This document shows positions 1 through 64,000 of a stretch of 64,000 nt of DNA, piece after piece. Both the position numbers and the translations under genes were made by a program. The stretch lies in the NCBI GenBank assembly GCA_030747175.1, contig JASLLE010000006.1, positions 1-64,000 of the forward strand. The letters are read 5' to 3'. The stretch comes from Dehalococcoidia bacterium (GTDB lineage Bacteria > Chloroflexota > Dehalococcoidia > Lucifugimonadales > Lucifugimonadaceae). The notes beneath the pieces are model-generated. The model ran no database searches. It was not told where the DNA came from and saw only the letters and a program-made list of their open reading frames with translations. How positions within the stretch are numbered: position 1 is the stretch's first letter; the number at the start of each line of letters is the position of its first letter.

Positions 1-2
1 AA

Positions 3-1172
3 ATGAAGATCACGGACATCAAGACCTATGTAGTCAAAGTGAGCGACCAGAGCAGCCCCTGGCCCTGGTTGTTCGTCGAGGTCGAGACGGACGAAGGCAT
101 CACCGGCCTCGGGGAAGCCACCGACACTCACGCCGCTCCGGCCCTCATAACGGCCTTCGAGACGATCAAGCCGATGATCGTCGGGGAGGACCCGGCGAAC
201 ATCGAGGAGATCTGGCAGCGCATCTTCCACAGCTTCTCGAACATCAACGGTCGCGGCTTCACCTCACACCTGATCAGCGCCATAGACACCGCCCTCTGGG
301 ACATCAGGGGCAAGGTACTCGGCCAGCCGATATACAACCTGATCGGGGGACCCGTCCGGGACCGCGTGCCGCTCTATACGCACATCCAGGACATCAGGCA
401 GGCAAACGGACTCCAGGATGCTTACGACCAGACGAAACGGGTTATTTCCGAGGGCTACACCGCGATAAAGACAGACCCGTTCAACCTGCAACGCCCGTCC
501 GGGCCGCGTCACTGGGGCGCGGACAAGATCGAACGGCTCGCTCCCGAAGCGATCAGGGAGGCGGTCGACTGGATGGATACCGTCCGCGATGCCGCCGGAC
601 CGGAAGCCGAGTTGATGGTGGACGCGCACGCCCGCTTCGATACGGCGAGCGCTATCGCCGCCGGACAGGCGCTGGAGCACGTCAACCTGATCTGGTACGA
701 GGAACCGGTCCCGCCGCAGAACTACGCCGCCCTCCAGCAAGTCCGAGAGAACACCAGCATCCCGCTCTGCATGGGCGAGCGCCACTTCACCCGCTACGAC
801 TACCTGCCCCTGTTTGAGCATCGGCTTGTTGATTACGTGATGCCGGACATCCTCTGGACCGGCGGCATCTCCGAGATGAAGCGCATCGGCTCCATGGCCG
901 AGGCCTACTACGTCCGGATCGCACCGCACGACGCGATGGGCCCCGTGTCGATCATTTCAGGCTTCCACTGCTCAATGACCATGCCCAATCTCTACCGGCT
1001 GGAGTGCCTCCACACGTGGTTCGACGACTTCGCAAAGATCCTCGATCCGATGTTCCGGTACGAGGGAGACAGCATCCTGCCGACGGATGAACCCGGTCTC
1101 GGTATAGCCCTCAATCACGAGGTGCTGGACCGGTACATCGTCCAGCCAGAAGCGTTCATCAACTTCGGTTGA
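3..1172 (+). CDS. Enolase-superfamily (mandelate racemase/muconate lactonizing-like) dehydratase
   Basis: ORF 389 aa; MKITDIKTYVV N-terminus, ELMVDAH and WYEEPVPP metal-ligand motifs, H/D C-terminal motif IAPHDAMGP. Confidence 0.93.
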   Translation: MKITDIKTYVVKVSDQSSPWPWLFVEVETDEGITGLGEATDTHAAPALITAFETIKPMIVGEDPANIEEIWQRIFHSFSNINGRGFTSHLISAIDTALWDIRGKVLGQPIYNLIGGPVRDRVPLYTHIQDIRQANGLQDAYDQTKRVISEGYTAIKTDPFNLQRPSGPRHWGADKIERLAPEAIREAVDWMDTVRDAAGPEAELMVDAHARFDTASAIAAGQALEHVNLIWYEEPVPPQNYAALQQVRENTSIPLCMGERHFTRYDYLPLFEHRLVDYVMPDILWTGGISEMKRIGSMAEAYYVRIAPHDAMGPVSIISGFHCSMTMPNLYRLECLHTWFDDFAKILDPMFRYEGDSILPTDEPGLGIALNHEVLDRYIVQPEAFINFG

Positions 1173-1229
1173 TGCGCGTCACATCCCTGATCGGATCTTC
1201 ACGAGTCAAGCTAAAACTGGAACAACCCG

Positions 1230-2399
1230 ATGAAAATCACTGACATCAAGACATACATCGTCTCACCGATCCCGGGCAGCCCCTGGGTGTTCGTGGAGGT
1301 GGAGACCGATGAGGGCATAACCGGCCTCGGTGAATGCACTGACTACCGGAGCGGCCCGATGCTGGTCGCAGGCATCGAGGCGGTTAAGGCGATGGTCGTG
1401 GGTGAGGACCCTGCGCACATCGAGGAGATCTGGCAGAGGATCTTCCGCCAGTATTCGTCGCTCAGCGGACGCGGGTTCATCTCGCACCTGATCAGCGGCA
1501 TAGACATAGCGCTCTGGGACATCCGCGGGCAGGTGCTCGGCCAGCCGATCTACAAACTGCTTGGCGGTCCTGTCCGGGACCGCGTGCCGCTCTACACACA
1601 TATCCAGGATCAGTGGTACGACGGCGTCACCATCGACGACGCTGTCGCGGCCGCGAAGCAGACTCTCGCCGACGGCCATGACGCCATAAAGACGGACCCG
1701 TTCAAGTGGCAACGGTCTCTTACGGGAGAGTTCACCGGCGCGGACCGCGTTGAGTACCTGTCGCCGCGCGCTATTGGCGAGGCTATCGACTGGATGGACG
1801 CCGTGCGGGAAGCCGTTGGCCCGGAGACGGAGCTGATGGTGGATGCCCACGGCCGGTTCGATGTGGCGTCGGCGATAGCGGCCGGGAGGGCACTGGAGCA
1901 CGTCAACTTGATCTGGTACGAAGAGCCCGTTCCGCCGGAAAGCTTCAAAGCGCTTCGGCAGGTGCGTGAAAGCACGGACATTCCGATCTGCATGGGCGAG
2001 CGACACTTCACGCGCTACGACTACGTCCCGATGCTTGAAGAGCGCCTGGTTGACTTCATCATGCCGGACATCTCCTGGACCGGCGGCATCTCGGAAATGA
2101 TGCGGATCGCCTCACTGGCCGAGCCGTTCTACGTGCGCATCAGCCCGCACGATGCTCTCGGCCCGGTTTCGATCATGGCCGGGTTCCATTGCTCGATGAC
2201 CATCCCCAACTTCTACCGGCTCGAATGTCTCCACACCAGGTTCCCGGATTTCGCCAAAATCATGGACCCGATGTTTGAGTACGAGGGCAAATGGATCAAC
2301 CCGACGGATCGTCCGGGACTCGGCGTCGCCCTGAACCATGAGACCTTCGACGAGTTCCTCGTGGACCCGGCGAGCGAACATGCCAGGGCGTTCCGCTGA
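1230..2399 (+). CDS. Enolase-superfamily dehydratase, tandem paralog of preceding gene
   Basis: ORF 389 aa; same motifs (ELMVDAHGRFD, WYEEPVPPE, ISPHDALGP); closely similar throughout to ORF 3..1172. Confidence 0.93.
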   Translation: MKITDIKTYIVSPIPGSPWVFVEVETDEGITGLGECTDYRSGPMLVAGIEAVKAMVVGEDPAHIEEIWQRIFRQYSSLSGRGFISHLISGIDIALWDIRGQVLGQPIYKLLGGPVRDRVPLYTHIQDQWYDGVTIDDAVAAAKQTLADGHDAIKTDPFKWQRSLTGEFTGADRVEYLSPRAIGEAIDWMDAVREAVGPETELMVDAHGRFDVASAIAAGRALEHVNLIWYEEPVPPESFKALRQVRESTDIPICMGERHFTRYDYVPMLEERLVDFIMPDISWTGGISEMMRIASLAEPFYVRISPHDALGPVSIMAGFHCSMTIPNFYRLECLHTRFPDFAKIMDPMFEYEGKWINPTDRPGLGVALNHETFDEFLVDPASEHARAFR

Positions 2400-2974
2400 G
2401 CGGGGAAGTCAGGATGTTGGGCCGGGGAGAGGTTCCCACAGGGAAACCCCTGACCTTCCCCGTGCTATCGCGCCCGACGCCGGGCGCGATCCTGGAATAG
2501 ACGCGGGCGATTTCCCCCTCAGAATCAACTTCTCACGAACGATACCCGCTCGAGTGGACACGGAATTTAACGAGGATTTCAATAAGTTGGTTCCTGTCAA
2601 CGCTGCAAGGCATCTCGCGCGGGCGTAGACTCCCCGCCGGAATCGAAACACAACCAACGGATCGATTCCAGATGTAAGATCGACTGACCGGATGCACGGG
2701 AATGATCGACCGTGCGCCCGGCAGCCCCGGAGAATCAGGCACATCGTGCAGGGCGTGACCAGGGCGTCCGATATTTGAGAGGCTTGAAACGGCCAGCAAA
2801 GCAAACCCCGGTCAAAACCTATTAAGCGTCGCAGGGAGACCGAACCGGCGGAAAATCCCACCCCCTGCGCAGTCCGCCAGTGTCCTCTGGCGACTGGCTA
2901 AACTCACCACCACGACAAGCCCCTGGCTTCTGGCCTTCGGCTTCTTCACGATCCTCGGGACGTCCGTATTCTTC

Positions 2975-4687
2975 GTGACGATTCCGATGCTGCTGGGCAG
3001 CGCGGTTGACGACGCCATCAAGCTCGTCGACGAGGGTACGGATTCAGGTGCGGCGCGGGCTGCCCTGCTTGACGCGGCCATCGTGCTCATCGCCGTGAGC
3101 GTGTTGAGGGGCGTATTCGCTTACGGCCAGATGTACGCCGGGGAAGTGCTGGGCCAGACCCTGGCTACGGCGCTTCGGAACCAGTACTACGAAAAACTCC
3201 AGCGCCTGAGCTTCTCGTTCCACGACAACGCCCACACTGGGAACCTGATGTCCCGCGGCATCTCGGATATCGACGGCGTGCGGATGTTCGCCCACACCGG
3301 CATGCTGCGCGTTCTCTATCTGATCCTGCTGCTGGCCGGCAGCGCTTACCTGATGTTGAAGCTGGACTGGCAGCTCGGTCTTCTCACCCTCGCATTCGTG
3401 CCGATCGTCGCTTTCCGGGGCACGATCATGCGGCTGCGTTCACGGAACATCTGGATCCAGATCCAGGAGCAGATGGGCATCGTCAACACGGCCCTCCAGG
3501 AGAACCTGGGTGGCGTCCGTGTTGTCAGATCTTTTGCCGGACAAAAACACGAAGAGAAGAAGTTCGCCACTTCCTCTGAAGAAGTCAGGGGCCTGATGGA
3601 CCAGGCTGCCGAGATTCGAGCATCGAACGGCAGCTTCATGTCTTTCTCGTTACTCGTCGCCTACTCGGTCCTCCTGTGGTTTGGCGGGAGCAAGGTTATT
3701 GACGGCGAAATGAGCGTGGGGGATCTAACGCGTTTCCTGACATTCCTCGGGCTGCTCCAGATGCCGATCAGGATGCTCCCGATGCTCATCAATTCATGGG
3801 CAAGGGCGTCGTCAGGTGGTGCCCGACTGTTTGAGGTTCTTGACCTGGAACTTCCAATCCGGAACAGCCCGAACGCCCGGCCGTTGCGAATCACCGAAGG
3901 CGTGTTGCGCTACGAGGACGTTTCGTTCTCATACGACGACATGCCCGTTATCAAGAACATCAGCTTTGAAGCCAGACCCGGACATACGATCGGAATCGTC
4001 GGTCCTCCCGGCAGCGGCAAAACGACCATCGCCCAGCTCGCGCCGCGCCACTACAACGTGGACTCTGGACGCATCACAATCGATGACCAGGACATCAACG
4101 GAGTGACGCTGGAGTCACTCCGTCAGCGGGTGCGTCTCGTCCAGCAGGACACGTTCCTGTTCAGGGACACGGTCAGCGACAACATCGCTTACGGCGAACC
4201 GGATGCCGAAGAAGGCCGGATCATCGACTCTGCCGAGGACGCCAAGCTGCATCAGCACATCACGGGTATGCCGGAAGGCTACGAATCCATGGTGGGCGAG
4301 CGTGGTGTGTCACTCTCCGGCGGCCAGCGTCAGCGCATGGCGATCGCCCGGGCGATCGTGCTCCAGCCCAAGATTTTCATCTTCGACGACTCAACTTCTG
4401 CGATCGACGCCGCCACGGAACGGTTGATCCGGGAACAGATCGCGCGACGTGCGGCGGACGCCACGACCATCATCATCGCCCACCGTCTGAGCACGCTACT
4501 CAGCGCGGACGAAATCCTCGTCATCGACGAGGGGCGGATCATCGAACGTGGTTCGCATGAAGAGCTGCTGGAGCTCGGCGGTCGATATCGCGAAATGCAC
4601 GATCTGCAGGTACGCCCGACCGACGATCTCAGCGGTGACTGGCTGACGATGGACGACGCTCCAGAACCGACGGGAAGCGACGACTAA
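2975..4687 (+). CDS. ABC exporter, fused TMD-NBD (subunit 1); true N-terminus probably lies upstream of the GTG at 2975
   Basis: Walker A GPPGSGKTT, signature LSGGQRQRMAIARAI, Walker B IFIFDDSTSAID; TAATG overlap with next gene. Confidence 0.92.
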   Translation: MTIPMLLGSAVDDAIKLVDEGTDSGAARAALLDAAIVLIAVSVLRGVFAYGQMYAGEVLGQTLATALRNQYYEKLQRLSFSFHDNAHTGNLMSRGISDIDGVRMFAHTGMLRVLYLILLLAGSAYLMLKLDWQLGLLTLAFVPIVAFRGTIMRLRSRNIWIQIQEQMGIVNTALQENLGGVRVVRSFAGQKHEEKKFATSSEEVRGLMDQAAEIRASNGSFMSFSLLVAYSVLLWFGGSKVIDGEMSVGDLTRFLTFLGLLQMPIRMLPMLINSWARASSGGARLFEVLDLELPIRNSPNARPLRITEGVLRYEDVSFSYDDMPVIKNISFEARPGHTIGIVGPPGSGKTTIAQLAPRHYNVDSGRITIDDQDINGVTLESLRQRVRLVQQDTFLFRDTVSDNIAYGEPDAEEGRIIDSAEDAKLHQHITGMPEGYESMVGERGVSLSGGQRQRMAIARAIVLQPKIFIFDDSTSAIDAATERLIREQIARRAADATTIIIAHRLSTLLSADEILVIDEGRIIERGSHEELLELGGRYREMHDLQVRPTDDLSGDWLTMDDAPEPTGSDD

Positions 4688-6594
4688 TGGCCTCTAACGT
4701 CGGCTCCGGGAAGCGACAGCGCAAGTCCACACTCATGGGCGAGGGGAAGCGTCTGCCTCCGGGCCAGTACCTGGACATGGACGACGTATTCGGACCCTCG
4801 TTCGATGGAGAGGTATTCAAGCGTTTCCTCGGCTTCGTAACGCCCTACAAGGGCAAGGTTGTCATCGGCCTGATCGCCGTGCTGGCCTTCAGCCTCTCGA
4901 CACTCGCCGTCCCGCTCGTCGTCCAGTACGCCGTGGACAACGCGCTCGACATAGGCGGGAGCCGGACCGAACTGGCGTGGGTGACCGGGGTCCTGTTGGG
5001 CGTAGCCGTTATCAACTGGGGATCCAATCACATCCAGCAGGTGGTCGTCGGCCACATGTCGAACGCCATACTGTTCGACCTCCGCCGCGCCATGTTCCAC
5101 CACCTGCAGCGCGTCGGCCTGTCCTTCTCGGACAAGACGGAAGTCGGGGCCGTGATGTCCCGTACCCAGGGCGACACCGGCGCTCTCCAGGAGTTCATGG
5201 AGACGATGGTTCAGGCCCTCGGTGATATAGCGATCCTGGTCGGGATTATCGCCGTTCTCCTGTTCCTTGACGTACGGCTCGCGCTCCTGGTCCTCACCGT
5301 AATCCCGATCATGATGGGACTTCGCCTCGTCTGGCTCCCACGCGCCCGCAAGCGGTTCCTCTACGCACGGGTAACGCAGTCCATCTGCAATGGCGCGCTG
5401 GGGCAGAACGTAAACGGCGTGCGCGTCGTCCAGGGTATGCGCCGTGAGCCGGTGAACCTCGCCCGATACGAGGGCCTGACATCGAACAACCTCAAAGCCG
5501 CCAAAATGGCCGCCACGTTCAGCGCAATCCTGATGCCGATCGTGGAGCTTCTTACGGGCGTCGCATGGGCCATCGTGATAGTGGTCGGAGGTCTCTTCGT
5601 TCTCGACGGCGATATGACCATCGGCACGATGATCGCCTTCCTGATGCTCGTGCGGCAGTTCTTCGACCCCATCCGCAACCTGACGATGCACTACAACGTG
5701 CTGCAACGCGCGATGGCCGCCGGCGAGCGTATTTTCGAGCTACTGGACATCCCGACCGAGGTCGAGGACAAAGAGGGCGCAGAGGATCTCGACGAGATCG
5801 ACGGATCAATCGAGTTTGACCACGTCACGTTTGGTTACAGCCCGGATCACCCGGTCCTTCACGACGTTTCGTTCAGAGTGGAGCCGGGGGAGGTCGTGGC
5901 GCTGGTCGGACCCACGGGCTCCGGCAAGACCAGTATCACCGCGCTCGCCCATCGTTTTTACGATGTCCAGGAGGGAACCGTGAATGTGGGCGGGTACGAC
6001 GTCCGGGACATAACACAGGAGACGCTCGGGCACCACGTGGGGATGGTCCTCCAGGAACCGTTCCTGTTCTCGGAATCGGTTCACGACAACATCCAGTACA
6101 ACACCGCGGGCGCAACCCGCGAGCAGGTGGTCTCGGCGGCGAAGACCGTCGGCGCGCATGACTTCATCGAGAAGCTTTCAGACGGCTATGACACGGTCCT
6201 CGAGGAACGTGGTTCTAACCTGTCGATCGGCCAGCGCCAGCTCATCAGCTTCGCCCGCGCAATCGTGGCGGACACCGAGATCCTCGTCCTTGACGAGGCG
6301 ACGGCCAGCATCGACAGCTACACCGAGCTGATGATCCAGAAGGCGCTGGCGAAGCTGCTCGAAGGCCGGACGGGCGTGATGATCGCCCACCGACTGGCGA
6401 CGATCCGTGGCGCGGACAGGATTATCGTGCTGCAGGACGGGCGCATAGTGGAGATCGGCAACCACGACGAGCTGATGGAAGAGAAGAACCTGTACTTCAA
6501 GCTCTACTCGCTCAACTACTCCTCGTTCGACGACATCCCGGAAGATATCATCCAGGAAGTAGCGGCGTCGGTAGCGGGAGAATCCAGCCGCTAA
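4687..6594 (+). CDS. ABC exporter, fused TMD-NBD (subunit 2)
   Basis: Walker A GPTGSGKTS, signature LSIGQRQLISFARAI, Walker B ILVLDEATASID; overlaps preceding stop by one base. Confidence 0.93.
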   Translation: MASNVGSGKRQRKSTLMGEGKRLPPGQYLDMDDVFGPSFDGEVFKRFLGFVTPYKGKVVIGLIAVLAFSLSTLAVPLVVQYAVDNALDIGGSRTELAWVTGVLLGVAVINWGSNHIQQVVVGHMSNAILFDLRRAMFHHLQRVGLSFSDKTEVGAVMSRTQGDTGALQEFMETMVQALGDIAILVGIIAVLLFLDVRLALLVLTVIPIMMGLRLVWLPRARKRFLYARVTQSICNGALGQNVNGVRVVQGMRREPVNLARYEGLTSNNLKAAKMAATFSAILMPIVELLTGVAWAIVIVVGGLFVLDGDMTIGTMIAFLMLVRQFFDPIRNLTMHYNVLQRAMAAGERIFELLDIPTEVEDKEGAEDLDEIDGSIEFDHVTFGYSPDHPVLHDVSFRVEPGEVVALVGPTGSGKTSITALAHRFYDVQEGTVNVGGYDVRDITQETLGHHVGMVLQEPFLFSESVHDNIQYNTAGATREQVVSAAKTVGAHDFIEKLSDGYDTVLEERGSNLSIGQRQLISFARAIVADTEILVLDEATASIDSYTELMIQKALAKLLEGRTGVMIAHRLATIRGADRIIVLQDGRIVEIGNHDELMEEKNLYFKLYSLNYSSFDDIPEDIIQEVAASVAGESSR

Positions 6595-6604
6595 AGGCAC
6601 AGAA

Positions 6605-6815
6605 AGAACGTCTGGGCGTATCGCCTCACCCCGCGGGCGTATTGCCATACGCCCCTACAAAAGCGTCGACGCTGGATCACTCCCTTCTCCCAGCGGGAGA
6701 AGGTGCAGAGCCTGTCCTGAGCCCGACGAAGGAATGAGGGAGAAGTCGCTCAGCCCGAATCGATCAAAGGCGGCCGTAATTCCAACGCGTCCCCCTCTCC
6801 CGGTGGGAGGGGCCA
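6605..6815. repeat. Intergenic block of short palindromic repeats
   Basis: GGGCGTAT-TGCC-ATACGCCCCTACAA at 6635-6660; cttctcccagcgggagaag; cctgtcctgagcccgacgaagga; cccctctcccggtgggaggggc. Near-identical copies elsewhere in the window. Confidence 0.8.
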
Positions 6816-6858
6816 GGATGAAGGAGTTTCAACCGTGACGACACAGTCGTCACACTCC

Positions 6859-7959
6859 CTACAGAAGCGTCCCCTGGGATGACGCGTCGCCGAGTCTGCC
6901 CGGTGGCACGCCCGCATGCACAGAGCCTTCTGGAGTCACCCGCCGTCCTCCCGGGGTCCTGATAATGAACCCCAGCTTGAGCAGGAAGGGCTCGACCACG
7001 TCCTCAAGCGTCTGTGGCTCCTCGTTGACCGTGGCCGCAATCGCCGCAATACCCGCCGGTCCGCCTCGATACTGGTGCGCCAGCGTCGTCAGGTACAGCC
7101 TGTCAAGCCGGTCAAGCCCTAACCCGTCAACGCCTTCCATGTCGAGCGCCGCCGCTGCAACGTCCCGGTCGAGCCGTCCATCGGCCTCGACCTGTGCGAA
7201 GTCACGGACGCGCCGCAGGAGACGATTCGCCACCCGGGGCGTACCCCGAGAACGCCGTGCGATCTCCGCCGAGCCCGGCTCGTCCGTTTCCACGCCCAGG
7301 ATGCCGGCCGACCTCTTGACCACGGAGGTCAACTCTTCGTCCGAGTAGTACTCCATGTGATAGACCATGCCGAAGCGATCCCGTAGCGGCGAACTGAGCA
7401 GACCGGCACGGGTCGTCGCCCCCACGAGCGTGAACGGTTGGAGCGGGAAGCTCAGGGTTTTCGCATAAGCGCCGGCGCCCGTCACGAAATCGACGCGATA
7501 GTCCTCCATAGCCGAGTACAGGTACTCCTCGACGGCGCTCGAAAGCCGGTGGATCTCGTCGATAAACAGGACTGCTCCGGCTTCAAGATTGGACAGGAGC
7601 CCCACCATGTCAGCCGGGCGTTCGAGCGCCGGGCCCGAGGTGTGCTCGAGCCTGACGTTCATCTCACGAGCGATGATGTGGGCGAGGGTGGTCTTGCCGA
7701 GTCCCGGCGGCCCGTGGAACAGAACGTGATCGACCGGTTCCCCGCGATTCACGGCCGCTTTGACCGCGATCTTGAGGCTGTGCATCACGTTGCCCTGGCC
7801 GACATACTCCCCGAAATCACGCGGCCTTAGCTGGAGAATCGCCTGATCTTCAGACCCGGCGCGCTCTCCGGCCACGATACGCAACTCGGCGTCCGCCGCT
7901 TGCTCGGCCTCGTCTCCGTGGTCGTCTTCGCCGCCCAGGGTGACCTTCTGTCTGGCCAA
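6859..7959 (-). CDS. ruvB: Holliday junction branch migration DNA helicase RuvB
   Basis: LRPRDFGEYVGQ, GPPGLGKTTLAHIIA, DEIHRLSSAVEEYLYSAMEDY, GATTRAGLLSSPLRDRFG. Confidence 0.97.
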   Translation of the reverse strand: MARQKVTLGGEDDHGDEAEQAADAELRIVAGERAGSEDQAILQLRPRDFGEYVGQGNVMHSLKIAVKAAVNRGEPVDHVLFHGPPGLGKTTLAHIIAREMNVRLEHTSGPALERPADMVGLLSNLEAGAVLFIDEIHRLSSAVEEYLYSAMEDYRVDFVTGAGAYAKTLSFPLQPFTLVGATTRAGLLSSPLRDRFGMVYHMEYYSDEELTSVVKRSAGILGVETDEPGSAEIARRSRGTPRVANRLLRRVRDFAQVEADGRLDRDVAAAALDMEGVDGLGLDRLDRLYLTTLAHQYRGGPAGIAAIAATVNEEPQTLEDVVEPFLLKLGFIIRTPGGRRVTPEGSVHAGVPPGRLGDASSQGTLL

Positions 7960-8011
7960 AGCTCCTACCTCTCAGGAGATCAGATCGCTGGCTGCGGACA
8001 CCGTCCCGCCC

Positions 8012-8656
8012 CTAACCCGCTATGGCCTGCGCCTTGAAAATCTCTCGGATCAACTCTTCCGGCGCCCCTGCGAGCTCCGGGTCTGCCACGAGCGCCTCGT
8101 CCACCTCGCGCTCCGCTTCCGGTTGCCGGTACCCGAGGTTCACGAGAACTTCGATCGCTTCGTCCCGTCCGGTTCCCGCGCCCACCGCCGGCTGGACCGG
8201 GGCGTCATAACCCTCGTCCCGGAGCATGGCGGTCTCGATCACCTTCCCTTTGAGCGTGGCGATTATCTTCTGGGCCGCACGGGCGCCGATTCCCGGCATC
8301 CGCTGCAGCACGCGCACATCCTCGGCCTCTATCGCCTGGGCGATGGTCGATACGGAAAATATCATCGCCTTTGCCGCACGAACCGGCCCGAGACCCTCAA
8401 CCTGTATCAACTGCTCGAAAAAAGCGCGCTCATGCCCGCGCTGGAACCCGACGAGGACCGGCTTCGGCTGCCGGTCCGTCACGTGGTAGTACACCTCGAG
8501 GCCCAGTTCGTCGCCGACGACCACCGGGCGGGCGGACAGCGCGCTCATCACGAACTGCGGAACGACGATCTGGTAGCCAACACCGGCGGCGTTGATCACG
8601 ACCGTCTCCGTCGACCTGTCGAACCGGTGGACTTTGCCTTCGATGAAACTGATCAA
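8012..8656 (-). CDS. ruvA: Holliday junction branch migration protein RuvA
   Basis: MISFIEGKV N-terminus, HhH motifs VEGLGPVRAAKAM and MPGIGARAAQKII, C-terminal domain III. Confidence 0.95.
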   Translation of the reverse strand: MISFIEGKVHRFDRSTETVVINAAGVGYQIVVPQFVMSALSARPVVVGDELGLEVYYHVTDRQPKPVLVGFQRGHERAFFEQLIQVEGLGPVRAAKAMIFSVSTIAQAIEAEDVRVLQRMPGIGARAAQKIIATLKGKVIETAMLRDEGYDAPVQPAVGAGTGRDEAIEVLVNLGYRQPEAEREVDEALVADPELAGAPEELIREIFKAQAIAG

Positions 8657-8720
8657 AATTCTGGCCCCGCTATGCCAATGCCCGGGTTTCCGGAAACCGG
8701 ATGAGTACCCTGTTGCCGGT

Positions 8721-9212
8721 TTAAGAAGCGTTCGCCACCGGACTGTCGGACATCATGGCATGACAGATTGCTATGGAGAACGCATCTGCAACGTGTTCGT
8801 TGTCGATCCCGGGCAACCTGAGGTGCACGGCCACCGCCCGCTGGACCTGTTCCTTGTCCGCGCGACCTGAACCCGTTACGAGGTTCTTGGCCCGGGTCGG
8901 CTCGTAATGGAATACAGGAATGCCCGCTTCGCCCGCCGCAAGAACGGCAACTCCGCGCGCATGACCCATGATGATCGCAGTCTTGAGGTTGCGGTATCGA
9001 ACATGCAGGTCTTCGACCGCCATCACGTTCGGCTTGTGCTCCTCGATGACCTCGCGAATGTCCTGGTGAATCGCTTTGAGCCTGAACTCCAGCGCATCGG
9101 AGGCTTTGGTCTTGGAAAAACCGCCCTCGACCGCCACGTGCGACCGCCCTTTTACGTCGATTACACCGTATCCGGTGGTAACGAGTCCGGGATCTACGCC
9201 GATGATTCGCAT
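8721..9212 (-). CDS. ruvC: Crossover junction endodeoxyribonuclease RuvC (ATG at 9212; longer ORF to 9494 is an unsupported extension)
   Basis: MRIIGVDPGLVTTGYGVID, AVEDLH, HVADAFSIAICH. Confidence 0.94.
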   Translation of the reverse strand: MRIIGVDPGLVTTGYGVIDVKGRSHVAVEGGFSKTKASDALEFRLKAIHQDIREVIEEHKPNVMAVEDLHVRYRNLKTAIIMGHARGVAVLAAGEAGIPVFHYEPTRAKNLVTGSGRADKEQVQRAVAVHLRLPGIDNEHVADAFSIAICHAMMSDSPVANAS

Positions 9213-9455
9213 GTGTGGACGTGTGCCTGGTGCTCTTCGGGAAGCGGATGCGAATCGCGAGAATCGCAGGGCCGGGGACCAGCCGCGCGCGCGGTGGACA
9301 CAGCAATATTCCCCTTTGCCCGCGTGAGGTGTCAACGCGCCCCCGTCGCTTTGTCGCGCTATGATCTTGGCCGCAAAGAAACAAACGGGCCCGGGTCTTC
9401 CCTGAGATCGGCCCGCCGACGTACGCCACAGGCTCGAAGAAACAGAAGAGGAAAC

Positions 9456-10148
9456 ATGGCCGAACCCGAATCGATAATGGTGGTCACCCCGCACCCCGAC
9501 GACTCTGAGTCAGCAGCGGGCGGGACGATCGCCAGATGGTGCGCCGAGGGCAAGAAAGTGACCCTCGTCGTATGCACGAACGGTGATAAGGGGACCAGCG
9601 ATCGATCGATGAAACCGGCTGATCTTGTCAAGATACGTGAGAAGGAAACACTTGAAGCGGCCCGCGTTTACGGTCTGGCAGGCGTCGAGTTCCTCAGATT
9701 TCCTGACCAGGGTCTTGAAGACACCGACGAGTTTCGAGAACGGCTCGTGTGGGCGATACGCACGCACAAGCCGGACCTCCTTATGTGCATCGACCCCGGA
9801 CGGCCCTACATCCGCCACCGTGACCACTACTACTCTGGCCGTGTGACGCTGGATGCCGTATTCCCGTACTCCCGGGACCACCTTGCGTACCCGGAGCACC
9901 TTGAGAACGGGCTTGAACCACACAAGATCGAAGAGATATGGCTGTTCAGGCCGCAAGAACCGAACATCTATGTAGATGTCACCGACTACTTTGAGACCCG
10001 TCAGAACGCATTGCACTCACACCTCAGCCAGGTCGGGGCAAGAGACCCGGAACGTGACGAACGCTCCCGCAAGCGACTGGCCGAGACCGGCGAAAAGAAC
10101 GGTATGGGGTTAGCGGAGTCGTTCATGAAGATCGAGATGTTCAGGTAG
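9456..10148 (+). CDS. PIG-L/LmbE family deacetylase
   Basis: MVVTPHPDDSE zinc motif; ORF track begins at 8907 but homology starts at ATG 9456. Confidence 0.88.
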   Translation: MAEPESIMVVTPHPDDSESAAGGTIARWCAEGKKVTLVVCTNGDKGTSDRSMKPADLVKIREKETLEAARVYGLAGVEFLRFPDQGLEDTDEFRERLVWAIRTHKPDLLMCIDPGRPYIRHRDHYYSGRVTLDAVFPYSRDHLAYPEHLENGLEPHKIEEIWLFRPQEPNIYVDVTDYFETRQNALHSHLSQVGARDPERDERSRKRLAETGEKNGMGLAESFMKIEMFR

Positions 10149-10212
10149 ATCTATTTCGGGAGAACCAACCGGAAATATCAGAGAATCGATTGCCGAGTCA
10201 GGACCGAACGCG

Positions 10213-11364
10213 ATGCAACCGTTTTACACGCAACAACAAGAGTTGCTCAAATCCAACGTTAGCGAGTTCGCCGCCAACGAGGTCGCGCCTTACGCAGCCG
10301 AGGTGGACGCCGAAGAAAAGTTCCCGAAACGCCAGATGGAGGGGCTTGCGGAGCTCGGACTTCTCGGCCTGAGCATCGCGGAAGAAGCGGGCGGCGCAGG
10401 CGGCGGCTACCGCGATCTGATGGTCGTACTTGAAGAGCTGGGGGCGGTTTGCGGATCAACCAGCACCGTGCTCGCCACCCACATCTCGCTTTCGGCGCAG
10501 ACCATCGCCAAATCCGGGGACGATGACCAGCTGCACCGCTGGATTCCGGACATGGCGGCGGGAAAGCGCATCGGCGCGTTCGCGCTAACCGAACCGGGCA
10601 CCGGTTCGGACGCGCTGATGTTGTCCACGACGGCGGTTCAGGACGGCGACGACTACGTAGTAAACGGCACGAAACACTTCATCACGAACTCCGAAGCGGC
10701 GGAGATATTCGTCGTCTTCGTAACCCACGATAAGGCCCTTCGTTACAGGGGCATCAGCGCGCTCATCATTGAAAGGGACACCCCCGGGTTCACCATCGTT
10801 CCGCAACACGGAAAGATGGGGATGCGCGGCTCCTCTACGGCCGAGTTGGTGTTCGACGATTGCCGGGTGCCGGTAGCAAACCGCCTCGGAGAAGAAGGGC
10901 AGGGCTACTCGATCGCACTCAAAACGCTCGACTCCAGCCGGGTCTCGATAGGGGCGCAGTGCATCGGCCTGGCGCGCGGCGCGCTGGATGCGGCGACCGC
11001 GTATGCCACTCAACGCGAGGCGTTTGGCGGGCCGATATCTGACAAACAGGCCGTGGCGTTCATGCTCGCCGACATGGCGACCGAGGTGGACGCCGCCCGG
11101 CTCATGACCTATCGGGCGGCGGCCCTCGTGGATGAAGGGTTGCCGCACGGCGTCGAGTCAGCGATGGCAAAGCTGTACGCGTCCGAATCCGCCGGCCGGA
11201 TCGCTCACAAAGCGCTCCAGATACACGGCGGAACCGGCTACTTCCAGCCGTCCGCCGTGGAACGCATCTATCGTGACCAGCGAGTGACCGAGATATACGA
11301 AGGCACTTCCGAGATCCAGCGTCTGGTCATATCCAGGGCGCTGATCGACCGAGCCAACGCCTGA
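10213..11364 (+). CDS. Acyl-CoA dehydrogenase
   Basis: FALTEPGTGSDA, MGMRGSSTAELVFDDCRVP, QIHGGTGYFQPSAVERIYRDQRVTEIYEGTSEIQRLVI. Confidence 0.95.
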   Translation: MQPFYTQQQELLKSNVSEFAANEVAPYAAEVDAEEKFPKRQMEGLAELGLLGLSIAEEAGGAGGGYRDLMVVLEELGAVCGSTSTVLATHISLSAQTIAKSGDDDQLHRWIPDMAAGKRIGAFALTEPGTGSDALMLSTTAVQDGDDYVVNGTKHFITNSEAAEIFVVFVTHDKALRYRGISALIIERDTPGFTIVPQHGKMGMRGSSTAELVFDDCRVPVANRLGEEGQGYSIALKTLDSSRVSIGAQCIGLARGALDAATAYATQREAFGGPISDKQAVAFMLADMATEVDAARLMTYRAAALVDEGLPHGVESAMAKLYASESAGRIAHKALQIHGGTGYFQPSAVERIYRDQRVTEIYEGTSEIQRLVISRALIDRANA

Positions 11365-11621
11365 TACAGCACAGAGCTGGGACCAGTCGAGCCGAAAACG
11401 GTCCGATCGGGTCAGCATAATTGGACGCTCGCACTTATCCGGGACCGTTGCTGAATGCATGATTCTTGCGCCCGCGATGTCGGAGCGCGATAATTTGCCG
11501 GTTAATTCAACAACGTCAGATGAGTGACATCGCCGGTTTTTGAACGCAGCGACCACTCATGAAGCTCTGTATACGGACCAGTAAGCCGGGTGCTCCCCGG
11601 ATTGCGAACAACACCGATCCC

Positions 11622-12176
11622 ATGATCTATAACGTCGCGGCCCTCCTCTCCGGAGAGGTTGGAGCCACCCGCGTCTATTCGATCGAAGACGAGTCCATTG
11701 CCCACGAGGATGGCGACTTCCACGGGGTATCGGGCGTCGTCAGACTCACCCGCACGGATCGTGGAATTCTCCTGCGTGGCGAAGCTACGGGCGGGGGCGT
11801 AAACGAGTGCTCGCGCTGCCTGGAGCCCGCCGTATCGGTCCTGCACACTGCTTTTGAGGATGAATACTTTCCCATCAACGGAGACCTCGGTCCCGGCTCA
11901 TCACTTTTGCGACAGGAGGTCGTGGAGGAAGAAGAAATCCCGGAATTCTGGATCGACGAAGCCAACGATATGGATACGTCCGAGGCGATCAGGCAGGGTT
12001 TCGTATCCGAGACGCCGATGGCGCCCCTTTGCCGGCCGGACTGCGCCGGGATCTGCCCGGAATGCGGCACAAACCGAAACACAAACCCGTGCGAATGCGA
12101 AATCGTCGCGATAGACCCTCGCCTCGCCGGACTGCTTGACCTGAAAATTCCCGAAAATCAAGACATTCACATTTAA
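11622..12176 (+). CDS. DUF177 (YceD-like) protein
   Basis: C-x2-C cluster PLCRPDCAGICPECGTNRN near the C-terminus; directly upstream of rpmF, as is common. Start could be 11559. Confidence 0.85.
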   Translation: MIYNVAALLSGEVGATRVYSIEDESIAHEDGDFHGVSGVVRLTRTDRGILLRGEATGGGVNECSRCLEPAVSVLHTAFEDEYFPINGDLGPGSSLLRQEVVEEEEIPEFWIDEANDMDTSEAIRQGFVSETPMAPLCRPDCAGICPECGTNRNTNPCECEIVAIDPRLAGLLDLKIPENQDIHI

Positions 12177-12277
12177 CAGGGCCGTAACACACTAATTTCG
12201 CTGCGCGTGTACCTTGCGCACTGAATTGGGTGAGACGAGACTTCCCTCTCGCACCGGTCCTCTGGAGAACCTGTAAT

Positions 12278-12511
12278 ATGGCCCCGCTTCCAAAGAAAAA
12301 ACATTCCCGTGCACGGAAGGGTGGACGCGCCGCCCATCATTTCCTCTCTCGGGGCGCCCTTTCGGTCTGCCAGCAATGCAGGTCGGTCAAATTGCCACAC
12401 CGGGTTTGTCCCACGTGTGGCTTCTATAGGGGGCGCTCAGTCGTGGATGTACAGGAACCGGGAGTCGATGTCGCAGCGGAAATTGACGAACACGCCGGAC
12501 ACAACCACTGA
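12278..12511 (+). CDS. rpmF: 50S ribosomal protein L32
   Basis: MAPLPKKKHSRARKGGRAAHH, CQQCRSVKLPHRVCPTCGFYRGR zinc ribbon. Confidence 0.95.
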   Translation: MAPLPKKKHSRARKGGRAAHHFLSRGALSVCQQCRSVKLPHRVCPTCGFYRGRSVVDVQEPGVDVAAEIDEHAGHNH

Positions 12512-12559
12512 GCTCGGCAAACCAGCTCAAACGGCACTAGCAGGAGCAGTTAAGACCTG

Positions 12560-13498
12560 ATGTCACCAACTTCCCAGACTGAGAAGGTTGCCTACCTTTT
12601 CCCCGGCCAGGGCTCGCAGAGCGTCGGGATGGGCAAAGACTTGTATGACGGCTCGCCAGCCGCAAAAGCGGTCTTTGATGAGATAGATGACACCCTCGGA
12701 CGATCGCTTACATCGGTCATGTTCGATGGTCCCCAGGAAGAGTTAACCAAGACCGAAAACGCCCAGCCGGCCATCACCGCCGTGTCCCTGGCCGCCTACA
12801 AGGCGCTGGAAGAGGCTAAAGGTAGTTGCCCGGACGTCGCGATGGTGGCCGGACACAGCCTGGGCGAGTACAGCTCACTCGCAGTCGCAGGCGCTTTGAG
12901 CGTGGCAGACACAGCGAGACTTGTCGTGGAACGTGGGCGCCTGATGCAGCACGCCTGCGACGAGCGTCCCGGCGGCATGGCCGCTCTGCTCGGCATCGAC
13001 GAACTCTCTGTTGAAGAGATTTGCCGTGAGACGGGTACCTACATGTCAAACATCAACACCGATGACCAGATCATCGTGTCCGGTGATCACATGGCGCTCG
13101 CAAAGGCGATCGACCTCGCCGCCGCCCGTGGCGCCCGCAAGTGCGTACCGCTGCCGGTAGGCGGCGCATTCCACTCCGGCCTCATGGAGCCCGCCCGCTC
13201 CGGCCTCCTGGAAGTTATCGACTCGCTGGACTGGCACGACCCCACCGTCCCGGTGATCGCAAACTGCGACGCCCGTTCCATCACCACCGCCGAAGAGATC
13301 AAAGAGGAACTGGGCATGCAGATCATGTCCTGCGTGCGCTGGTCAGACTCCATCCGCTACATGCTCGTCGACGGCGTGCGCAGCTATGTTGAAGTCGGCC
13401 AGGGACGCGTTCTCGCCAGCATGATGAAGCGCATCGACAAGGACGCCACGATCTCTAATATCTCGGACATGGAGTCCGTGGTGGCGCTCGCCAGCTAG
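12560..13498 (+). CDS. fabD: Malonyl-CoA:ACP transacylase
   Basis: YLFPGQGSQSVGMGKDL, GHSLGEYSSLAVAGAL, GGAFHSGLM. Confidence 0.95.
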   Translation: MSPTSQTEKVAYLFPGQGSQSVGMGKDLYDGSPAAKAVFDEIDDTLGRSLTSVMFDGPQEELTKTENAQPAITAVSLAAYKALEEAKGSCPDVAMVAGHSLGEYSSLAVAGALSVADTARLVVERGRLMQHACDERPGGMAALLGIDELSVEEICRETGTYMSNINTDDQIIVSGDHMALAKAIDLAAARGARKCVPLPVGGAFHSGLMEPARSGLLEVIDSLDWHDPTVPVIANCDARSITTAEEIKEELGMQIMSCVRWSDSIRYMLVDGVRSYVEVGQGRVLASMMKRIDKDATISNISDMESVVALAS

Positions 13499-13544
13499 GG
13501 ACCGGTCGGACCGGTCTACCTGATGCATCGAGCAAGAGGTTGCT

Positions 13545-14132
13545 TTGACCGGCCCGCGCCAGAATCCCCAAAATACTGAACATGAGGGAAACCTCTACCC
13601 GGATACCGGCGCGCAGTACGACGAGCGCGGGGACGATATCCCTGAACCCGACGCGCCGCCGGAGATACTGTCTCCAACCACGCCCGGCCTGATCCATATG
13701 GAGCCGGACTCTGAGACGGAGGCCCCGCCGCCATCAGGACGGCGTGCGGCCCGCGCGGCGGCTACACAGGCGCTGTACGAGGCTGAGAGCGCCGGCCACC
13801 CGGCGAGACTGGCGCTGGAGCAGATCGCTGAACGGGACGGCCTTGCGGATGGCCTGCGGGCGTTCGCCGTGCGACTCGTGGAAGCCGTCGAGTCAACTCG
13901 TTTACAGTTGGATGAGAGAATCGCCGTGCTGGCCCCGGCGCGGCCAGTAGCGCGAATAGACCGGGTGGACCGCACGATCCTTCGACTGGCTCTTGCCGAG
14001 TTGTCTTTCGAAGGCGATGGCCGGGCTCCGGCAGCGGTGATCGCCAACGAGGCCGTCGAGATCGCAAAACTGTACGGTTCAGAAACTTCTCCCAGATTCA
14101 TAAACGGAGTCCTCGGGACGGTGCTACGATAA
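13545..14132 (+). CDS. nusB: Transcription antitermination factor NusB with N-terminal low-complexity extension
   Basis: RRAARAAATQALYEAESAG; RIDRVDRTILRLALAEL; VIANEAVEIAKLYGSETSPRFINGVLGTVLR; TTG start. Confidence 0.9.
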   Translation: MTGPRQNPQNTEHEGNLYPDTGAQYDERGDDIPEPDAPPEILSPTTPGLIHMEPDSETEAPPPSGRRAARAAATQALYEAESAGHPARLALEQIAERDGLADGLRAFAVRLVEAVESTRLQLDERIAVLAPARPVARIDRVDRTILRLALAELSFEGDGRAPAAVIANEAVEIAKLYGSETSPRFINGVLGTVLR

Positions 14133-14256
14133 TCCGCCGTTAGATCAGGACGAAAAATACTTGACCGATTGCCGATGCTCGCCAATAGTGTGGGCCATCG
14201 ATCAGGTTTGATCACCTTGTTAGACCAGCAACGACCCGTGTTTACGGAGGTAACGA

Positions 14257-14514
14257 ATGGCGACGGTTTTCGAGCGGGTGCGAGATATCGCGGCCGACAA
14301 ACTCAGCGTGGAGCCCGATGACATTCAACTCGAGTCGTCCTTCACCGAGGACCTCGAAGCTGACTCGCTCGACGTTGTCGAACTGATCATGGCCCTTGAA
14401 GAGGAGTTTGGCGGCGACGACACGCCGCTGGAAATCTCCGACGAGGACGCAGAGAGCCTCAATACTGTCCAGGATGTCGTGGACTACCTTGGATCAAAAG
14501 GTGTAGGCGACTAA
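14257..14514 (+). CDS. acpP: Acyl carrier protein
   Basis: [24 protein letters not shown] phosphopantetheine site; preceded by ggaggt RBS. Confidence 0.96.
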
Positions 14515-14608
14515 TTCGATAGTCCCAACCCCGCTCCTCCGCGACCATGATCCGGGTTGCAGGGAGATACGGCCCCGAAGAGTTTATTTTGGGAAGCCGA
14601 GGCCCAGT

Positions 14609-15361
14609 ATGACCGAGCCGCCGACCGGTCCGGAACGCCCGACCCCGGGCAGCCTGTCCGCGGGCGGCGATGAGTACACCGGTGAGCTGTCTTCCATCGA
14701 GGACGTCGCCGCTGCCGTACGGGGCTGCACGAAATGCGACCTATCCGGCGCCAGGACCAACGCGGTACCCGGAGAAGGGTCGGACTCGCCATCGATAATG
14801 TTCATCGGTGAGGGACCGGGATTCAACGAGGACCAGCAAGGCCGCCCCTTTGTCGGGCGCGCCGGCAATCTGCTTGATGAACTACTCGGTGTCGTGCCAT
14901 TGCGCCGCTCTGACGTGTACATCACCAACGTCGTGAAGTGCCGGCCGCCGGACAACCGGGATCCGCTTCCCGGGGAAGTGCGTGCCTGCTGGCCCTACCT
15001 GGAATCCCAGATCAGCCTCTTGAAACCGCACGTCATCGCAACGCTCGGCCGGCATGCGATGAACCGGTTCATGCCCAACGCCCGCATCTCGGACGCCCAC
15101 GGCCGGGCCTCCCTGTGGCGGGATATCGTTATTTTCCCGCTCTACCACCCGGCCGCAGCACTGCGGTCGACCACACTTCGCCAGACGCTTGAGAACGACA
15201 TACGCCGTCTTCCCGCGGCCGTTCTCCAGTCACTCGAATTGAGCTCGCCTCAAAGGCCGGGGCACACGGAAAGCGCCGTGGCCCCGATGGCGAGCGACGA
15301 CCCCGCCACCCCATCCGAAGCTCCCAGCGACGACGAGGCCGAACAGAATCGTCTCTTCTAG
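14609..15361 (+). CDS. Uracil-DNA glycosylase, family 4 (Fe-S)
   Basis: GEGPGFNEDQQGRPFVGRAGNLLDELL; ITNVVKCRPPDNRDP; LYHPAAALRS. Confidence 0.92.
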   Translation: MTEPPTGPERPTPGSLSAGGDEYTGELSSIEDVAAAVRGCTKCDLSGARTNAVPGEGSDSPSIMFIGEGPGFNEDQQGRPFVGRAGNLLDELLGVVPLRRSDVYITNVVKCRPPDNRDPLPGEVRACWPYLESQISLLKPHVIATLGRHAMNRFMPNARISDAHGRASLWRDIVIFPLYHPAAALRSTTLRQTLENDIRRLPAAVLQSLELSSPQRPGHTESAVAPMASDDPATPSEAPSDDEAEQNRLF

Positions 15362-15618
15362 GCGGGACCTTCTTTTCGGCGACCGGCGGACCCGGGTCCG
15401 GCGATTTCGGGTCGCTGATCGACTTCGGGATTCCGCCACACACCGGGCGGCAGACGTGAATCGGGGACACGGGTGCCCCGTTTACGGCTCGCCATACCGC
15501 ACAATAGACCGGCTACTGACCACCAATTCACCCGATCCGACATAAATGCACCCCGCACTGCTCACAAAGTCAGAACTCACCACCCGGCGGGCGCGTACAC
15601 ACAACAACTAGGAGTTAC

Positions 15619-17277
15619 ATGGCCAACGAAGCGCTTAAAGTCCTCCCCTTAGGGGGGCTGGGCGAAGTCGGCAAAAACATGATGGTCCTCGAAACCGACG
15701 AGGACATCGTTGTTATCGACGCCGGGGTCCTGTTCCCGGAAGACGACATGCCGGGCATCGATATCGTCATCCCGAATATCGACTATCTCGTCGAGAACAT
15801 TGATCGTGTCAGGGCTATCCTGGTAACACACGGTCACGAAGACCATATCGGCGCGCTGCCGCACATCCTGAAAACTCTTCCCGTCCCGATCTACGCGCCC
15901 GGGATGGCGATGGCCCTGATTCGCAACAAGTTGCGTGAGCGCGGGCTCCTGCGTGAGGCAGACCTGAATCTAGTCAAATCCGGCGAACAGTTCAGGTTTG
16001 GGAACACGCTCGAGGCGGAGTGGTTTGACGTGTGCCACAGTATCCCGGACGCAATGGGCATAGCGCTCCGGACCCCGCTGGGGACGGTCGTGCATACCGG
16101 CGACTTCCGACTGGACAACGATCCGACCCTCGGCGAGCCGACGGACTTCGCCCGGATGGCCGAGATCGCCGCCGATGGCGTATTCCTGCTCATGGCTGAC
16201 TCCACGTATGCCGAGAACGAGGGCTACTCCGGCTCCGACCGCGAAGTGGCCCGGACCTTGCACGAAGTCATAGGAAATGCCGAGGGACGGGTACTGGTCG
16301 CCAGTTTCGCTTCCCAGATCGCCCGGATTCAGATGGTAGCGGATGCAGCCGTGGCGCACGGCCGTCGGCTTGCCATCGTCGGGCGCAGCATGATCAACAA
16401 CCTCAAGATCTCGCGTGATCTCGGGCATCTCAATATCAGGGAAGAGACCTTGATCAGCGCCCGAGACGCCCTCGGCCTCCCTGATCACCGGGTCATCTAC
16501 ATGAACACCGGCGCGCAGGGAGAGCCGCAATCGGCGCTGGCCCGCATGGCGGCCGGGACGCACAACGATGTCGACATCCGGGACGGCGATACCGTCATCA
16601 TTTCCGCCACACCCATCCCCGGGAACGAGACCGCGGTCAGCAACCTGATTAACGATCTCGTCGAGCAGGGCGCACACGTCGTCACCCACAACACCCGCAA
16701 CGTCCACGTGCACGGGCACGCCGCTCGCGAAGAGCTGCGGGCGGTACACAACCTGTTACAACCCCGGCACTTCGTACCTATTCACGGCGAGTACCGGATG
16801 TTGCGGGCGCACGTCGATCTCGCGATCGAGCACGGTGTTCACGAGGATGACGCCTTTCTGCTGCAGGACGGCGATGTGTTGCGATTGACCGAAGACACGG
16901 CGGAGGTGGTTGAACAGATCCCCGCCGGGCATGTCTTTATCCACGGCCACGGCGTGTGGGACGAGCACGGCAACGTCATCGTCGAGCGTCGATTGCTGGC
17001 ACGTGACGGCTTCGTCGTGGTGATACTCGGCCGAGACTCGGGTGGGAAAGTCGTCGGCCGGCCCCGGATCGTGTCGAGCGGGTTTGTCCACTACGCGGAG
17101 GCGGACGCGCTTTTCGAAGATGCCGTAGATGAGTTGGACACCGTTCTTGACCGGGATTCCGACACATACATACAGTGGAACGAGGTCGAGGCCACAACCA
17201 AGAAGACCGTGGGCCGGTTTTTCAGCCAGCGCACACGGCGTCGACCGACCATCATCCCGGTGGCGTTCGATGTCTGA
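15619..17277 (+). CDS. rnj: Ribonuclease J
   Basis: LPLGGLGEVGKNMMVLE, THGHEDHIGALPH, HGEYRMLRAH; 552 aa. Confidence 0.94.
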   Translation: MANEALKVLPLGGLGEVGKNMMVLETDEDIVVIDAGVLFPEDDMPGIDIVIPNIDYLVENIDRVRAILVTHGHEDHIGALPHILKTLPVPIYAPGMAMALIRNKLRERGLLREADLNLVKSGEQFRFGNTLEAEWFDVCHSIPDAMGIALRTPLGTVVHTGDFRLDNDPTLGEPTDFARMAEIAADGVFLLMADSTYAENEGYSGSDREVARTLHEVIGNAEGRVLVASFASQIARIQMVADAAVAHGRRLAIVGRSMINNLKISRDLGHLNIREETLISARDALGLPDHRVIYMNTGAQGEPQSALARMAAGTHNDVDIRDGDTVIISATPIPGNETAVSNLINDLVEQGAHVVTHNTRNVHVHGHAAREELRAVHNLLQPRHFVPIHGEYRMLRAHVDLAIEHGVHEDDAFLLQDGDVLRLTEDTAEVVEQIPAGHVFIHGHGVWDEHGNVIVERRLLARDGFVVVILGRDSGGKVVGRPRIVSSGFVHYAEADALFEDAVDELDTVLDRDSDTYIQWNEVEATTKKTVGRFFSQRTRRRPTIIPVAFDV

Positions 17278-17415
17278 GCCGCAACATCGGGACGGCCACC
17301 GCGAAGGGCGAAATCGACCGGTCACCGCATGACTCGTATCTGTAACCCGTAAACAGGATGACGGGGCGTCGTCGTCGGCCCCCAAAACATTTCAGGCGGC
17401 ACCTGAGGAGGCGCA

Positions 17416-19815
17416 ATGTTAGGCGGAGCAATCCAGACAATTGGATCGCTGACGCGCCGCCTCACGGTGAGCGGATACGCGTACGGCGCGATCGGTGTCG
17501 CCGCGACCTCCAGAAACGCGTATTCACGGTCTGCCGTGATCGTTATCGCCGTCACGGCCGTACTGGCATTGCTGTGGCTTGACGACCTCAGGTTCCACCT
17601 TGGCTGGTCGGCGGTACCGGTGTTCCTCTGGGCCGCCGCAGCGGTGGCAATCCTGAACATAGCGCCGCAACTTCTCAAACTCTACTGGCGACAGGCTTTC
17701 TCCATCACCGTCCTCGGACTGGCCGTCGTCGGCGTACTTGGCTCCCTGCAACTTCCCAACTACTTTTATACCGACACGACGATCAACCAGTCGTACGGCG
17801 GCTCCTTCGGCAACTACCTGGCCCGATGGCCTGCGGAGTGGGCCGATTCCGGCGGAACGTCAGGCCAGGTAGCGGTCGCACTCTTACGGACGGGCGTTCT
17901 CGTCCTCATCGCGGCGGCCGGGACTTCGCCCCGTCATGCGCTGACCGCGCTCCGGGCGATCGGGTCCGGGCTGGCCACCCTGGGCGCGCTCCTGGTCATA
18001 GCGGGAGCGGGTCTGGCGTCACGCATATCGGCGTGGCGCGCCGCCCGCGCGGCATCAAGGCCAACGGCCGAAGACCTGATGAACGGCTCCGCCGCGCTGG
18101 GCACCGAGGCCGATCAGATCGAGCACCCGTCCTTCACCACCGACGGGCGAGAGCCGCCGCTCGCCGGAAACGTCCGCCCTGATCTTCTCGTCGCCGAAGA
18201 CGGACCGGCAGAGGACGCCGACCCCGACGCGCGGATCGTCGTAGCGGACGTGGAGACTCCCGTAAATGACGAAGACGACGCCCCGGACGACGATGCGGTC
18301 CTCGATGGAGATCCGGGGCTTCTGGCCCCGGTCCTGCCCGGTTTCCTCCACGTGCCGCCATTCGCCTGGCCGCTTCCGGACGTCGGGATGCTCAAGGTCG
18401 CTCCCGCGGGCGGTGTTCCGGAGTCCGAGCTGGAAGCCACATCCGAACTGATCGTGGAGACACTGGCCGATCACGGAATCGAAGTCTCGGTCGGCGATGT
18501 CAGGGTGGGACCCAGGGTGACGATGTACGGCATCGTGCCGGGATGGGGCCGCGGCCGTGGATCTCAAAAACTCGTCTCGGAGCAGGCCGCCGATGGAGCG
18601 CGTGAATCCGGACGTAAACGGGTCCGGGTGGACAACATACTGGCGCGCGAGAAAGACCTGGCGCTCTCGCTCGCCTCGCCGAGCCTGCGTTTCGAGGCGC
18701 CGGTGCCCGGGGCGTCCCTGGTCGGCATCGAGGTGCCGAATTCCCGGCCGACGCCGGTCACCCTCCGTACCGTTATCGAGTCTGACGCCTACGAAAAGTT
18801 CGCGTCCGATGCGCCGTTGCCCGTGCCGCTGGGCGTCGGCAGCGGCGGCGAGAACGTCGTCATAGATCTGGCACGCATGCCACACCTGCTTGTCGCCGGC
18901 GCGACCGGGTCCGGCAAAAGCGTGTGCATGAACACCATCGCCACCGGCTTGCTCATGAACCGAACGCCGGAACAGGTGCGGATAGTGATGATCGATCCCA
19001 AGCGGGTCGAGCTGACGCCGTACACCGGCGTGCCTCACCTGTACGCGCCGCCGGTAGTCGAACCGGACGTTGCCGTCGGCATTCTCAAAGCGCTCGTTGA
19101 GGAGATGTCTGAGCGCTTCAAGGTGCTGGAGCGCGCCGGCGTTCGCAACATCGTCGCCTACAACGAGGGGGCCGCCACGAAGATGCCTTACCTGGTCATC
19201 ATGGTGGACGAACTCGCGGACCTGATGCTGACCTCGGCTTCGGAAGTAGAGAGATTGCTGTGCAGGCTGGCGCAGCTAGGTCGTGCCACCGGCATCCATC
19301 TGATCATCGCCACCCAGCGACCCTCCGTTGACGTCGTGACGGGGCTTATCAAGGCCAACTTCCCGAGCCGCATTTCGTTCAGCGTCACATCGCAGATCGA
19401 CTCCCGGACGATCATCGACGGCCCGGGCGCCGAGAAGCTGCTCGGCAAGGGCGATATGCTGTTCCTGCCGATCGACAGGCCAAAACCTCTGCGCATCCAG
19501 GGCGCTTTCCTCGGCGACCCGGAGGTCGCGAGTGTCGTCGACTTCTGGAAAACCGTGGACGGTCCGAAAATGCCGGGCATCGAACCGCTGACGGCATCGG
19601 CGGATACCGGCGACTTTGGCGACGGCGGCCACGACGGCGATTCGCTGTTCGACAGGGCCAGCGAGATGGCGGGCGCGCACAAGACGCTCTCCGTATCGCT
19701 GCTGCAACGCCGTCTCCGCATCGGCTACCCGCGTGCCGCCCGGCTCATGGATGAGCTGGAAGAGGCCGGGGTAGTCGGGATGGGCGAGCCGGGCAAACCG
19801 AGGCCGGTCCTCTAG
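17416..19815 (+). CDS. ftsK: FtsK/SpoIIIE DNA translocase
   Basis: N-terminal TM helices; GATGSGKSVCMNTI Walker A; MVDELADLMLTS Walker B; ATQRPSVDVVTGLIKANFPSRISF; C-terminal gamma-like winged helix. Confidence 0.95.
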   Translation: MLGGAIQTIGSLTRRLTVSGYAYGAIGVAATSRNAYSRSAVIVIAVTAVLALLWLDDLRFHLGWSAVPVFLWAAAAVAILNIAPQLLKLYWRQAFSITVLGLAVVGVLGSLQLPNYFYTDTTINQSYGGSFGNYLARWPAEWADSGGTSGQVAVALLRTGVLVLIAAAGTSPRHALTALRAIGSGLATLGALLVIAGAGLASRISAWRAARAASRPTAEDLMNGSAALGTEADQIEHPSFTTDGREPPLAGNVRPDLLVAEDGPAEDADPDARIVVADVETPVNDEDDAPDDDAVLDGDPGLLAPVLPGFLHVPPFAWPLPDVGMLKVAPAGGVPESELEATSELIVETLADHGIEVSVGDVRVGPRVTMYGIVPGWGRGRGSQKLVSEQAADGARESGRKRVRVDNILAREKDLALSLASPSLRFEAPVPGASLVGIEVPNSRPTPVTLRTVIESDAYEKFASDAPLPVPLGVGSGGENVVIDLARMPHLLVAGATGSGKSVCMNTIATGLLMNRTPEQVRIVMIDPKRVELTPYTGVPHLYAPPVVEPDVAVGILKALVEEMSERFKVLERAGVRNIVAYNEGAATKMPYLVIMVDELADLMLTSASEVERLLCRLAQLGRATGIHLIIATQRPSVDVVTGLIKANFPSRISFSVTSQIDSRTIIDGPGAEKLLGKGDMLFLPIDRPKPLRIQGAFLGDPEVASVVDFWKTVDGPKMPGIEPLTASADTGDFGDGGHDGDSLFDRASEMAGAHKTLSVSLLQRRLRIGYPRAARLMDELEEAGVVGMGEPGKPRPVL

Positions 19816-19877
19816 CGTTTCACCCAGCGGCGTAGGTCCGGCCGCGATGTCTGAGACGGGCGGAGCGCTACCGGACA

Positions 19878-21791
19878 GTGCCACTTCCAGAAAAGCGCGG
19901 TACCCTTGAAGTACTGAGGCTGCGCGTGACCAATATCACCCCACTCTTCCCCGGTCAGGATCCGCCTGACAGTTCCGACCAACACGAACTTGACCTGGAA
20001 GGCGTTCGGGCAACCTGTCTCGCCTGTGGCGGGACGCTGGTGGACAGCCCCACTTACGATCGCTACCTGGTCTGCCCGCGCTGCCGGTTCCATTACACGA
20101 TGTCCGCCCGGAGACGGGTCGACATGCTGGCCGACTCCGGAACATTCCGCGAGACCTCACGCTGGATCAGGTCACTCGATCCGCTCTCGTTTTCCGCTCG
20201 GGTTTCCTACCGTGAGCGGTTGCTGCAAGACCAGGACCGGACCGGCCTTACCGAGGCCGTGGTTACCGGGGTCTGCACCATCGGCGGAACTCCGGCGGTA
20301 TTGATAGTCCTCGACTTCGGCTTTCTCGGCGGGAGCATGGGTCTTGTGGTCGGCGAAAAAGTCGCCCTCGCCCTCCAGCTGGCGGCCCGCAAGCGATACC
20401 CGGCCATCGCCGTCATCAACAGCGGCGGAGCGCGCATCCAGGAAGGCGTCCTCTCGCTCATGCAGATGGCGAAGACGACCGTCGCCGCCAATGAGATGCA
20501 TCGGCGCGGCGTCCCGCTGGTCTCCGTCCTCGGCGATCCCGCGACCGGCCAGGTGTACGCATCTTTCGGCACACAGGCTGATCTGATCTTCGCCGAACCG
20601 GGCGCCCACGTCGGTTTCGCACCGTTCCGCGCTGTTAAGGAACAGACCGGCGGCTCCCTGTCCGCCGGACAGCACACCGGGGAAGTCCACTTCCGGCACG
20701 GCATGCTCGATGGCGTGGTCGACCGAGAGCAGGTCAAACACGTCGTGTCGACCGTCCTGGAGTTGCTGAGGCCGGAGTTCCGTCTCGCCAAGCGCCGCCG
20801 GGGCCGGCCACCGCGCACGCGGCCGCGCCGGATGGAAGCCTGGGAGATGGTGCAACTCGCCCGTCACCCGGATCGGCCGACGGCGCGGCACTTCATCGAC
20901 CAGGTGTTCGCAAATCTCGTGGAGCTTCACGGCGACCGCCAGTACGCCGACGCGCCCGAGGTGATTACCGGGATTGCGCGCCTGGCGGGCCAGTCGATGG
21001 TCGTGATCGGGCAGGAAAAAACAGCGCCGGCCGGTATGATCTCGTCGTCCGAAGACGACGCGCCGGAAGGCCTCTCAGCGAGCGGCTCGATAACGCCCGA
21101 GGGCTTCGGCAAGGCGAGACGAGCCATCAGGTTTGCGGCGCGCTTCAACCTGCCCATCGTAACGCTCGTGGACACGCCCGGCTCCGCGCTGGACCTGGAG
21201 GCGTGGGAACGCGGCCAGGCGCACGCCATCTCCCAGACCATATCGACGCTCCTGGACGTCGAGGTTCCGACCATCTCTGTGTTGATAGGGGAGGGTGGAA
21301 GCGAGGCGGCGCTGGCGTTCGCGGTTACCGACCGCGTGCTGATGCTCCAGAACGCTATATATACGCCGATTTCGCCCGAAAGGGCGGCCGTCGCCGAGCT
21401 TCGGGACTCCGCCGCCGCCGATCAAGTTGTCGGCGCTCTCAGGCTCACGTCAATAGACAGCCGTCGAATGGGGATCGTCGATGACATCGTGAGGGAGCCG
21501 GACGGCGGAGCGCACCGCGACCCCCTGGAAGCCTCACGCCTGCTCAAGCGGGCGCTCATGATCGAGATCACGGAAGTCGTCGAGCGGCACCGCCGGACGC
21601 TCGTGAGACGCCGTCAGCGGAAGTACCGGAACATCGGAGAGTCCGGACGTCCGTTCCGATCAGCGCTCAGGCGTGAGTTGAGCGTCTGGCGAAGGGCGCT
21701 GAGCGCCAGCGTAAGGGCGCTGAGATCGGGCAACGATCCCGGCGCCGAAGCGGCCGCGGGATCAGCGGACGAATCGTCCGGGGACCTGTAA
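19878..21791 (+). CDS. accDA: Acetyl-CoA carboxylase carboxyltransferase, beta-alpha fusion (AccD-AccA)
   Basis: N-terminal Cys4 zinc finger CLACGG..VCPRC; AccD region GGARIQEGVLSLMQMAKT; AccA region FVNLVELHGDRQYAD / VTLVDTPGSA / GEGGSEAALAF. Exact start may be downstream near 19926. Confidence 0.9.
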   Translation: MPLPEKRGTLEVLRLRVTNITPLFPGQDPPDSSDQHELDLEGVRATCLACGGTLVDSPTYDRYLVCPRCRFHYTMSARRRVDMLADSGTFRETSRWIRSLDPLSFSARVSYRERLLQDQDRTGLTEAVVTGVCTIGGTPAVLIVLDFGFLGGSMGLVVGEKVALALQLAARKRYPAIAVINSGGARIQEGVLSLMQMAKTTVAANEMHRRGVPLVSVLGDPATGQVYASFGTQADLIFAEPGAHVGFAPFRAVKEQTGGSLSAGQHTGEVHFRHGMLDGVVDREQVKHVVSTVLELLRPEFRLAKRRRGRPPRTRPRRMEAWEMVQLARHPDRPTARHFIDQVFANLVELHGDRQYADAPEVITGIARLAGQSMVVIGQEKTAPAGMISSSEDDAPEGLSASGSITPEGFGKARRAIRFAARFNLPIVTLVDTPGSALDLEAWERGQAHAISQTISTLLDVEVPTISVLIGEGGSEAALAFAVTDRVLMLQNAIYTPISPERAAVAELRDSAAADQVVGALRLTSIDSRRMGIVDDIVREPDGGAHRDPLEASRLLKRALMIEITEVVERHRRTLVRRRQRKYRNIGESGRPFRSALRRELSVWRRALSASVRALRSGNDPGAEAAAGSADESSGDL

Positions 21792-21849
21792 AACGTCTGA
21801 GAGGCTCAACCGGGGTAGCGCGCCTGCATATGAAAGCCCCATCGGGGCC

Positions 21850-22608
21850 TTAAAACAATCGCCCCATCGGGGCCAGGACGAATCGCTCTATCGCCTGTGC
21901 CACCCCGTCGTCGTACACATCGCCCACCGTCTCCCTGGCCGCCGCCCGCACCTCGCCGGTAGCGCTTCCCATTGCGACCGGCATCCCGGCCACCGCAAAA
22001 GCCTCGACATCGTTAAGCGAGTCGCCGACGAAGACCACGCCGTCAAGAGACACACCCATGCGCTGCGCCCAACTGCGTACGCCCGCGCCCTTGTCGATGC
22101 CTTTCCGGGTGTAGTTCACGTACCAGCGATCGCCGCCGTGGCCGACCGAAAGAATCGCCGATACGTCGTCCGATGCAAGATCAACCGCGCCACGTACGAC
22201 CTGTTCCTGGAGGTGGGAAGGGGCGTCGCGATCCTCGGTAGAGGCGGCGATCACCGTAATGTCCCAACTTTCGATGTCGGCCACACTCCGCACCATGCGC
22301 CACCCGTCCACGGCGAAGAACCGCATCTCATGATCGTCCTCGAGCGCCATCGTGATGGCCCGGGCATCGCCCGCGGCCAGGGGATGGGCCTCGATGGTCG
22401 AATTATCCGTAGGGTCCAGCAGCCTGGCCCCGTTGTCCGATATCTGCGGCGTCGTTAAACCGAGTTCCCGTGCATAGCGCGCGACATCCTTCGGTTCTCG
22501 GCCTGATGCGATCGCCACCGGCACACGGGCCGCAGCGCGAGATACCGCTTCCACCACGCGAGGGGACAGTCGTTCCTCCGTGTTGAGCAGCGTCCCGTCA
22601 AGGTCCAC
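21850..22608 (-). CDS. HAD-superfamily (Cof-like) hydrolase
   Basis: MDLDGTLLNTEERLSPRVVEAVSRA; GVSLDGVVFVGDSLNDVEAF. Confidence 0.88.
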   Translation of the reverse strand: MDLDGTLLNTEERLSPRVVEAVSRAAARVPVAIASGREPKDVARYARELGLTTPQISDNGARLLDPTDNSTIEAHPLAAGDARAITMALEDDHEMRFFAVDGWRMVRSVADIESWDITVIAASTEDRDAPSHLQEQVVRGAVDLASDDVSAILSVGHGGDRWYVNYTRKGIDKGAGVRSWAQRMGVSLDGVVFVGDSLNDVEAFAVAGMPVAMGSATGEVRAAARETVGDVYDDGVAQAIERFVLAPMGRLF

Positions 22609-22658
22609 GACCAGACCGGTGGCACGGCCACCCCAGCGCCCGCCCGGCTCCCTGTTTT

Positions 22659-23624
22659 CTATGTCAGCACCTCGAACTGGCCCTCCGGCTCCTCCCCGGC
22701 CATCACACGGCGGGCGTTCTGGTACGAGAACACAAGCGCCCGCTCCACGCGCTCCTCGCTGGAGCCTGCCAGGTGCGGCGTGACGACGACGTTGTCCATG
22801 CTGAGCAGCGGGTTGTCGACGGGCGTCGGCTCCTCCTCGAACACGTCGAGTCCGGCGGCGCGAATCTGGCCGTCATTCAAGGCGTCTATGAGGTCCGCTT
22901 CGTTTTGGACCGGACCCCGGCAGGTGTTGATGAAGATGGCTGATTCTTTCATCAGAGCGAAGGCCTCGGCGTTCATCATCCCCCTCGTCCCGGAGAACAG
23001 GGGCACGTGAACGGTGACGATGTCTGAGGATCTGAGGAGCTCCTCGAAACCGACGCGGCGCACCCCCAGTTCTTCTTCGACCTCGGACGGGATCACTGCC
23101 GTGTCGTGGTATATCACCTCGGCCGGTCCGAACCCCCGCACCATTCCCGCCACGAGCCTGCCGATGTTGCCGAGGCCGATGATGCCGATCGTCTTGCCAC
23201 CGATTTCGTACACACCGGCCCGCACCGGCGCGCGCCACGTCCCGTCTCGAACGCCCTCGACGCCCGGTATGAACTTGTGTTGCACCGTCAGCATGAGGCC
23301 AAGGGCGTGCTCGGCAACAGACCGCGCTATCTGGGGCGAGTTGTTCGCCACGAAGATGCCCTGCTCACGCACGGCCGGGACATCGATCTGGTCATACCCG
23401 GCGCTCATCAACTGGAGCATCTTCAGGTTGGGTAGCTGGATGAGCTCGTCGTACGGCAGGGCCAGCCCGCCGAGGATCAAGACCTCGGTGTCTCCTAGCA
23501 GCGCTTTGCGCTCGTTCCACGAAAGTCCGGTGTCGACCATGGAAACGTCGAGATCGTCCGGGGCGAGAGACTCTGCGAGCTGCACTCGATGGTTCGGCTC
23601 TGAGTAAAAGACGACTCGGCTCAT
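22659..23624 (-). CDS. D-2-hydroxyacid dehydrogenase
   Basis: GKTIGIIGLGNIGRLVA; FINTCRGPVQNEADLIDAL; GLDVFEEEPTPVDNPLLSMDNVVVTPHLAG. Confidence 0.94.
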   Translation of the reverse strand: MSRVVFYSEPNHRVQLAESLAPDDLDVSMVDTGLSWNERKALLGDTEVLILGGLALPYDELIQLPNLKMLQLMSAGYDQIDVPAVREQGIFVANNSPQIARSVAEHALGLMLTVQHKFIPGVEGVRDGTWRAPVRAGVYEIGGKTIGIIGLGNIGRLVAGMVRGFGPAEVIYHDTAVIPSEVEEELGVRRVGFEELLRSSDIVTVHVPLFSGTRGMMNAEAFALMKESAIFINTCRGPVQNEADLIDALNDGQIRAAGLDVFEEEPTPVDNPLLSMDNVVVTPHLAGSSEERVERALVFSYQNARRVMAGEEPEGQFEVLT

Positions 23625-23722
23625 GAGGAAACTCCAGCATATTGGATTACCGACATGGAGAAATGGCAGGCGGGCGGCCAGAATACCATCGGTCCGGCCC
23701 GGGGCTAACTCGCGGAAGACAT

Positions 23723-23751
23723 TTGACGGTCCGCCCCAACGGACTTACGCT
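23723..23751 (+). promoter_or_regulatory. Putative sigma70-like promoter for the thi operon
   Basis: TTGACG - 17 bp - TACGCT immediately upstream of the TPP aptamer. Confidence 0.45.
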
Positions 23752-23785
23752 TGCGTCACGTACTGAGAGGTGCGGATTTCACATC

Positions 23786-23882
23786 TGCGCTCGGGGAGCT
23801 TGGGGGGCCAGGCTGAGAGGGTGGCCGGAACCGCCACCGACCCTGAAACCTGATCTGGTTAATGCCAGCGTAGGAATTCTCG
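23786..23882 (+). promoter_or_regulatory. TPP riboswitch (THI element)
   Basis: CGGGGAGCTTGG..GGCTGAGAGGG...GACCCTGAAACCTGATCTGGTTAATGCCAGCGTAGGAA upstream of thiG. Confidence 0.95.
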
Positions 23883-23961
23883 TCAAATGGCTCCCAACCT
23901 CGGGTGTTCGCGCACCCGAAGCACTGCTTCTACGGAAGACAACGGGCACGGGAGCGATCAG

Positions 23962-24750
23962 ATGAGCGACCAGTTAACGATCGGCGGCAAGACCTTCACG
24001 TCCCGCCTGATGACGGGTACGGGCAAGCACAGGTCCCCGGAGGACCTCGCGGCGTCCGTGGAGTCGTCCGGAACGGAGATAATCACGGTCGCCATCCGCC
24101 GTCTCAACCTGGACGACCCGAACGAGAAGACGATCCTCGACTATCTCGACTGGGACAAATACCAGATCCTCCCCAACACGGCCGGTTCCACCACGGCGGA
24201 CGAGGCCGTGTTCACGGCCCAGCTTGCCCGCGAGGTCACCGGATCAGACTGGATCAAGATCGAGGTGATCCCGGATCCCAAGTACCTGCTTCCTGACCCG
24301 ATCGGGACGCTTGAGGCATCGGAACGGCTGGTTAAAGATGGCTTCACCGTGCTGCCCTACATCGGGGCTGACCCGGTGCTTGCCCGCCGGCTGGAGGATA
24401 TCGGCTGCGCGACTGTCATGCCGCTCGGCTCGCCCATCGGCTCCGGGCGCGGAGTTTTGACGCTTGACGAGATCGAGATCATTATCGAACAGGCGGGAGT
24501 CCCCGTCGTGGTGGATGCCGGACTCGGCACTCCGTCTGAAGCGGCGTCCGTGATGGAAGTCGGCGCGGACGCAGTTCTCGTCAACACCGCCATCGCCCAG
24601 GCGGAAGACCCGGCGATGATGGGAGAAGGGTTCAAGCTGGGCGTGCAGGCCGGCCGACTCGCTTACGAGGCGGGACGGATTCCCGCGAAGGCTTACGCCT
24701 CTGCCTCCTCGCCGCTTGAAGGGGTACCACAGGCCGCTACGACCGGCTGA
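23962..24750 (+). CDS. thiG: Thiazole synthase
   Basis: [70 protein letters not shown]. Confidence 0.96.
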
Positions 24751-24756
24751 TCACAG

Positions 24757-25455
24757 ATGTCTCCGATGTCATTGCCCCGGCGAGTGCTCTGCCTTGTGAC
24801 AGCGCTGGATTCCGGCGAAGATCCGGCTTCACTGCTCGCATCCATCAAAGCCGCGGTTCGCGGGGGCGCAAACATGGTTCAGGTCCGTGCGCCGGAACTG
24901 GAGAGGACAGACTTCTTCAACCTCGCCGCTGCCGTGGTCGAGACGGTCGGGGATGACGCGCTCGTCATGATCAACAACCGCGTGGATGTGGCGCTTGCCG
25001 TGAGTGCCGCGGGCGTTCAGCTCGGGGAACGAGGTCCGGCCGTGAAAGCGGCGCGACGCTTCCGCGGAAATGAATGGCTGATCGGCCGTTCCGTACACTC
25101 GCTGGAAGGCGCGCTGAAGGCGGAAACGGATCTTGCGGATTTCCTGGTGCTCGGGACGCTTTACGAGACCGCGTCACACCCGGGGCAACCGGGGGCAGGA
25201 CCAGGGTTTGTCAGGGAAATCACTGCGATGGTCAGGACGCCGGTCATCGGCATCGGCGGCATAGACGTCGATCGCGCGGCTGACGTCGTGTCCGCAGGCG
25301 CCCGGGGAGTCGCCGTGATAGGCGCGATCCTTCACGCTGAAGACCCGGAACGGGCGGCGGCCGAACTTAGGACGGCGATCGAACAGGCGGACCACGATGA
25401 ACGGCCGACGATGCAAGGGGCAGTAACACCCTCACATGAGGTCAGGAACCGGTAG
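24757..25455 (+). CDS. thiE: Thiamine-phosphate synthase (ThiE/TenI family)
   Basis: MVQVRAPELE; VMINNRVDVALAVSAAGVQLGE; VLGTLYETASHPG; IGIGGID. Confidence 0.88.
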   Translation: MSPMSLPRRVLCLVTALDSGEDPASLLASIKAAVRGGANMVQVRAPELERTDFFNLAAAVVETVGDDALVMINNRVDVALAVSAAGVQLGERGPAVKAARRFRGNEWLIGRSVHSLEGALKAETDLADFLVLGTLYETASHPGQPGAGPGFVREITAMVRTPVIGIGGIDVDRAADVVSAGARGVAVIGAILHAEDPERAAAELRTAIEQADHDERPTMQGAVTPSHEVRNR

Positions 25456-25488
25456 AGTCCGGGACCCGGCAACTCAGGGGACGAAATC

Positions 25489-25692
25489 ATGATTTCGGTG
25501 ACGATTAACGGGAGCGAGACCGAATTGGACGGGCCCACCGGCCTGATCGAGTATCTCGAATCCAAAGACCTCGCCGAGCGCAAGGTCGCAGTGGCCGTCA
25601 ACGGGGTGATCGTTCGCCGTCCCGAGTACGATTCGATCGTCATCCAGGGGGGAGACCGGCTGGAGATCGTCCGACCCGCCGGTGGGGGGTAG
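25489..25692 (+). CDS. thiS: Sulfur carrier protein ThiS
   Basis: 67 aa; VAVAVNGVIVRRPEYDSIVIQGGDRLEIVRPAGGG, C-terminal Gly tail. Confidence 0.9.
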   Translation: MISVTINGSETELDGPTGLIEYLESKDLAERKVAVAVNGVIVRRPEYDSIVIQGGDRLEIVRPAGGG

Positions 25693-25720
25693 CCCCCGAC
25701 TGGGGGCAGCCGGCGTTATC

Positions 25721-26104
25721 TCGGAGGGCGATTGAACGAAAATCCCGTGGAGGACTCCCTCTCACTCGCCGCCCCGGCGGGAGACTCGGAGGGCGATTGA
25801 TTGAAAATCCCGTGGAGGACTCCCTCTCACTAGCCGCCCCGGCAGGAGACTCGGAGGGCGATTGACCCCCCCCGTGGAGGACTCCGTTTCGCTCGCCGCC
25901 CCGGCAGGAGACTCGGAGGGCGACTGAACGAAAATCCCGTGGAGGACTCCCTCTCGCTAGCCGCCCCGGCAGGAGACTCGGAAGGCGATTGAACGCAAAT
26001 CCCGTGGAGGACTCCGTTTCGTTAGCCGCCCCGGCAGGACACTCGGAAGGCGATTGAACGCAAATCCCGTGGAGGACTCCTCTCAATAGCCGCCCCGGCA
26101 GGGG
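25721..26104. repeat. Tandem repeat, about 6 copies of a 65-bp unit
   Basis: Units begin at 25721, 25786, 25851 (62 bp), 25913, 25978, 26043 (partial): tcggagggcgattgaacgaaaatcccgtggaggactccctctcactcgccgccccggcgggagac. Confidence 0.95.
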
Positions 26105-26190
26105 CTTTCATGCACCGCACTGGTTGGCGGCGGATCGAGCAGCTCTGCCATTACGCCCCGAATAATGCCCCGAATGGGGGCCGGCGGGGG

Positions 26191-26379
26191 CTAGAGGCTG
26201 CCCATCACCGCCGTCGCCATCACCGCCCACAACATTACGACCGAGATCACGAGTACCGGGAAGACAACCCGCTTGAGTGCGCGGTCTGAGTCATGTTGCT
26301 GCAACTGGCGATTCCTTTGGGGGTTTTGCGGTTGTGGGTGGGTCTGCGCCGCATCGAGACGGTAATCCCCGTCAGTCAT
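26191..26379 (-). CDS. Putative small single-TM membrane protein
   Basis: 62 aa; hydrophilic N-terminus then RVVFPVLVISVVMLWAVMATAVMGSL. Confidence 0.45.
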   Translation of the reverse strand: MTDGDYRLDAAQTHPQPQNPQRNRQLQQHDSDRALKRVVFPVLVISVVMLWAVMATAVMGSL

Positions 26380-26692
26380 CGGTCAACCCGGCAAGACCAA
26401 CCTTAGCGACGCTCGGAGTTGAGGAGATGCCGGTCCACCGGTCAAACGGGTGCGGGACGACCCGATTCCACCGATTGCGACCGGCAGCAACATCCGCTGA
26501 GTGAAAACACGCGTCGAACCCCCCGCGGCTTACCAACTTCGCCCGCAGTCACATCTTGCGTTTCGTGAAGCAAAGTCTTGGACTGTGCCGGGGTTACACT
26601 ACCGGGCCTGCATCCACCAGATCGCGCGGTTCGGCGCCCGGCCGAAACCCGGCGGAACGAACGGGCCCGAGTACACCCGGGCGGAGCGAACT

Positions 26693-27367
26693 TTGGCACG
26701 ACATACCCGGCTCGATGTCCTGAACGCCGTGCACGATGCCGGCGTGGTGCCGATCTTCTACAACGGCGACTTTCAGACCGCGAGGTCGATCGTTCTTGCC
26801 TGCCGCAGGGGCGGAGTTCGCGTGATCGAGTTCACCAACCGAGGCGATCACGCCGGGGAGGTGTTCTCGGAACTGGATCGCTGGGCGGCTGCCGATGCGC
26901 CCGACATGATCCTGGGCGCTGGCTCGATCCAGGACTCCCCGACGGCGTCGCTCTACATTGCGAGCGGGGCGAACTTCATCGTCAGCCCGGCAACAGACGA
27001 CGATACGGCGAGGCTGTGTAACAGACGCAAGATCGCTTACATGCCGGGCTGCGGCAGCGTCACCGAGATTGCTCATGCCGAGGAGCTGGGATGCGAGATC
27101 GTGAAGCTGTTCCCGGGCGATTCGGTCGGCGGGCCGGGCTTCGTTAACGCGGTACGTGCTCCCATGCCGTGGTCGTCGATAATGCCGACCGGCGGCGTGG
27201 ACGGATCACCGGACTCGCTCAAGGCCTGGTTCAATGCCGGCGTCCCAGCTGTGGGCATGGGTTCGGCCCTCGTCTCGTCGGACATCGTCGCCGATGAGGC
27301 GTGGGACACCTTGTCCGAGCGATGCCGTGACGTACTCGCCACCATCAAGGGCCTGCGCGGCCGATAG
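26693..27367 (+). CDS. KDPG/KHG aldolase-like protein
   Basis: VVPIFYNGDFQTARSIVLACRRGGVRVIEFTNRG; MPGCGSVTEIAHAEELGCEIVKLFPGD; IMPTGGVDGSPDSLKAWFNAGVPAVGMGS; TTG 26693 is a candidate start, ORF track begins 26501. Confidence 0.85.
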   Translation: MARHTRLDVLNAVHDAGVVPIFYNGDFQTARSIVLACRRGGVRVIEFTNRGDHAGEVFSELDRWAAADAPDMILGAGSIQDSPTASLYIASGANFIVSPATDDDTARLCNRRKIAYMPGCGSVTEIAHAEELGCEIVKLFPGDSVGGPGFVNAVRAPMPWSSIMPTGGVDGSPDSLKAWFNAGVPAVGMGSALVSSDIVADEAWDTLSERCRDVLATIKGLRGR

Positions 27368-27393
27368 AACGCCAGCCGATAAAGGAACCCGAC

Positions 27394-27816
27394 ATGTCAC
27401 TGGATCCAAAGGTTCGAGAGTTCGCAGCCGAGAATCACAAAGCCGTCCTGAGCACCTTCCGGCGCGACGGCGCCACTCAGATGAGTATCGTCACGACCGG
27501 ACCCTTGAGAGACGGCGTGGCGTTCTCCACGACACTGGATCGCGCGAAACTCCGCAATCTGGAGCGCGACTCGCGCTGCTCGTTGCTCGTGTCGAAGGAC
27601 GACTGGTGGGGCTACGTCGTACTGGAAGGCCGGGCGCAGATCATCTCATCAAAGACGTCCAGCCCGGGCGAACTCCGGGACACGATGCGGGATGTTTACC
27701 GTGCCGCCGCCGGAAAAGAGCATCCGGACTGGGACGAGTATGACGAGGTGATGCGGAAGGAAGACCGTGCGACCGTTATCGTGGTCCCGGATGTGGTGTA
27801 CGGCACCGCGCTCTAG
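27394..27816 (+). CDS. PPOX-class (pyridoxamine 5'-phosphate oxidase-like/F420-dependent) protein
   Basis: ENHKAVLSTFRRDGATQMSIVTTG; KLRNLERDSRCSLLV; YVVLEGRAQII. Confidence 0.85.
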   Translation: MSLDPKVREFAAENHKAVLSTFRRDGATQMSIVTTGPLRDGVAFSTTLDRAKLRNLERDSRCSLLVSKDDWWGYVVLEGRAQIISSKTSSPGELRDTMRDVYRAAAGKEHPDWDEYDEVMRKEDRATVIVVPDVVYGTAL

Positions 27817-27902
27817 GCATCGGCTGCCTCGGATTCACCCGGCCACTGGAATGACCCTCTTAAAACCCATGCAGCAATCAAAAACGGAGTCGGTGCACCG
27901 TC

Positions 27903-28919
27903 ATGCCCCATAGCTTTGTGACCATCGGCGAGGTTCTCCTGCGCCTGACGACCCCGCGACGCGAGCGGCTCACACAGGCCCGGGGTTTTGACGCCATCTA
28001 CGGCGGGACCGAGTGCAACGTGGCCGTCGCTCTTGAGCAGTTCGGGGTCGAACCCGCTCTGATCTCCCGCATCCCCGACAACGACATCGGGCAAGCCTGC
28101 GTGAACTACATACGCCAGTACGGGGTCGATACGTCACGGGTGGTCCGGAGCGGCGACAGGCTGGGCCTCTATTACCTTGAGATCGGCGCATCCGTGCGGC
28201 CCTCGGCGGTCGTGTACGACAGGGCCCGCTCGGCGATGTCCGAGATCGAACCCGGGATGGTGGACTGGCCGGCCGCGCTCGCAGGTCGTGACTGGTTTCA
28301 TTTCTCCGGGATCACGTGCGCTATCTCGAAGAAGGCGACCGCAACGGTCGCCGCCGGTTGCGAGGCCGCAAAGGCGGCGGGGATGACGGTCAGCACGGAC
28401 TTCAACTACCGAAGCGCCCTGTGGAGCCCGGAGGAGGCGGCTAAACGGCTGGATCCGCTGATGCAGTACATAGATGTCGCTATCGGCAGCGCACGCGATC
28501 CGATTCTCGGCGTCATGCTGGGAAAAGACGGGAACATCGAGCCGGACGACCGGACCGCAGACGCCTACCGGCCCTTCGTGGACGCGGCCGTCTCGAAGTA
28601 CGGGTTCGGCAGGGTGGCCCTGACGATTCGAGACATTCATTCGAGCGACCGCAACGACTGGCAGGGCGTCTACTTCGATGGTTCGGAGATCGCATTGAGC
28701 CGGCGGCACGAGCTGGAGATCGTGGATCGCGTGGGTGGCGGAGACGGGTTCGCGGCCGGCGCTATATGGGGCGTCATGAACGGGTGGGAAGCGCAGAAAA
28801 CCGCGGACTTCGCCGCGGCGTCCGGCGCGATAGCGCACACCGTTCACGGTGACTTCAACCTGGCGTCGGAAGCAGAAGTGCTGGCCGCGGCTGCAGGCGG
28901 GGCGGACGTCAGGCGCTAA
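27903..28919 (+). CDS. PfkB-family sugar kinase (2-keto-3-deoxygluconate kinase-like)
   Basis: FDAIYGGTECNVAVALEQFG; VSTDFNYRSALWS; DRVGGGDGFAAGAIWG. Confidence 0.9.
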   Translation: MPHSFVTIGEVLLRLTTPRRERLTQARGFDAIYGGTECNVAVALEQFGVEPALISRIPDNDIGQACVNYIRQYGVDTSRVVRSGDRLGLYYLEIGASVRPSAVVYDRARSAMSEIEPGMVDWPAALAGRDWFHFSGITCAISKKATATVAAGCEAAKAAGMTVSTDFNYRSALWSPEEAAKRLDPLMQYIDVAIGSARDPILGVMLGKDGNIEPDDRTADAYRPFVDAAVSKYGFGRVALTIRDIHSSDRNDWQGVYFDGSEIALSRRHELEIVDRVGGGDGFAAGAIWGVMNGWEAQKTADFAAASGAIAHTVHGDFNLASEAEVLAAAAGGADVRR

Positions 28920-29097
28920 CAGACCACGCAATTTTGATAACGGTTTTGACGATGTCCGGCGACATGCCGCGTGACATCCCAAGTTCTGTTCCGGGCCCGA
29001 GGGGGTAACCTACACTCAGCATCAACCAGTCAGATCATCTGTGCTCAACGGTCTACGCTGTGAGTCGTGCTTGTCCCGCGGTGCTCAACTTTTATCA

Positions 29098-30081
29098 ATG
29101 ATTACTGAACATATTGGACCCACTGTTTACCCCGAACCGTGGATCGGCTTGGTCGACAATACGTCCGACGGCCTCGCGGGTTTTCGTGCTCTTAATGAAC
29201 AGTTCCGGCGCATGCCTTGGCCAACTCCGTATGACCGCACTCTCCACCAGATGCGGCTGGGGGACGCGCGAGACCTTTCGTGGATTGATTCGCAGTCAAT
29301 AGACCTCATAGTCACCTCCCCCCCGTATTGGACACTTAAACGATACGAAGATAACGAAAATCAGTTGGGCCACATTGAAGATTACAACCAGTTCCTGCAA
29401 GAACTGGACAGAGTGTGGGAAGAGTGCAACCGGATATTGCGCCCGGGTGGACGTGTTTGCTGCGTTGTGGGCGACGTTTGTTTATCACGGCGTCAAGTTG
29501 GTCGCCATTTGGTGATGCCGCTCCACTCGGACCTCCAGGTCAGAGCACGAAAGAGCGGACTCGATTGCCTCACTCCGATTATTTGGCACAAGATCGCCAA
29601 TGGTTCGACTGAATCTTCCGGCAATGGAGCCGGGTTTTACGGGAAGCCGTATCAACCCGGAGCGATCGTCAAGAATGATATTGAGCACATTCTTTTCTTC
29701 AGAAAGGGTGGCGGATACAGGTCGATTGATCCATTGAAGAAGGCGCTGTCAATACTGACCCGGGACGAAATGCAGACCTGGTTCAGATCTATCTGGACCG
29801 ATATCAAAGGCCAATCCACCCGAAATGGTCACCCCGCCCCTTACCCGGTCGCCCTGGCGGACCGGCTCATAAGGATGTTCTCGTTTGCTGGGGATACGGT
29901 TCTTGACCCGTTCGCCGGAACCGGAAGTACGGCTTTGGCTGCGATGCGGGCTGGACGGAACTCCATATCCGTCGAAATCGAACCCCAATATTTTGCCGCC
30001 GCCGAGGCCAATCTGAGAGAGTCGACCCCCCGGCCATCGGATCCGGGTGAGGCCAAGGCGTATGTCGAGGTGATCGCCTAG
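29098..30081 (+). CDS. Beta-class DNA (N4-cytosine/N6-adenine) methyltransferase, putative type II RM
   Basis: Motif IV TSPPYW precedes motif I DPFAGTGSTALAAM (permuted order); start 29098 or 29041. Confidence 0.92.
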   Translation: MITEHIGPTVYPEPWIGLVDNTSDGLAGFRALNEQFRRMPWPTPYDRTLHQMRLGDARDLSWIDSQSIDLIVTSPPYWTLKRYEDNENQLGHIEDYNQFLQELDRVWEECNRILRPGGRVCCVVGDVCLSRRQVGRHLVMPLHSDLQVRARKSGLDCLTPIIWHKIANGSTESSGNGAGFYGKPYQPGAIVKNDIEHILFFRKGGGYRSIDPLKKALSILTRDEMQTWFRSIWTDIKGQSTRNGHPAPYPVALADRLIRMFSFAGDTVLDPFAGTGSTALAAMRAGRNSISVEIEPQYFAAAEANLRESTPRPSDPGEAKAYVEVIA

Positions 30082-30098
30082 CTGACCGGAGTGCGAAC

Positions 30099-30809
30099 TT
30101 GATTTACCGATGTCTTGACGCGTTCAGGGAAATTTTTCATGACGGCCCTTACCGGCATCGGGTTTCGACTCATGGTGATCGCGCTTCGATGCAACTCTTT
30201 GAGGATCTGTATGTCGTCGGTTCGTCCGACAAGTTCAACGCGCGCGTTGACAGTGCTCAAAGCGTCCTCAACACCAAAAATCAGCGACAAGGTGTCAAAG
30301 CGAGAAGAGGAGATGGCACGTTTGGGATAGCGTCACCACACGTACCGGCCATCATTGATGATGGCTTTCAAGTCGCGAGGGGTCCCGTTGCTCAGGTGGA
30401 ATTGGGGGTCGAGGTCAAGATTCTGGCGAAAGCGATGGGAAAGCAAATCGAACGAGTCGTAACAGATCTTTCAAGACAAGCCGACCAGTTCAAGTCCGTG
30501 TCTCCCAATTGCATCACAGCCGGCATAGTCGCCGTCAATCAGGCCGATCATGCGGTCTCTTGGGAAGGGGATCGAAGTTACCCGACGGATGGCAGCGCTG
30601 GATTTCGCCATCCAATTCAGGAATGGCGGGCGGTCACGACCAGATTGAATCAAGAAGCTCGACCAAAGTTTGACGAATTTCTCGTTATCCCGTTTAGGGC
30701 GACCAATGAGTTGCCGTATGACTTTGGATGGGTGAACGCCGCCTTGACCCGAGATGACTACGGCGCAATGTTGGTCAGGCTCGGACTCCTATATGAGACG
30801 CGCACTTAG
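30099..30809 (+). CDS. Putative type II restriction endonuclease partner
   Basis: 236 aa, 17 bp after the methyltransferase; candidate PD-(D/E)xK core IIDDG..VELGVEVKILAKA; no other recognised domain. Confidence 0.65.
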   Translation: MIYRCLDAFREIFHDGPYRHRVSTHGDRASMQLFEDLYVVGSSDKFNARVDSAQSVLNTKNQRQGVKARRGDGTFGIASPHVPAIIDDGFQVARGPVAQVELGVEVKILAKAMGKQIERVVTDLSRQADQFKSVSPNCITAGIVAVNQADHAVSWEGDRSYPTDGSAGFRHPIQEWRAVTTRLNQEARPKFDEFLVIPFRATNELPYDFGWVNAALTRDDYGAMLVRLGLLYETRT

Positions 30810-30841
30810 AGCGGCAGAATCACTCTCGATGTATACCAGCG

Positions 30842-31615
30842 CTAGTCCGTCACCTGCACGAGCCGATAACCGATGCCCGGCTCCGTGATGATGTAGCGAG
30901 GCCGGGACGGATCTTCTTCCAGCTTGCGACGTAGTTGCTTCACGAAAGTCCGCAGATATTCTGTCTCATCGCCGTACTCCGGGCCCCAGACAGCCTGCAA
31001 CAACTCACGATGAGTAAGTACCTTACCTGCATTGGTGGCGACCGTCCTTAGCAGGTCGTACTCGGTGCGGGTCAGCCGCACCTCTTCGCCACGCCTCTTG
31101 ACGATACGGGCGCTCAAATCGACTTCCACGAACCCGGTCGTCACGACCGGTTCCTGGCTCGATCCGTTCCCGGACAGGCGGTCTGCGCGTCGCAGCGCCG
31201 CACGTACGCGCGCCGAGAGTTCCGCCCCGCCGAAAGGCTTCGTTAGATAGTCGTCCGCGCCGAGATCCAGTGCCCTGACCTTTTCGCGTTCCTGGTCCGT
31301 CGCGGAGAGGATGATGACCGGGTCGGTGAAAAATTCACGGAGTCTTTCGAGCGCCTCGAATCCGTCCATAACCGGCATCGAAATATCCAGGACGATGAGA
31401 TTAGGCCGGCTCAGCGAGGCCTGGTACAGAGCTTCCTCGCCGTTGGACGCCAGCAAGACATCGAACCCCTCTGCGCTGAGTTGACGCTCAACGAGGCGAC
31501 GGAGCTTGGGATCATCATCGACCACCAGGACGGCCGGTTTTGATTTGCGTCTTTGTGTCGTATCGGTATTCATGAATATTGGCGGATCCGAGCTATCCGA
31601 ACACTGGCTTTCCAC
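30842..31615 (-). CDS. OmpR/KdpE-type response regulator
   Basis: VLVVDDDPKLRRLVERQL, LIVLDISMPVMDGFEALE, DDYLTKPFG, winged helix LTRTEYDLLRTVATNAGKVLTHRELLQAVWG. Confidence 0.95.
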   Translation of the reverse strand: MESQCSDSSDPPIFMNTDTTQRRKSKPAVLVVDDDPKLRRLVERQLSAEGFDVLLASNGEEALYQASLSRPNLIVLDISMPVMDGFEALERLREFFTDPVIILSATDQEREKVRALDLGADDYLTKPFGGAELSARVRAALRRADRLSGNGSSQEPVVTTGFVEVDLSARIVKRRGEEVRLTRTEYDLLRTVATNAGKVLTHRELLQAVWGPEYGDETEYLRTFVKQLRRKLEEDPSRPRYIITEPGIGYRLVQVTD

Positions 31616-31645
31616 GTTGCCCGGGACCAGTTTAACTTCTTGCGC

Positions 31646-33799
31646 TTAATCTCTGGGTTGGACAGGGAGGGTGAAGGAAAAACGTGAACCTTCTCGGGGC
31701 GCGCTTTCGACGCTTATCTCGCCCCCGTGCGACTCCACGATCGCCTTGCAGATCGCCAGGCCGAGTCCCGCGCCCATCCCGGATTTCCGGCCGGCGTCGG
31801 TCACACGGAAGAATTTCTCGAACACGGCTGACTGGACCTCCGGTTCGAGCCCGAGTCCAGAGTCAAGCACTGCGGTTTCGATCGTGTCGGCCTCGGAATC
31901 GTGAACGGCGCGGACCATGACCGGACCATCGGAGTACTTCAAGGCGTTCGATATCAGGTTGTCCAGCACGCGCCCGATCTGGACCGGATCAACGTACAGA
32001 AGCGGCAGATCCAGTGAAGCTTCAACGTTGATTACGCGGCCTTCGCCCAGGCGGGAGCGCCTGGCGCGGCGCACCGCGTCACCGCTGAGATCGGCAATGT
32101 GAGACTCCTCGGGTTCAAGATTGACCACTCCCGCCTCGATGCGGGACATATCGAGAAGGTTTGAGACGAGTTCCGAGAGCCGGTCAGACTCGTCGTCCAC
32201 GGCGGCCAACTCTTCCCGCAGCAGGTCGGCGTTATCGCCCGGTTCGCTTGCGTGCGATAACGCCGATGCCGCCAGTCCCTTGATAGAGGTCACCGGACCG
32301 CGGAGGTCGTGCGTAATCATCGACAGGAAATCAGCTTTCACCTCGTCAAGATGTTTGAGTTCTGTGATGTCCTGGAACACGGCAATGCCTGCCGTAACGC
32401 GGCCATCCGGAGCCATAACCGGGGCGGCGCTCACGAGGGCCGGAATCCGTGAACCGTCCGGCCGCTCGAAATTGACCTCCACCTGTCGCACAACCTCGCT
32501 GGTCGCTATGGCGCGCGACAGTGGAAGATCTTGTTCTTCGATAGGGACGCCGTCAGGCCGCCGGTAATGGACCGACTTCCGGTACTCGGCCGGAAGCGCC
32601 CCGTACTCGATCGAGTTCCCGATGATCCGTTCCGCCTCCTGTGTCGCAAGCAATACGCGACCGTCCAGGGAGTCAACGATCAGCACTCCGGCGGCGGAAA
32701 CCTGCAGGATGCTTTCGAGTCGGGCTCGTGCCATTTCTGCCGCATCGCGTAACGAGGCTTCTTCCTCGTACATGCGAGAGTTCTCTATCGGAGCGCCGAT
32801 CTGTCTGCCGATCATCTCCAGCATCGCCAGGTTTCTATCGTCGTACGCCCGGGTGTGCAGCGACGCCAGGTTGAGAGTGCCGATCACGCGATCTGCCGCG
32901 ATGATCGGCGCGCCCAGGGCGGATGCTTCATCGTTGGATCCGTTCGGGAACAGGGGTGCGTGGCAGGGGAAAAACCGGAGGAATTCCTCCACCGTCACGC
33001 CGCTGACCATCACCCCGGAACGGTCATCCAACATCAGCTCAGCAGCGGAGCCGGCGACCGGGCATGAATCTCCAAAATCCGGATCGCCCGCGGACGCTCC
33101 CCCGGGCCGCGCCAGGGTGAATATCTCCGTTAGCAAGGATCCGTCCGCGTTAAAAGCGCAGATCGACATCCGATCAAACGGAACCAGGTTCTCCACCTGC
33201 TCGGCGAAATGCTCGAAAACGTCTCCGACGTGCGGCGAAGATGTCATGATCCGCGTTATTTCCGCCAGGGCAGTCCGGTCTGATGCTTCCCGGGAAAGCG
33301 AGGCGTTTGCGGCTTCAAGCTGCCTGGTCCGCTCTTCCACTCGATTTTCGAGTTCCAGGTTCAGCGACTGGATTTCCGCCTCGGCCCGCTTGCGCTCGCT
33401 GATGTCGCGCATGATGCCGGTAAACAGCCGACCGGAAGCGATCCGCGTCTCCGAAATGGCAAGATCTATCGGGAACTCGGTGCCATCGGCACGCCGGCCG
33501 ACCGTTTCGCGCCCGATGCCGATAATCGAGGCGATCCCGGTCTCCAGGTAATTCTGGATGTACATATCGTGACCGGCCCCGAAAGTCCCGGGCATCAGCA
33601 TCGACACATTCCGACCGATCAAGTCTTTTGTATCGTAGCCAAAGATGCGCTTTATGGCGGAGTTCCCGGAGAGCACAATCCCGCGTTCATTGATGGTGAC
33701 GACGGCGTCCACCATGGTTTCAAGAACGGCCGCGTACCGGGACTCGGAGTCCGTGCCGTCGTTACGAGTTTGCTCGCCATCGTCGTTCATACGCGCCAA
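31646..33799 (-). CDS. PAS-GAF sensor histidine kinase
   Basis: PAS AVLETMVDAVVTINERGIVL; GAF region; H-box FLSMITHDLRGPVTSI; N-box DNLISNALKYS; G-box GLGLAICKAIVESHGG. Confidence 0.95.
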   Translation of the reverse strand: MARMNDDGEQTRNDGTDSESRYAAVLETMVDAVVTINERGIVLSGNSAIKRIFGYDTKDLIGRNVSMLMPGTFGAGHDMYIQNYLETGIASIIGIGRETVGRRADGTEFPIDLAISETRIASGRLFTGIMRDISERKRAEAEIQSLNLELENRVEERTRQLEAANASLSREASDRTALAEITRIMTSSPHVGDVFEHFAEQVENLVPFDRMSICAFNADGSLLTEIFTLARPGGASAGDPDFGDSCPVAGSAAELMLDDRSGVMVSGVTVEEFLRFFPCHAPLFPNGSNDEASALGAPIIAADRVIGTLNLASLHTRAYDDRNLAMLEMIGRQIGAPIENSRMYEEEASLRDAAEMARARLESILQVSAAGVLIVDSLDGRVLLATQEAERIIGNSIEYGALPAEYRKSVHYRRPDGVPIEEQDLPLSRAIATSEVVRQVEVNFERPDGSRIPALVSAAPVMAPDGRVTAGIAVFQDITELKHLDEVKADFLSMITHDLRGPVTSIKGLAASALSHASEPGDNADLLREELAAVDDESDRLSELVSNLLDMSRIEAGVVNLEPEESHIADLSGDAVRRARRSRLGEGRVINVEASLDLPLLYVDPVQIGRVLDNLISNALKYSDGPVMVRAVHDSEADTIETAVLDSGLGLEPEVQSAVFEKFFRVTDAGRKSGMGAGLGLAICKAIVESHGGEISVESAPREGSRFSFTLPVQPRD

Positions 33800-33876
33800 C
33801 GTGTTCCCGAGAGCGGCAGCCTGCCGGGTCCCGGCTTAACCTGGAATTTCGGTTTCAGGGTTTCGGGGGGCCGTAT

Positions 33877-34698
33877 TCAACTGACGAGGTCTCGATGCTC
33901 GAACACACGTGTCGCCGCCGCCAGCGCGACCAGAGTTATCCCTGAATATACGATGATCGAGAAAGGATCGACGTCACCAGTATTCAATAACGGCAGGCTC
34001 TCATAGTAGGCGAACGGGGATAGCTTCTCCAACCAGCCGAGCGGCCCGAGCGATGGCGCGAGCACGTTGATGACGTAGGCGAGCACGGTTCCCAGGCCCG
34101 CGACCGCAAGGGCGCGAGACGTGCGCAAGAAGACAGCCGACCAGAACACGGCGACCGAATACAGGGCGACGATCAACCCGAAAGCAATGGCGTGCGTGTA
34201 CAGCAGATCCACCTTCCCGATCGGCTCGGCCAGTAGCGCCGCTCCCACCAGCAGGGCGACGAGCGACACCGCCGTCAGCATGCCAAGAACTGCGATCTGA
34301 GTCACGGCCCTCGTCAAGAGGAGTCCGTAACGATGCAATGGCTGCGCCAGCAGGATGTCGAGCGCTCCACGTTCAGCGTCTCGTGCCACGATGCCGGCGC
34401 CGGAGGTGATCGCGTATATCCCGAGCAACACCGGGAACCAGCTCATGTACTCGGTTGACAGGAATCCCTCAAAAGTGAAAAAGCCCTTCTCGTCCAACGC
34501 CTGGGTGAGGTCCGTGACACCGGCCAGCTCGCGAAACTGCTCGGGCATCGCTTCAAGGTAATCTCCCATTCCCTCCACCTCGGACACGGTCGGGTAGATC
34601 CACACGATCGCCGCCGCGTAAATAATGAGCCCCCCGGCCCATGCCAGGCTTCCGTACATGCCCAGCCGCAGGTGTACGGCCATGATCGCTATCTTCAA
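33877..34698 (-). CDS. ABC-2 type transporter permease
   Basis: Multiple TM segments; ARDAERGALDILLAQPLHR; overlaps ATPase gene by 4 bp. Confidence 0.85.
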   Translation of the reverse strand: MKIAIMAVHLRLGMYGSLAWAGGLIIYAAAIVWIYPTVSEVEGMGDYLEAMPEQFRELAGVTDLTQALDEKGFFTFEGFLSTEYMSWFPVLLGIYAITSGAGIVARDAERGALDILLAQPLHRYGLLLTRAVTQIAVLGMLTAVSLVALLVGAALLAEPIGKVDLLYTHAIAFGLIVALYSVAVFWSAVFLRTSRALAVAGLGTVLAYVINVLAPSLGPLGWLEKLSPFAYYESLPLLNTGDVDPFSIIVYSGITLVALAAATRVFEHRDLVS

Positions 34699-35645
34699 GA
34701 CGCATCCCCTCGCGATTCCACCTGCGGACCGGGGTCTTGCGGCGCCGGTCCCTCGTAGAGAGACATGAACGCTTCTTCCAGAGTTGCCTCGGGGAACACA
34801 AGGTCGGCGACCGGCAGTCCGGCCAGGATCTTGACCACGCCGTCGACGCTGCCTTCGGGGATCGAAAGCTCGAGGTGGTCGTTTCCTGACGCCAGCACCT
34901 CAACGGCCCCGTCTGCTCCCCAGTTGAGGGCCGCGCCGGGTACCGGCATGGCGAACGTGACCGCCATACGCCGCCGCTTGTGACGCTTGAGTGAATCGAC
35001 TTTTTCCACTGCGATGAGCCGCCCTTCACGGACGATACCGACGCGGTCGCAAATTCGCTCTATCTCCGGCAGGACATGGGAGGACAGGAAGATCGTTTTG
35101 CCGCGTCCCTTTTCTTCATCGACCAGGCCGTAAAACTCCTCCTTCACGAGCGGGTCCAACCCCGATGTAGGCTCGTCCAGGATCACCAGCTCCGGGTCGT
35201 GCATGAGGGATTGCACAAGGCCGGCTTTTTGCCGATTGCCGCTCGACAGCGTTCCGACCTTGCGGCCCGGATCGAGGCCGAACCGCTCGGCGAGTGTCCG
35301 CGCACGCTCCATGCCACCGGGTCGTCCTCCAGAACAGAGTTTGAAAAAAGCGTCAACAGTGAGCTGCGGGTAGATCATGAAATCGCCCGGCAGATTCCCG
35401 ACCCGGCGGCGGAGATCGAAGGCATGTTTCCGGGTGTCCAGCCCGAGTATTTCGGCACGCCCGGAAGTTGGGCGGATGAAGTCGAGCAACAGGCGGATCG
35501 TCGTCGTCTTGCCGGAACCGTTCGGACCCAGAAAACCGAACACCTCGCCACGACTCACTTCAAGATCAAGGTTAAAGAGGGCGAGGATGTCCCCGTAGGC
35601 CTTTGTAAGGCCGAATGTCCTTATTGCGGCTTGCTTCGCGACCAT
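34695..35645 (-). CDS. ABC transporter ATP-binding protein
   Basis: FLGPNGSGKTTTIRLL; LSSGNRQKAGLVQSLMHDPELVILDEPTSGLDP. Confidence 0.94.
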   Translation of the reverse strand: MVAKQAAIRTFGLTKAYGDILALFNLDLEVSRGEVFGFLGPNGSGKTTTIRLLLDFIRPTSGRAEILGLDTRKHAFDLRRRVGNLPGDFMIYPQLTVDAFFKLCSGGRPGGMERARTLAERFGLDPGRKVGTLSSGNRQKAGLVQSLMHDPELVILDEPTSGLDPLVKEEFYGLVDEEKGRGKTIFLSSHVLPEIERICDRVGIVREGRLIAVEKVDSLKRHKRRRMAVTFAMPVPGAALNWGADGAVEVLASGNDHLELSIPEGSVDGVVKILAGLPVADLVFPEATLEEAFMSLYEGPAPQDPGPQVESRGDAS

Positions 35646-35736
35646 TGGGATCTCGCGCGGGGTTCTACGGTCCGGGCCCGGTTATCTGAAACACTCCCGG
35701 ACGCCAGTGATTTCCTCGTGGATTCTAGGGATTGAC

Positions 35737-36690
35737 TCAGTGACCCGTGCCGGGGGGGATGACGAGAACCGGTACGCCGGAAGACCTGATTACGCTATCG
35801 GTGACGCTGCCCACTACCCACCGCGTAAGCCCGGACGCGCCACGCGTCGTCATGACGACCATAGCGCCGTCCATCCTCTGAGCCAGTTCAGCTATCTCGG
35901 TACGTGGATGACCGGTACTCACGTGGGTCCCGACAACATGCCCGCGCGCCCTCAACCGCGTGGCCGTCTCGGCGAGATAACGCCGGGCGGCCTTGTCGTC
36001 GTCTTCAACACCGGCTAGCAGTCCTGGCGACATGCTGCCATAAACGTTGGCGCCGTATGTGACCGGGAACGGTACCGAACGCACCAGAGTAACGGGTATG
36101 TTTGCGACGCTCGCGATGGCCTCGACGTGGGGCAACGCAGTTTCTGCGAGCTCTGAGCCGTCAAGTGGCACGATCAAGCACCGCGGCGTCCACTGGTTGA
36201 CGTCGTGCTCGTTCTCCGCCGGCACTACTATCACCGGCATCGGCGAAGAGTGAATTACCCGATCGGTGACGGACCCGAGCAGGCCGCGGACGATTCCCGA
36301 CCGCCCGCGCGATGCCATGACAATCAGCTGGGCTCCGCAATCCCGTGCAGTCAGGACGATTTCACTTGCTGCATCGGGGTTTTCGATGGCGGTGGAGGTT
36401 GTTCGCACCCCCGCCCCTTCGAGTTCAGCGGCCACCCTCTCGAGATAGCGCGCGCCTTCCGATTTCGTAGAGGCTTTGTCTTTTGGGGGACTCGTAGCTG
36501 GCACACCGGCGGCATCGGCGTGGGTCAACGCTCCGACCGGTTTCAATTCCCGTTCCGATTCAGGTAACACCGTGATCAAGGCCAGCTCGGAATCGAACAA
36601 GCGACTCAATCCCGCCGCCGCGGCCAGGGCAGATCGGGCTACGTCGGACCCGTCAAGCGGGAGGAGAATCCGTCGGTACTGTTTATCCAC
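35737..36690 (-). CDS. Tandem-domain universal stress protein
   Basis: RILLPLDGSDVA and CLIVPLDGSELAE; two G-2x-G-9x-G(S/T) loops MASRGRSGIVRGLLGSV and MTTRGASGLTRWVVGSV. Confidence 0.93.
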   Translation of the reverse strand: MDKQYRRILLPLDGSDVARSALAAAAGLSRLFDSELALITVLPESERELKPVGALTHADAAGVPATSPPKDKASTKSEGARYLERVAAELEGAGVRTTSTAIENPDAASEIVLTARDCGAQLIVMASRGRSGIVRGLLGSVTDRVIHSSPMPVIVVPAENEHDVNQWTPRCLIVPLDGSELAETALPHVEAIASVANIPVTLVRSVPFPVTYGANVYGSMSPGLLAGVEDDDKAARRYLAETATRLRARGHVVGTHVSTGHPRTEIAELAQRMDGAMVVMTTRGASGLTRWVVGSVTDSVIRSSGVPVLVIPPGTGH

Positions 36691-37032
36691 GCTGACCCCT
36701 TGTCACAGTGATTCGCCACGGGCGGCACATCGGTTCAACCGACTCCCGTGCTCCCATCCTCGGTGGAGGGATGTGAAACCAATGTGAAAGGAGGGTGCTC
36801 CATCGTGAGAGTCGCATGAGGATGCCGGTTAGCCGACGCTTTGAGGGCGCGTCCGCCCCCACACCCCGATCCGAGATTCCGGCAATGGCGTTGTCGTGGC
36901 ATCGCCCCTCGCCGTTCCGGGCAGTCGTTGCGAACCTGTATTCATCAGAAACAGGGACCGGCTCCGACGAAATACTTTCGCCAGACCCGATGTCCACATC
37001 CGCATAGATCACATGCGGGAGGGATACGCGAG

Positions 37033-37227
37033 ATGCAAGAACGACTTTCGGCCCGGGAACAGGTGGCGCGACCGCCGATCAGCATCGCGACCTACGCAGC
37101 GATAGTCGCGACACTTCTGATCATGGTGTTGAGCGCCGTCACGTTTGCCGCGAGCTCGGGCGAAGAGTCAGCCCGGCCTTCCTACGATCCGACGGTCAGC
37201 CTCGTCGGGTTCACCAGCGCCGATTAG
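37033..37227 (+). CDS. Putative small membrane/secreted protein
   Basis: 64 aa; single TM segment ATYAAIVATLLIMVLSAVTFAA; ATG at 37033. Confidence 0.45.
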   Translation: MQERLSAREQVARPPISIATYAAIVATLLIMVLSAVTFAASSGEESARPSYDPTVSLVGFTSAD

Positions 37228-37664
37228 GCGCTCGCGGCAGCGGTCGTCCGCACCCACGAACCCGTCCGCCGGGACGGCGGCGTGTTGAAATCGACGTTGT
37301 GCGTGACCCTTCTGGCTCATTTCGGACACCATCGGCCCGGGCGTTCTGAGCCTCCGAGGTCTGGCGGGAATTCGGTATCTGCGTGAGTATTCAATACATC
37401 GGCGCCGGACACCACACCCACCCCGGATCGCCGTTCGGATCGGTAGCTCTAACGGGAGTTTGATAGAAACAACAGAACCCGCGGGACGGTCCGTTCGATC
37501 CTTATACACCCAATACACCCACTCGACGCCAACACCCCGGCGTCACTGAATCGAACGGATAACACCGGAAATTGACGGCTTTGCCGGGACATCACCCAGT
37601 CCCTGCACTCACCCCGCCGTTAGCCCGGAGTCCGAAGGGGGCGGTTCGAGGGGAACCGCAGACT

Positions 37665-38588
37665 TCACCCGAGGCGATCACCGATCTTTAAGCCGGCTGC
37701 GGATGCGAATTCCGCGGCCGGTTCTTTTTTTGCGCCCGGTCGCTGCACGCGTTTCACCATCACACTGCCGTCGCCGGTCGCGATCTCGAACCCCTCTTCC
37801 CCGGACGATATGACGGTGCCGGGTTCGGCGCCTGGATCATTCGTAGTTCCGAGCCCGGAGTCGAATATCCGCAGCCTCTCATCGCCGTGGGTCGAGCTGG
37901 CGCCGGGTTGCGGATTGCATCCGCGTATCAGGTTGTAGATCTGCCCGGCCGGTTGAGACCAGTCGATCCGCCCGTCCCTCGCCCTCGCCCAGCTTTCGTA
38001 AGTCGCCTTCGATTCGTCCTGGACGATTCTTGGCGCGTTTCCATCCCTGACCAGGTCTATCGATTCCAGCATCGCCTCAACGCCCATCGGGAAGAGGTGG
38101 TTGAAATAGATGGACCCCAGCGTGTCGTCCGGACCGATCTCGACCTCTTTCTGGAGAAGTACCGGGCCGGTGTCCAGCCCTTCGTCCGGCCAGAAGATTG
38201 TCAGGCCGGTTCGTTTCTCGCCCATGATGATCGGCCAGTTGATAGAGCTGGGACCGCGGTGGAGGGGCAGTAGCGACGGGTGGTACTGGATCGTGCCGTG
38301 GGTCGGCCCCTGGATCATTTCCATTGGCACGATGTCCGTCACATAAGCCATGACACATAGATCGGGAGACAGCCCGTTGAACCGGTCGATCGCCTCTTCA
38401 CTGCGGAACCGGTCCGGCTGGAACACCGCGATGTCCCGCTCCACCGCGCCTGCCTTGAGCGGGTCCTGTCGCCCGCCTTCCTGGTCGGGCGAGCAGAAAA
38501 CTCCGACCACCTCGTCCTTGTCCGCTTCGAGGATCGCGTCCAGCACCGATTTCCCGAACGCTTGCTGACCGATTAGCACGATGCGCAT
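37665..38588 (-). CDS. Formyltransferase-family protein resembling the hydrolase domain of 10-formyl-THF dehydrogenase
   Basis: MRIVLIGQQAFGKSVL; YHPSLLPLHRGPSSINWPIIMGEKRTGLTIFWPDEGLDTGPVLLQKE; upstream extension to 39095 rejected. Confidence 0.88.
   Translation of the reverse strand: MRIVLIGQQAFGKSVLDAILEADKDEVVGVFCSPDQEGGRQDPLKAGAVERDIAVFQPDRFRSEEAIDRFNGLSPDLCVMAYVTDIVPMEMIQGPTHGTIQYHPSLLPLHRGPSSINWPIIMGEKRTGLTIFWPDEGLDTGPVLLQKEVEIGPDDTLGSIYFNHLFPMGVEAMLESIDLVRDGNAPRIVQDESKATYESWARARDGRIDWSQPAGQIYNLIRGCNPQPGASSTHGDERLRIFDSGLGTTNDPGAEPGTVISSGEEGFEIATGDGSVMVKRVQRPGAKKEPAAEFASAAGLKIGDRLG
37693..37730 (+). terminator. Candidate rho-independent terminator inside the antisense gene's 3' end
   Basis: CCGGCTGCGGA-TGCGAA-TTCCGCGGCCGG (11-bp stem with one G-U) followed by TTCTTTTTTT. 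Confidence 0.55.
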
Positions 38589-38777
38589 CTGCAAAATTCT
38601 CCCGCAAGTGGTGCGATCCTGGGACGGGGACCGATCTGGATTTTTCAAGCCGTGCGCCGGGGGGCGCCGCCAGGTCCCGCCGATTCTAGCGTTCCAGCGC
38701 GTCGTTGCGTGGTCGGCGTGACCGCGGAACCCGCGAAATCGGCTCGCGATGTTCCGTCCGGGCTGTAGAGTGATCAG

Positions 38778-39209
38778 ATGGATCTGCAACCAGATGGTCA
38801 AGAAATAGAACCCGCGGAAAACCCTGAACCGGCCCCGGATGACTTCCCGGGCTGGTTTCAACGCGGCCTCAGGTTCGCGCAACTCGGCTTCCCGGACCGG
38901 GCGGTGGAGTCGTTTGAACACGCCGAGGCGATAGAACCGGAGGACGCTACACTCCAGTTCAACCTCGGCACCGCCTACCTGTCCCTCGGTAACTTCATCC
39001 AGGCACTGGCCAACCTGGACCGGGCTATCGGCCTGGACCCCTCCAACTCGGACGCGTACGGCAACCGCGCCGTCGCCCACGCCGCGCTGGGACAAGAGGA
39101 GTTCGTCGCCGCTGACGTGGAGACCGCAGTGTCGCTGGGCGCGCCGCCCGAGGGGATCGAATCGGTGCTCGCCTACGTCCGGGAACGCGTGAACCCGGCC
39201 CAGGACTGA
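38778..39209 (+). CDS. TPR-repeat protein
   Basis: GLRFAQLGFPDRAVESFEHAEAIEPEDATLQFNLGTAYLSLGNFIQALANLDRAIGLDPSNSDAYGNRAVAHAALG. Confidence 0.88.
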   Translation: MDLQPDGQEIEPAENPEPAPDDFPGWFQRGLRFAQLGFPDRAVESFEHAEAIEPEDATLQFNLGTAYLSLGNFIQALANLDRAIGLDPSNSDAYGNRAVAHAALGQEEFVAADVETAVSLGAPPEGIESVLAYVRERVNPAQD

Positions 39210-39277
39210 GCGACCCGGCGGGCAACGGCCGGGCTGACCGGCCGGGACTTCGACGTTGCTGAGACGGTCGACGGCCC

Positions 39278-39943
39278 CTAACGCCGGGGCTGATCCCAGT
39301 CCGGGTATTCCGTTTCCAGCTCTCGCAGCCGCATGTAGTCACGAAGCGTGGCGAAAGCGGCGCGCGCCGCAGTCGCTTTCCGGTGCGAAGGCTCGACCCG
39401 CATCGCCTGCGCCAGGTGCTCGGAGAGGAAATGGGCCTCGGCCACGGACACGGGCCGGAACTCGTCATGTCGCAGGATCGTTTCGACGTCGACATCCTCG
39501 TTCAGCAATCTGGCGGCGGCGCGTCCGGCGGCGAGATCTGCGCGGTCGAACAAGAAACCAGAATCATCCCGCCCGGGGCGCAGGATTTCGGCCTCGATCA
39601 ACCGGGCCAGAACGGCCCGGTCCAAACCGGTCTCGTCCAGGTATTCGGCCAGCCCCACGGGTCCGCGTGGCGTTCGGAGTTGTGTCGTGGACAGTCCGAG
39701 CTCGGCGGCCGGATTGGGGCTGTCAAGAATCCGGGCGATGACCGCCAGCGGCAATCCCCGATCCTGGAAATCCTTGATCCGGGCTATCCGCTCCACCATC
39801 TCGGGCGGATACGATGCGCGTGTCCTCGCCGTCTTTGCCGGATGCGGAAGCAATCCCCGGTTGACGTAGAAATTTATGGTCGCCGGGCTGATCCCCGTGC
39901 GTCGGGATAGTTCCCCGACCGGGATGCCGGTTTCATTCGCCAT
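39278..39943 (-). CDS. MerR-family transcriptional regulator
   Basis: PVGELSRRTGISPATINFYVNRGLLPHPAKTARTRASYPPEMVERIARIKDFQDRGLPLAVIARIL. Confidence 0.88.
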   Translation of the reverse strand: MANETGIPVGELSRRTGISPATINFYVNRGLLPHPAKTARTRASYPPEMVERIARIKDFQDRGLPLAVIARILDSPNPAAELGLSTTQLRTPRGPVGLAEYLDETGLDRAVLARLIEAEILRPGRDDSGFLFDRADLAAGRAAARLLNEDVDVETILRHDEFRPVSVAEAHFLSEHLAQAMRVEPSHRKATAARAAFATLRDYMRLRELETEYPDWDQPRR

Positions 39944-40354
39944 GTTGTCAAGCGCTCACTTGTCAACTTGTCTGGCAACAGATTAGCCACTTGCGAACGC
40001 AACGTCCAGCGATCAACGGTTCCGATGTTGGCGAGGTTGGATCATATCGCCCGGTGATTCTGCGCTCAACGTCCCGTGCTGCGGAACAAGAACCTGGATC
40101 AATCCGCGGCCTGTCCCCGAGCCTGAGGGAATCCGTGCCCACAGTGACGCCGTACAAGAAATCGGAAGCGAGACGGCCGGGCATGTACCGTGCACTTACC
40201 CGGTCGCTCGCTTCCTTTCGCTCCGTGAGTCAACGCCGGTAAGCAACCCTTCCTCGTCATTCCTCTCCCGGGAGGAATACACGAGAAGCGTCGGGAATAG
40301 TGCTCCGGGTCGTTACCTGGACGACGCGTACCGCGATGGTGCGAAACTACCGGC

Positions 40355-40957
40355 ATGGCTGCTACACGTGTGCTGCTCATCGGCGGTCCTTCACACGCCG
40401 GCAAGACGACGCTTGCCGAGGCGGTGGCCGCCAGGCTCGGCTGGAGCCATGTTTCCACTGATTGGATGGCCCGGCATCCCGGTCGACCGTGGAAGTTGGA
40501 GGATCGGCCGGTACCGGATCATGTTGCTGACCATTACTCGTCGCTATCTGTTGAAGAGTTGATTACCGACGTGTTGCGCCACTACAACGGCATGTGGCCG
40601 GATATCGAGGGATTGATACGGACGCACGTTAAGGACGAATCAGCAGACTGCCTGGTACTCGAAGGTTCGGCCGTACTTCCGGAGCCTGTTGCCAACGCGG
40701 GGCTGGAGCAGGTGGCTGCTTGCTGGCTTACTGCGGCCGCAGGCCTGCTCGAAGATCGCATACTCGCATCCAGCGACCACGCGCGGTCTTCACCGGGCGA
40801 ACAGGCGTTAATTCAGAAGTTCGTGGGGCGAAACAACGGACTCAACGGACTGATGATGGACGCCGTCAAAAAACACGGCCTCGCCCACATCGACACAGGA
40901 CTCACCGCCGGCGTTGACGCGCTGAGCGCACGTCTCCAGGACCTCGTAGACCGCTAG
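40355..40957 (+). CDS. P-loop kinase-like ATPase
   Basis: VLLIGGPSHAGKTTLAEAVAARLGWSHVSTDW. Confidence 0.75.
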   Translation: MAATRVLLIGGPSHAGKTTLAEAVAARLGWSHVSTDWMARHPGRPWKLEDRPVPDHVADHYSSLSVEELITDVLRHYNGMWPDIEGLIRTHVKDESADCLVLEGSAVLPEPVANAGLEQVAACWLTAAAGLLEDRILASSDHARSSPGEQALIQKFVGRNNGLNGLMMDAVKKHGLAHIDTGLTAGVDALSARLQDLVDR

Positions 40958-41481
40958 TCTGAACTGTCACCGCTGATCAACACGCCGCTGAGGATGCACG
41001 GTTCGTCGCCGGGATTGCGCCAGCGATGTCGCGTGGCGCGTTGAACAACGCAGTCTCCGGGGGCAAGAAGATGCACACCGTCATCCAGCTCAAGTTCAAT
41101 CTGGCCGGAGACGACCACTATGAAATCCAGGGTGTCTGTCGTGTGCCACCCGGAATCACCGGATTCAACGGTTCCGCCGGTATCGAAACGGGACATCGCC
41201 TCGGCGTATTCATCTGATTCCCGATCGACGGCCTCTAACTCAGACTCCGGTGGCACCCGGAGCATCACCCAGTTGATTCCGCCCGCCGCGGGGAGTTGAG
41301 CGAAACTATCGACATCGGCGGGATCCCGGTCCTCGTCCAGGACCGGTGGACTTGAACTCGTGGTCCACATCACGTCGAACTGTGTCGTCAGTAGATCGAA
41401 ACGTCCGGGAGACGGCCCGTCCAACGCTGCGTGTGACCGGCCGTCTGAGTCGATCCCTGTTACCAGTCTTCGAGCGAGCAA
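40954..41481 (-). CDS. Cupin-domain protein
   Basis: DTLDFIVVVSGQIELELDDGVHLLAPGDCVVQRATRHRWRNPGDEPC. Confidence 0.85.
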   Translation of the reverse strand: MLARRLVTGIDSDGRSHAALDGPSPGRFDLLTTQFDVMWTTSSSPPVLDEDRDPADVDSFAQLPAAGGINWVMLRVPPESELEAVDRESDEYAEAMSRFDTGGTVESGDSGWHTTDTLDFIVVVSGQIELELDDGVHLLAPGDCVVQRATRHRWRNPGDEPCILSGVLISGDSSD

Positions 41482-41580
41482 CTATACCTCCGACGAACCC
41501 TACGTGGTCTCGTAGCCGATGCAGTCTATTCCACCTGCGCCGGAAACTCGGAAACTCGGTGGAAATCGGGTAATGGTCGC

Positions 41581-41949
41581 TTACCCGGACATCACGTCTT
41601 CTGGCACGGCGCCGATCTGTATGAGCAGGGTCAGGAAGTCGGGCCTATGCCACGTCTCGACGATTTTGCCGTCACTGGCCCGGTCCATGTGGTGTCCGTT
41701 GAAACTCACGGGTTTGCCGGTTGGGGCATGTCGTTTGAACTGGCCCGAGTGGGTACCGGTGATGGTCAGTTCGGAGGCGACGGGATCACCTTCAGCAACC
41801 AGTTGGTGCACCGTGACCTTCCAATCCGGAGAGCCAGTGCGCTGGCTCAACAACCCGGCGCGCGCCTCATCCAGAGTTACCCGCACCGCTCCGGCGCTCG
41901 CGACGTTCGGAGTGGGCCGCGTGACTCTACGGATCCGTTCGTCGATCAT
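41581..41949 (-). CDS. SnoaL-like ester cyclase/polyketide cyclase family protein
   Basis: VTVHQLVAEGDPVASELTITGTHSGQFKRHAPTGKPVSFNGHHMDRASDGKIVETWHRPD. Confidence 0.75.
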   Translation of the reverse strand: MIDERIRRVTRPTPNVASAGAVRVTLDEARAGLLSQRTGSPDWKVTVHQLVAEGDPVASELTITGTHSGQFKRHAPTGKPVSFNGHHMDRASDGKIVETWHRPDFLTLLIQIGAVPEDVMSG

Positions 41950-42078
41950 GACTTCCTCACGATTTCGACCCTATGCTGTCGACCTGATACGAATTGCGCC
42001 GCATTCGTGCCACGACGGGGCGTCATTCGAGTCATACACGCCTATACCTTCCGCTCGGCGTAGTGGGGAAATGCTTCC

Positions 42079-42261
42079 ATGGCCGAAATCCTGACCCTGA
42101 TCAGCATCATTGTCCTTGCAGCTTTTGTCGTCTTTGCAGCCTTTGCAGTCGCGGTCGCAAAACGGAGAACCCAAGGCCAACAAGGGTCGCACCGAGGAAA
42201 CCGATCCGCTGAATCGGAGCAACAACCCACTCCACCGACACCTTCCTCTTGGCCTTACTAG
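42079..42261 (+). CDS. Possible small single-TM protein
   Basis: 60 aa; MAEILTLISIIVLAAFVVFAAFAVAVAKRR then polar Pro-rich tail. Confidence 0.35.
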   Translation: MAEILTLISIIVLAAFVVFAAFAVAVAKRRTQGQQGSHRGNRSAESEQQPTPPTPSSWPY

Positions 42262-42326
42262 CGCCTGCCTGCCGACGGCCGCAACAAGCCCCGCTCCGGC
42301 GCTGGTGACGCTGGAAACGGGGAGAT

Positions 42327-43637
42327 TTACCCTGTTCGAACGGACCCGGCGTCGTGGAAACCCTGGATCTCGGCATCCGAATAGCCGGCCTCCGACAGAA
42401 CCTCCCGAGTGTGTTCGCCGCGACCCGGCGATGTCCTGACCGCCACGGGAGGACTCTCGGACCATTTGGACAGTGGTCCCGGGGTCCGAACTCTCCCCCC
42501 AACGGGGTGTCGCTGCTCAATAATCATGCCCACCGCCTGGGATTGTTCGTGGTCGAGCATCTCCTCAACGTAGAGGACGGGCGCAGCGGGAACCCCGGCA
42601 GCGTGGAAAATGCGCATCCACTCGGCAGCGGTCTTGCCGAGGATGATCTTCTCGATTCGGTGAGAAAGATCGATCGCGAACTGGATCGACTCCTCCGCCG
42701 TCGGATCCCAGTCATCGTTGAATCGAATGTCCTCGACTCCGAGGCAATCGGCCGCTTTTTTCCGCAGAGGCTCGCTCAAGCAGCCCAGTGTGAGCACCTG
42801 GTCCGCTGTCTGGTAGGACCGGTAGTAAATCAAATGGGCGACGGGGATGGTCCGCCGCTCACGGTACACGGCGTCGATTTCGGCATAGGTCAGGCCGGCC
42901 TCCCTGAGCAGAGGGAGCTCCTCTTTGACGAATACGGCCGCTGGAGTTGGAGAATTTTCGACCTCGGTTAAAGACGGAGTTTGAATCGTCAATGCGTTCG
43001 CGAACAGCGAGGTCTCAATCTTTTGCCCCATTCCCGTCCGCTCGCGATAGAACAGTGCCGCGCATACCGATTGGACGACGGAGTAGCCGGTCGCGTAATC
43101 GACCATAGGCGTCGCTGTCAGATAACGGGGCACGCCATCATTCAGTGTGAGATCTCCGGAGGTATATCCTCCGAAGACACCTTCTGATGCCATGATTCCG
43201 GTGAGTCCCTGCATCAGCAAGTCATAACCCGGGTCACCGGCGAATGGTCCTTCCCTCCCGAACGCCGTGATTTCGGCGTAAATAATGTCCGGTTTCACGC
43301 CTCTTAACGTTTCGTAGTCGATTCCGAGGTTCTCGAGAACATCGGCCCGATTGTTGACCGTCACGACATCCGCCTGCGATATCAACTTGTGGACGACGGA
43401 ACGTCCTTCATCCGAAGCCAGGTCAAGACACACGGATCTTTTGCCGCGGTTGAGGGAGATGAAAACCCTGCTTTCGGATTCGCTCAGCGGTACGATGCCG
43501 GCCCGTGCAGGTTCGCCCCACGGCGGTTCGATCTTGACCACGTCTGCGCCCAGGTCTGAGAGCAGTACGCCGCTGACCGGACCGGCGACGATCTGTGAGA
43601 ACTCGATTACCCGAATGCCCTGGAGCGGACCAGTCAT
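42327..43637 (-). CDS. CaiB/BaiF (family III) CoA-transferase
   Basis: LQGIRVIEFSQIVAGPVSGVLLSDLGADVVKIEPPWGEPAR; SLNRGKRSVCLDLASDEGR; GYDLLMQGLTGIM. Confidence 0.94.
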   Translation of the reverse strand: MTGPLQGIRVIEFSQIVAGPVSGVLLSDLGADVVKIEPPWGEPARAGIVPLSESESRVFISLNRGKRSVCLDLASDEGRSVVHKLISQADVVTVNNRADVLENLGIDYETLRGVKPDIIYAEITAFGREGPFAGDPGYDLLMQGLTGIMASEGVFGGYTSGDLTLNDGVPRYLTATPMVDYATGYSVVQSVCAALFYRERTGMGQKIETSLFANALTIQTPSLTEVENSPTPAAVFVKEELPLLREAGLTYAEIDAVYRERRTIPVAHLIYYRSYQTADQVLTLGCLSEPLRKKAADCLGVEDIRFNDDWDPTAEESIQFAIDLSHRIEKIILGKTAAEWMRIFHAAGVPAAPVLYVEEMLDHEQSQAVGMIIEQRHPVGGRVRTPGPLSKWSESPPVAVRTSPGRGEHTREVLSEAGYSDAEIQGFHDAGSVRTG

Positions 43638-43751
43638 CCATGCACCTGCCTGAATCTGGGTGGCACTGTGAACAAACTTGCCACGACGGCGCAGCTTACA
43701 GCTAAACGGCGGGTCCCAATCGCTTTGATGGGCGTTGTCATCGCCTCTTAG

Positions 43752-43814
43752 TTACGCCCGCAAGATCTCCCGCTGCGTCAGGATGCGCTCGGTGAGGGGA
43801 TTCATCCCAACGTC
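43752..43814 (-). pseudogene. Relic of the 3' end of a kinase gene paralogous to 44646..48677
   Basis: Minus-strand translation DVGMNPLTERILTQREILRA* vs kinase C-terminus DLGMRPLTERILARREILRA*. Confidence 0.8.
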
Positions 43815-43816
43815 GT

Positions 43817-44599
43817 TCAGGCGCTGAGGCCACCGTCGATCACTAGCGCGTGCCCTGTCATGAAAGTCGATTCATCCGAACACGAGTAGAGGATGGCGTC
43901 GGCGATCTCGTCTGGCTTGCCCCAGCGGCCCAATCTGTTGGCCGCGACGAACATCTCCGCCATCTCGGTCGGCACAGTCACCCCGGGGTTCACCATGTCA
44001 GTTTGAACCACACCCGGGCACAGCGCGTTCACGCGAATGGCGTCTCGGCCGTACTCCAGCGCTGCGCTCCGGGTAAGTCCCAGGACCGCGTGTTTGGAAG
44101 CGGTGTATGGCGCGGTTGGACCGGCTCGAAGGCTGGCGACAGACCCTACGTTCGTGATTACTCCCCGCAACCCAGCATCCCCGTCAGGCTCCTGATGAAG
44201 CATTTGCTTCAATTCTGACCTCATGCAAAGCCACACGCCTTTCTCATTTATGTCGGACACCTCGTACCATTCGGCTTCTGAGTACTCATGCAGCCGTTTC
44301 AGACCTGACGGCCATCCGACGCTAGCGTTGTTGATCGCGCAGTCCAACTTTCCGTAAGTCAATACCGCAGTACGGACCATGTTTTCGACATCCGCGGATC
44401 GCGACACGTCGGTTTGGACGAATTTTGCCGCCGCTCCGAGGGCCTCGATCTGTGCAACCGTCTCAAAGCCTTCTGCTTCTCTTCGACCGGCCACCACGAC
44501 GCTCGCACCCTGACGGCCAAATGCGATTGCCGTCGCTCTGCCGATACCTGAGGTTGCACCAGTAACCAACGCGACCTTGCCCTCGAAAGAACCTGTCAT
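43817..44599 (-). CDS. SDR-family oxidoreductase (ATG at 44599)
   Basis: GKVALVTGATSGIGRATAIAFGRQGA; YTASKHAVLGLTRSAALEYG; ALVIDGGLSA; extension to 44950 rejected. Confidence 0.92.
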   Translation of the reverse strand: MTGSFEGKVALVTGATSGIGRATAIAFGRQGASVVVAGRREAEGFETVAQIEALGAAAKFVQTDVSRSADVENMVRTAVLTYGKLDCAINNASVGWPSGLKRLHEYSEAEWYEVSDINEKGVWLCMRSELKQMLHQEPDGDAGLRGVITNVGSVASLRAGPTAPYTASKHAVLGLTRSAALEYGRDAIRVNALCPGVVQTDMVNPGVTVPTEMAEMFVAANRLGRWGKPDEIADAILYSCSDESTFMTGHALVIDGGLSA

Positions 44600-44645
44600 T
44601 GATTTCCTCCTGCGCAATATGGATGGGGCCAGTCGATTGACCGAG

Positions 44646-47600
44646 TTACGCCCGCAATATCTCCCGCCGAGCAAGAATCCTCTCGGTGAGCGGCCGCATG
44701 CCCAGGTCACGGGCGATGGCGAGCGCTTCGTCCTGCAGCGCGATGGCTTTCTCGCGATCGCCGCCCCCCGAGGCACTCGCGTTTGCTGAGGTTCTCGAAG
44801 CATCATCCCGGTCCAAAAGCATCTCGGCGTATTCGGAGCAGGTCCGGGCCACCTCCGGGCGCATTCCGGCAGGGCGGATGACGTTGAGGGCCCGCTCGAA
44901 TGCCTGCGCGGCGGAGTCCCAGTCCTCCAGGGAGGCGTGAAGCAATCCACGCAACCGGTCCACCGAAATGTGCATGAAGCTGAACAGGACGATCGGCGGT
45001 ATCACGGACTCCAGCACGGCGAGTGATTCCGTCGCGGACTCCCTGTCGTGCCGAATCACCGCCCGGAAAGCGCGGCTGAACTCACCGGGGATTTCCAGCA
45101 GCAACATTCGTTCCGGGTGACGGTGCGGGATCCAATCCGCCGATCCGTTGAAATCGACCAGTGAATATGCCGCGATCGCCCTCAAAGACGAGGGCGCACC
45201 GGAAGAAGGGAGTCCTCTCTGGTTCGCGGCTTCATCCAACTCGGCCAGGCAAGCATGGAGAGATTGTTCGTCACCGGTCTGAATGGCTATGTAAGCGAGT
45301 GTTACCTGGGCAGACATCCACGACCCGCCTTCGCCGAACTGCGCCGTGTCCAGGACCATCAAAGCCGCATCGCGTGCCGAGATCCAATCCCCTTGATTTA
45401 CATGGATTTCTGCAACGCGTGCGTGCGCATGGCCCTGCCACCGAACGTCACGCCAACGGGTCGCGTATTTGACCGCCTCGCCGGCTAACTTCGCCGCCTC
45501 TTCGATCTCACCAATCTGCACGTGTGCCGTCGTCGTCCACTGATAGGCACGATACCGGGACACACTCGCCTCGGCATTTGCGGTTAGCGCAAGCGCCTGT
45601 TTACCGTACGGGATCCCCTGCTCGGGAAGCACGGCGCCCCCGTACACGTTGACGCGATTGGCCATCACCGATGAGAGCAGGATTTCGTCATCTTGCGCCA
45701 TAGCAATCCCCTCGGCGCGATCCAGCGCGTCAAGCGCGATATCTGTCTGGTTCGTCGAAAACCCGATCGCTAGCGCATAGTCGGAGAGCATGTATCCAAT
45801 CTGCTCGGAGCTCTCGTCCAATCCGGCGATAATTTGCTGGTACCTTTCGGTCATGGCAGTCGCCAGCCCGGAGTTGTGCGCGTCTTTGAGTCCGGCGGCG
45901 GCTGTCTCAAAATCACTCTGTTCCAGGTAGTAATCGATCGCCGCCGCCATTGCATCTATCGATTCCTGGATCCTGCCTACCGCTCCCCCGGCGCGGCTGG
46001 CGAGGAGCAAGAGTCGGGCATGGTCTGAATCGACCGGCCGGTCCGTCAGTCCCAGTGCGATATCGGCCCGTCGATAAGCATCGTGGTTGGCGTGAACCGA
46101 GAAAGCCGCCTGAGCCGCTACGATCGCGTAGTGCTCCGCTCGTTCTCCGCCCAGGACCGATTCTGCTTCCAGGAAGTGGGGCAGTAGTTCCGGCGCGTGG
46201 TCATCAGCGTCGTCACCGTACATTCGTTCCAGCACGCTCGCGATGTTGGCGTGTATCCGGACTCGTCGGGCAAGTGAAAGTTCGCTTGTGAGGGTTTCCT
46301 GGAACAGAGCATGGGTGAACTGGAAATGGCCGATCTCGTCCGATAACTCCTCAATCAGCTTGGCATCCAGCGCCTCATCGAGGACGTCCAATAACTGGCC
46401 CTCGGTAGTGTCCTCCGCCAGTTCCCTCAAGGCTGCCAGCGTGAAATCGCGACCGATCACGGCTGCCGTGGTGAAGATTTCGTTGGCCCGGTCGGACAGG
46501 CGGTCCAACCGGCGTCCTATGACCTCGCGAACGCCTTCCGGTATACGGACGGACCAGGTTGAACGGCCGGACACCTTCTCTTCGGCGAGTTCGCCCGACT
46601 GGACAAGGTCCCGAATGACCTCGGTGACGAAGAGAGGGTTTCCCTCTGTGTGGCGCTGGATCGTGGCCGATAGTTCGTACGGAGCGGAGAACCCGGCCGC
46701 AATTTCTACAAATCGGGCGATGTCCGCCTCGCTCAGCCCCCTCAGTAAAACGCGCTCGTACAGTCGCTCACGCGCCAGGTCACCCAGAGTCACGGTGAGG
46801 GGATGCCGACGGTTCAACTCCATGTCCCGGTATGTGCACAGCAGCAGGACTCGCGCCTGCCCCAGCTCGCGGGCGATGAACTCCAGGAAGGTGAGCGAGG
46901 GCTGATCCGACCAGTGGAGGTCGTCCAGGACGATCACGAGCGGCCGGGACTGAGAAGCCGCCCTCAGGAAACTGGTTATCGAATCAAATAGCCGGAACCG
47001 GGCACTCTCCGGATCATCCATCAGCGGCGGCGGCTGTAACTCCGGCATCCGGTCCTTCACGTCAGTCACGATCTCCGCGACGACGGACGCGCTGGATCCC
47101 ATCTGGCGGCGCAACTCGTCAGATTCGATATCCCGCACGTAGCTGCGAATCGCCTGCACCCAGGGCCAGTACGGCGGGGCACCTCCTCCCTCGTAACACC
47201 GTCCCCACAGCACTTGCGCACCCCTGAGGCCGGCGTAGGTTGTGAGTTCCTCGCAGGTCCGGGTTTTGCCGATACCCGGTTCACCTACCAGGGTGACCAG
47301 GCGGCCTCGTCCTCCAAGCACGTCTTCCAGTGCGGCTTTGAGCTGGTCCATCTCAGCCTGTCGTCCGACGAATACGCCGCCGGCAAGGGATTCCAGTGAG
47401 TTGGCTTCGCGCTCAACAGTCTCGCCTCGTGCTGTCAGGTCGATGGCCTCAAGTGCGTTGAACACGTCCTGCGCGCTGTTCGGCCTCTCTGATGGGTCTT
47501 TGGCGAGCATGCGCATGATGAGCGCTTCTAGCGGTCTCGGACACGTCCCGTTGTGCCAGGTTGGAGCGACCGGCGGTGTATTGATGTGCTGGCCGATGAT

Positions 47601-48677
47601 GGCGACCTCTTCATCTCCCAGGAAGGGAGGACGGCCTGTCACCATTTCGTAAAGCATTGCTCCCAGCGAATACAGGTCGGCCCGGGGAGTGATGTCCCCG
47701 CCGGTTGCCTGCTCGGGCGGCATGTAGGAGACGGTTCCGATCATCATCGCTTCTCGGGTGAGGCGTGATCGATCGGTCAGCATTGCAAGCCCGAAGTCGC
47801 CGATCTTGGCCGTGCCGTCCTCCGTCAGCCAGACGTTCCCGGGCTTAAGGTCACGGTGGACGATGCCGCGGTCGTGTGCGAACGCCAGCCCCTCGCAGAC
47901 CGCCTTGCCGATCTCGATGGTGCGTTCAAGAGGGAGACCGCCGGCCGGGCGGCCACGGGGAACCGCCCCGACAACGTTATCGCGCGTCGGCCCGTCCGTA
48001 GGGGCAGGCCCCTGTGCCTGCCCTCCGCGGTCCGCTGCATCTAACAACGCCTCAACATCCCCTCCACCCATGAGCTCCGTCACCATGTAGGGCGAACCAT
48101 CGTCCTCCTGGCCCAGATCGAGCACCGCAACGATGTTGGGATGCACACCCAGCCGCCCCATCGCTTGGGCCTCGCGGGAGATGCGTTCTTTCGACGTCTG
48201 GTCGAAGCCCTCGGTCTTGATGAGGGCGAAAGCCACTTCTCTGTCCAGCAGGGTGTCGTGGGCCTGGTAGACGCGCTTCTTGCCGCCTTCGCCGAGAAAC
48301 TTGCTGACCTGGTAGCGGTCGTTAGCGAACGACGAAGGGATTAGATCTCTACCGTGCCCTTCCTTCCCCGGAAGGATCGAAGAGCCGGTCGTGGGCGTAT
48401 TGCCATACGCCCCTAAAACGGTGGATGTGGACGAGCCTTCTCCCTCACCCTTCCTCGGAAGGGCAGGCTCCCGGCCTTCTCCAGCCGGAAGAGGGGATTC
48501 CACAGCCAGCCAGCGCTCGGCGGCTTCCAGGTACGCGACCGCTTCAGAGTTGTTTGCATCAACCGCGAGTACGTTTTGCGACAGAATCCGGACGGACGTC
48601 CAGTCATCCGCCTCTTCTGCCGCATCTATACGATCAAGCAGCCGCTCGATCCGCCTCTGCGCACGTTCGCTCGTCAT
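44646..48677 (-). CDS. Large Ser/Thr protein kinase - AAA ATPase - TPR-like regulator (ATG at 48677)
   Basis: Kinase FLGEGGKKRVYQAHD, HRDLKPGNVWL, GDFGLA; ATPase GEPGIGKTRTCEELT and VIVLDDLHWSD; C-terminal helical repeats. Confidence 0.92.
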   Translation of the reverse strand: MTSERAQRRIERLLDRIDAAEEADDWTSVRILSQNVLAVDANNSEAVAYLEAAERWLAVESPLPAGEGREPALPRKGEGEGSSTSTVLGAYGNTPTTGSSILPGKEGHGRDLIPSSFANDRYQVSKFLGEGGKKRVYQAHDTLLDREVAFALIKTEGFDQTSKERISREAQAMGRLGVHPNIVAVLDLGQEDDGSPYMVTELMGGGDVEALLDAADRGGQAQGPAPTDGPTRDNVVGAVPRGRPAGGLPLERTIEIGKAVCEGLAFAHDRGIVHRDLKPGNVWLTEDGTAKIGDFGLAMLTDRSRLTREAMMIGTVSYMPPEQATGGDITPRADLYSLGAMLYEMVTGRPPFLGDEEVAIIGQHINTPPVAPTWHNGTCPRPLEALIMRMLAKDPSERPNSAQDVFNALEAIDLTARGETVEREANSLESLAGGVFVGRQAEMDQLKAALEDVLGGRGRLVTLVGEPGIGKTRTCEELTTYAGLRGAQVLWGRCYEGGGAPPYWPWVQAIRSYVRDIESDELRRQMGSSASVVAEIVTDVKDRMPELQPPPLMDDPESARFRLFDSITSFLRAASQSRPLVIVLDDLHWSDQPSLTFLEFIARELGQARVLLLCTYRDMELNRRHPLTVTLGDLARERLYERVLLRGLSEADIARFVEIAAGFSAPYELSATIQRHTEGNPLFVTEVIRDLVQSGELAEEKVSGRSTWSVRIPEGVREVIGRRLDRLSDRANEIFTTAAVIGRDFTLAALRELAEDTTEGQLLDVLDEALDAKLIEELSDEIGHFQFTHALFQETLTSELSLARRVRIHANIASVLERMYGDDADDHAPELLPHFLEAESVLGGERAEHYAIVAAQAAFSVHANHDAYRRADIALGLTDRPVDSDHARLLLLASRAGGAVGRIQESIDAMAAAIDYYLEQSDFETAAAGLKDAHNSGLATAMTERYQQIIAGLDESSEQIGYMLSDYALAIGFSTNQTDIALDALDRAEGIAMAQDDEILLSSVMANRVNVYGGAVLPEQGIPYGKQALALTANAEASVSRYRAYQWTTTAHVQIGEIEEAAKLAGEAVKYATRWRDVRWQGHAHARVAEIHVNQGDWISARDAALMVLDTAQFGEGGSWMSAQVTLAYIAIQTGDEQSLHACLAELDEAANQRGLPSSGAPSSLRAIAAYSLVDFNGSADWIPHRHPERMLLLEIPGEFSRAFRAVIRHDRESATESLAVLESVIPPIVLFSFMHISVDRLRGLLHASLEDWDSAAQAFERALNVIRPAGMRPEVARTCSEYAEMLLDRDDASRTSANASASGGGDREKAIALQDEALAIARDLGMRPLTERILARREILRA
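47947..48026. repeat. Two palindromic repeats inside the kinase-domain coding sequence
   Basis: gggcggccacggggaaccgccccgac (47947-47972) and GTAGGGGCAGGC-CCCTGT-GCCTGCCC (47998-48023). Confidence 0.8.
48340..48503. repeat. Cluster of repeats inside kinase gene, encoding a low-complexity linker
   Basis: ccttccccggaaggatcg; GGGCGTATTGCCATACGCCCCT (48393-48414, identical to 6635-6656); cttctccctcacccttcctcggaagggcaggctccc...agagggg, similar to intergenic 51212-51278. Confidence 0.82.
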
Positions 48678-48858
48678 GATGGTGGCGATGATACATCTAC
48701 ACCATTTCTCGCGTTTCAGAGATGTGGCTTCGCATCGCACTCAGGTTCAGGTAAGGTCTCCGACGGCGGTCGACATTCATGCCCGCGACCGCACTCAGCG
48801 CATTCATCCCGCACGCATGCCGTGCGTCCCGGAAACCCGGTAGAAGGAACCACAACAC

Positions 48859-49785
48859 ATGGAAACCAACGCGCTTGGCAAGACCGGCCTTGAGATCACC
48901 CGGCTTGGGATCGGACTCTCCGAGATCGGTTCCATCCTCCACGCCGAGGACGAGAAAACGGCTTCAGACGTACTCAACGCCGCCCTGGATAACGGCATCG
49001 ATTTCCTTGACACCGCTGCCTGTTACGGATTCTCCGAGGAGTTCATCGGCCGGTCCATCCCGACCCGGCGTGACGAGTATGTGCTGGCGTCGAAGGCCGG
49101 ACATTACGTCCCGCGTGGCGAGGGCGAGGACTGGACCTATGACCTCGTTACGGAGTCGATCGAGCGTAGCCTGACGTTGATGAAGACGGACCACCTCGAC
49201 CTGATCCAGCTCCACTCCTGCACGGTCGACATCCTCGAACAGGGTGACGTGATCCGGGCGATCCAGGACGCCAGACAGGCCGGCAAGGTGAACCACATCG
49301 GCTACTCCGGAGACAACGAGAACGCCAGATGGGCGGTCGATTCCGGTATTTTCGAGACGCTACAAACGAGCTACTCGCTGGTCGACCAAGGCGCTCGGGC
49401 AAACTTGTTCCCGGGCGTTGTCGAGCAGGGCATGGGGCTCATCATCAAGCGGCCCATCGGCAACGCCGTGTGGGGACGTGCGAGCGACCCCAATCCGTAC
49501 TGGCACATGCCCAGTTCGTACACCGAGGAGTACTTTCGGCGTGGTGTTGAGATGGCGAAATCCGGCCCGGTGGAAGACGCGCCGGATGACGCTATCGAGC
49601 TGGCGATGGGCTTCACGTTGAGCCGGCCCGAGGTTTCGACTGTGATCGTAGGCACGCTGAACCCGGCACACCTGGCGTCAAACGTGGAGATGGCGGGCGG
49701 CGGCCTCACGATCTCTGACGCCGCGATCGCCGACCTGGAGCGTCGGTATGACGAGGTCGGGAGCGACTGGGAGCAACGTGGTTAA
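48859..49785 (+). CDS. Aldo/keto reductase
   Basis: ALGKTGLEITRLGIGLSEIG; FLDTAACYGFSEEFIGRSI; DHLDLIQLHSC; GTLNPAHLASNV. Confidence 0.93.
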   Translation: METNALGKTGLEITRLGIGLSEIGSILHAEDEKTASDVLNAALDNGIDFLDTAACYGFSEEFIGRSIPTRRDEYVLASKAGHYVPRGEGEDWTYDLVTESIERSLTLMKTDHLDLIQLHSCTVDILEQGDVIRAIQDARQAGKVNHIGYSGDNENARWAVDSGIFETLQTSYSLVDQGARANLFPGVVEQGMGLIIKRPIGNAVWGRASDPNPYWHMPSSYTEEYFRRGVEMAKSGPVEDAPDDAIELAMGFTLSRPEVSTVIVGTLNPAHLASNVEMAGGGLTISDAAIADLERRYDEVGSDWEQRG

Positions 49786-49798
49786 TAGATCGATGATC

Positions 49799-50035
49799 TC
49801 CCCCTCTCCCGGTGGGAGAGGCCCAACCGCACAAGGGGTGAGGGAGGTCAAAGGTTTCCGCAACTACGATGTCTTTTCGCTGACGATAACTCCGGTGAAG
49901 GTTCCTCGTCCTTCCGGACCCGGAAGGATCGGGATGACGCATTTCGGAGTGGTTGCCTCATTCGGGCGGAGCAAGCCCCGCCCTTACAGCACACCCACCC
50001 TGAGGCTCTCGAAGGGTCCGCCTGACAACAAATAG
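49799..50035. repeat. Intergenic palindromic repeat block
   Basis: ccccctctcccggtgggagaggccc; ccttccggacccggaaggatcggga; GGGCGGAGCAAGCCCCGCCCTTAC (49964-49987); ccctgaggctctcgaaggg. Confidence 0.75.
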
Positions 50036-50045
50036 AAGGGTCAAT

Positions 50046-51188
50046 ATGCCTGACAGGCTCAAGATTGGTGTCCTGGGCGCTGGCGCTGCGGCGCAGTGGT
50101 ATTACCTCCCCGCGACGCAGCACTGGGACGACCGTCTGAAACTGACGGCGGTGTGCGACGTGGACGAGGCCCGTGCCGGGGGGTTCGCAGATCAGTACGG
50201 CGGCACGGCGTACGGCGATTACGAAGCGATGCTCCGTGACCCGGAGGTCGATGCCGTCGCGGTCCTGACTCCGCACCGGTTTCACACGGAGCAGGTAATC
50301 GCGGCTTTACAGGCCGGCAAACACGTCATGGTCGAGAAGCCGATGACCGAGGGTTTCGACGACGCTTTGAAGGTCTGCGAGCTGGCGGAGGCGAACGGCC
50401 TCTCGGTGTCGTGCGCGCCGCCCAACATGCTCCATCCGGGACAGCGTCGGCTGATGGAGATCGTGTCGAAGGGCGTGATCGGCAAGATCAACCTGATCAA
50501 GCTCAGCCAGAACTCCATGGGACCCGGTTCACGGCCCGGCGCGCCGACAGATTTCTCATGGTTCTACCAGTCGGGCGCGGGCGGCATGTCCAGCATGGCG
50601 GGGTACGGGTTGGTGCGCCTCACCGGACTTCTCGGGGGCGTGAAGTCGCTCTCTGCGATGGCGACGACCTCCATCCCGGAACGGGTGATGAGAGACGGTC
50701 CGGCGGCCGGCAAGAAGGTCGAGGTTGATGTGCCGGACAACAATGTGATCGTGTTCGATATGGGCAACGACACACTCGGCACGATGGACACGGGATACGT
50801 GGCGATGGGCTCCGAAGCGCCGATGATGTCGCTGTTCGGGGCCGACGGCACGATCGAGGTGTATGGCGGCGACCAGGTGCTGCGGATTCGGCTGTACCGG
50901 GACGACTGGCAGACCGATGTCGATGGCTGGGGGGACGTGGACATACCGGGCCTCGATACTCGCTGGGCCTTGCACCCGGCGACGCTGCTGTCGCTTGCGG
51001 ACGCCGTTCTGGACGGGAAGCCCCTGTTGAACGGACCCCGACAGCTCGCGCACGTGATCGAGTTCATCGAAAAGGTGTGGGTGTCGGCCGAGAGCGGTCA
51101 GCGTGTGGACATGACGACCGATTACACTCCGCCGTCATGGAACGAGTTGCCGATGGAGGTCCGGGACGACAAGTTCGGGCTGGCTTGA
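50046..51188 (+). CDS. Gfo/Idh/MocA-family oxidoreductase
   Basis: LKIGVLGAGAAAQWYYLPA; AVLTPHRFHTEQVIAALQAGKHVMVEKPM. Confidence 0.94.
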   Translation: MPDRLKIGVLGAGAAAQWYYLPATQHWDDRLKLTAVCDVDEARAGGFADQYGGTAYGDYEAMLRDPEVDAVAVLTPHRFHTEQVIAALQAGKHVMVEKPMTEGFDDALKVCELAEANGLSVSCAPPNMLHPGQRRLMEIVSKGVIGKINLIKLSQNSMGPGSRPGAPTDFSWFYQSGAGGMSSMAGYGLVRLTGLLGGVKSLSAMATTSIPERVMRDGPAAGKKVEVDVPDNNVIVFDMGNDTLGTMDTGYVAMGSEAPMMSLFGADGTIEVYGGDQVLRIRLYRDDWQTDVDGWGDVDIPGLDTRWALHPATLLSLADAVLDGKPLLNGPRQLAHVIEFIEKVWVSAESGQRVDMTTDYTPPSWNELPMEVRDDKFGLA

Positions 51189-51211
51189 ATACCGCGTAAT
51201 GCAACGACGGG

Positions 51212-51280
51212 GCTTCTCCCTCACCCTTCCGATGAACGGAAGGGCAGGCTCCCCGTCCTCTCCCGTTGGGAGAGGGGACG
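51212..51280. repeat. Intergenic palindromic repeat block
   Basis: cttctccctcacccttccgatgaacggaagggcaggctccccgtcctctcccgttgggagagggg. Confidence 0.75.
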
Positions 51281-51425
51281 AAACCACAGCGCCTCAAGAT
51301 AAAAGACCCGCGTCCCGGGGCTCTCGAAGGACCGGAGTCCGGGAGTCCACATACACTATGCGCGTCTGGCTTTTCACGCCGGGAGAAGAGAATCGTCAGA
51401 TTTCAGCCTGCAAAGAGGAGTCCGC

Positions 51426-52184
51426 ATGCCGGAGAATCGAATACTCGCTGCCAACCGCGCCGGCAAGATGGCGCATCTGCTCCAGTTCCATCACCCTTCC
51501 ACGGAGCTGATAGAGCTGGCGGCGATGGCGGGGCTGGACGGCGTCGATTTGGATGGCGAGCACGGTCATTTCACGCTGTCCGAGGTGGATGCGATCTGCC
51601 GGCAGGCGAACGCTTACGGCATGACGGTGACGGCGCGCGTCCCGGCGATCGAGTCCTCGATCATCAACGGCTACCTCGCCCGCGGCGTGCAGGGCATCCA
51701 GGGGCCGCACATGGAGACGGCTGAACAGGCGAAAATCCTGACCGACGCCACACTGTTCCTGCCCGAGGGCGAACGCTCATGGGGACCGGCGCGTGGAAAC
51801 GTGTACGGTCATTACGACGCCATCAAGGATCTGCACGGCGGGAACACGGAGTTCCTGGCGGATTCCAACGCCAACATGCTTGTGGTCGCCCAGGTGGAGT
51901 CCAGGCTGGGGCTTGAGAACATCGACGAGATACTGGACGTGGACGGTATCGACTGCATCACGTTCGGTCCGAACGATATGGCGGCATCGCTCGGTCATCC
52001 CGGAGAGCCGGGGCATGCGGATGTTGTGGAGGCGCACCGGCACATCACGGAGCGTGTGCGAGCGCACGGCAAGCGGCTGCTGTCGGACCGGATGACGACG
52101 GTGCGGGCGACGACGATCGTGCTGGACGCGCTGCGGACGCATATGGCGGAACACGGAAACGATCCTGCTGGCGAGGGCGCGTAG
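51426..52184 (+). CDS. HpcH/HpaI-family aldolase
   Basis: AAMAGLDGVDLDGEHGHFTLSEV; VARVPAIE-like; VVAQVESRLGLENIDEILDVDGIDCITFGPNDMAASLGHPGEP. Confidence 0.92.
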   Translation: MPENRILAANRAGKMAHLLQFHHPSTELIELAAMAGLDGVDLDGEHGHFTLSEVDAICRQANAYGMTVTARVPAIESSIINGYLARGVQGIQGPHMETAEQAKILTDATLFLPEGERSWGPARGNVYGHYDAIKDLHGGNTEFLADSNANMLVVAQVESRLGLENIDEILDVDGIDCITFGPNDMAASLGHPGEPGHADVVEAHRHITERVRAHGKRLLSDRMTTVRATTIVLDALRTHMAEHGNDPAGEGA

Positions 52185-52486
52185 GCCGGCCCGTTGGTGC
52201 TCCGAGTCCGTTGTCATCCCGGGCGCATGCGAGGGATCTGCACCGCGCGGGTTGCCGTGCATGAAACGCTATTTGCGTCCCAAGCCTCTCGCACGGACGA
52301 CCACCATCTCGTTTTCCAGTTTGGGCAGGAGATCAACCGCCTGGTAAAGGTCCGTCTGGGACGCTCGGGATGACACACCGTGACCTTCTCGCGTTCCGAG
52401 GGGAGAAGATATTCACGTCCCATTTCTCCGGCGAGAAAGCGGTGTAGGCTGCGCTGCTGTCGCGAAACACGTGGAAGGAGTGAACG

Positions 52487-52792
52487 ATGTCGGCGTACAT
52501 GATCGTTCAACTTGAGATCACCGACCAGGAAGGGTTCAACGAGTACATCAAGCTGGTTGTGCCGCAGATTCACGCGTACGGCGGGCGGTACATCGTCAGG
52601 GGCGCGCCGCACGAAAACCTGGAGGGTGAATGGGACCCGGGTCGGCTCATCGTGTTTGAGTTCCCGTCACTTGAGGCCATCCACGAGTTCTACGGTTCCG
52701 AGGAGTACCAGCCCCTCATCCCGATCCGAGAGCGCAGCGCAAACTCCGTACTCACGGTCGTCGACGGGTATGACGATGCCGGCCCCGCCTGA
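52487..52792 (+). CDS. DUF1330-family protein
   Basis: MSAYMIVQLEITDQEGFNEYIKLVVPQIHAYGGRYIVRG; RLIVFEFPSLEAIHEFYGSEEYQPLIPIRERSA. Confidence 0.9.
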   Translation: MSAYMIVQLEITDQEGFNEYIKLVVPQIHAYGGRYIVRGAPHENLEGEWDPGRLIVFEFPSLEAIHEFYGSEEYQPLIPIRERSANSVLTVVDGYDDAGPA

Positions 52793-52798
52793 TACGCC

Positions 52799-53800
52799 AT
52801 GAATTCGGCCCGATCACGTCGTACCGGGTTCGGCGGCACGCCCATCAGCGCACCGTCGTTGGACGATGCGCGTGCCGCGGCTGAGCGTATTCGAGAGGTC
52901 GCCGTACGAACGCCGCTGGTACCGCTTCGCTCCTACTCGGGCGCTCGGCCGGAGATCCTGCTCAAACCCGAGACGCTTCAGCCCGTGACCTCGTTCAAGA
53001 TTCGCGGGGCCTACAACTGGGCGTCCTCCCTCACCGACGCACAGCGCGCCCGGGGACTGTCAACCGTGAGCGCCGGCAATACGGCACAGGCGGTTGCTTA
53101 CGCCGCGCGTCTGGTCGGGGCTTCGGCGCGGAGCCGGCTTCCAGACACGACGCCACGGGCCAAGATCGATGCGATAGAGGCCTACGGCATGGAACCGGTC
53201 TTTATGCCCGGCGATGAGTTGTTCGACTGGATGCTGTCGGCCGGCTGGGAGGGTGAGCCGTACACCTTCCTCCACCCGTGGGTCGAGCCGCTGATGGTGG
53301 CCGGGAGCGCTACCGTGGGATTGGAGATATTCGACGAACTGCCGGACGTGGACACGGTTTTCATATCCGTGGGCGGTGGCGGGTTGATCTGCGGAGTCGG
53401 TAGCGCGCTTAAGGCACTGAACCCCGGTATCCGGGTGGTTGCGGTGCAACCGGAGGCGTGTGCTCCCATCCGGGCTTGTCTTGCGGCAGGACAGCCGGTG
53501 TGGGTGGACCCGGAACCAACCCTGTGTGACGGGCTCGGCGTGCCGCTGGTGACAGACGAGATGTGGCCGTTGTTGCGCTCTGTGGTGGATGAGACGGTGG
53601 AGATATCTGAAGAGCAGGTGGAGGATGCCATCAGGCGACTGGCTCTGGACAACAAACTCGTGGTCGAAGGCGCCGGAGCCGCCTCACTTGCCGCTGCCCT
53701 GGCGACGCCCATCGAGCAGCGGGGCCGCTCGGTCTGCGTGCTTAGCGGGGGGAGTATCGATGGCGACAAGTTTGCGGCGATTGTTGGTGGGGCTGTATGA
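52799..53800 (+). CDS. Threonine/serine dehydratase-like PLP enzyme
   Basis: LLKPETLQPVTSFKIRGAYN (PLP Lys), SAGNTAQAVAYAARLVG, SVGGGGLICGV. Confidence 0.9.
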   Translation: MNSARSRRTGFGGTPISAPSLDDARAAAERIREVAVRTPLVPLRSYSGARPEILLKPETLQPVTSFKIRGAYNWASSLTDAQRARGLSTVSAGNTAQAVAYAARLVGASARSRLPDTTPRAKIDAIEAYGMEPVFMPGDELFDWMLSAGWEGEPYTFLHPWVEPLMVAGSATVGLEIFDELPDVDTVFISVGGGGLICGVGSALKALNPGIRVVAVQPEACAPIRACLAAGQPVWVDPEPTLCDGLGVPLVTDEMWPLLRSVVDETVEISEEQVEDAIRRLALDNKLVVEGAGAASLAAALATPIEQRGRSVCVLSGGSIDGDKFAAIVGGAV

Positions 53801-54420
53801 CTGACCGACACGAGGACGAAGGACCGGACCCGATAGTGATTCGCGCGGCAATCCCGGATGACCTGCCGGCGCTTGCCTCGCTGCTGGGTACGGCGTTTGA
53901 CGAAGACCCGGTCGCGATCTGGCTGACGCCGAACGAAGAACGACGTGGTGCTGTTCTTCAAGAATTCTTCGGTCTAATTGCCCGCGAGATTTGCCTGCCA
54001 CAGGGGTTGACCTACGTCACGGAGAACCTGGGCGCCGCGGCTCTATGGGAACCTCCGTTAGGGGAGTGGCCGTTGGAGCCGGATATACCGGAGTCCACCT
54101 GGGCCGAGATCATCGGACCGGACGCTTATGCACGGTTCAGCGCGTTCGCAGATGTAATGGATGCCCAACGACCCGAAAAGCGCCACGTTTACCTATCGTT
54201 GATCGGGTCGTTACCTGAGTATCGAGGGCAGGGACTGGCATCGGCGTTGTTGGATGCCGGGCTGTCGCGATGGGATCGCCAGGGTATGCCGACCAATCTC
54301 ATGAGCACCAACGGCGACAACCTGCCGTTCTATGAAAGCCGCGGGTACGAGGTGATTGCCGAGGCGGTTCTGCCGGACGGCGGGCCACGCCTGTGGGACA
54401 TGTGGCGGGAGCCGCGATAG
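53797..54420 (+). CDS. GNAT-family N-acetyltransferase
   Basis: VYLSLIGSLPEYRGQGLASALLDAGLSRWDRQGMPTNLMSTNGDNLPFYESRGYEV. Confidence 0.88.
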   Translation: MTDRHEDEGPDPIVIRAAIPDDLPALASLLGTAFDEDPVAIWLTPNEERRGAVLQEFFGLIAREICLPQGLTYVTENLGAAALWEPPLGEWPLEPDIPESTWAEIIGPDAYARFSAFADVMDAQRPEKRHVYLSLIGSLPEYRGQGLASALLDAGLSRWDRQGMPTNLMSTNGDNLPFYESRGYEVIAEAVLPDGGPRLWDMWREPR

Positions 54421-54683
54421 TTGGGGCGTGTTTGCAGGATCGATCACTATCAGACCCGGGGGCGTATTGCCGGAGGTCCCTGCGGTGTTAGCGCGGACCT
54501 TCGTGCTGCCTTATCGTCGGCGACCCGGACATTTAATTGTCATTCCGGGCATATATGCCCATTCCGAAGCCCGCACGCGAGGAATCTCCCGGCCGATATT
54601 CCTGCTCAGTTGTTACTGGCGGAAGGATCGATCACCTGTGCGGGTGTACGGGGTAACCGCCGCGTACGGTGTGGGGCAGAGCT

Positions 54684-55679
54684 TCAGGGCGCCTGCGTCC
54701 CGCCGACGTAGCGCGGGTCCAGCCTCCGCACCATCGTGTACAGGAGCGGAGTGAACCCGGCCGGCCCGAGCCAGAAGCCGGACCCTTCCGGGTTCGACGT
54801 CTCGAAATCGACTGTCGCAGATTTCCAGCCGGACTCGTGCATCCAGCTCAGTAGAGCGGCAAAGAGCGCGTCGGCCGCTCCGGTGCCCCGTTTTTCGGGT
54901 TTGAGAAACGCCCCGTTGACGTGGGGCACCGGTGGCGACATGAGCGACTTCGGGTCCTGGGACCCGGCCTCTGCGCTGATGAATCCGGTGACCTCGCCCT
55001 CACTGCGGCTCACAAACAGACCCCTTGAGGGCCTCTCGATCCACGTGCGGTCGTATGTATGCCCGCCGCCGGGCGACCACGGTCGCCAGATCGGCGGCGC
55101 GTCCAGGTGAGCATTGAGGTTCGCTTCCATCTCGTTAACGGCGTCCAGTTCTTTCAATGTGGGACGTGATACTTCGACGCCTGAGACAACCGGCCCGACA
55201 GCGTCGCCAACCCCAACCGCCCTTCCGCCGTCGATAAGGTGACGGCCAAATCCCGTCTGCACGAGGCAGTCATGGGTGGCCACGTCGTCGGCGAAAACGA
55301 TCGCCATGTGCAGCGTCGTCTCGGGCCGTCCAGACAAGCGGCACCACGCCGTATACATCTCCGAAAACAGCGTGTCGGGTGCATCGACGACGGTGGCGTG
55401 CGCCCACTCCCACATGAAAGACATCCGCACGCCGCCCAGGCCGCTCACGGCCCGGCCGGTGAGATATCCGATGAGCTGGCCCCCTCGCTCCGCCACGATT
55501 CCTTCGCCGGTCGAAAGCCAGCCGGAGAGCAACTCTGCGACCACCTCAATGGTGTCCAGGTTCGCCGGGTACAGCGGGTTGCTGGACCGGCGGGCCCGAT
55601 GCCGTTCAACAAACAGATCGGCACAGACGGCCACATCGGCCGCGGTCATCGGGCGTAACGAAGGCGATGTCAGGGTCAA
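54684..55679 (-). CDS. Double-GNAT-like acetyltransferase
   Basis: N-terminal GNAT-like half; C-terminal VNGAFLKPEKRGTGAADALFAALLSWMHESGWKSATVDFETSNPEGSGFWLGPAGFTPLLYTMVRRLD. Confidence 0.8.
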   Translation of the reverse strand: MTLTSPSLRPMTAADVAVCADLFVERHRARRSSNPLYPANLDTIEVVAELLSGWLSTGEGIVAERGGQLIGYLTGRAVSGLGGVRMSFMWEWAHATVVDAPDTLFSEMYTAWCRLSGRPETTLHMAIVFADDVATHDCLVQTGFGRHLIDGGRAVGVGDAVGPVVSGVEVSRPTLKELDAVNEMEANLNAHLDAPPIWRPWSPGGGHTYDRTWIERPSRGLFVSRSEGEVTGFISAEAGSQDPKSLMSPPVPHVNGAFLKPEKRGTGAADALFAALLSWMHESGWKSATVDFETSNPEGSGFWLGPAGFTPLLYTMVRRLDPRYVGGTQAP

Positions 55680-55832
55680 GCCGTGCCCGATTCCAGTAAA
55701 GTCCGGAGCGAATGCGTCTGGCGCTTCGGGTCTTCCCCCTCGTGTTCACAGCGGTCGGCCGGCTGATCCAGCGGCCAACCGCCACGGTCGTGTACCGCCG
55801 GCATGATTCTCTACCTCCCATTTTTGACCTGT

Positions 55833-56657
55833 TCAGACCTGATCCTGTTGACGATCTGCAACCCACTGGCTGAAATCGCGTTCCATATCTTCCGAAAACT
55901 CCCGGTCAACCTCGCCCGGCGTATATACGCCTTCAGCGATTCTTTGCTGACCGAACTCGTCACGCAATCGCACGCTCTCAGATCTGACGACGACCTCCTC
56001 CGCGAGGTGCGGCGGAATGAAGATCACGCCCTCCATCGTGCCGAGCACCACGTCGCCGGGTACGCATGTCGCCGTGTTGATCCGCGTTACGCCGTTGATA
56101 TCGGGCATCGTAACCCCCGGGATCGCCTCCGGGTGCATGCGCCTCATGTACACGCCAAAGTCCGGGAACTCGATGATCCGTTGCGTGTCACGTATGCCGC
56201 CGTCGATCACCATGCCGCGGCCGCCGTTTGCCACGATAGCCGCCGTCAGGTTGTCGCCGACCAGGTTTACGCGACTGAACAGGTCTGCGACCAGCACGTC
56301 CCCCTCCACCATCTCGTCGATAACCCAGGAGTTGAGAAACCCGATCCGGCCTTCGTCTTCTCCAAGTTCGACCAGCGTGTCATGCAGATCGGGTCGTATC
56401 GGCACCCAGCGACAGGTGATTGCGCGCCCGACCATCACCCGTTCGACCGGCCTTCGTTCAGAGGAAAGATCGATAAAGCCTCCCACGAAGTTGTGGTGAT
56501 AGCCGTGCGACCGCAGCACGCCCCACGCCTCTTCCGTGGTGACCGCTTTCATTCGCTCCAGGATATCCAGCGGGACCAGAGGACGGCCTCGCGCGTCACG
56601 TTCACCACTCCATTCGGAGGTGATGCTTCGGATGCGATCGGTATCGGTTAGTTGCAT
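55833..56657 (-). CDS. RraA-like / HMG aldolase-family protein
   Basis: GDNLTAAIVANGGRGMVIDGGIRDTQRI; CVPGDVVLGTMEGVIFIPPHLAEEVV. Confidence 0.9.
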   Translation of the reverse strand: MQLTDTDRIRSITSEWSGERDARGRPLVPLDILERMKAVTTEEAWGVLRSHGYHHNFVGGFIDLSSERRPVERVMVGRAITCRWVPIRPDLHDTLVELGEDEGRIGFLNSWVIDEMVEGDVLVADLFSRVNLVGDNLTAAIVANGGRGMVIDGGIRDTQRIIEFPDFGVYMRRMHPEAIPGVTMPDINGVTRINTATCVPGDVVLGTMEGVIFIPPHLAEEVVVRSESVRLRDEFGQQRIAEGVYTPGEVDREFSEDMERDFSQWVADRQQDQV

Positions 56658-56665
56658 CGGAGGGA

Positions 56666-57478
56666 TCAGGCTGGCCCGCGGTTCGCTGACCAGCCCTCAA
56701 AATCGCGCTCCATCTCCTCGGAGAAAGCCCGGTCCACCTCCCCCGGCGTGTAAACGCCCTCGGCGATTCGCTGCTGCCCGAACTCGTCACGAAGCCGCAC
56801 GTTTTCCGAGCTGACGACCACCTCTTCAGCGAGGTGTGGAGGGATGAACATCACGCCCTCCATCGTGCCCAGCACTACGTCGCCGGGCAGGCAGGTCGCC
56901 ACGCCGATGCGGATGACGCCGTTTATATCCGGCATCGACACGTCGTTGATGGCCGAGGGGTCCATGCCGCGGATAAAGGCGTTGAATCCTTCCATCTCGT
57001 AGATCCGCTGCGTGTCTCGCAATCCACCGTCGATCACCATGCCGCGCTTCGTGCTTACCCGGATAGCCGTCGACAGGTTGTCGCCAGCGAACGTCCCGTC
57101 AAATATCTTGCCGAACAAGTCGACAACTATCACGTCGTCCTCGACCAGTTCGTCGATCACCCACGAGTTCTGCCCGCCCACGCGTCCCTCGGATTCTCCA
57201 GTACGCTCGATGGCGTTGTTCAGGTCCGGCCGTGTCGGCACAAAACGGCAGGTGACCGCCCGGCCGACGAGGATTCGCTCCGGGTGCAGGATGTGGAAAT
57301 CACCGGCGAAATTGTGGTGATAGCCGTTCCGCCGAAGCGTCCCCCACGCCTCTTCGCTGGTCACCTTCTCCATGCGCTTGATGATGTCCGACTCGACCAG
57401 CGGCCGCCCTCTGCGGTCACGTTCGCCCTTCCATTCGCTCGTGATGCTACGGATCAATTCGGAGCTGGTGAGTTTCAA
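56666..57478 (-). CDS. RraA-like / HMG aldolase-family protein, tandem paralog
   Basis: GDNLSTAIRVSTKRGMVIDGGLRDTQRI; CLPGDVVLGTMEGVMFIPPHLAEEVV. Confidence 0.9.
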   Translation of the reverse strand: MKLTSSELIRSITSEWKGERDRRGRPLVESDIIKRMEKVTSEEAWGTLRRNGYHHNFAGDFHILHPERILVGRAVTCRFVPTRPDLNNAIERTGESEGRVGGQNSWVIDELVEDDVIVVDLFGKIFDGTFAGDNLSTAIRVSTKRGMVIDGGLRDTQRIYEMEGFNAFIRGMDPSAINDVSMPDINGVIRIGVATCLPGDVVLGTMEGVMFIPPHLAEEVVVSSENVRLRDEFGQQRIAEGVYTPGEVDRAFSEEMERDFEGWSANRGPA

Positions 57479-57663
57479 GTCAGGGTCCAGTCGTGTTGGA
57501 GTTGGGGTCGGCCGTTGCGTGGATTGTCGGCCCGCGCACCGGTCGTATGTCCATCAGGAACCTTCCAGTCGTGGGATCTGGCGCATTGTAACGTCAGATT
57601 CTCGAAGTACCGACGTACGGGCATTCAAAGTGTCCCCGGGGTCAGGCATCAGGCGCGTTTTAG

Positions 57664-57772
57664 CCCCTCTCCCGGCCGGAAGAGGGCGCAGGGCGAGTGG
57701 CAAGATGCCAGCGCGTTCAGTCAGACACAAGTTCGTGATCGAGCTAACCGGCGGAGCAAGCCCCGCCCCTAC
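57664..57772. repeat. Intergenic palindromic repeats
   Basis: cccctctcccggccggaagaggg (about 57664-57686) and GGCGGAGCAAGCCCCGCCCCTAC (57750-57772), the latter matching 49964-49987. Confidence 0.75.
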
Positions 57773-57831
57773 TCGTATTCAACAGTCCGGGCCTTTGCGT
57801 CAGTTCGATCGGGTCGTGGAAAGATTTCGGA

Positions 57832-57865
57832 CAAAAAAACGGCGACGCCATGAAGGCGCCGCCGC
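57832..57865 (-). terminator. Rho-independent terminator for glutamine synthetase gene
   Basis: Minus strand: CGGCGGCGCC-TTCA-TGGCGTCGCCG followed by TTTTTTTGT. Confidence 0.85.
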
Positions 57866-57907
57866 TGTTGATTCTTTGTAGAGGCCCAGATAAGAACCCC
57901 ACCGGGG

Positions 57908-58909
57908 TTACTTGCTGGCCACTCCGCATACCGTCTCGATGATGAGGCGGGTCACGATGTACGGGTCGCAGTTGGCGTTGGGACGGCGGTCCTCGATGTA
58001 GCCCTTCTGGTCTTTCACGACCTGCCAGGGGATACGGATGGATGCGCCCCGATCCGACTCACCGTACGAGAACTGGTCGTACCGCTGCGTTTCGTGCTCG
58101 CCGGTCAGCCGCTCCTCGATACGGTCGCCATAGTTGGCGATGTGCTCGTCTACGTTGGTCCCGAGCGCTTCTGCCGCGTCGATGCACGGCTGATAGCTCT
58201 CGCGCATGGCGTTCGTCGAGAAGTTCGTGTGTGCGCCTGCGCCGTTCCAGTCACCTTTTACCGGCTTCGGGTCCAGCGTGGCGGAGATGCCGTGGTCTTC
58301 GGCGATCCGGTAGAGCAGCCAGCGTGCCAGCCAGAGTTCATCGGCCGCACGAGGGGTTCCTACCGGTCCGATCTGGAATTCCCACTGGCCGGGCATGACC
58401 TCGGCATTGATGCCGGAGATGTGGATTCCGGCCTCGATGCAGGCGTCCATGTGTTCGATGACGACCTCTCGGCCGAAAACCTCGTCGGCGCCGACGCCAC
58501 AGTAGTAACCACCCTGTGGGGCGGGAAAACCGTTGTCCGGCCAGCCTAACGGCTTGATGCCGTCGAAGTACGTGTACTCCTGTTCGATACCAAACCAGGT
58601 GTCAAAAGAGGCGTACTTTTCTGCCGCGGCGGCGCAGGCGGCCCTTGTGTTGCTGGGGTGCGGGGTCATGTCGGTCAGAAGCGTCTCGCACATGACGAGC
58701 TTGTTGTCGCCGCCCTCGATCGGGTCCGGAATCACCAGCACGGGGTTGAGGACGACGTCCGAGTTGTCGCCCGTGGCCTGCTGCGTGCTTGAACCGTCAA
58801 AACCCCAGATCATCGGCTCCACGCCGTCCGCTATGACCTTGGTCTTGGACCGCATTTTGGCCGTCGGCTGGCTGCCGTCGATCCAGATGTATTCAGCTTT
58901 GTAGGGCAT
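57908..58909 (-). CDS. glnII: Glutamine synthetase type II (eukaryote-like GSII)
   Basis: EYIWIDGSQPTAKMRSKTKVI; PMIWGFDGSSTQQATGDNSDVVLNPV; WFGIEQEYTYFDG; GAGAHTNFSTNAMRE; 333 aa, short GSII length. Confidence 0.93.
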   Translation of the reverse strand: MPYKAEYIWIDGSQPTAKMRSKTKVIADGVEPMIWGFDGSSTQQATGDNSDVVLNPVLVIPDPIEGGDNKLVMCETLLTDMTPHPSNTRAACAAAAEKYASFDTWFGIEQEYTYFDGIKPLGWPDNGFPAPQGGYYCGVGADEVFGREVVIEHMDACIEAGIHISGINAEVMPGQWEFQIGPVGTPRAADELWLARWLLYRIAEDHGISATLDPKPVKGDWNGAGAHTNFSTNAMRESYQPCIDAAEALGTNVDEHIANYGDRIEERLTGEHETQRYDQFSYGESDRGASIRIPWQVVKDQKGYIEDRRPNANCDPYIVTRLIIETVCGVASK

Positions 58910-59162
58910 CCATGTCTCCAGTCAAATAACCGTGCTCCGTGGGAGCGGACGGTCCGTGTCCACCTGATTGAATGGCCGAAATGATATATCCCCGGCCGCC
59001 GCAGTTACATCGCGCTCGGAACGATACGGATCACCTGGTGACAACCCGGGGGTCCCGGCAGGACGGAAATGATCCTAACTCGCGAGTGTTTCAAGAATGT
59101 TTCAGGGTTTCCGAATACGCCGGGATTTCAGGAGTCTTCCTGGAACTAACGCGGACGCGAAA

Positions 59163-59185
59163 AGGACGCCCCCGAAAGGGCGTCC
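59163..59185 (-). terminator. Rho-independent terminator downstream of 59299..59838
   Basis: Minus strand: GGACGCCC-TTTCGG-GGGCGTCC followed by TTTT. Confidence 0.65.
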
Positions 59186-59298
59186 CTGGCATCGCCTGGA
59201 GTTAGGCCGTCCGCGATAGACGGTCCGGAGAGGGATCGGAATACTTCCGCCCATTCGGCGGCGGCCGCTCTCCAGTCGAATGAGGACTTACGGCGGAG

Positions 59299-59838
59299 TT
59301 AGCCCTCGAAAGATTTCGCCTGCGCCCAGTAAACAGACGCCTCGTCGATCATGGCCAGCGAAGCCTGCGCCTGCGAATAATCGGCGCCGCCTGTTGAAGC
59401 CGCATCGAAGTAGGAAGCGACGCCGGTGACGCCCCGCAACGTCAGGTCCATAGCCGCGAGCACGAGTGCGTGCGGCTCGGCCCGGCTCAGTGGCGGAACG
59501 ACGGCGGCCCACTCGGCCCGGATAACCTCCATCTCTGTAACGATGGTGGTCACCGCAAGACTTGCTTCAGCGGACTGTGCGTCATAACTCCCGAGCGAGA
59601 ATACGGCCGTGGCGTTGTGCTCGTTCACGAACTGGTTCCAGTCCGCTACGGCGCCGTTGTGACGTTCGATCACCGGCGCAAGGGTCGTCTCGTACCGGCC
59701 GACTTCGCTGTTCCCGCCGCGCATCGCGAGGAGGAGTACGGCGGTCATCGCAGCCAGTGCGGCGATCAGGATGGTTACGGCGGCACCGGATGAGATCCGG
59801 ATCCCGCCTACCGGTAGATGTGCTGCTCTTGTTGTCAT
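59299..59838 (-). CDS. Membrane-anchored protein of unknown function
   Basis: 179 aa; single N-terminal TM VTILIAALAAMTAVLLLAM; Ala-rich helical remainder. Confidence 0.7.
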   Translation of the reverse strand: MTTRAAHLPVGGIRISSGAAVTILIAALAAMTAVLLLAMRGGNSEVGRYETTLAPVIERHNGAVADWNQFVNEHNATAVFSLGSYDAQSAEASLAVTTIVTEMEVIRAEWAAVVPPLSRAEPHALVLAAMDLTLRGVTGVASYFDAASTGGADYSQAQASLAMIDEASVYWAQAKSFEG

Positions 59839-59886
59839 GTCTGACTGTTCCCTATCTGTTCGTGATATCTGAGATCACTGGCGAGA

Positions 59887-60723
59887 TCAAGCGATTGCGT
59901 TGGTTGGCGGTCCGCTCTGCGCGAATCGCATCGCAAGGTGATAGGTCATCACCGCCCGTACCCGAAGGTCCACGCCCGAGTTTGATTCGATCGATAGTTT
60001 GTCGTAGAGAGTTTGTTGCGTATCACTCAGCGCATCCACGCCGCAGTTCATCCGCTTCGCGATAGCGTCATCCGCGTATCCGAGCGCCATGAGCCTCAAC
60101 GTCTGTTGCTCGGCGCTGTTCAGTCCGAATAGCACCACGGCGCCGGTGTCGGTTACAGACGGGTCGACGGTGACCAGCCCCCAGGCTGCTCCGTCTATCG
60201 CCCGCATGAGCGAATCGGAATCCTCTGCGTTCTTACGAAGCAGGTAGGACCATCCGCCGACATCCCGGCTGATCTTGTCCTCAACGTATTCGGTCTCGGT
60301 ATCGTCAGCGATCACGACTATCCCGGTCTCCGGGCTCGCCTCACGGATGGCGTGGGCGGTCTTGATCCAGAGCTGCTCATGTCCGGGATCAATCCCGACG
60401 ATCGCCACTTCCGGCGCCATGCCCTGCGCGAAAGCCACCGCCATAATCGGGTCATCGGTCGCGGCCAGGAGCTCGACGCCGAAAGAACCATCCAGCTGAT
60501 TGGCCAGACCGTGCCGCATCTCATCGTCGTTGGTGACAACCACGACGGACACGGCCGGACTGCCGGCACGCGACGTTACCGCCTTCCGTGGCGCTATCCC
60601 GAATTCGAGGAGTTTTCCTCCATCGGGATTGTATTCCGCGGCCTTTACCGGTTCGTCCCCGGATTTGACCGGCGCTGGATCGAATTGGATCACCTTGGTT
60701 TCCTCGATCATCGTCATACTCAT
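59887..60723 (-). CDS. NarL/LuxR-type regulator with degenerate receiver domain
   Basis: Receiver-like VVVVTNDDEMRHGLANQL...PEVAIVGIDP; HTH-like LNSAEQQTLRLMALGYADDAIAKRMNCGVDALSDTQQTLYDKLSI. Confidence 0.75.
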   Translation of the reverse strand: MSMTMIEETKVIQFDPAPVKSGDEPVKAAEYNPDGGKLLEFGIAPRKAVTSRAGSPAVSVVVVTNDDEMRHGLANQLDGSFGVELLAATDDPIMAVAFAQGMAPEVAIVGIDPGHEQLWIKTAHAIREASPETGIVVIADDTETEYVEDKISRDVGGWSYLLRKNAEDSDSLMRAIDGAAWGLVTVDPSVTDTGAVVLFGLNSAEQQTLRLMALGYADDAIAKRMNCGVDALSDTQQTLYDKLSIESNSGVDLRVRAVMTYHLAMRFAQSGPPTNAIA

Positions 60724-61326
60724 TCCCTCTCTGTCTTCTCGCTGGTTCCGGCACTGGCAGGAGGTCCGTGATTCCCCGTTACGTTCCGCCGCCGGGGTGG
60801 TTCCTGTTCGTGATTCGTGAAGAGATCGTCTCGCTTGTGTCCGGGAATGGGGAGCGCCGCGGGTAGCATCTCGGGGCCGCCCTCTGGCTCTCCAAATGAG
60901 CCGTCCGGTTCACGGGGGCCGAGCCTTGCGGCGTTTCATCGCCGTATTTCCGGGAACCCGCTGGCCGCACCTGGCCCTCGGGAGAATGGCTCGGGGGATC
61001 TTGCCCGGCGATCCGGGGCCGGACCGCATGGCCGCCGCAGGCCCGTGATGGACCCGCGACGGCACGGCGGAAAGTGGAACTGCGGAGCACACAGACCACT
61101 TGCGATCAATATCAAACCAGGACGCGGCTGACCGACCTTCCATTCGGTCATGGTTTGTTGAACCACGCGGCCCGCGAGGTTGACACGGTCAGGTCAGCCG
61201 CTCAGTGAGATTTGTGGCGCGGCGAAGATAGCCGGTCAACGCGTCCCGGAAGAATACGGAAGAAACCGGATGAACCCGGCGGAACTCAGTCGCCACCGCA
61301 GGCGTCGATCCCGGCGGCAATAAGCC

Positions 61327-62370
61327 CTAGACGGTCACGTGAACTTTGACCGATCCGCTGGTCTTGTCGTACGCCAGGTCGAAACCTTTTTCGATCTCGT
61401 CCAGTGACACGGTGTGCGTCACGATGTCGTTAAACCCGGTGTCTTTGCTGGCCAGCATATTGACCGCGACATCGTAGTCGTGCTTGCCATCAACGATCCC
61501 GTAGCAGGATGAAAGTTTGAACGTCAGCTCGCTCAACATGGGGGGCAGGAAGGCGTACGGGAGTGTGCCCCGGAATCCGCCTACGACGATGACCGTGCCC
61601 TGTGAACGCGTCGCTCCACACGCCGTTTCCAGCGGCGCCATGGAGTTGCCCCCGACGGTCTCGACGGTTACATCAGCGCCCAGTCCATCGGTTATCGATT
61701 GCGCGGCGTCCTCCAACTCACCCGGCTCGCTCCCGACAACGAGGTCCGCGCCACAACGCTCCGCCATCTCTTTCTGTTGCGGGTATCGGGCGGACGCCAC
61801 GATCTTCCGTGCGCCCAGGGATCGCGCCGCCGCGATGGCCGCGAGGCCGATCGTCGCGGAGCCGACGACCGCCACGGTGTCTCCGCCCTTCATTCCGCCC
61901 CAGCGCACGGCGTGAACGGAAACGGCAAGCGGTTCCACGAGCGCTCCGTCCTGCCACGACATGTTGTCCGCCAGCTTGTGCAGGCCAAGCGGTGTACGCG
62001 TCATATAGTCCGCGAAGGCGCCGCCGGACTCCTCCGCCTTGTCGATGCAGTGACGGTACTGGCCGGTACGGCAGAAATAGCACGCCTCACAGGCCTTGCC
62101 GGAGCCGATTGTCTCGATGGCCACGCGGTCGCCGGGCTGAATGCGTACTTCGCCCGGCGGCACTTCGACTACCTCGCCCGTCGGCTCGTGTCCGGAGGGG
62201 AGGGTTTGCGGTTGCGACCGCTCATTGTTCATGTGGAGGTCTGACCCACAGATCCCGACTTGCTTTATCGCGATCAGGGCCGAGCCGGGAAACCGTTCCG
62301 GCATCGGGTTCTGGTGGACGCTTACGATCCCATTGCCGTCATCCAGGGCGGCGCGCATGGTGTCTGGCAT
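61327..62370 (-). CDS. Zinc-dependent alcohol/polyol dehydrogenase (MDR family)
   Basis: QVGICGSDLHMNNER; SGHEPTGEVVEVP; GKACEACYFCRTGQYRHC; start ATG at 62370; extension to 62865 rejected. Confidence 0.92.
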   Translation of the reverse strand: MPDTMRAALDDGNGIVSVHQNPMPERFPGSALIAIKQVGICGSDLHMNNERSQPQTLPSGHEPTGEVVEVPPGEVRIQPGDRVAIETIGSGKACEACYFCRTGQYRHCIDKAEESGGAFADYMTRTPLGLHKLADNMSWQDGALVEPLAVSVHAVRWGGMKGGDTVAVVGSATIGLAAIAAARSLGARKIVASARYPQQKEMAERCGADLVVGSEPGELEDAAQSITDGLGADVTVETVGGNSMAPLETACGATRSQGTVIVVGGFRGTLPYAFLPPMLSELTFKLSSCYGIVDGKHDYDVAVNMLASKDTGFNDIVTHTVSLDEIEKGFDLAYDKTSGSVKVHVTV

Positions 62371-62590
62371 CGGGTACTCCTCGTGTTTGACGAGCCGGGC
62401 GAACAAGTGTGGGCCTGCAACTAATCCGTTGAGAAAGGCGGATTGTAACCGGCATTGGACTCTGTGCTCATGCCGTGAGTGCGCCGCGCGCATCGTTCGT
62501 CCGCTGGACACACCTCCCTGTGGCCAACAAAATGGCCCCGCCCGCTCGATACGAGCTACAACGAGACGAATAACGATCACGGAGTCGCGC

Positions 62591-63535
62591 ATGACAACCG
62601 CAAACGCCCAGTGGCGCGGAGTTTTCACCATCCCGGTTACGCCGTTCCATGAGGACGGATCGATCGACTGGGACAGCCTCCGCAGTTGCGTCGAGTTCTG
62701 CATAGAGGCGGGCGCACATGGCATCGTGATGCCGGTGAACGCCAGCGAATTTTTCACGCTCACGGACGATGAGCGAGACGAGGTCGTCCGGGTGGGCGTC
62801 GAGGTGACCGATGGAGCTGTGCCGTTCGTGGCCGGTACGACCGGCGTATCGCCACAGCACGCCATAGCGCGCTCGCTGGCGGCACAGGAGGCGGGCGCGG
62901 ACTCCGTGATGGTGCTGCCGCCGCAGCGCGTTGCCGGAGCGACGCAGATGGAAGAGCACTACCGCGCCGTGGGCGAGGCGATATCGATTCCCCTGTTCAT
63001 CCAGAATCACACGCCGCCCGCGGGAACGGTGATCCCGAACGACGTGATGATTAGACTCCTCAAGGAAGTCCCGAGCATCCAGTACCTCAAAGAGGAGTCG
63101 ATGCCTCCCGGACACGTCATCACGGCAGTGCTGGAAGGCGCGGGCGACGCCTGTAAAGGCGTGATGGGTGGAGTCGGCGGGCGCTACATCCTTGACGAGT
63201 ACCGCAGAGGTTCATGCGGCACGATGCCGGGCTGCCAGATTACGGACGCGGCCGTGGCGGTGTGGGACGCACTCGAGCGGGGCGGAACGGACGATCAAGG
63301 GAACCAGATGGTCACGGACGAGGCGCGTGACATGTATCAGCAGATACTCCCGGCCATCACGTTTGAATCGCTCTACGGCGCAGGCGCGTACAAGGCCATC
63401 CTCCACAGGCGCGGCGTCATCGCCGGCACAACCATGCGCATCCCGTCCCGGCGCGTCATGGATGCCATCGACTTCGAAGAGATCGACATCATCCTGGACC
63501 GGCTGTCGCCGTTGTTGAGCTGGAGGAAGAGGTGA
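62591..63535 (+). CDS. DapA/dihydrodipicolinate synthase-family aldolase/lyase
   Basis: WRGVFTIPVTPFHEDGSIDWDSL; VNASEFFTLTDDER; FVAGTTGVS; QYLKEES (Schiff-base Lys). Confidence 0.92.
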   Translation: MTTANAQWRGVFTIPVTPFHEDGSIDWDSLRSCVEFCIEAGAHGIVMPVNASEFFTLTDDERDEVVRVGVEVTDGAVPFVAGTTGVSPQHAIARSLAAQEAGADSVMVLPPQRVAGATQMEEHYRAVGEAISIPLFIQNHTPPAGTVIPNDVMIRLLKEVPSIQYLKEESMPPGHVITAVLEGAGDACKGVMGGVGGRYILDEYRRGSCGTMPGCQITDAAVAVWDALERGGTDDQGNQMVTDEARDMYQQILPAITFESLYGAGAYKAILHRRGVIAGTTMRIPSRRVMDAIDFEEIDIILDRLSPLLSWRKR

Positions 63536-63607
63536 GTTGATTCGGTCGATCGTGGTCGAGTGAGGAACTTCTCCCTCGTCATCTCAACGAACACGGAGGA
63601 AACCGGA

Positions 63608-64000
63608 ATGGACAAACTGCGAGTCGGGTTCATAGGGACGGGAAATGTCACCGACATGCACTACCTGGGTTACAAAGATAACCCGGCGGTAGAGCTGTAT
63701 TCCATCTGCGATACGGACCCCGAGTTGCTTCAGCGCAGGTCAACCGAATGGGGAGTGTCAAGGGCCTACCTGGATTACCGTGAACTGCTCGCCGATCCCG
63801 AGGTCGACGCAGTGGAGATCATCACCCCTCATCACCTGCATGCCGAGATCGGTATAGCCGCATTCGAGGCGGGCAAACACGTGTCGATGCAAAAACCGAT
63901 GGCGTTGACCATGGAGGAGTGCGACGCGTTGATAGCGGCGGCAAAGGCCTCCGGCAAGGTCCTCCGTAACTTTGAAAATTTCCGTCACTACCCGCCCATA
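63608..64000 (+). CDS. Gfo/Idh/MocA-family oxidoreductase (truncated by window end)
   Basis: KLRVGFIGTGNVTDMHYLGY; EIITPHHLHAEIGIAAFEAGKHVSMQKPMALTMEECD. Confidence 0.92.
   Translation, partial: MDKLRVGFIGTGNVTDMHYLGYKDNPAVELYSICDTDPELLQRRSTEWGVSRAYLDYRELLADPEVDAVEIITPHHLHAEIGIAAFEAGKHVSMQKPMALTMEECDALIAAAKASGKVLRNFENFRHYPPI

Follow-up and report, generated by a model that had tools for sequence, protein, structure and literature searches.

A kinase loop probably filled by an inverted pair of GTAG-footed REP hairpins in a Dehalococcoidia genome

The kinase gene and its expanded loop

The window, the whole 64,000-nt stretch of DNA analysed here, which comes from an uncultured marine Dehalococcoidia bacterium of SAR202 type, carries a multidomain Ser/Thr kinase gene (Table 1; Pfam PF00069, 7e-44, and PF13191, 3e-34), whose start codon was set by comparison with its paralogs. 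Its kinase domain scored 150.6 bits against PF00069, well above the curated cut-off of 31.7, and the catalytic motifs are unbroken (beta3 Lys motif FALIKT, HRDLKPGN and DFG). Mycobacterium tuberculosis PknB, the top PDB match by sequence and structure, shares the fold of the kinase domain; it has about 10 residues at the site between alphaD and alphaE where the window kinase has a 37-residue loop, translated as DAADRGGQAQGPAPTDGPTRDNVVGAVPRGRPAGGLP. An AlphaFold model built from 70 sequences (pLDDT 86, pTM 0.86) was used in place of an earlier one built from 14 close sequences (pLDDT 53). In the model, residues 110–128 have pLDDT below 50 and are flanked by helices at 94–102 and 136–155; the model thus keeps the kinase fold intact and predicts the insert to be disordered, as a loop on the surface. 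Elsewhere, a short additional segment (DASRTSANASASGGG) lies near the C-terminus of the kinase gene at 44760–44804; it is absent from paralog C99, and other paralogs differ there. The window also contains a tandem array of 65-bp units at 25655–26122.

Within the loop lie two copies of a 26-nt unit, here called type A, with a stem of 8 bp and a loop of 6 nt. These dimensions fall within the limits of the GTAG superfamily of REPs, defined as hairpins of 20–40 nt with a stem of 5–13 bp, a loop of 2–20 and an unpaired GTAG at one foot. Hairpin 1, which reads GTAGGGGCAGGCCCCTGTGCCTGCCC on the plus strand, has this unpaired GTAG in the window as well as in paralogs C22, C88 and C99. Hairpin 2 lies in the opposite orientation, and its foot is GTCG in the window and GTAG in C22 and C113. 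The window pair therefore consists, as a REPIN or BIME does, of two inverted hairpins, with the GTAG-type feet facing each other across a spacer that the type A paralogs also have.

The preliminary description, drawn from the letters alone, had placed two palindromes in an open frame between alphaD and alphaE and proposed structure prediction to see whether the insert is a surface loop. Both palindromes were recovered as the hairpins of Table 1, the translation bore out the open frame with HRDLKPGN and DFG unbroken, and the predicted structure agrees with a disordered surface loop. Comparison with homologs also upheld the site of insertion, since 89 kinases have a loop of 8–9 residues there and the segment is not common to homologs. 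The insertion is real, but its net size is 28 residues (37 against an ancestral 9) rather than the 33 first given.

Table 1 Features of the window and repeat families found in the kinase loops.
Feature	Position	Strand	Basis or remark
Ser/Thr kinase gene, 1343 aa: kinase, AAA_16 ATPase and TPR-like C-terminal part	44646..48677	-	ORF and Pfam
PknB-like kinase domain	47469..48314	-	Pfam PF00069, residues 125-406
Expanded alphaD-alphaE loop, 37 codons (111 nt) against 8-9 in homologs	47931..48041	-	Survey of 110 kinases; AlphaFold model
REP hairpin 2, type A, inverted relative to hairpin 1	47947..47972	-	
Spacer of 25 nt between the inverted hairpins	47973..47997	-	Paralog BLAST
REP hairpin 1, type A, GTAG foot intact, GTAGGGGC AGGC CCCTGT GCCT GCCC	47998..48023	+	
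In-frame family D repeat in the linker preceding the kinase domain, VLGAYGNTP	48393..48419	-	Exact 23-nt copy at intergenic 6635-6657
In-frame family B repeat in the same linker, SPLPAGEGREPALPRKGEGE	48438..48497	-	Intergenic repeat matches, best E 2e-15
Intergenic copies, families D and B	6630..6718	.	Repeat matches
Intergenic copies, families B and E	51212..51335	.	Repeat matches
Family A			Kinase loops of the window, C22, C88, C99 and C113
Family B			Peptide SPLPAGEGEGEGE
Family C			Peptide PSPxEGEGLGVGR
Family D			GTAGGGGCGTATGGCAATACGCCC with inverted partner, VGAYGNTP..GGASPAPT
Family E			Peptide GPSRASGHG
Family F			Peptide EPPPESGGG

A stretch of about 130 nt recurs in four paralogs (E 1e-36 to 6e-28), and the stem variants found among type A units (AGGC/GCCT, GACC/GGTC and AACC/GGTT) all preserve pairing. 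A 22-nt palindrome pattern matched once in the window without mismatch, compared with 0.7 matches expected at up to three mismatches in window shuffles. Genome-wide, this pattern occurs in five places, and its reversed control in none. A looser pattern, GTAGGGGC...GCCCC, showed no excess over control and was discarded. The folding energy of the window loop was weakly better than that of shuffles (z -1.0), the weakness being due to its very high GC content, and energy did not discriminate type A loops; the hairpin call thus rests on recurrence in the genome and on paired stem changes.

Loop lengths and repeat families across the kinases

The corresponding loop was extracted from 110 homologous kinases of relatives and named genomes. 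Nearly all are from Chloroflexota (SAR202, Dehalococcoidia), and a small number bear the label Deltaproteobacteria. The loop is short in 89 of the 110 (24 or 27 nt, 8–9 residues) and long in the remaining 21 (102–284 nt). Twenty of these 21 long loops, each of at least 34 codons, belong to the genus of the window (four genomes: this one, G001, G004 and G005). Of the 21 long loops, 20 have a length that is a multiple of three and 19 are free of stops. The short state also occurs inside the genus, in paralog C86 of this genome and in several kinases of G004; in the protein tree, the long-loop rows form one cluster, which includes two short-loop kinases of G004. The one long loop outside the genus, a 44-residue segment in a family-level relative (L062 of G029), had neither a repeat match nor an excess of hairpins; it is possibly a decayed or unrelated insertion and was left out of the REP cases. 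Each genome has around ten paralogs with differing loops, and three repeat-bearing paralogs (C88, C113 and L081) are broken. The kinase loop of C113 (L020:4809-5034) holds a 57-bp tandem array with four copies of the type A spacer and hairpin 2, adjoined by a frameshift.

At least six palindromic repeat families, unrelated to one another, make up the inserts; they are labelled A–F in this analysis and were assigned by DNA, and most of them are also dispersed between genes. Many loops contain two or more repeats, and kinases grouped in the tree carry different families: C22 (A) groups with C143 (F+C), and C99 (A) with C77 (B+D). When kinase genes were masked, 35.9% of insert bases matched repeats elsewhere, compared with 1.4% and 6.6% of adjoining coding DNA and 0.9% of shuffled inserts. 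Loop queries, from which the families themselves were defined, matched 91 places in a 464-kb sample of the 3.19-Mb genome, and the stronger matches were mostly intergenic. Family A had no copy in the kinase-masked 464-kb sample. Genome-wide searches located type A in the five paralogs and on C120 only, plus a variant on C134; this amounts to about ten copies, with five loci in kinases and the remainder on C120 and C134.

The loop palindromes had been likened to the window's intergenic repeats. Type A has no second copy in the window, where the intergenic repeats belong to families B, D and E; two of these, B and D, are also present in the N-terminal linker of the same gene. In the genome search, the palindromes proved not to be unique, type A being present in four other paralogs and beside a transposase gene, with a variant at a further intergenic site.

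In-frame repeats are not confined to the alphaD–alphaE loop. Twelve of the expanded-loop kinases also have repeat matches in the linker that precedes the kinase domain, and in the window gene these belong to B and D. In the C143 kinase (L123, about 26350–26375), ten in-frame residues, VPSTGSGQAQ, match a dispersed repeat in the beta7–beta8 loop just before DFG. The gene for Fpg (formamidopyrimidine-DNA glycosylase; C88:25515-26414, L117:5515-6414) has about 30 additional in-frame residues of family E type near residues 67–99; aligned with one short relative and G005, this stretch differs in G005, and it is absent in G002, G006 and G007. A terminase-like ORF (C77:1246-2781, L109) has two in-frame family E matches between its ATPase part and its C-terminal part. 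Many apparent in-gene repeats at ORF starts are probably misplaced starts or spurious ORFs.

Origin of the inserts

The genome encodes a candidate mover. An ORF on C120 is a relative of the REP-associated tyrosine transposases (RAYTs), with a Pfam Y1_Tnp match of 27.1 bits (cut-off 23) and a match to NCBIfam REP_Tyr_transpos at E 3.6e-20 and 72.3 bits, the latter under the curated cut-off of 80. The gene is flanked on both sides by GTAGGGGCGACCCCCTGTGGTCGCCC (GTAG hairpins), has type A hairpins upstream of it and is thus a RAYT gene bordered by the same kind of REP. A Y1_Tnp match was present in one of eight genomes of the genus, this one, and the type A pattern was likewise found in this one only. 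A role of GTAG in RAYT recognition has been published (PMC8266576). From this arrangement we infer that type A was moved by the RAYT encoded on C120, a tyrosine HUH single-strand nuclease; families B, C, E and F showed no GTAG foot, and we identified no mover for them.

Taken together, it is very likely that the extra segment arose when an inverted pair of GTAG-footed REP hairpins, a dimer resembling a REPIN or BIME, inserted in frame into the short alphaD–alphaE loop of a PknB-like kinase. The RAYT on C120 would move type A hairpins, and the loop would tolerate any insert that is GC-rich, lacks stops and has a length that is a multiple of three. After a first repeat, further repeats or clusters could land in the loop, replace it or be copied between paralogs, and the inserted peptide would most likely be a neutral flexible spacer. 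In other species, REP families usually reach high copy numbers, from 20 up to thousands of units. The low copy number of type A, with half of the copies inside kinases, counts against the REP explanation.

Across four type A paralogs, the insert had a dS of 0.21 and a dN of 0.10 (dN/dS about 0.5), compared with a dS of 0.96 and 0.83 in the kinase flanks (dN/dS 0.04–0.06). Hairpin constraint could lower insert dS somewhat. Because insert dS lies far below flank dS, the inserts probably reached these paralogs after the paralogs had diverged, either by separate insertion or by short-tract copying. A single type A origin in the kinase tree was not rejected (AU p 0.23), so separate insertion in each paralog is unproven; free trees split type A, and the L081 row is unreliable (frameshift).

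A strong contender, which we rate at somewhat under an even chance, is that all type A loops go back to a single ancestral insertion, which was then copied from paralog to paralog by gene conversion or recombination, the RAYT not having acted on the kinases separately. The spacer and order common to type A loops favour it, as do the unrejected single type A clade and the low insert dS beside higher flank dS, which is the expected trace of short-tract conversion. It is opposed by the split of type A in the free trees and by sister kinases with unrelated families (A, B+D and F+C), which require several entries.

It is unlikely that the repeat-encoded loop is functional, tuning substrate docking, regulation or partner choice in each paralog with the repeats as a diversifying source. 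The differing loops of around ten paralogs per genome, the frame preserved in nearly all inserts and an insert dN/dS of about 0.5 rather than 1 would fit such a role. However, insert dN is twice flank dN, and pairing constraint together with few sites can mimic a dN/dS below 1; the loop is predicted to be disordered, repeats are also present in Fpg and linkers, and C88, C113 and L081 bear repeats yet are broken. As for the in-frame exaptation proposed earlier, the data point to tolerated insertion, with no sign of function for the peptide. We are similarly doubtful of the broader proposal that a family of signalling kinases is diversified as unrelated REP families are captured and replaced again and again in this loop, the loop being kept as a landing site and the hairpins serving as a source of new protein loops.

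Mis-assembly could have joined repeats into a gene of this metagenome-derived genome, which is in 154 contigs and has frameshifts in two paralogs. This is very improbable given type A in five paralogs on five contigs, other repeats at the same codon position in three further assemblies, and frames that are open across both flanks. Least credible of all is chance low-complexity growth of a GC-rich loop with incidental palindromes, for although genome GC is 62% and folding z-scores of type A loops are weak, chance is contradicted by exact genome-wide recurrence with a reversed control of zero, by 36% repeat-matched bases against 0.9% in shuffles, and by the paired stem changes.

Significance and comparison with known systems

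The kinases form a natural series of about twenty related genes: one 27-nt loop has stayed empty in some of them and has taken up repeats of several families in others. Such a series makes it possible to follow the entry of hairpins into coding DNA, the maintenance of frame and the pace of repeat turnover, and to see whether a disordered loop derived from repeats ever gains function. Since a single genome also has a matching RAYT, the question of mobility is testable in vitro.

The name REP denotes an extragenic repeat. REPs of the GTAG and CGTC superfamilies have also been described inside genes, often as dimers, where they encode 20–30 residues (up to 82), and the recB genes of two Xanthomonas species carry different REPs at nearly the same position; the GTAG superfamily is reported from Chloroflexi (Di Nocera et al. 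2013, PMC3733652). Our literature search, mostly outside subscription journals, found no paper on such repeats in SAR202. The window pair resembles the GTAG-tagged REPs in coding regions of that study in being GTAG-footed, paired and in frame. The present case differs in that several unrelated families fill one loop in 20 kinases of a single paralog family, while 89 homologs show an empty state of fixed length.

REPIN/RAYT (TnpA-REP) systems and the present case have in common an inverted hairpin pair, the GTAG foot and, within one genome, a RAYT gene flanked by hairpins of that type. Here, in contrast, copy number is low, half of the copies are intragenic, the two hairpins of the kinase dimer point their feet towards one another, and mobilisation is putative.

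The preliminary description had compared the insert with the Rickettsia palindromic elements (RPEs). The comparison holds for palindromic repeats read in frame within working genes, but the closest known counterpart is the GTAG-REP/RAYT system rather than the RPE itself: the phylum is another one, and here there is a GTAG foot and a RAYT. RPE-4 and RPE-6 of R. conorii have been placed in the CGTC superfamily, without a dedicated transposase (PMC3733652). In-frame REP pairs are thus already known, from the older work on Rickettsia RPEs and from Di Nocera et al. 2013; the novelty here is that one loop has been colonised repeatedly among the members of a paralog family.
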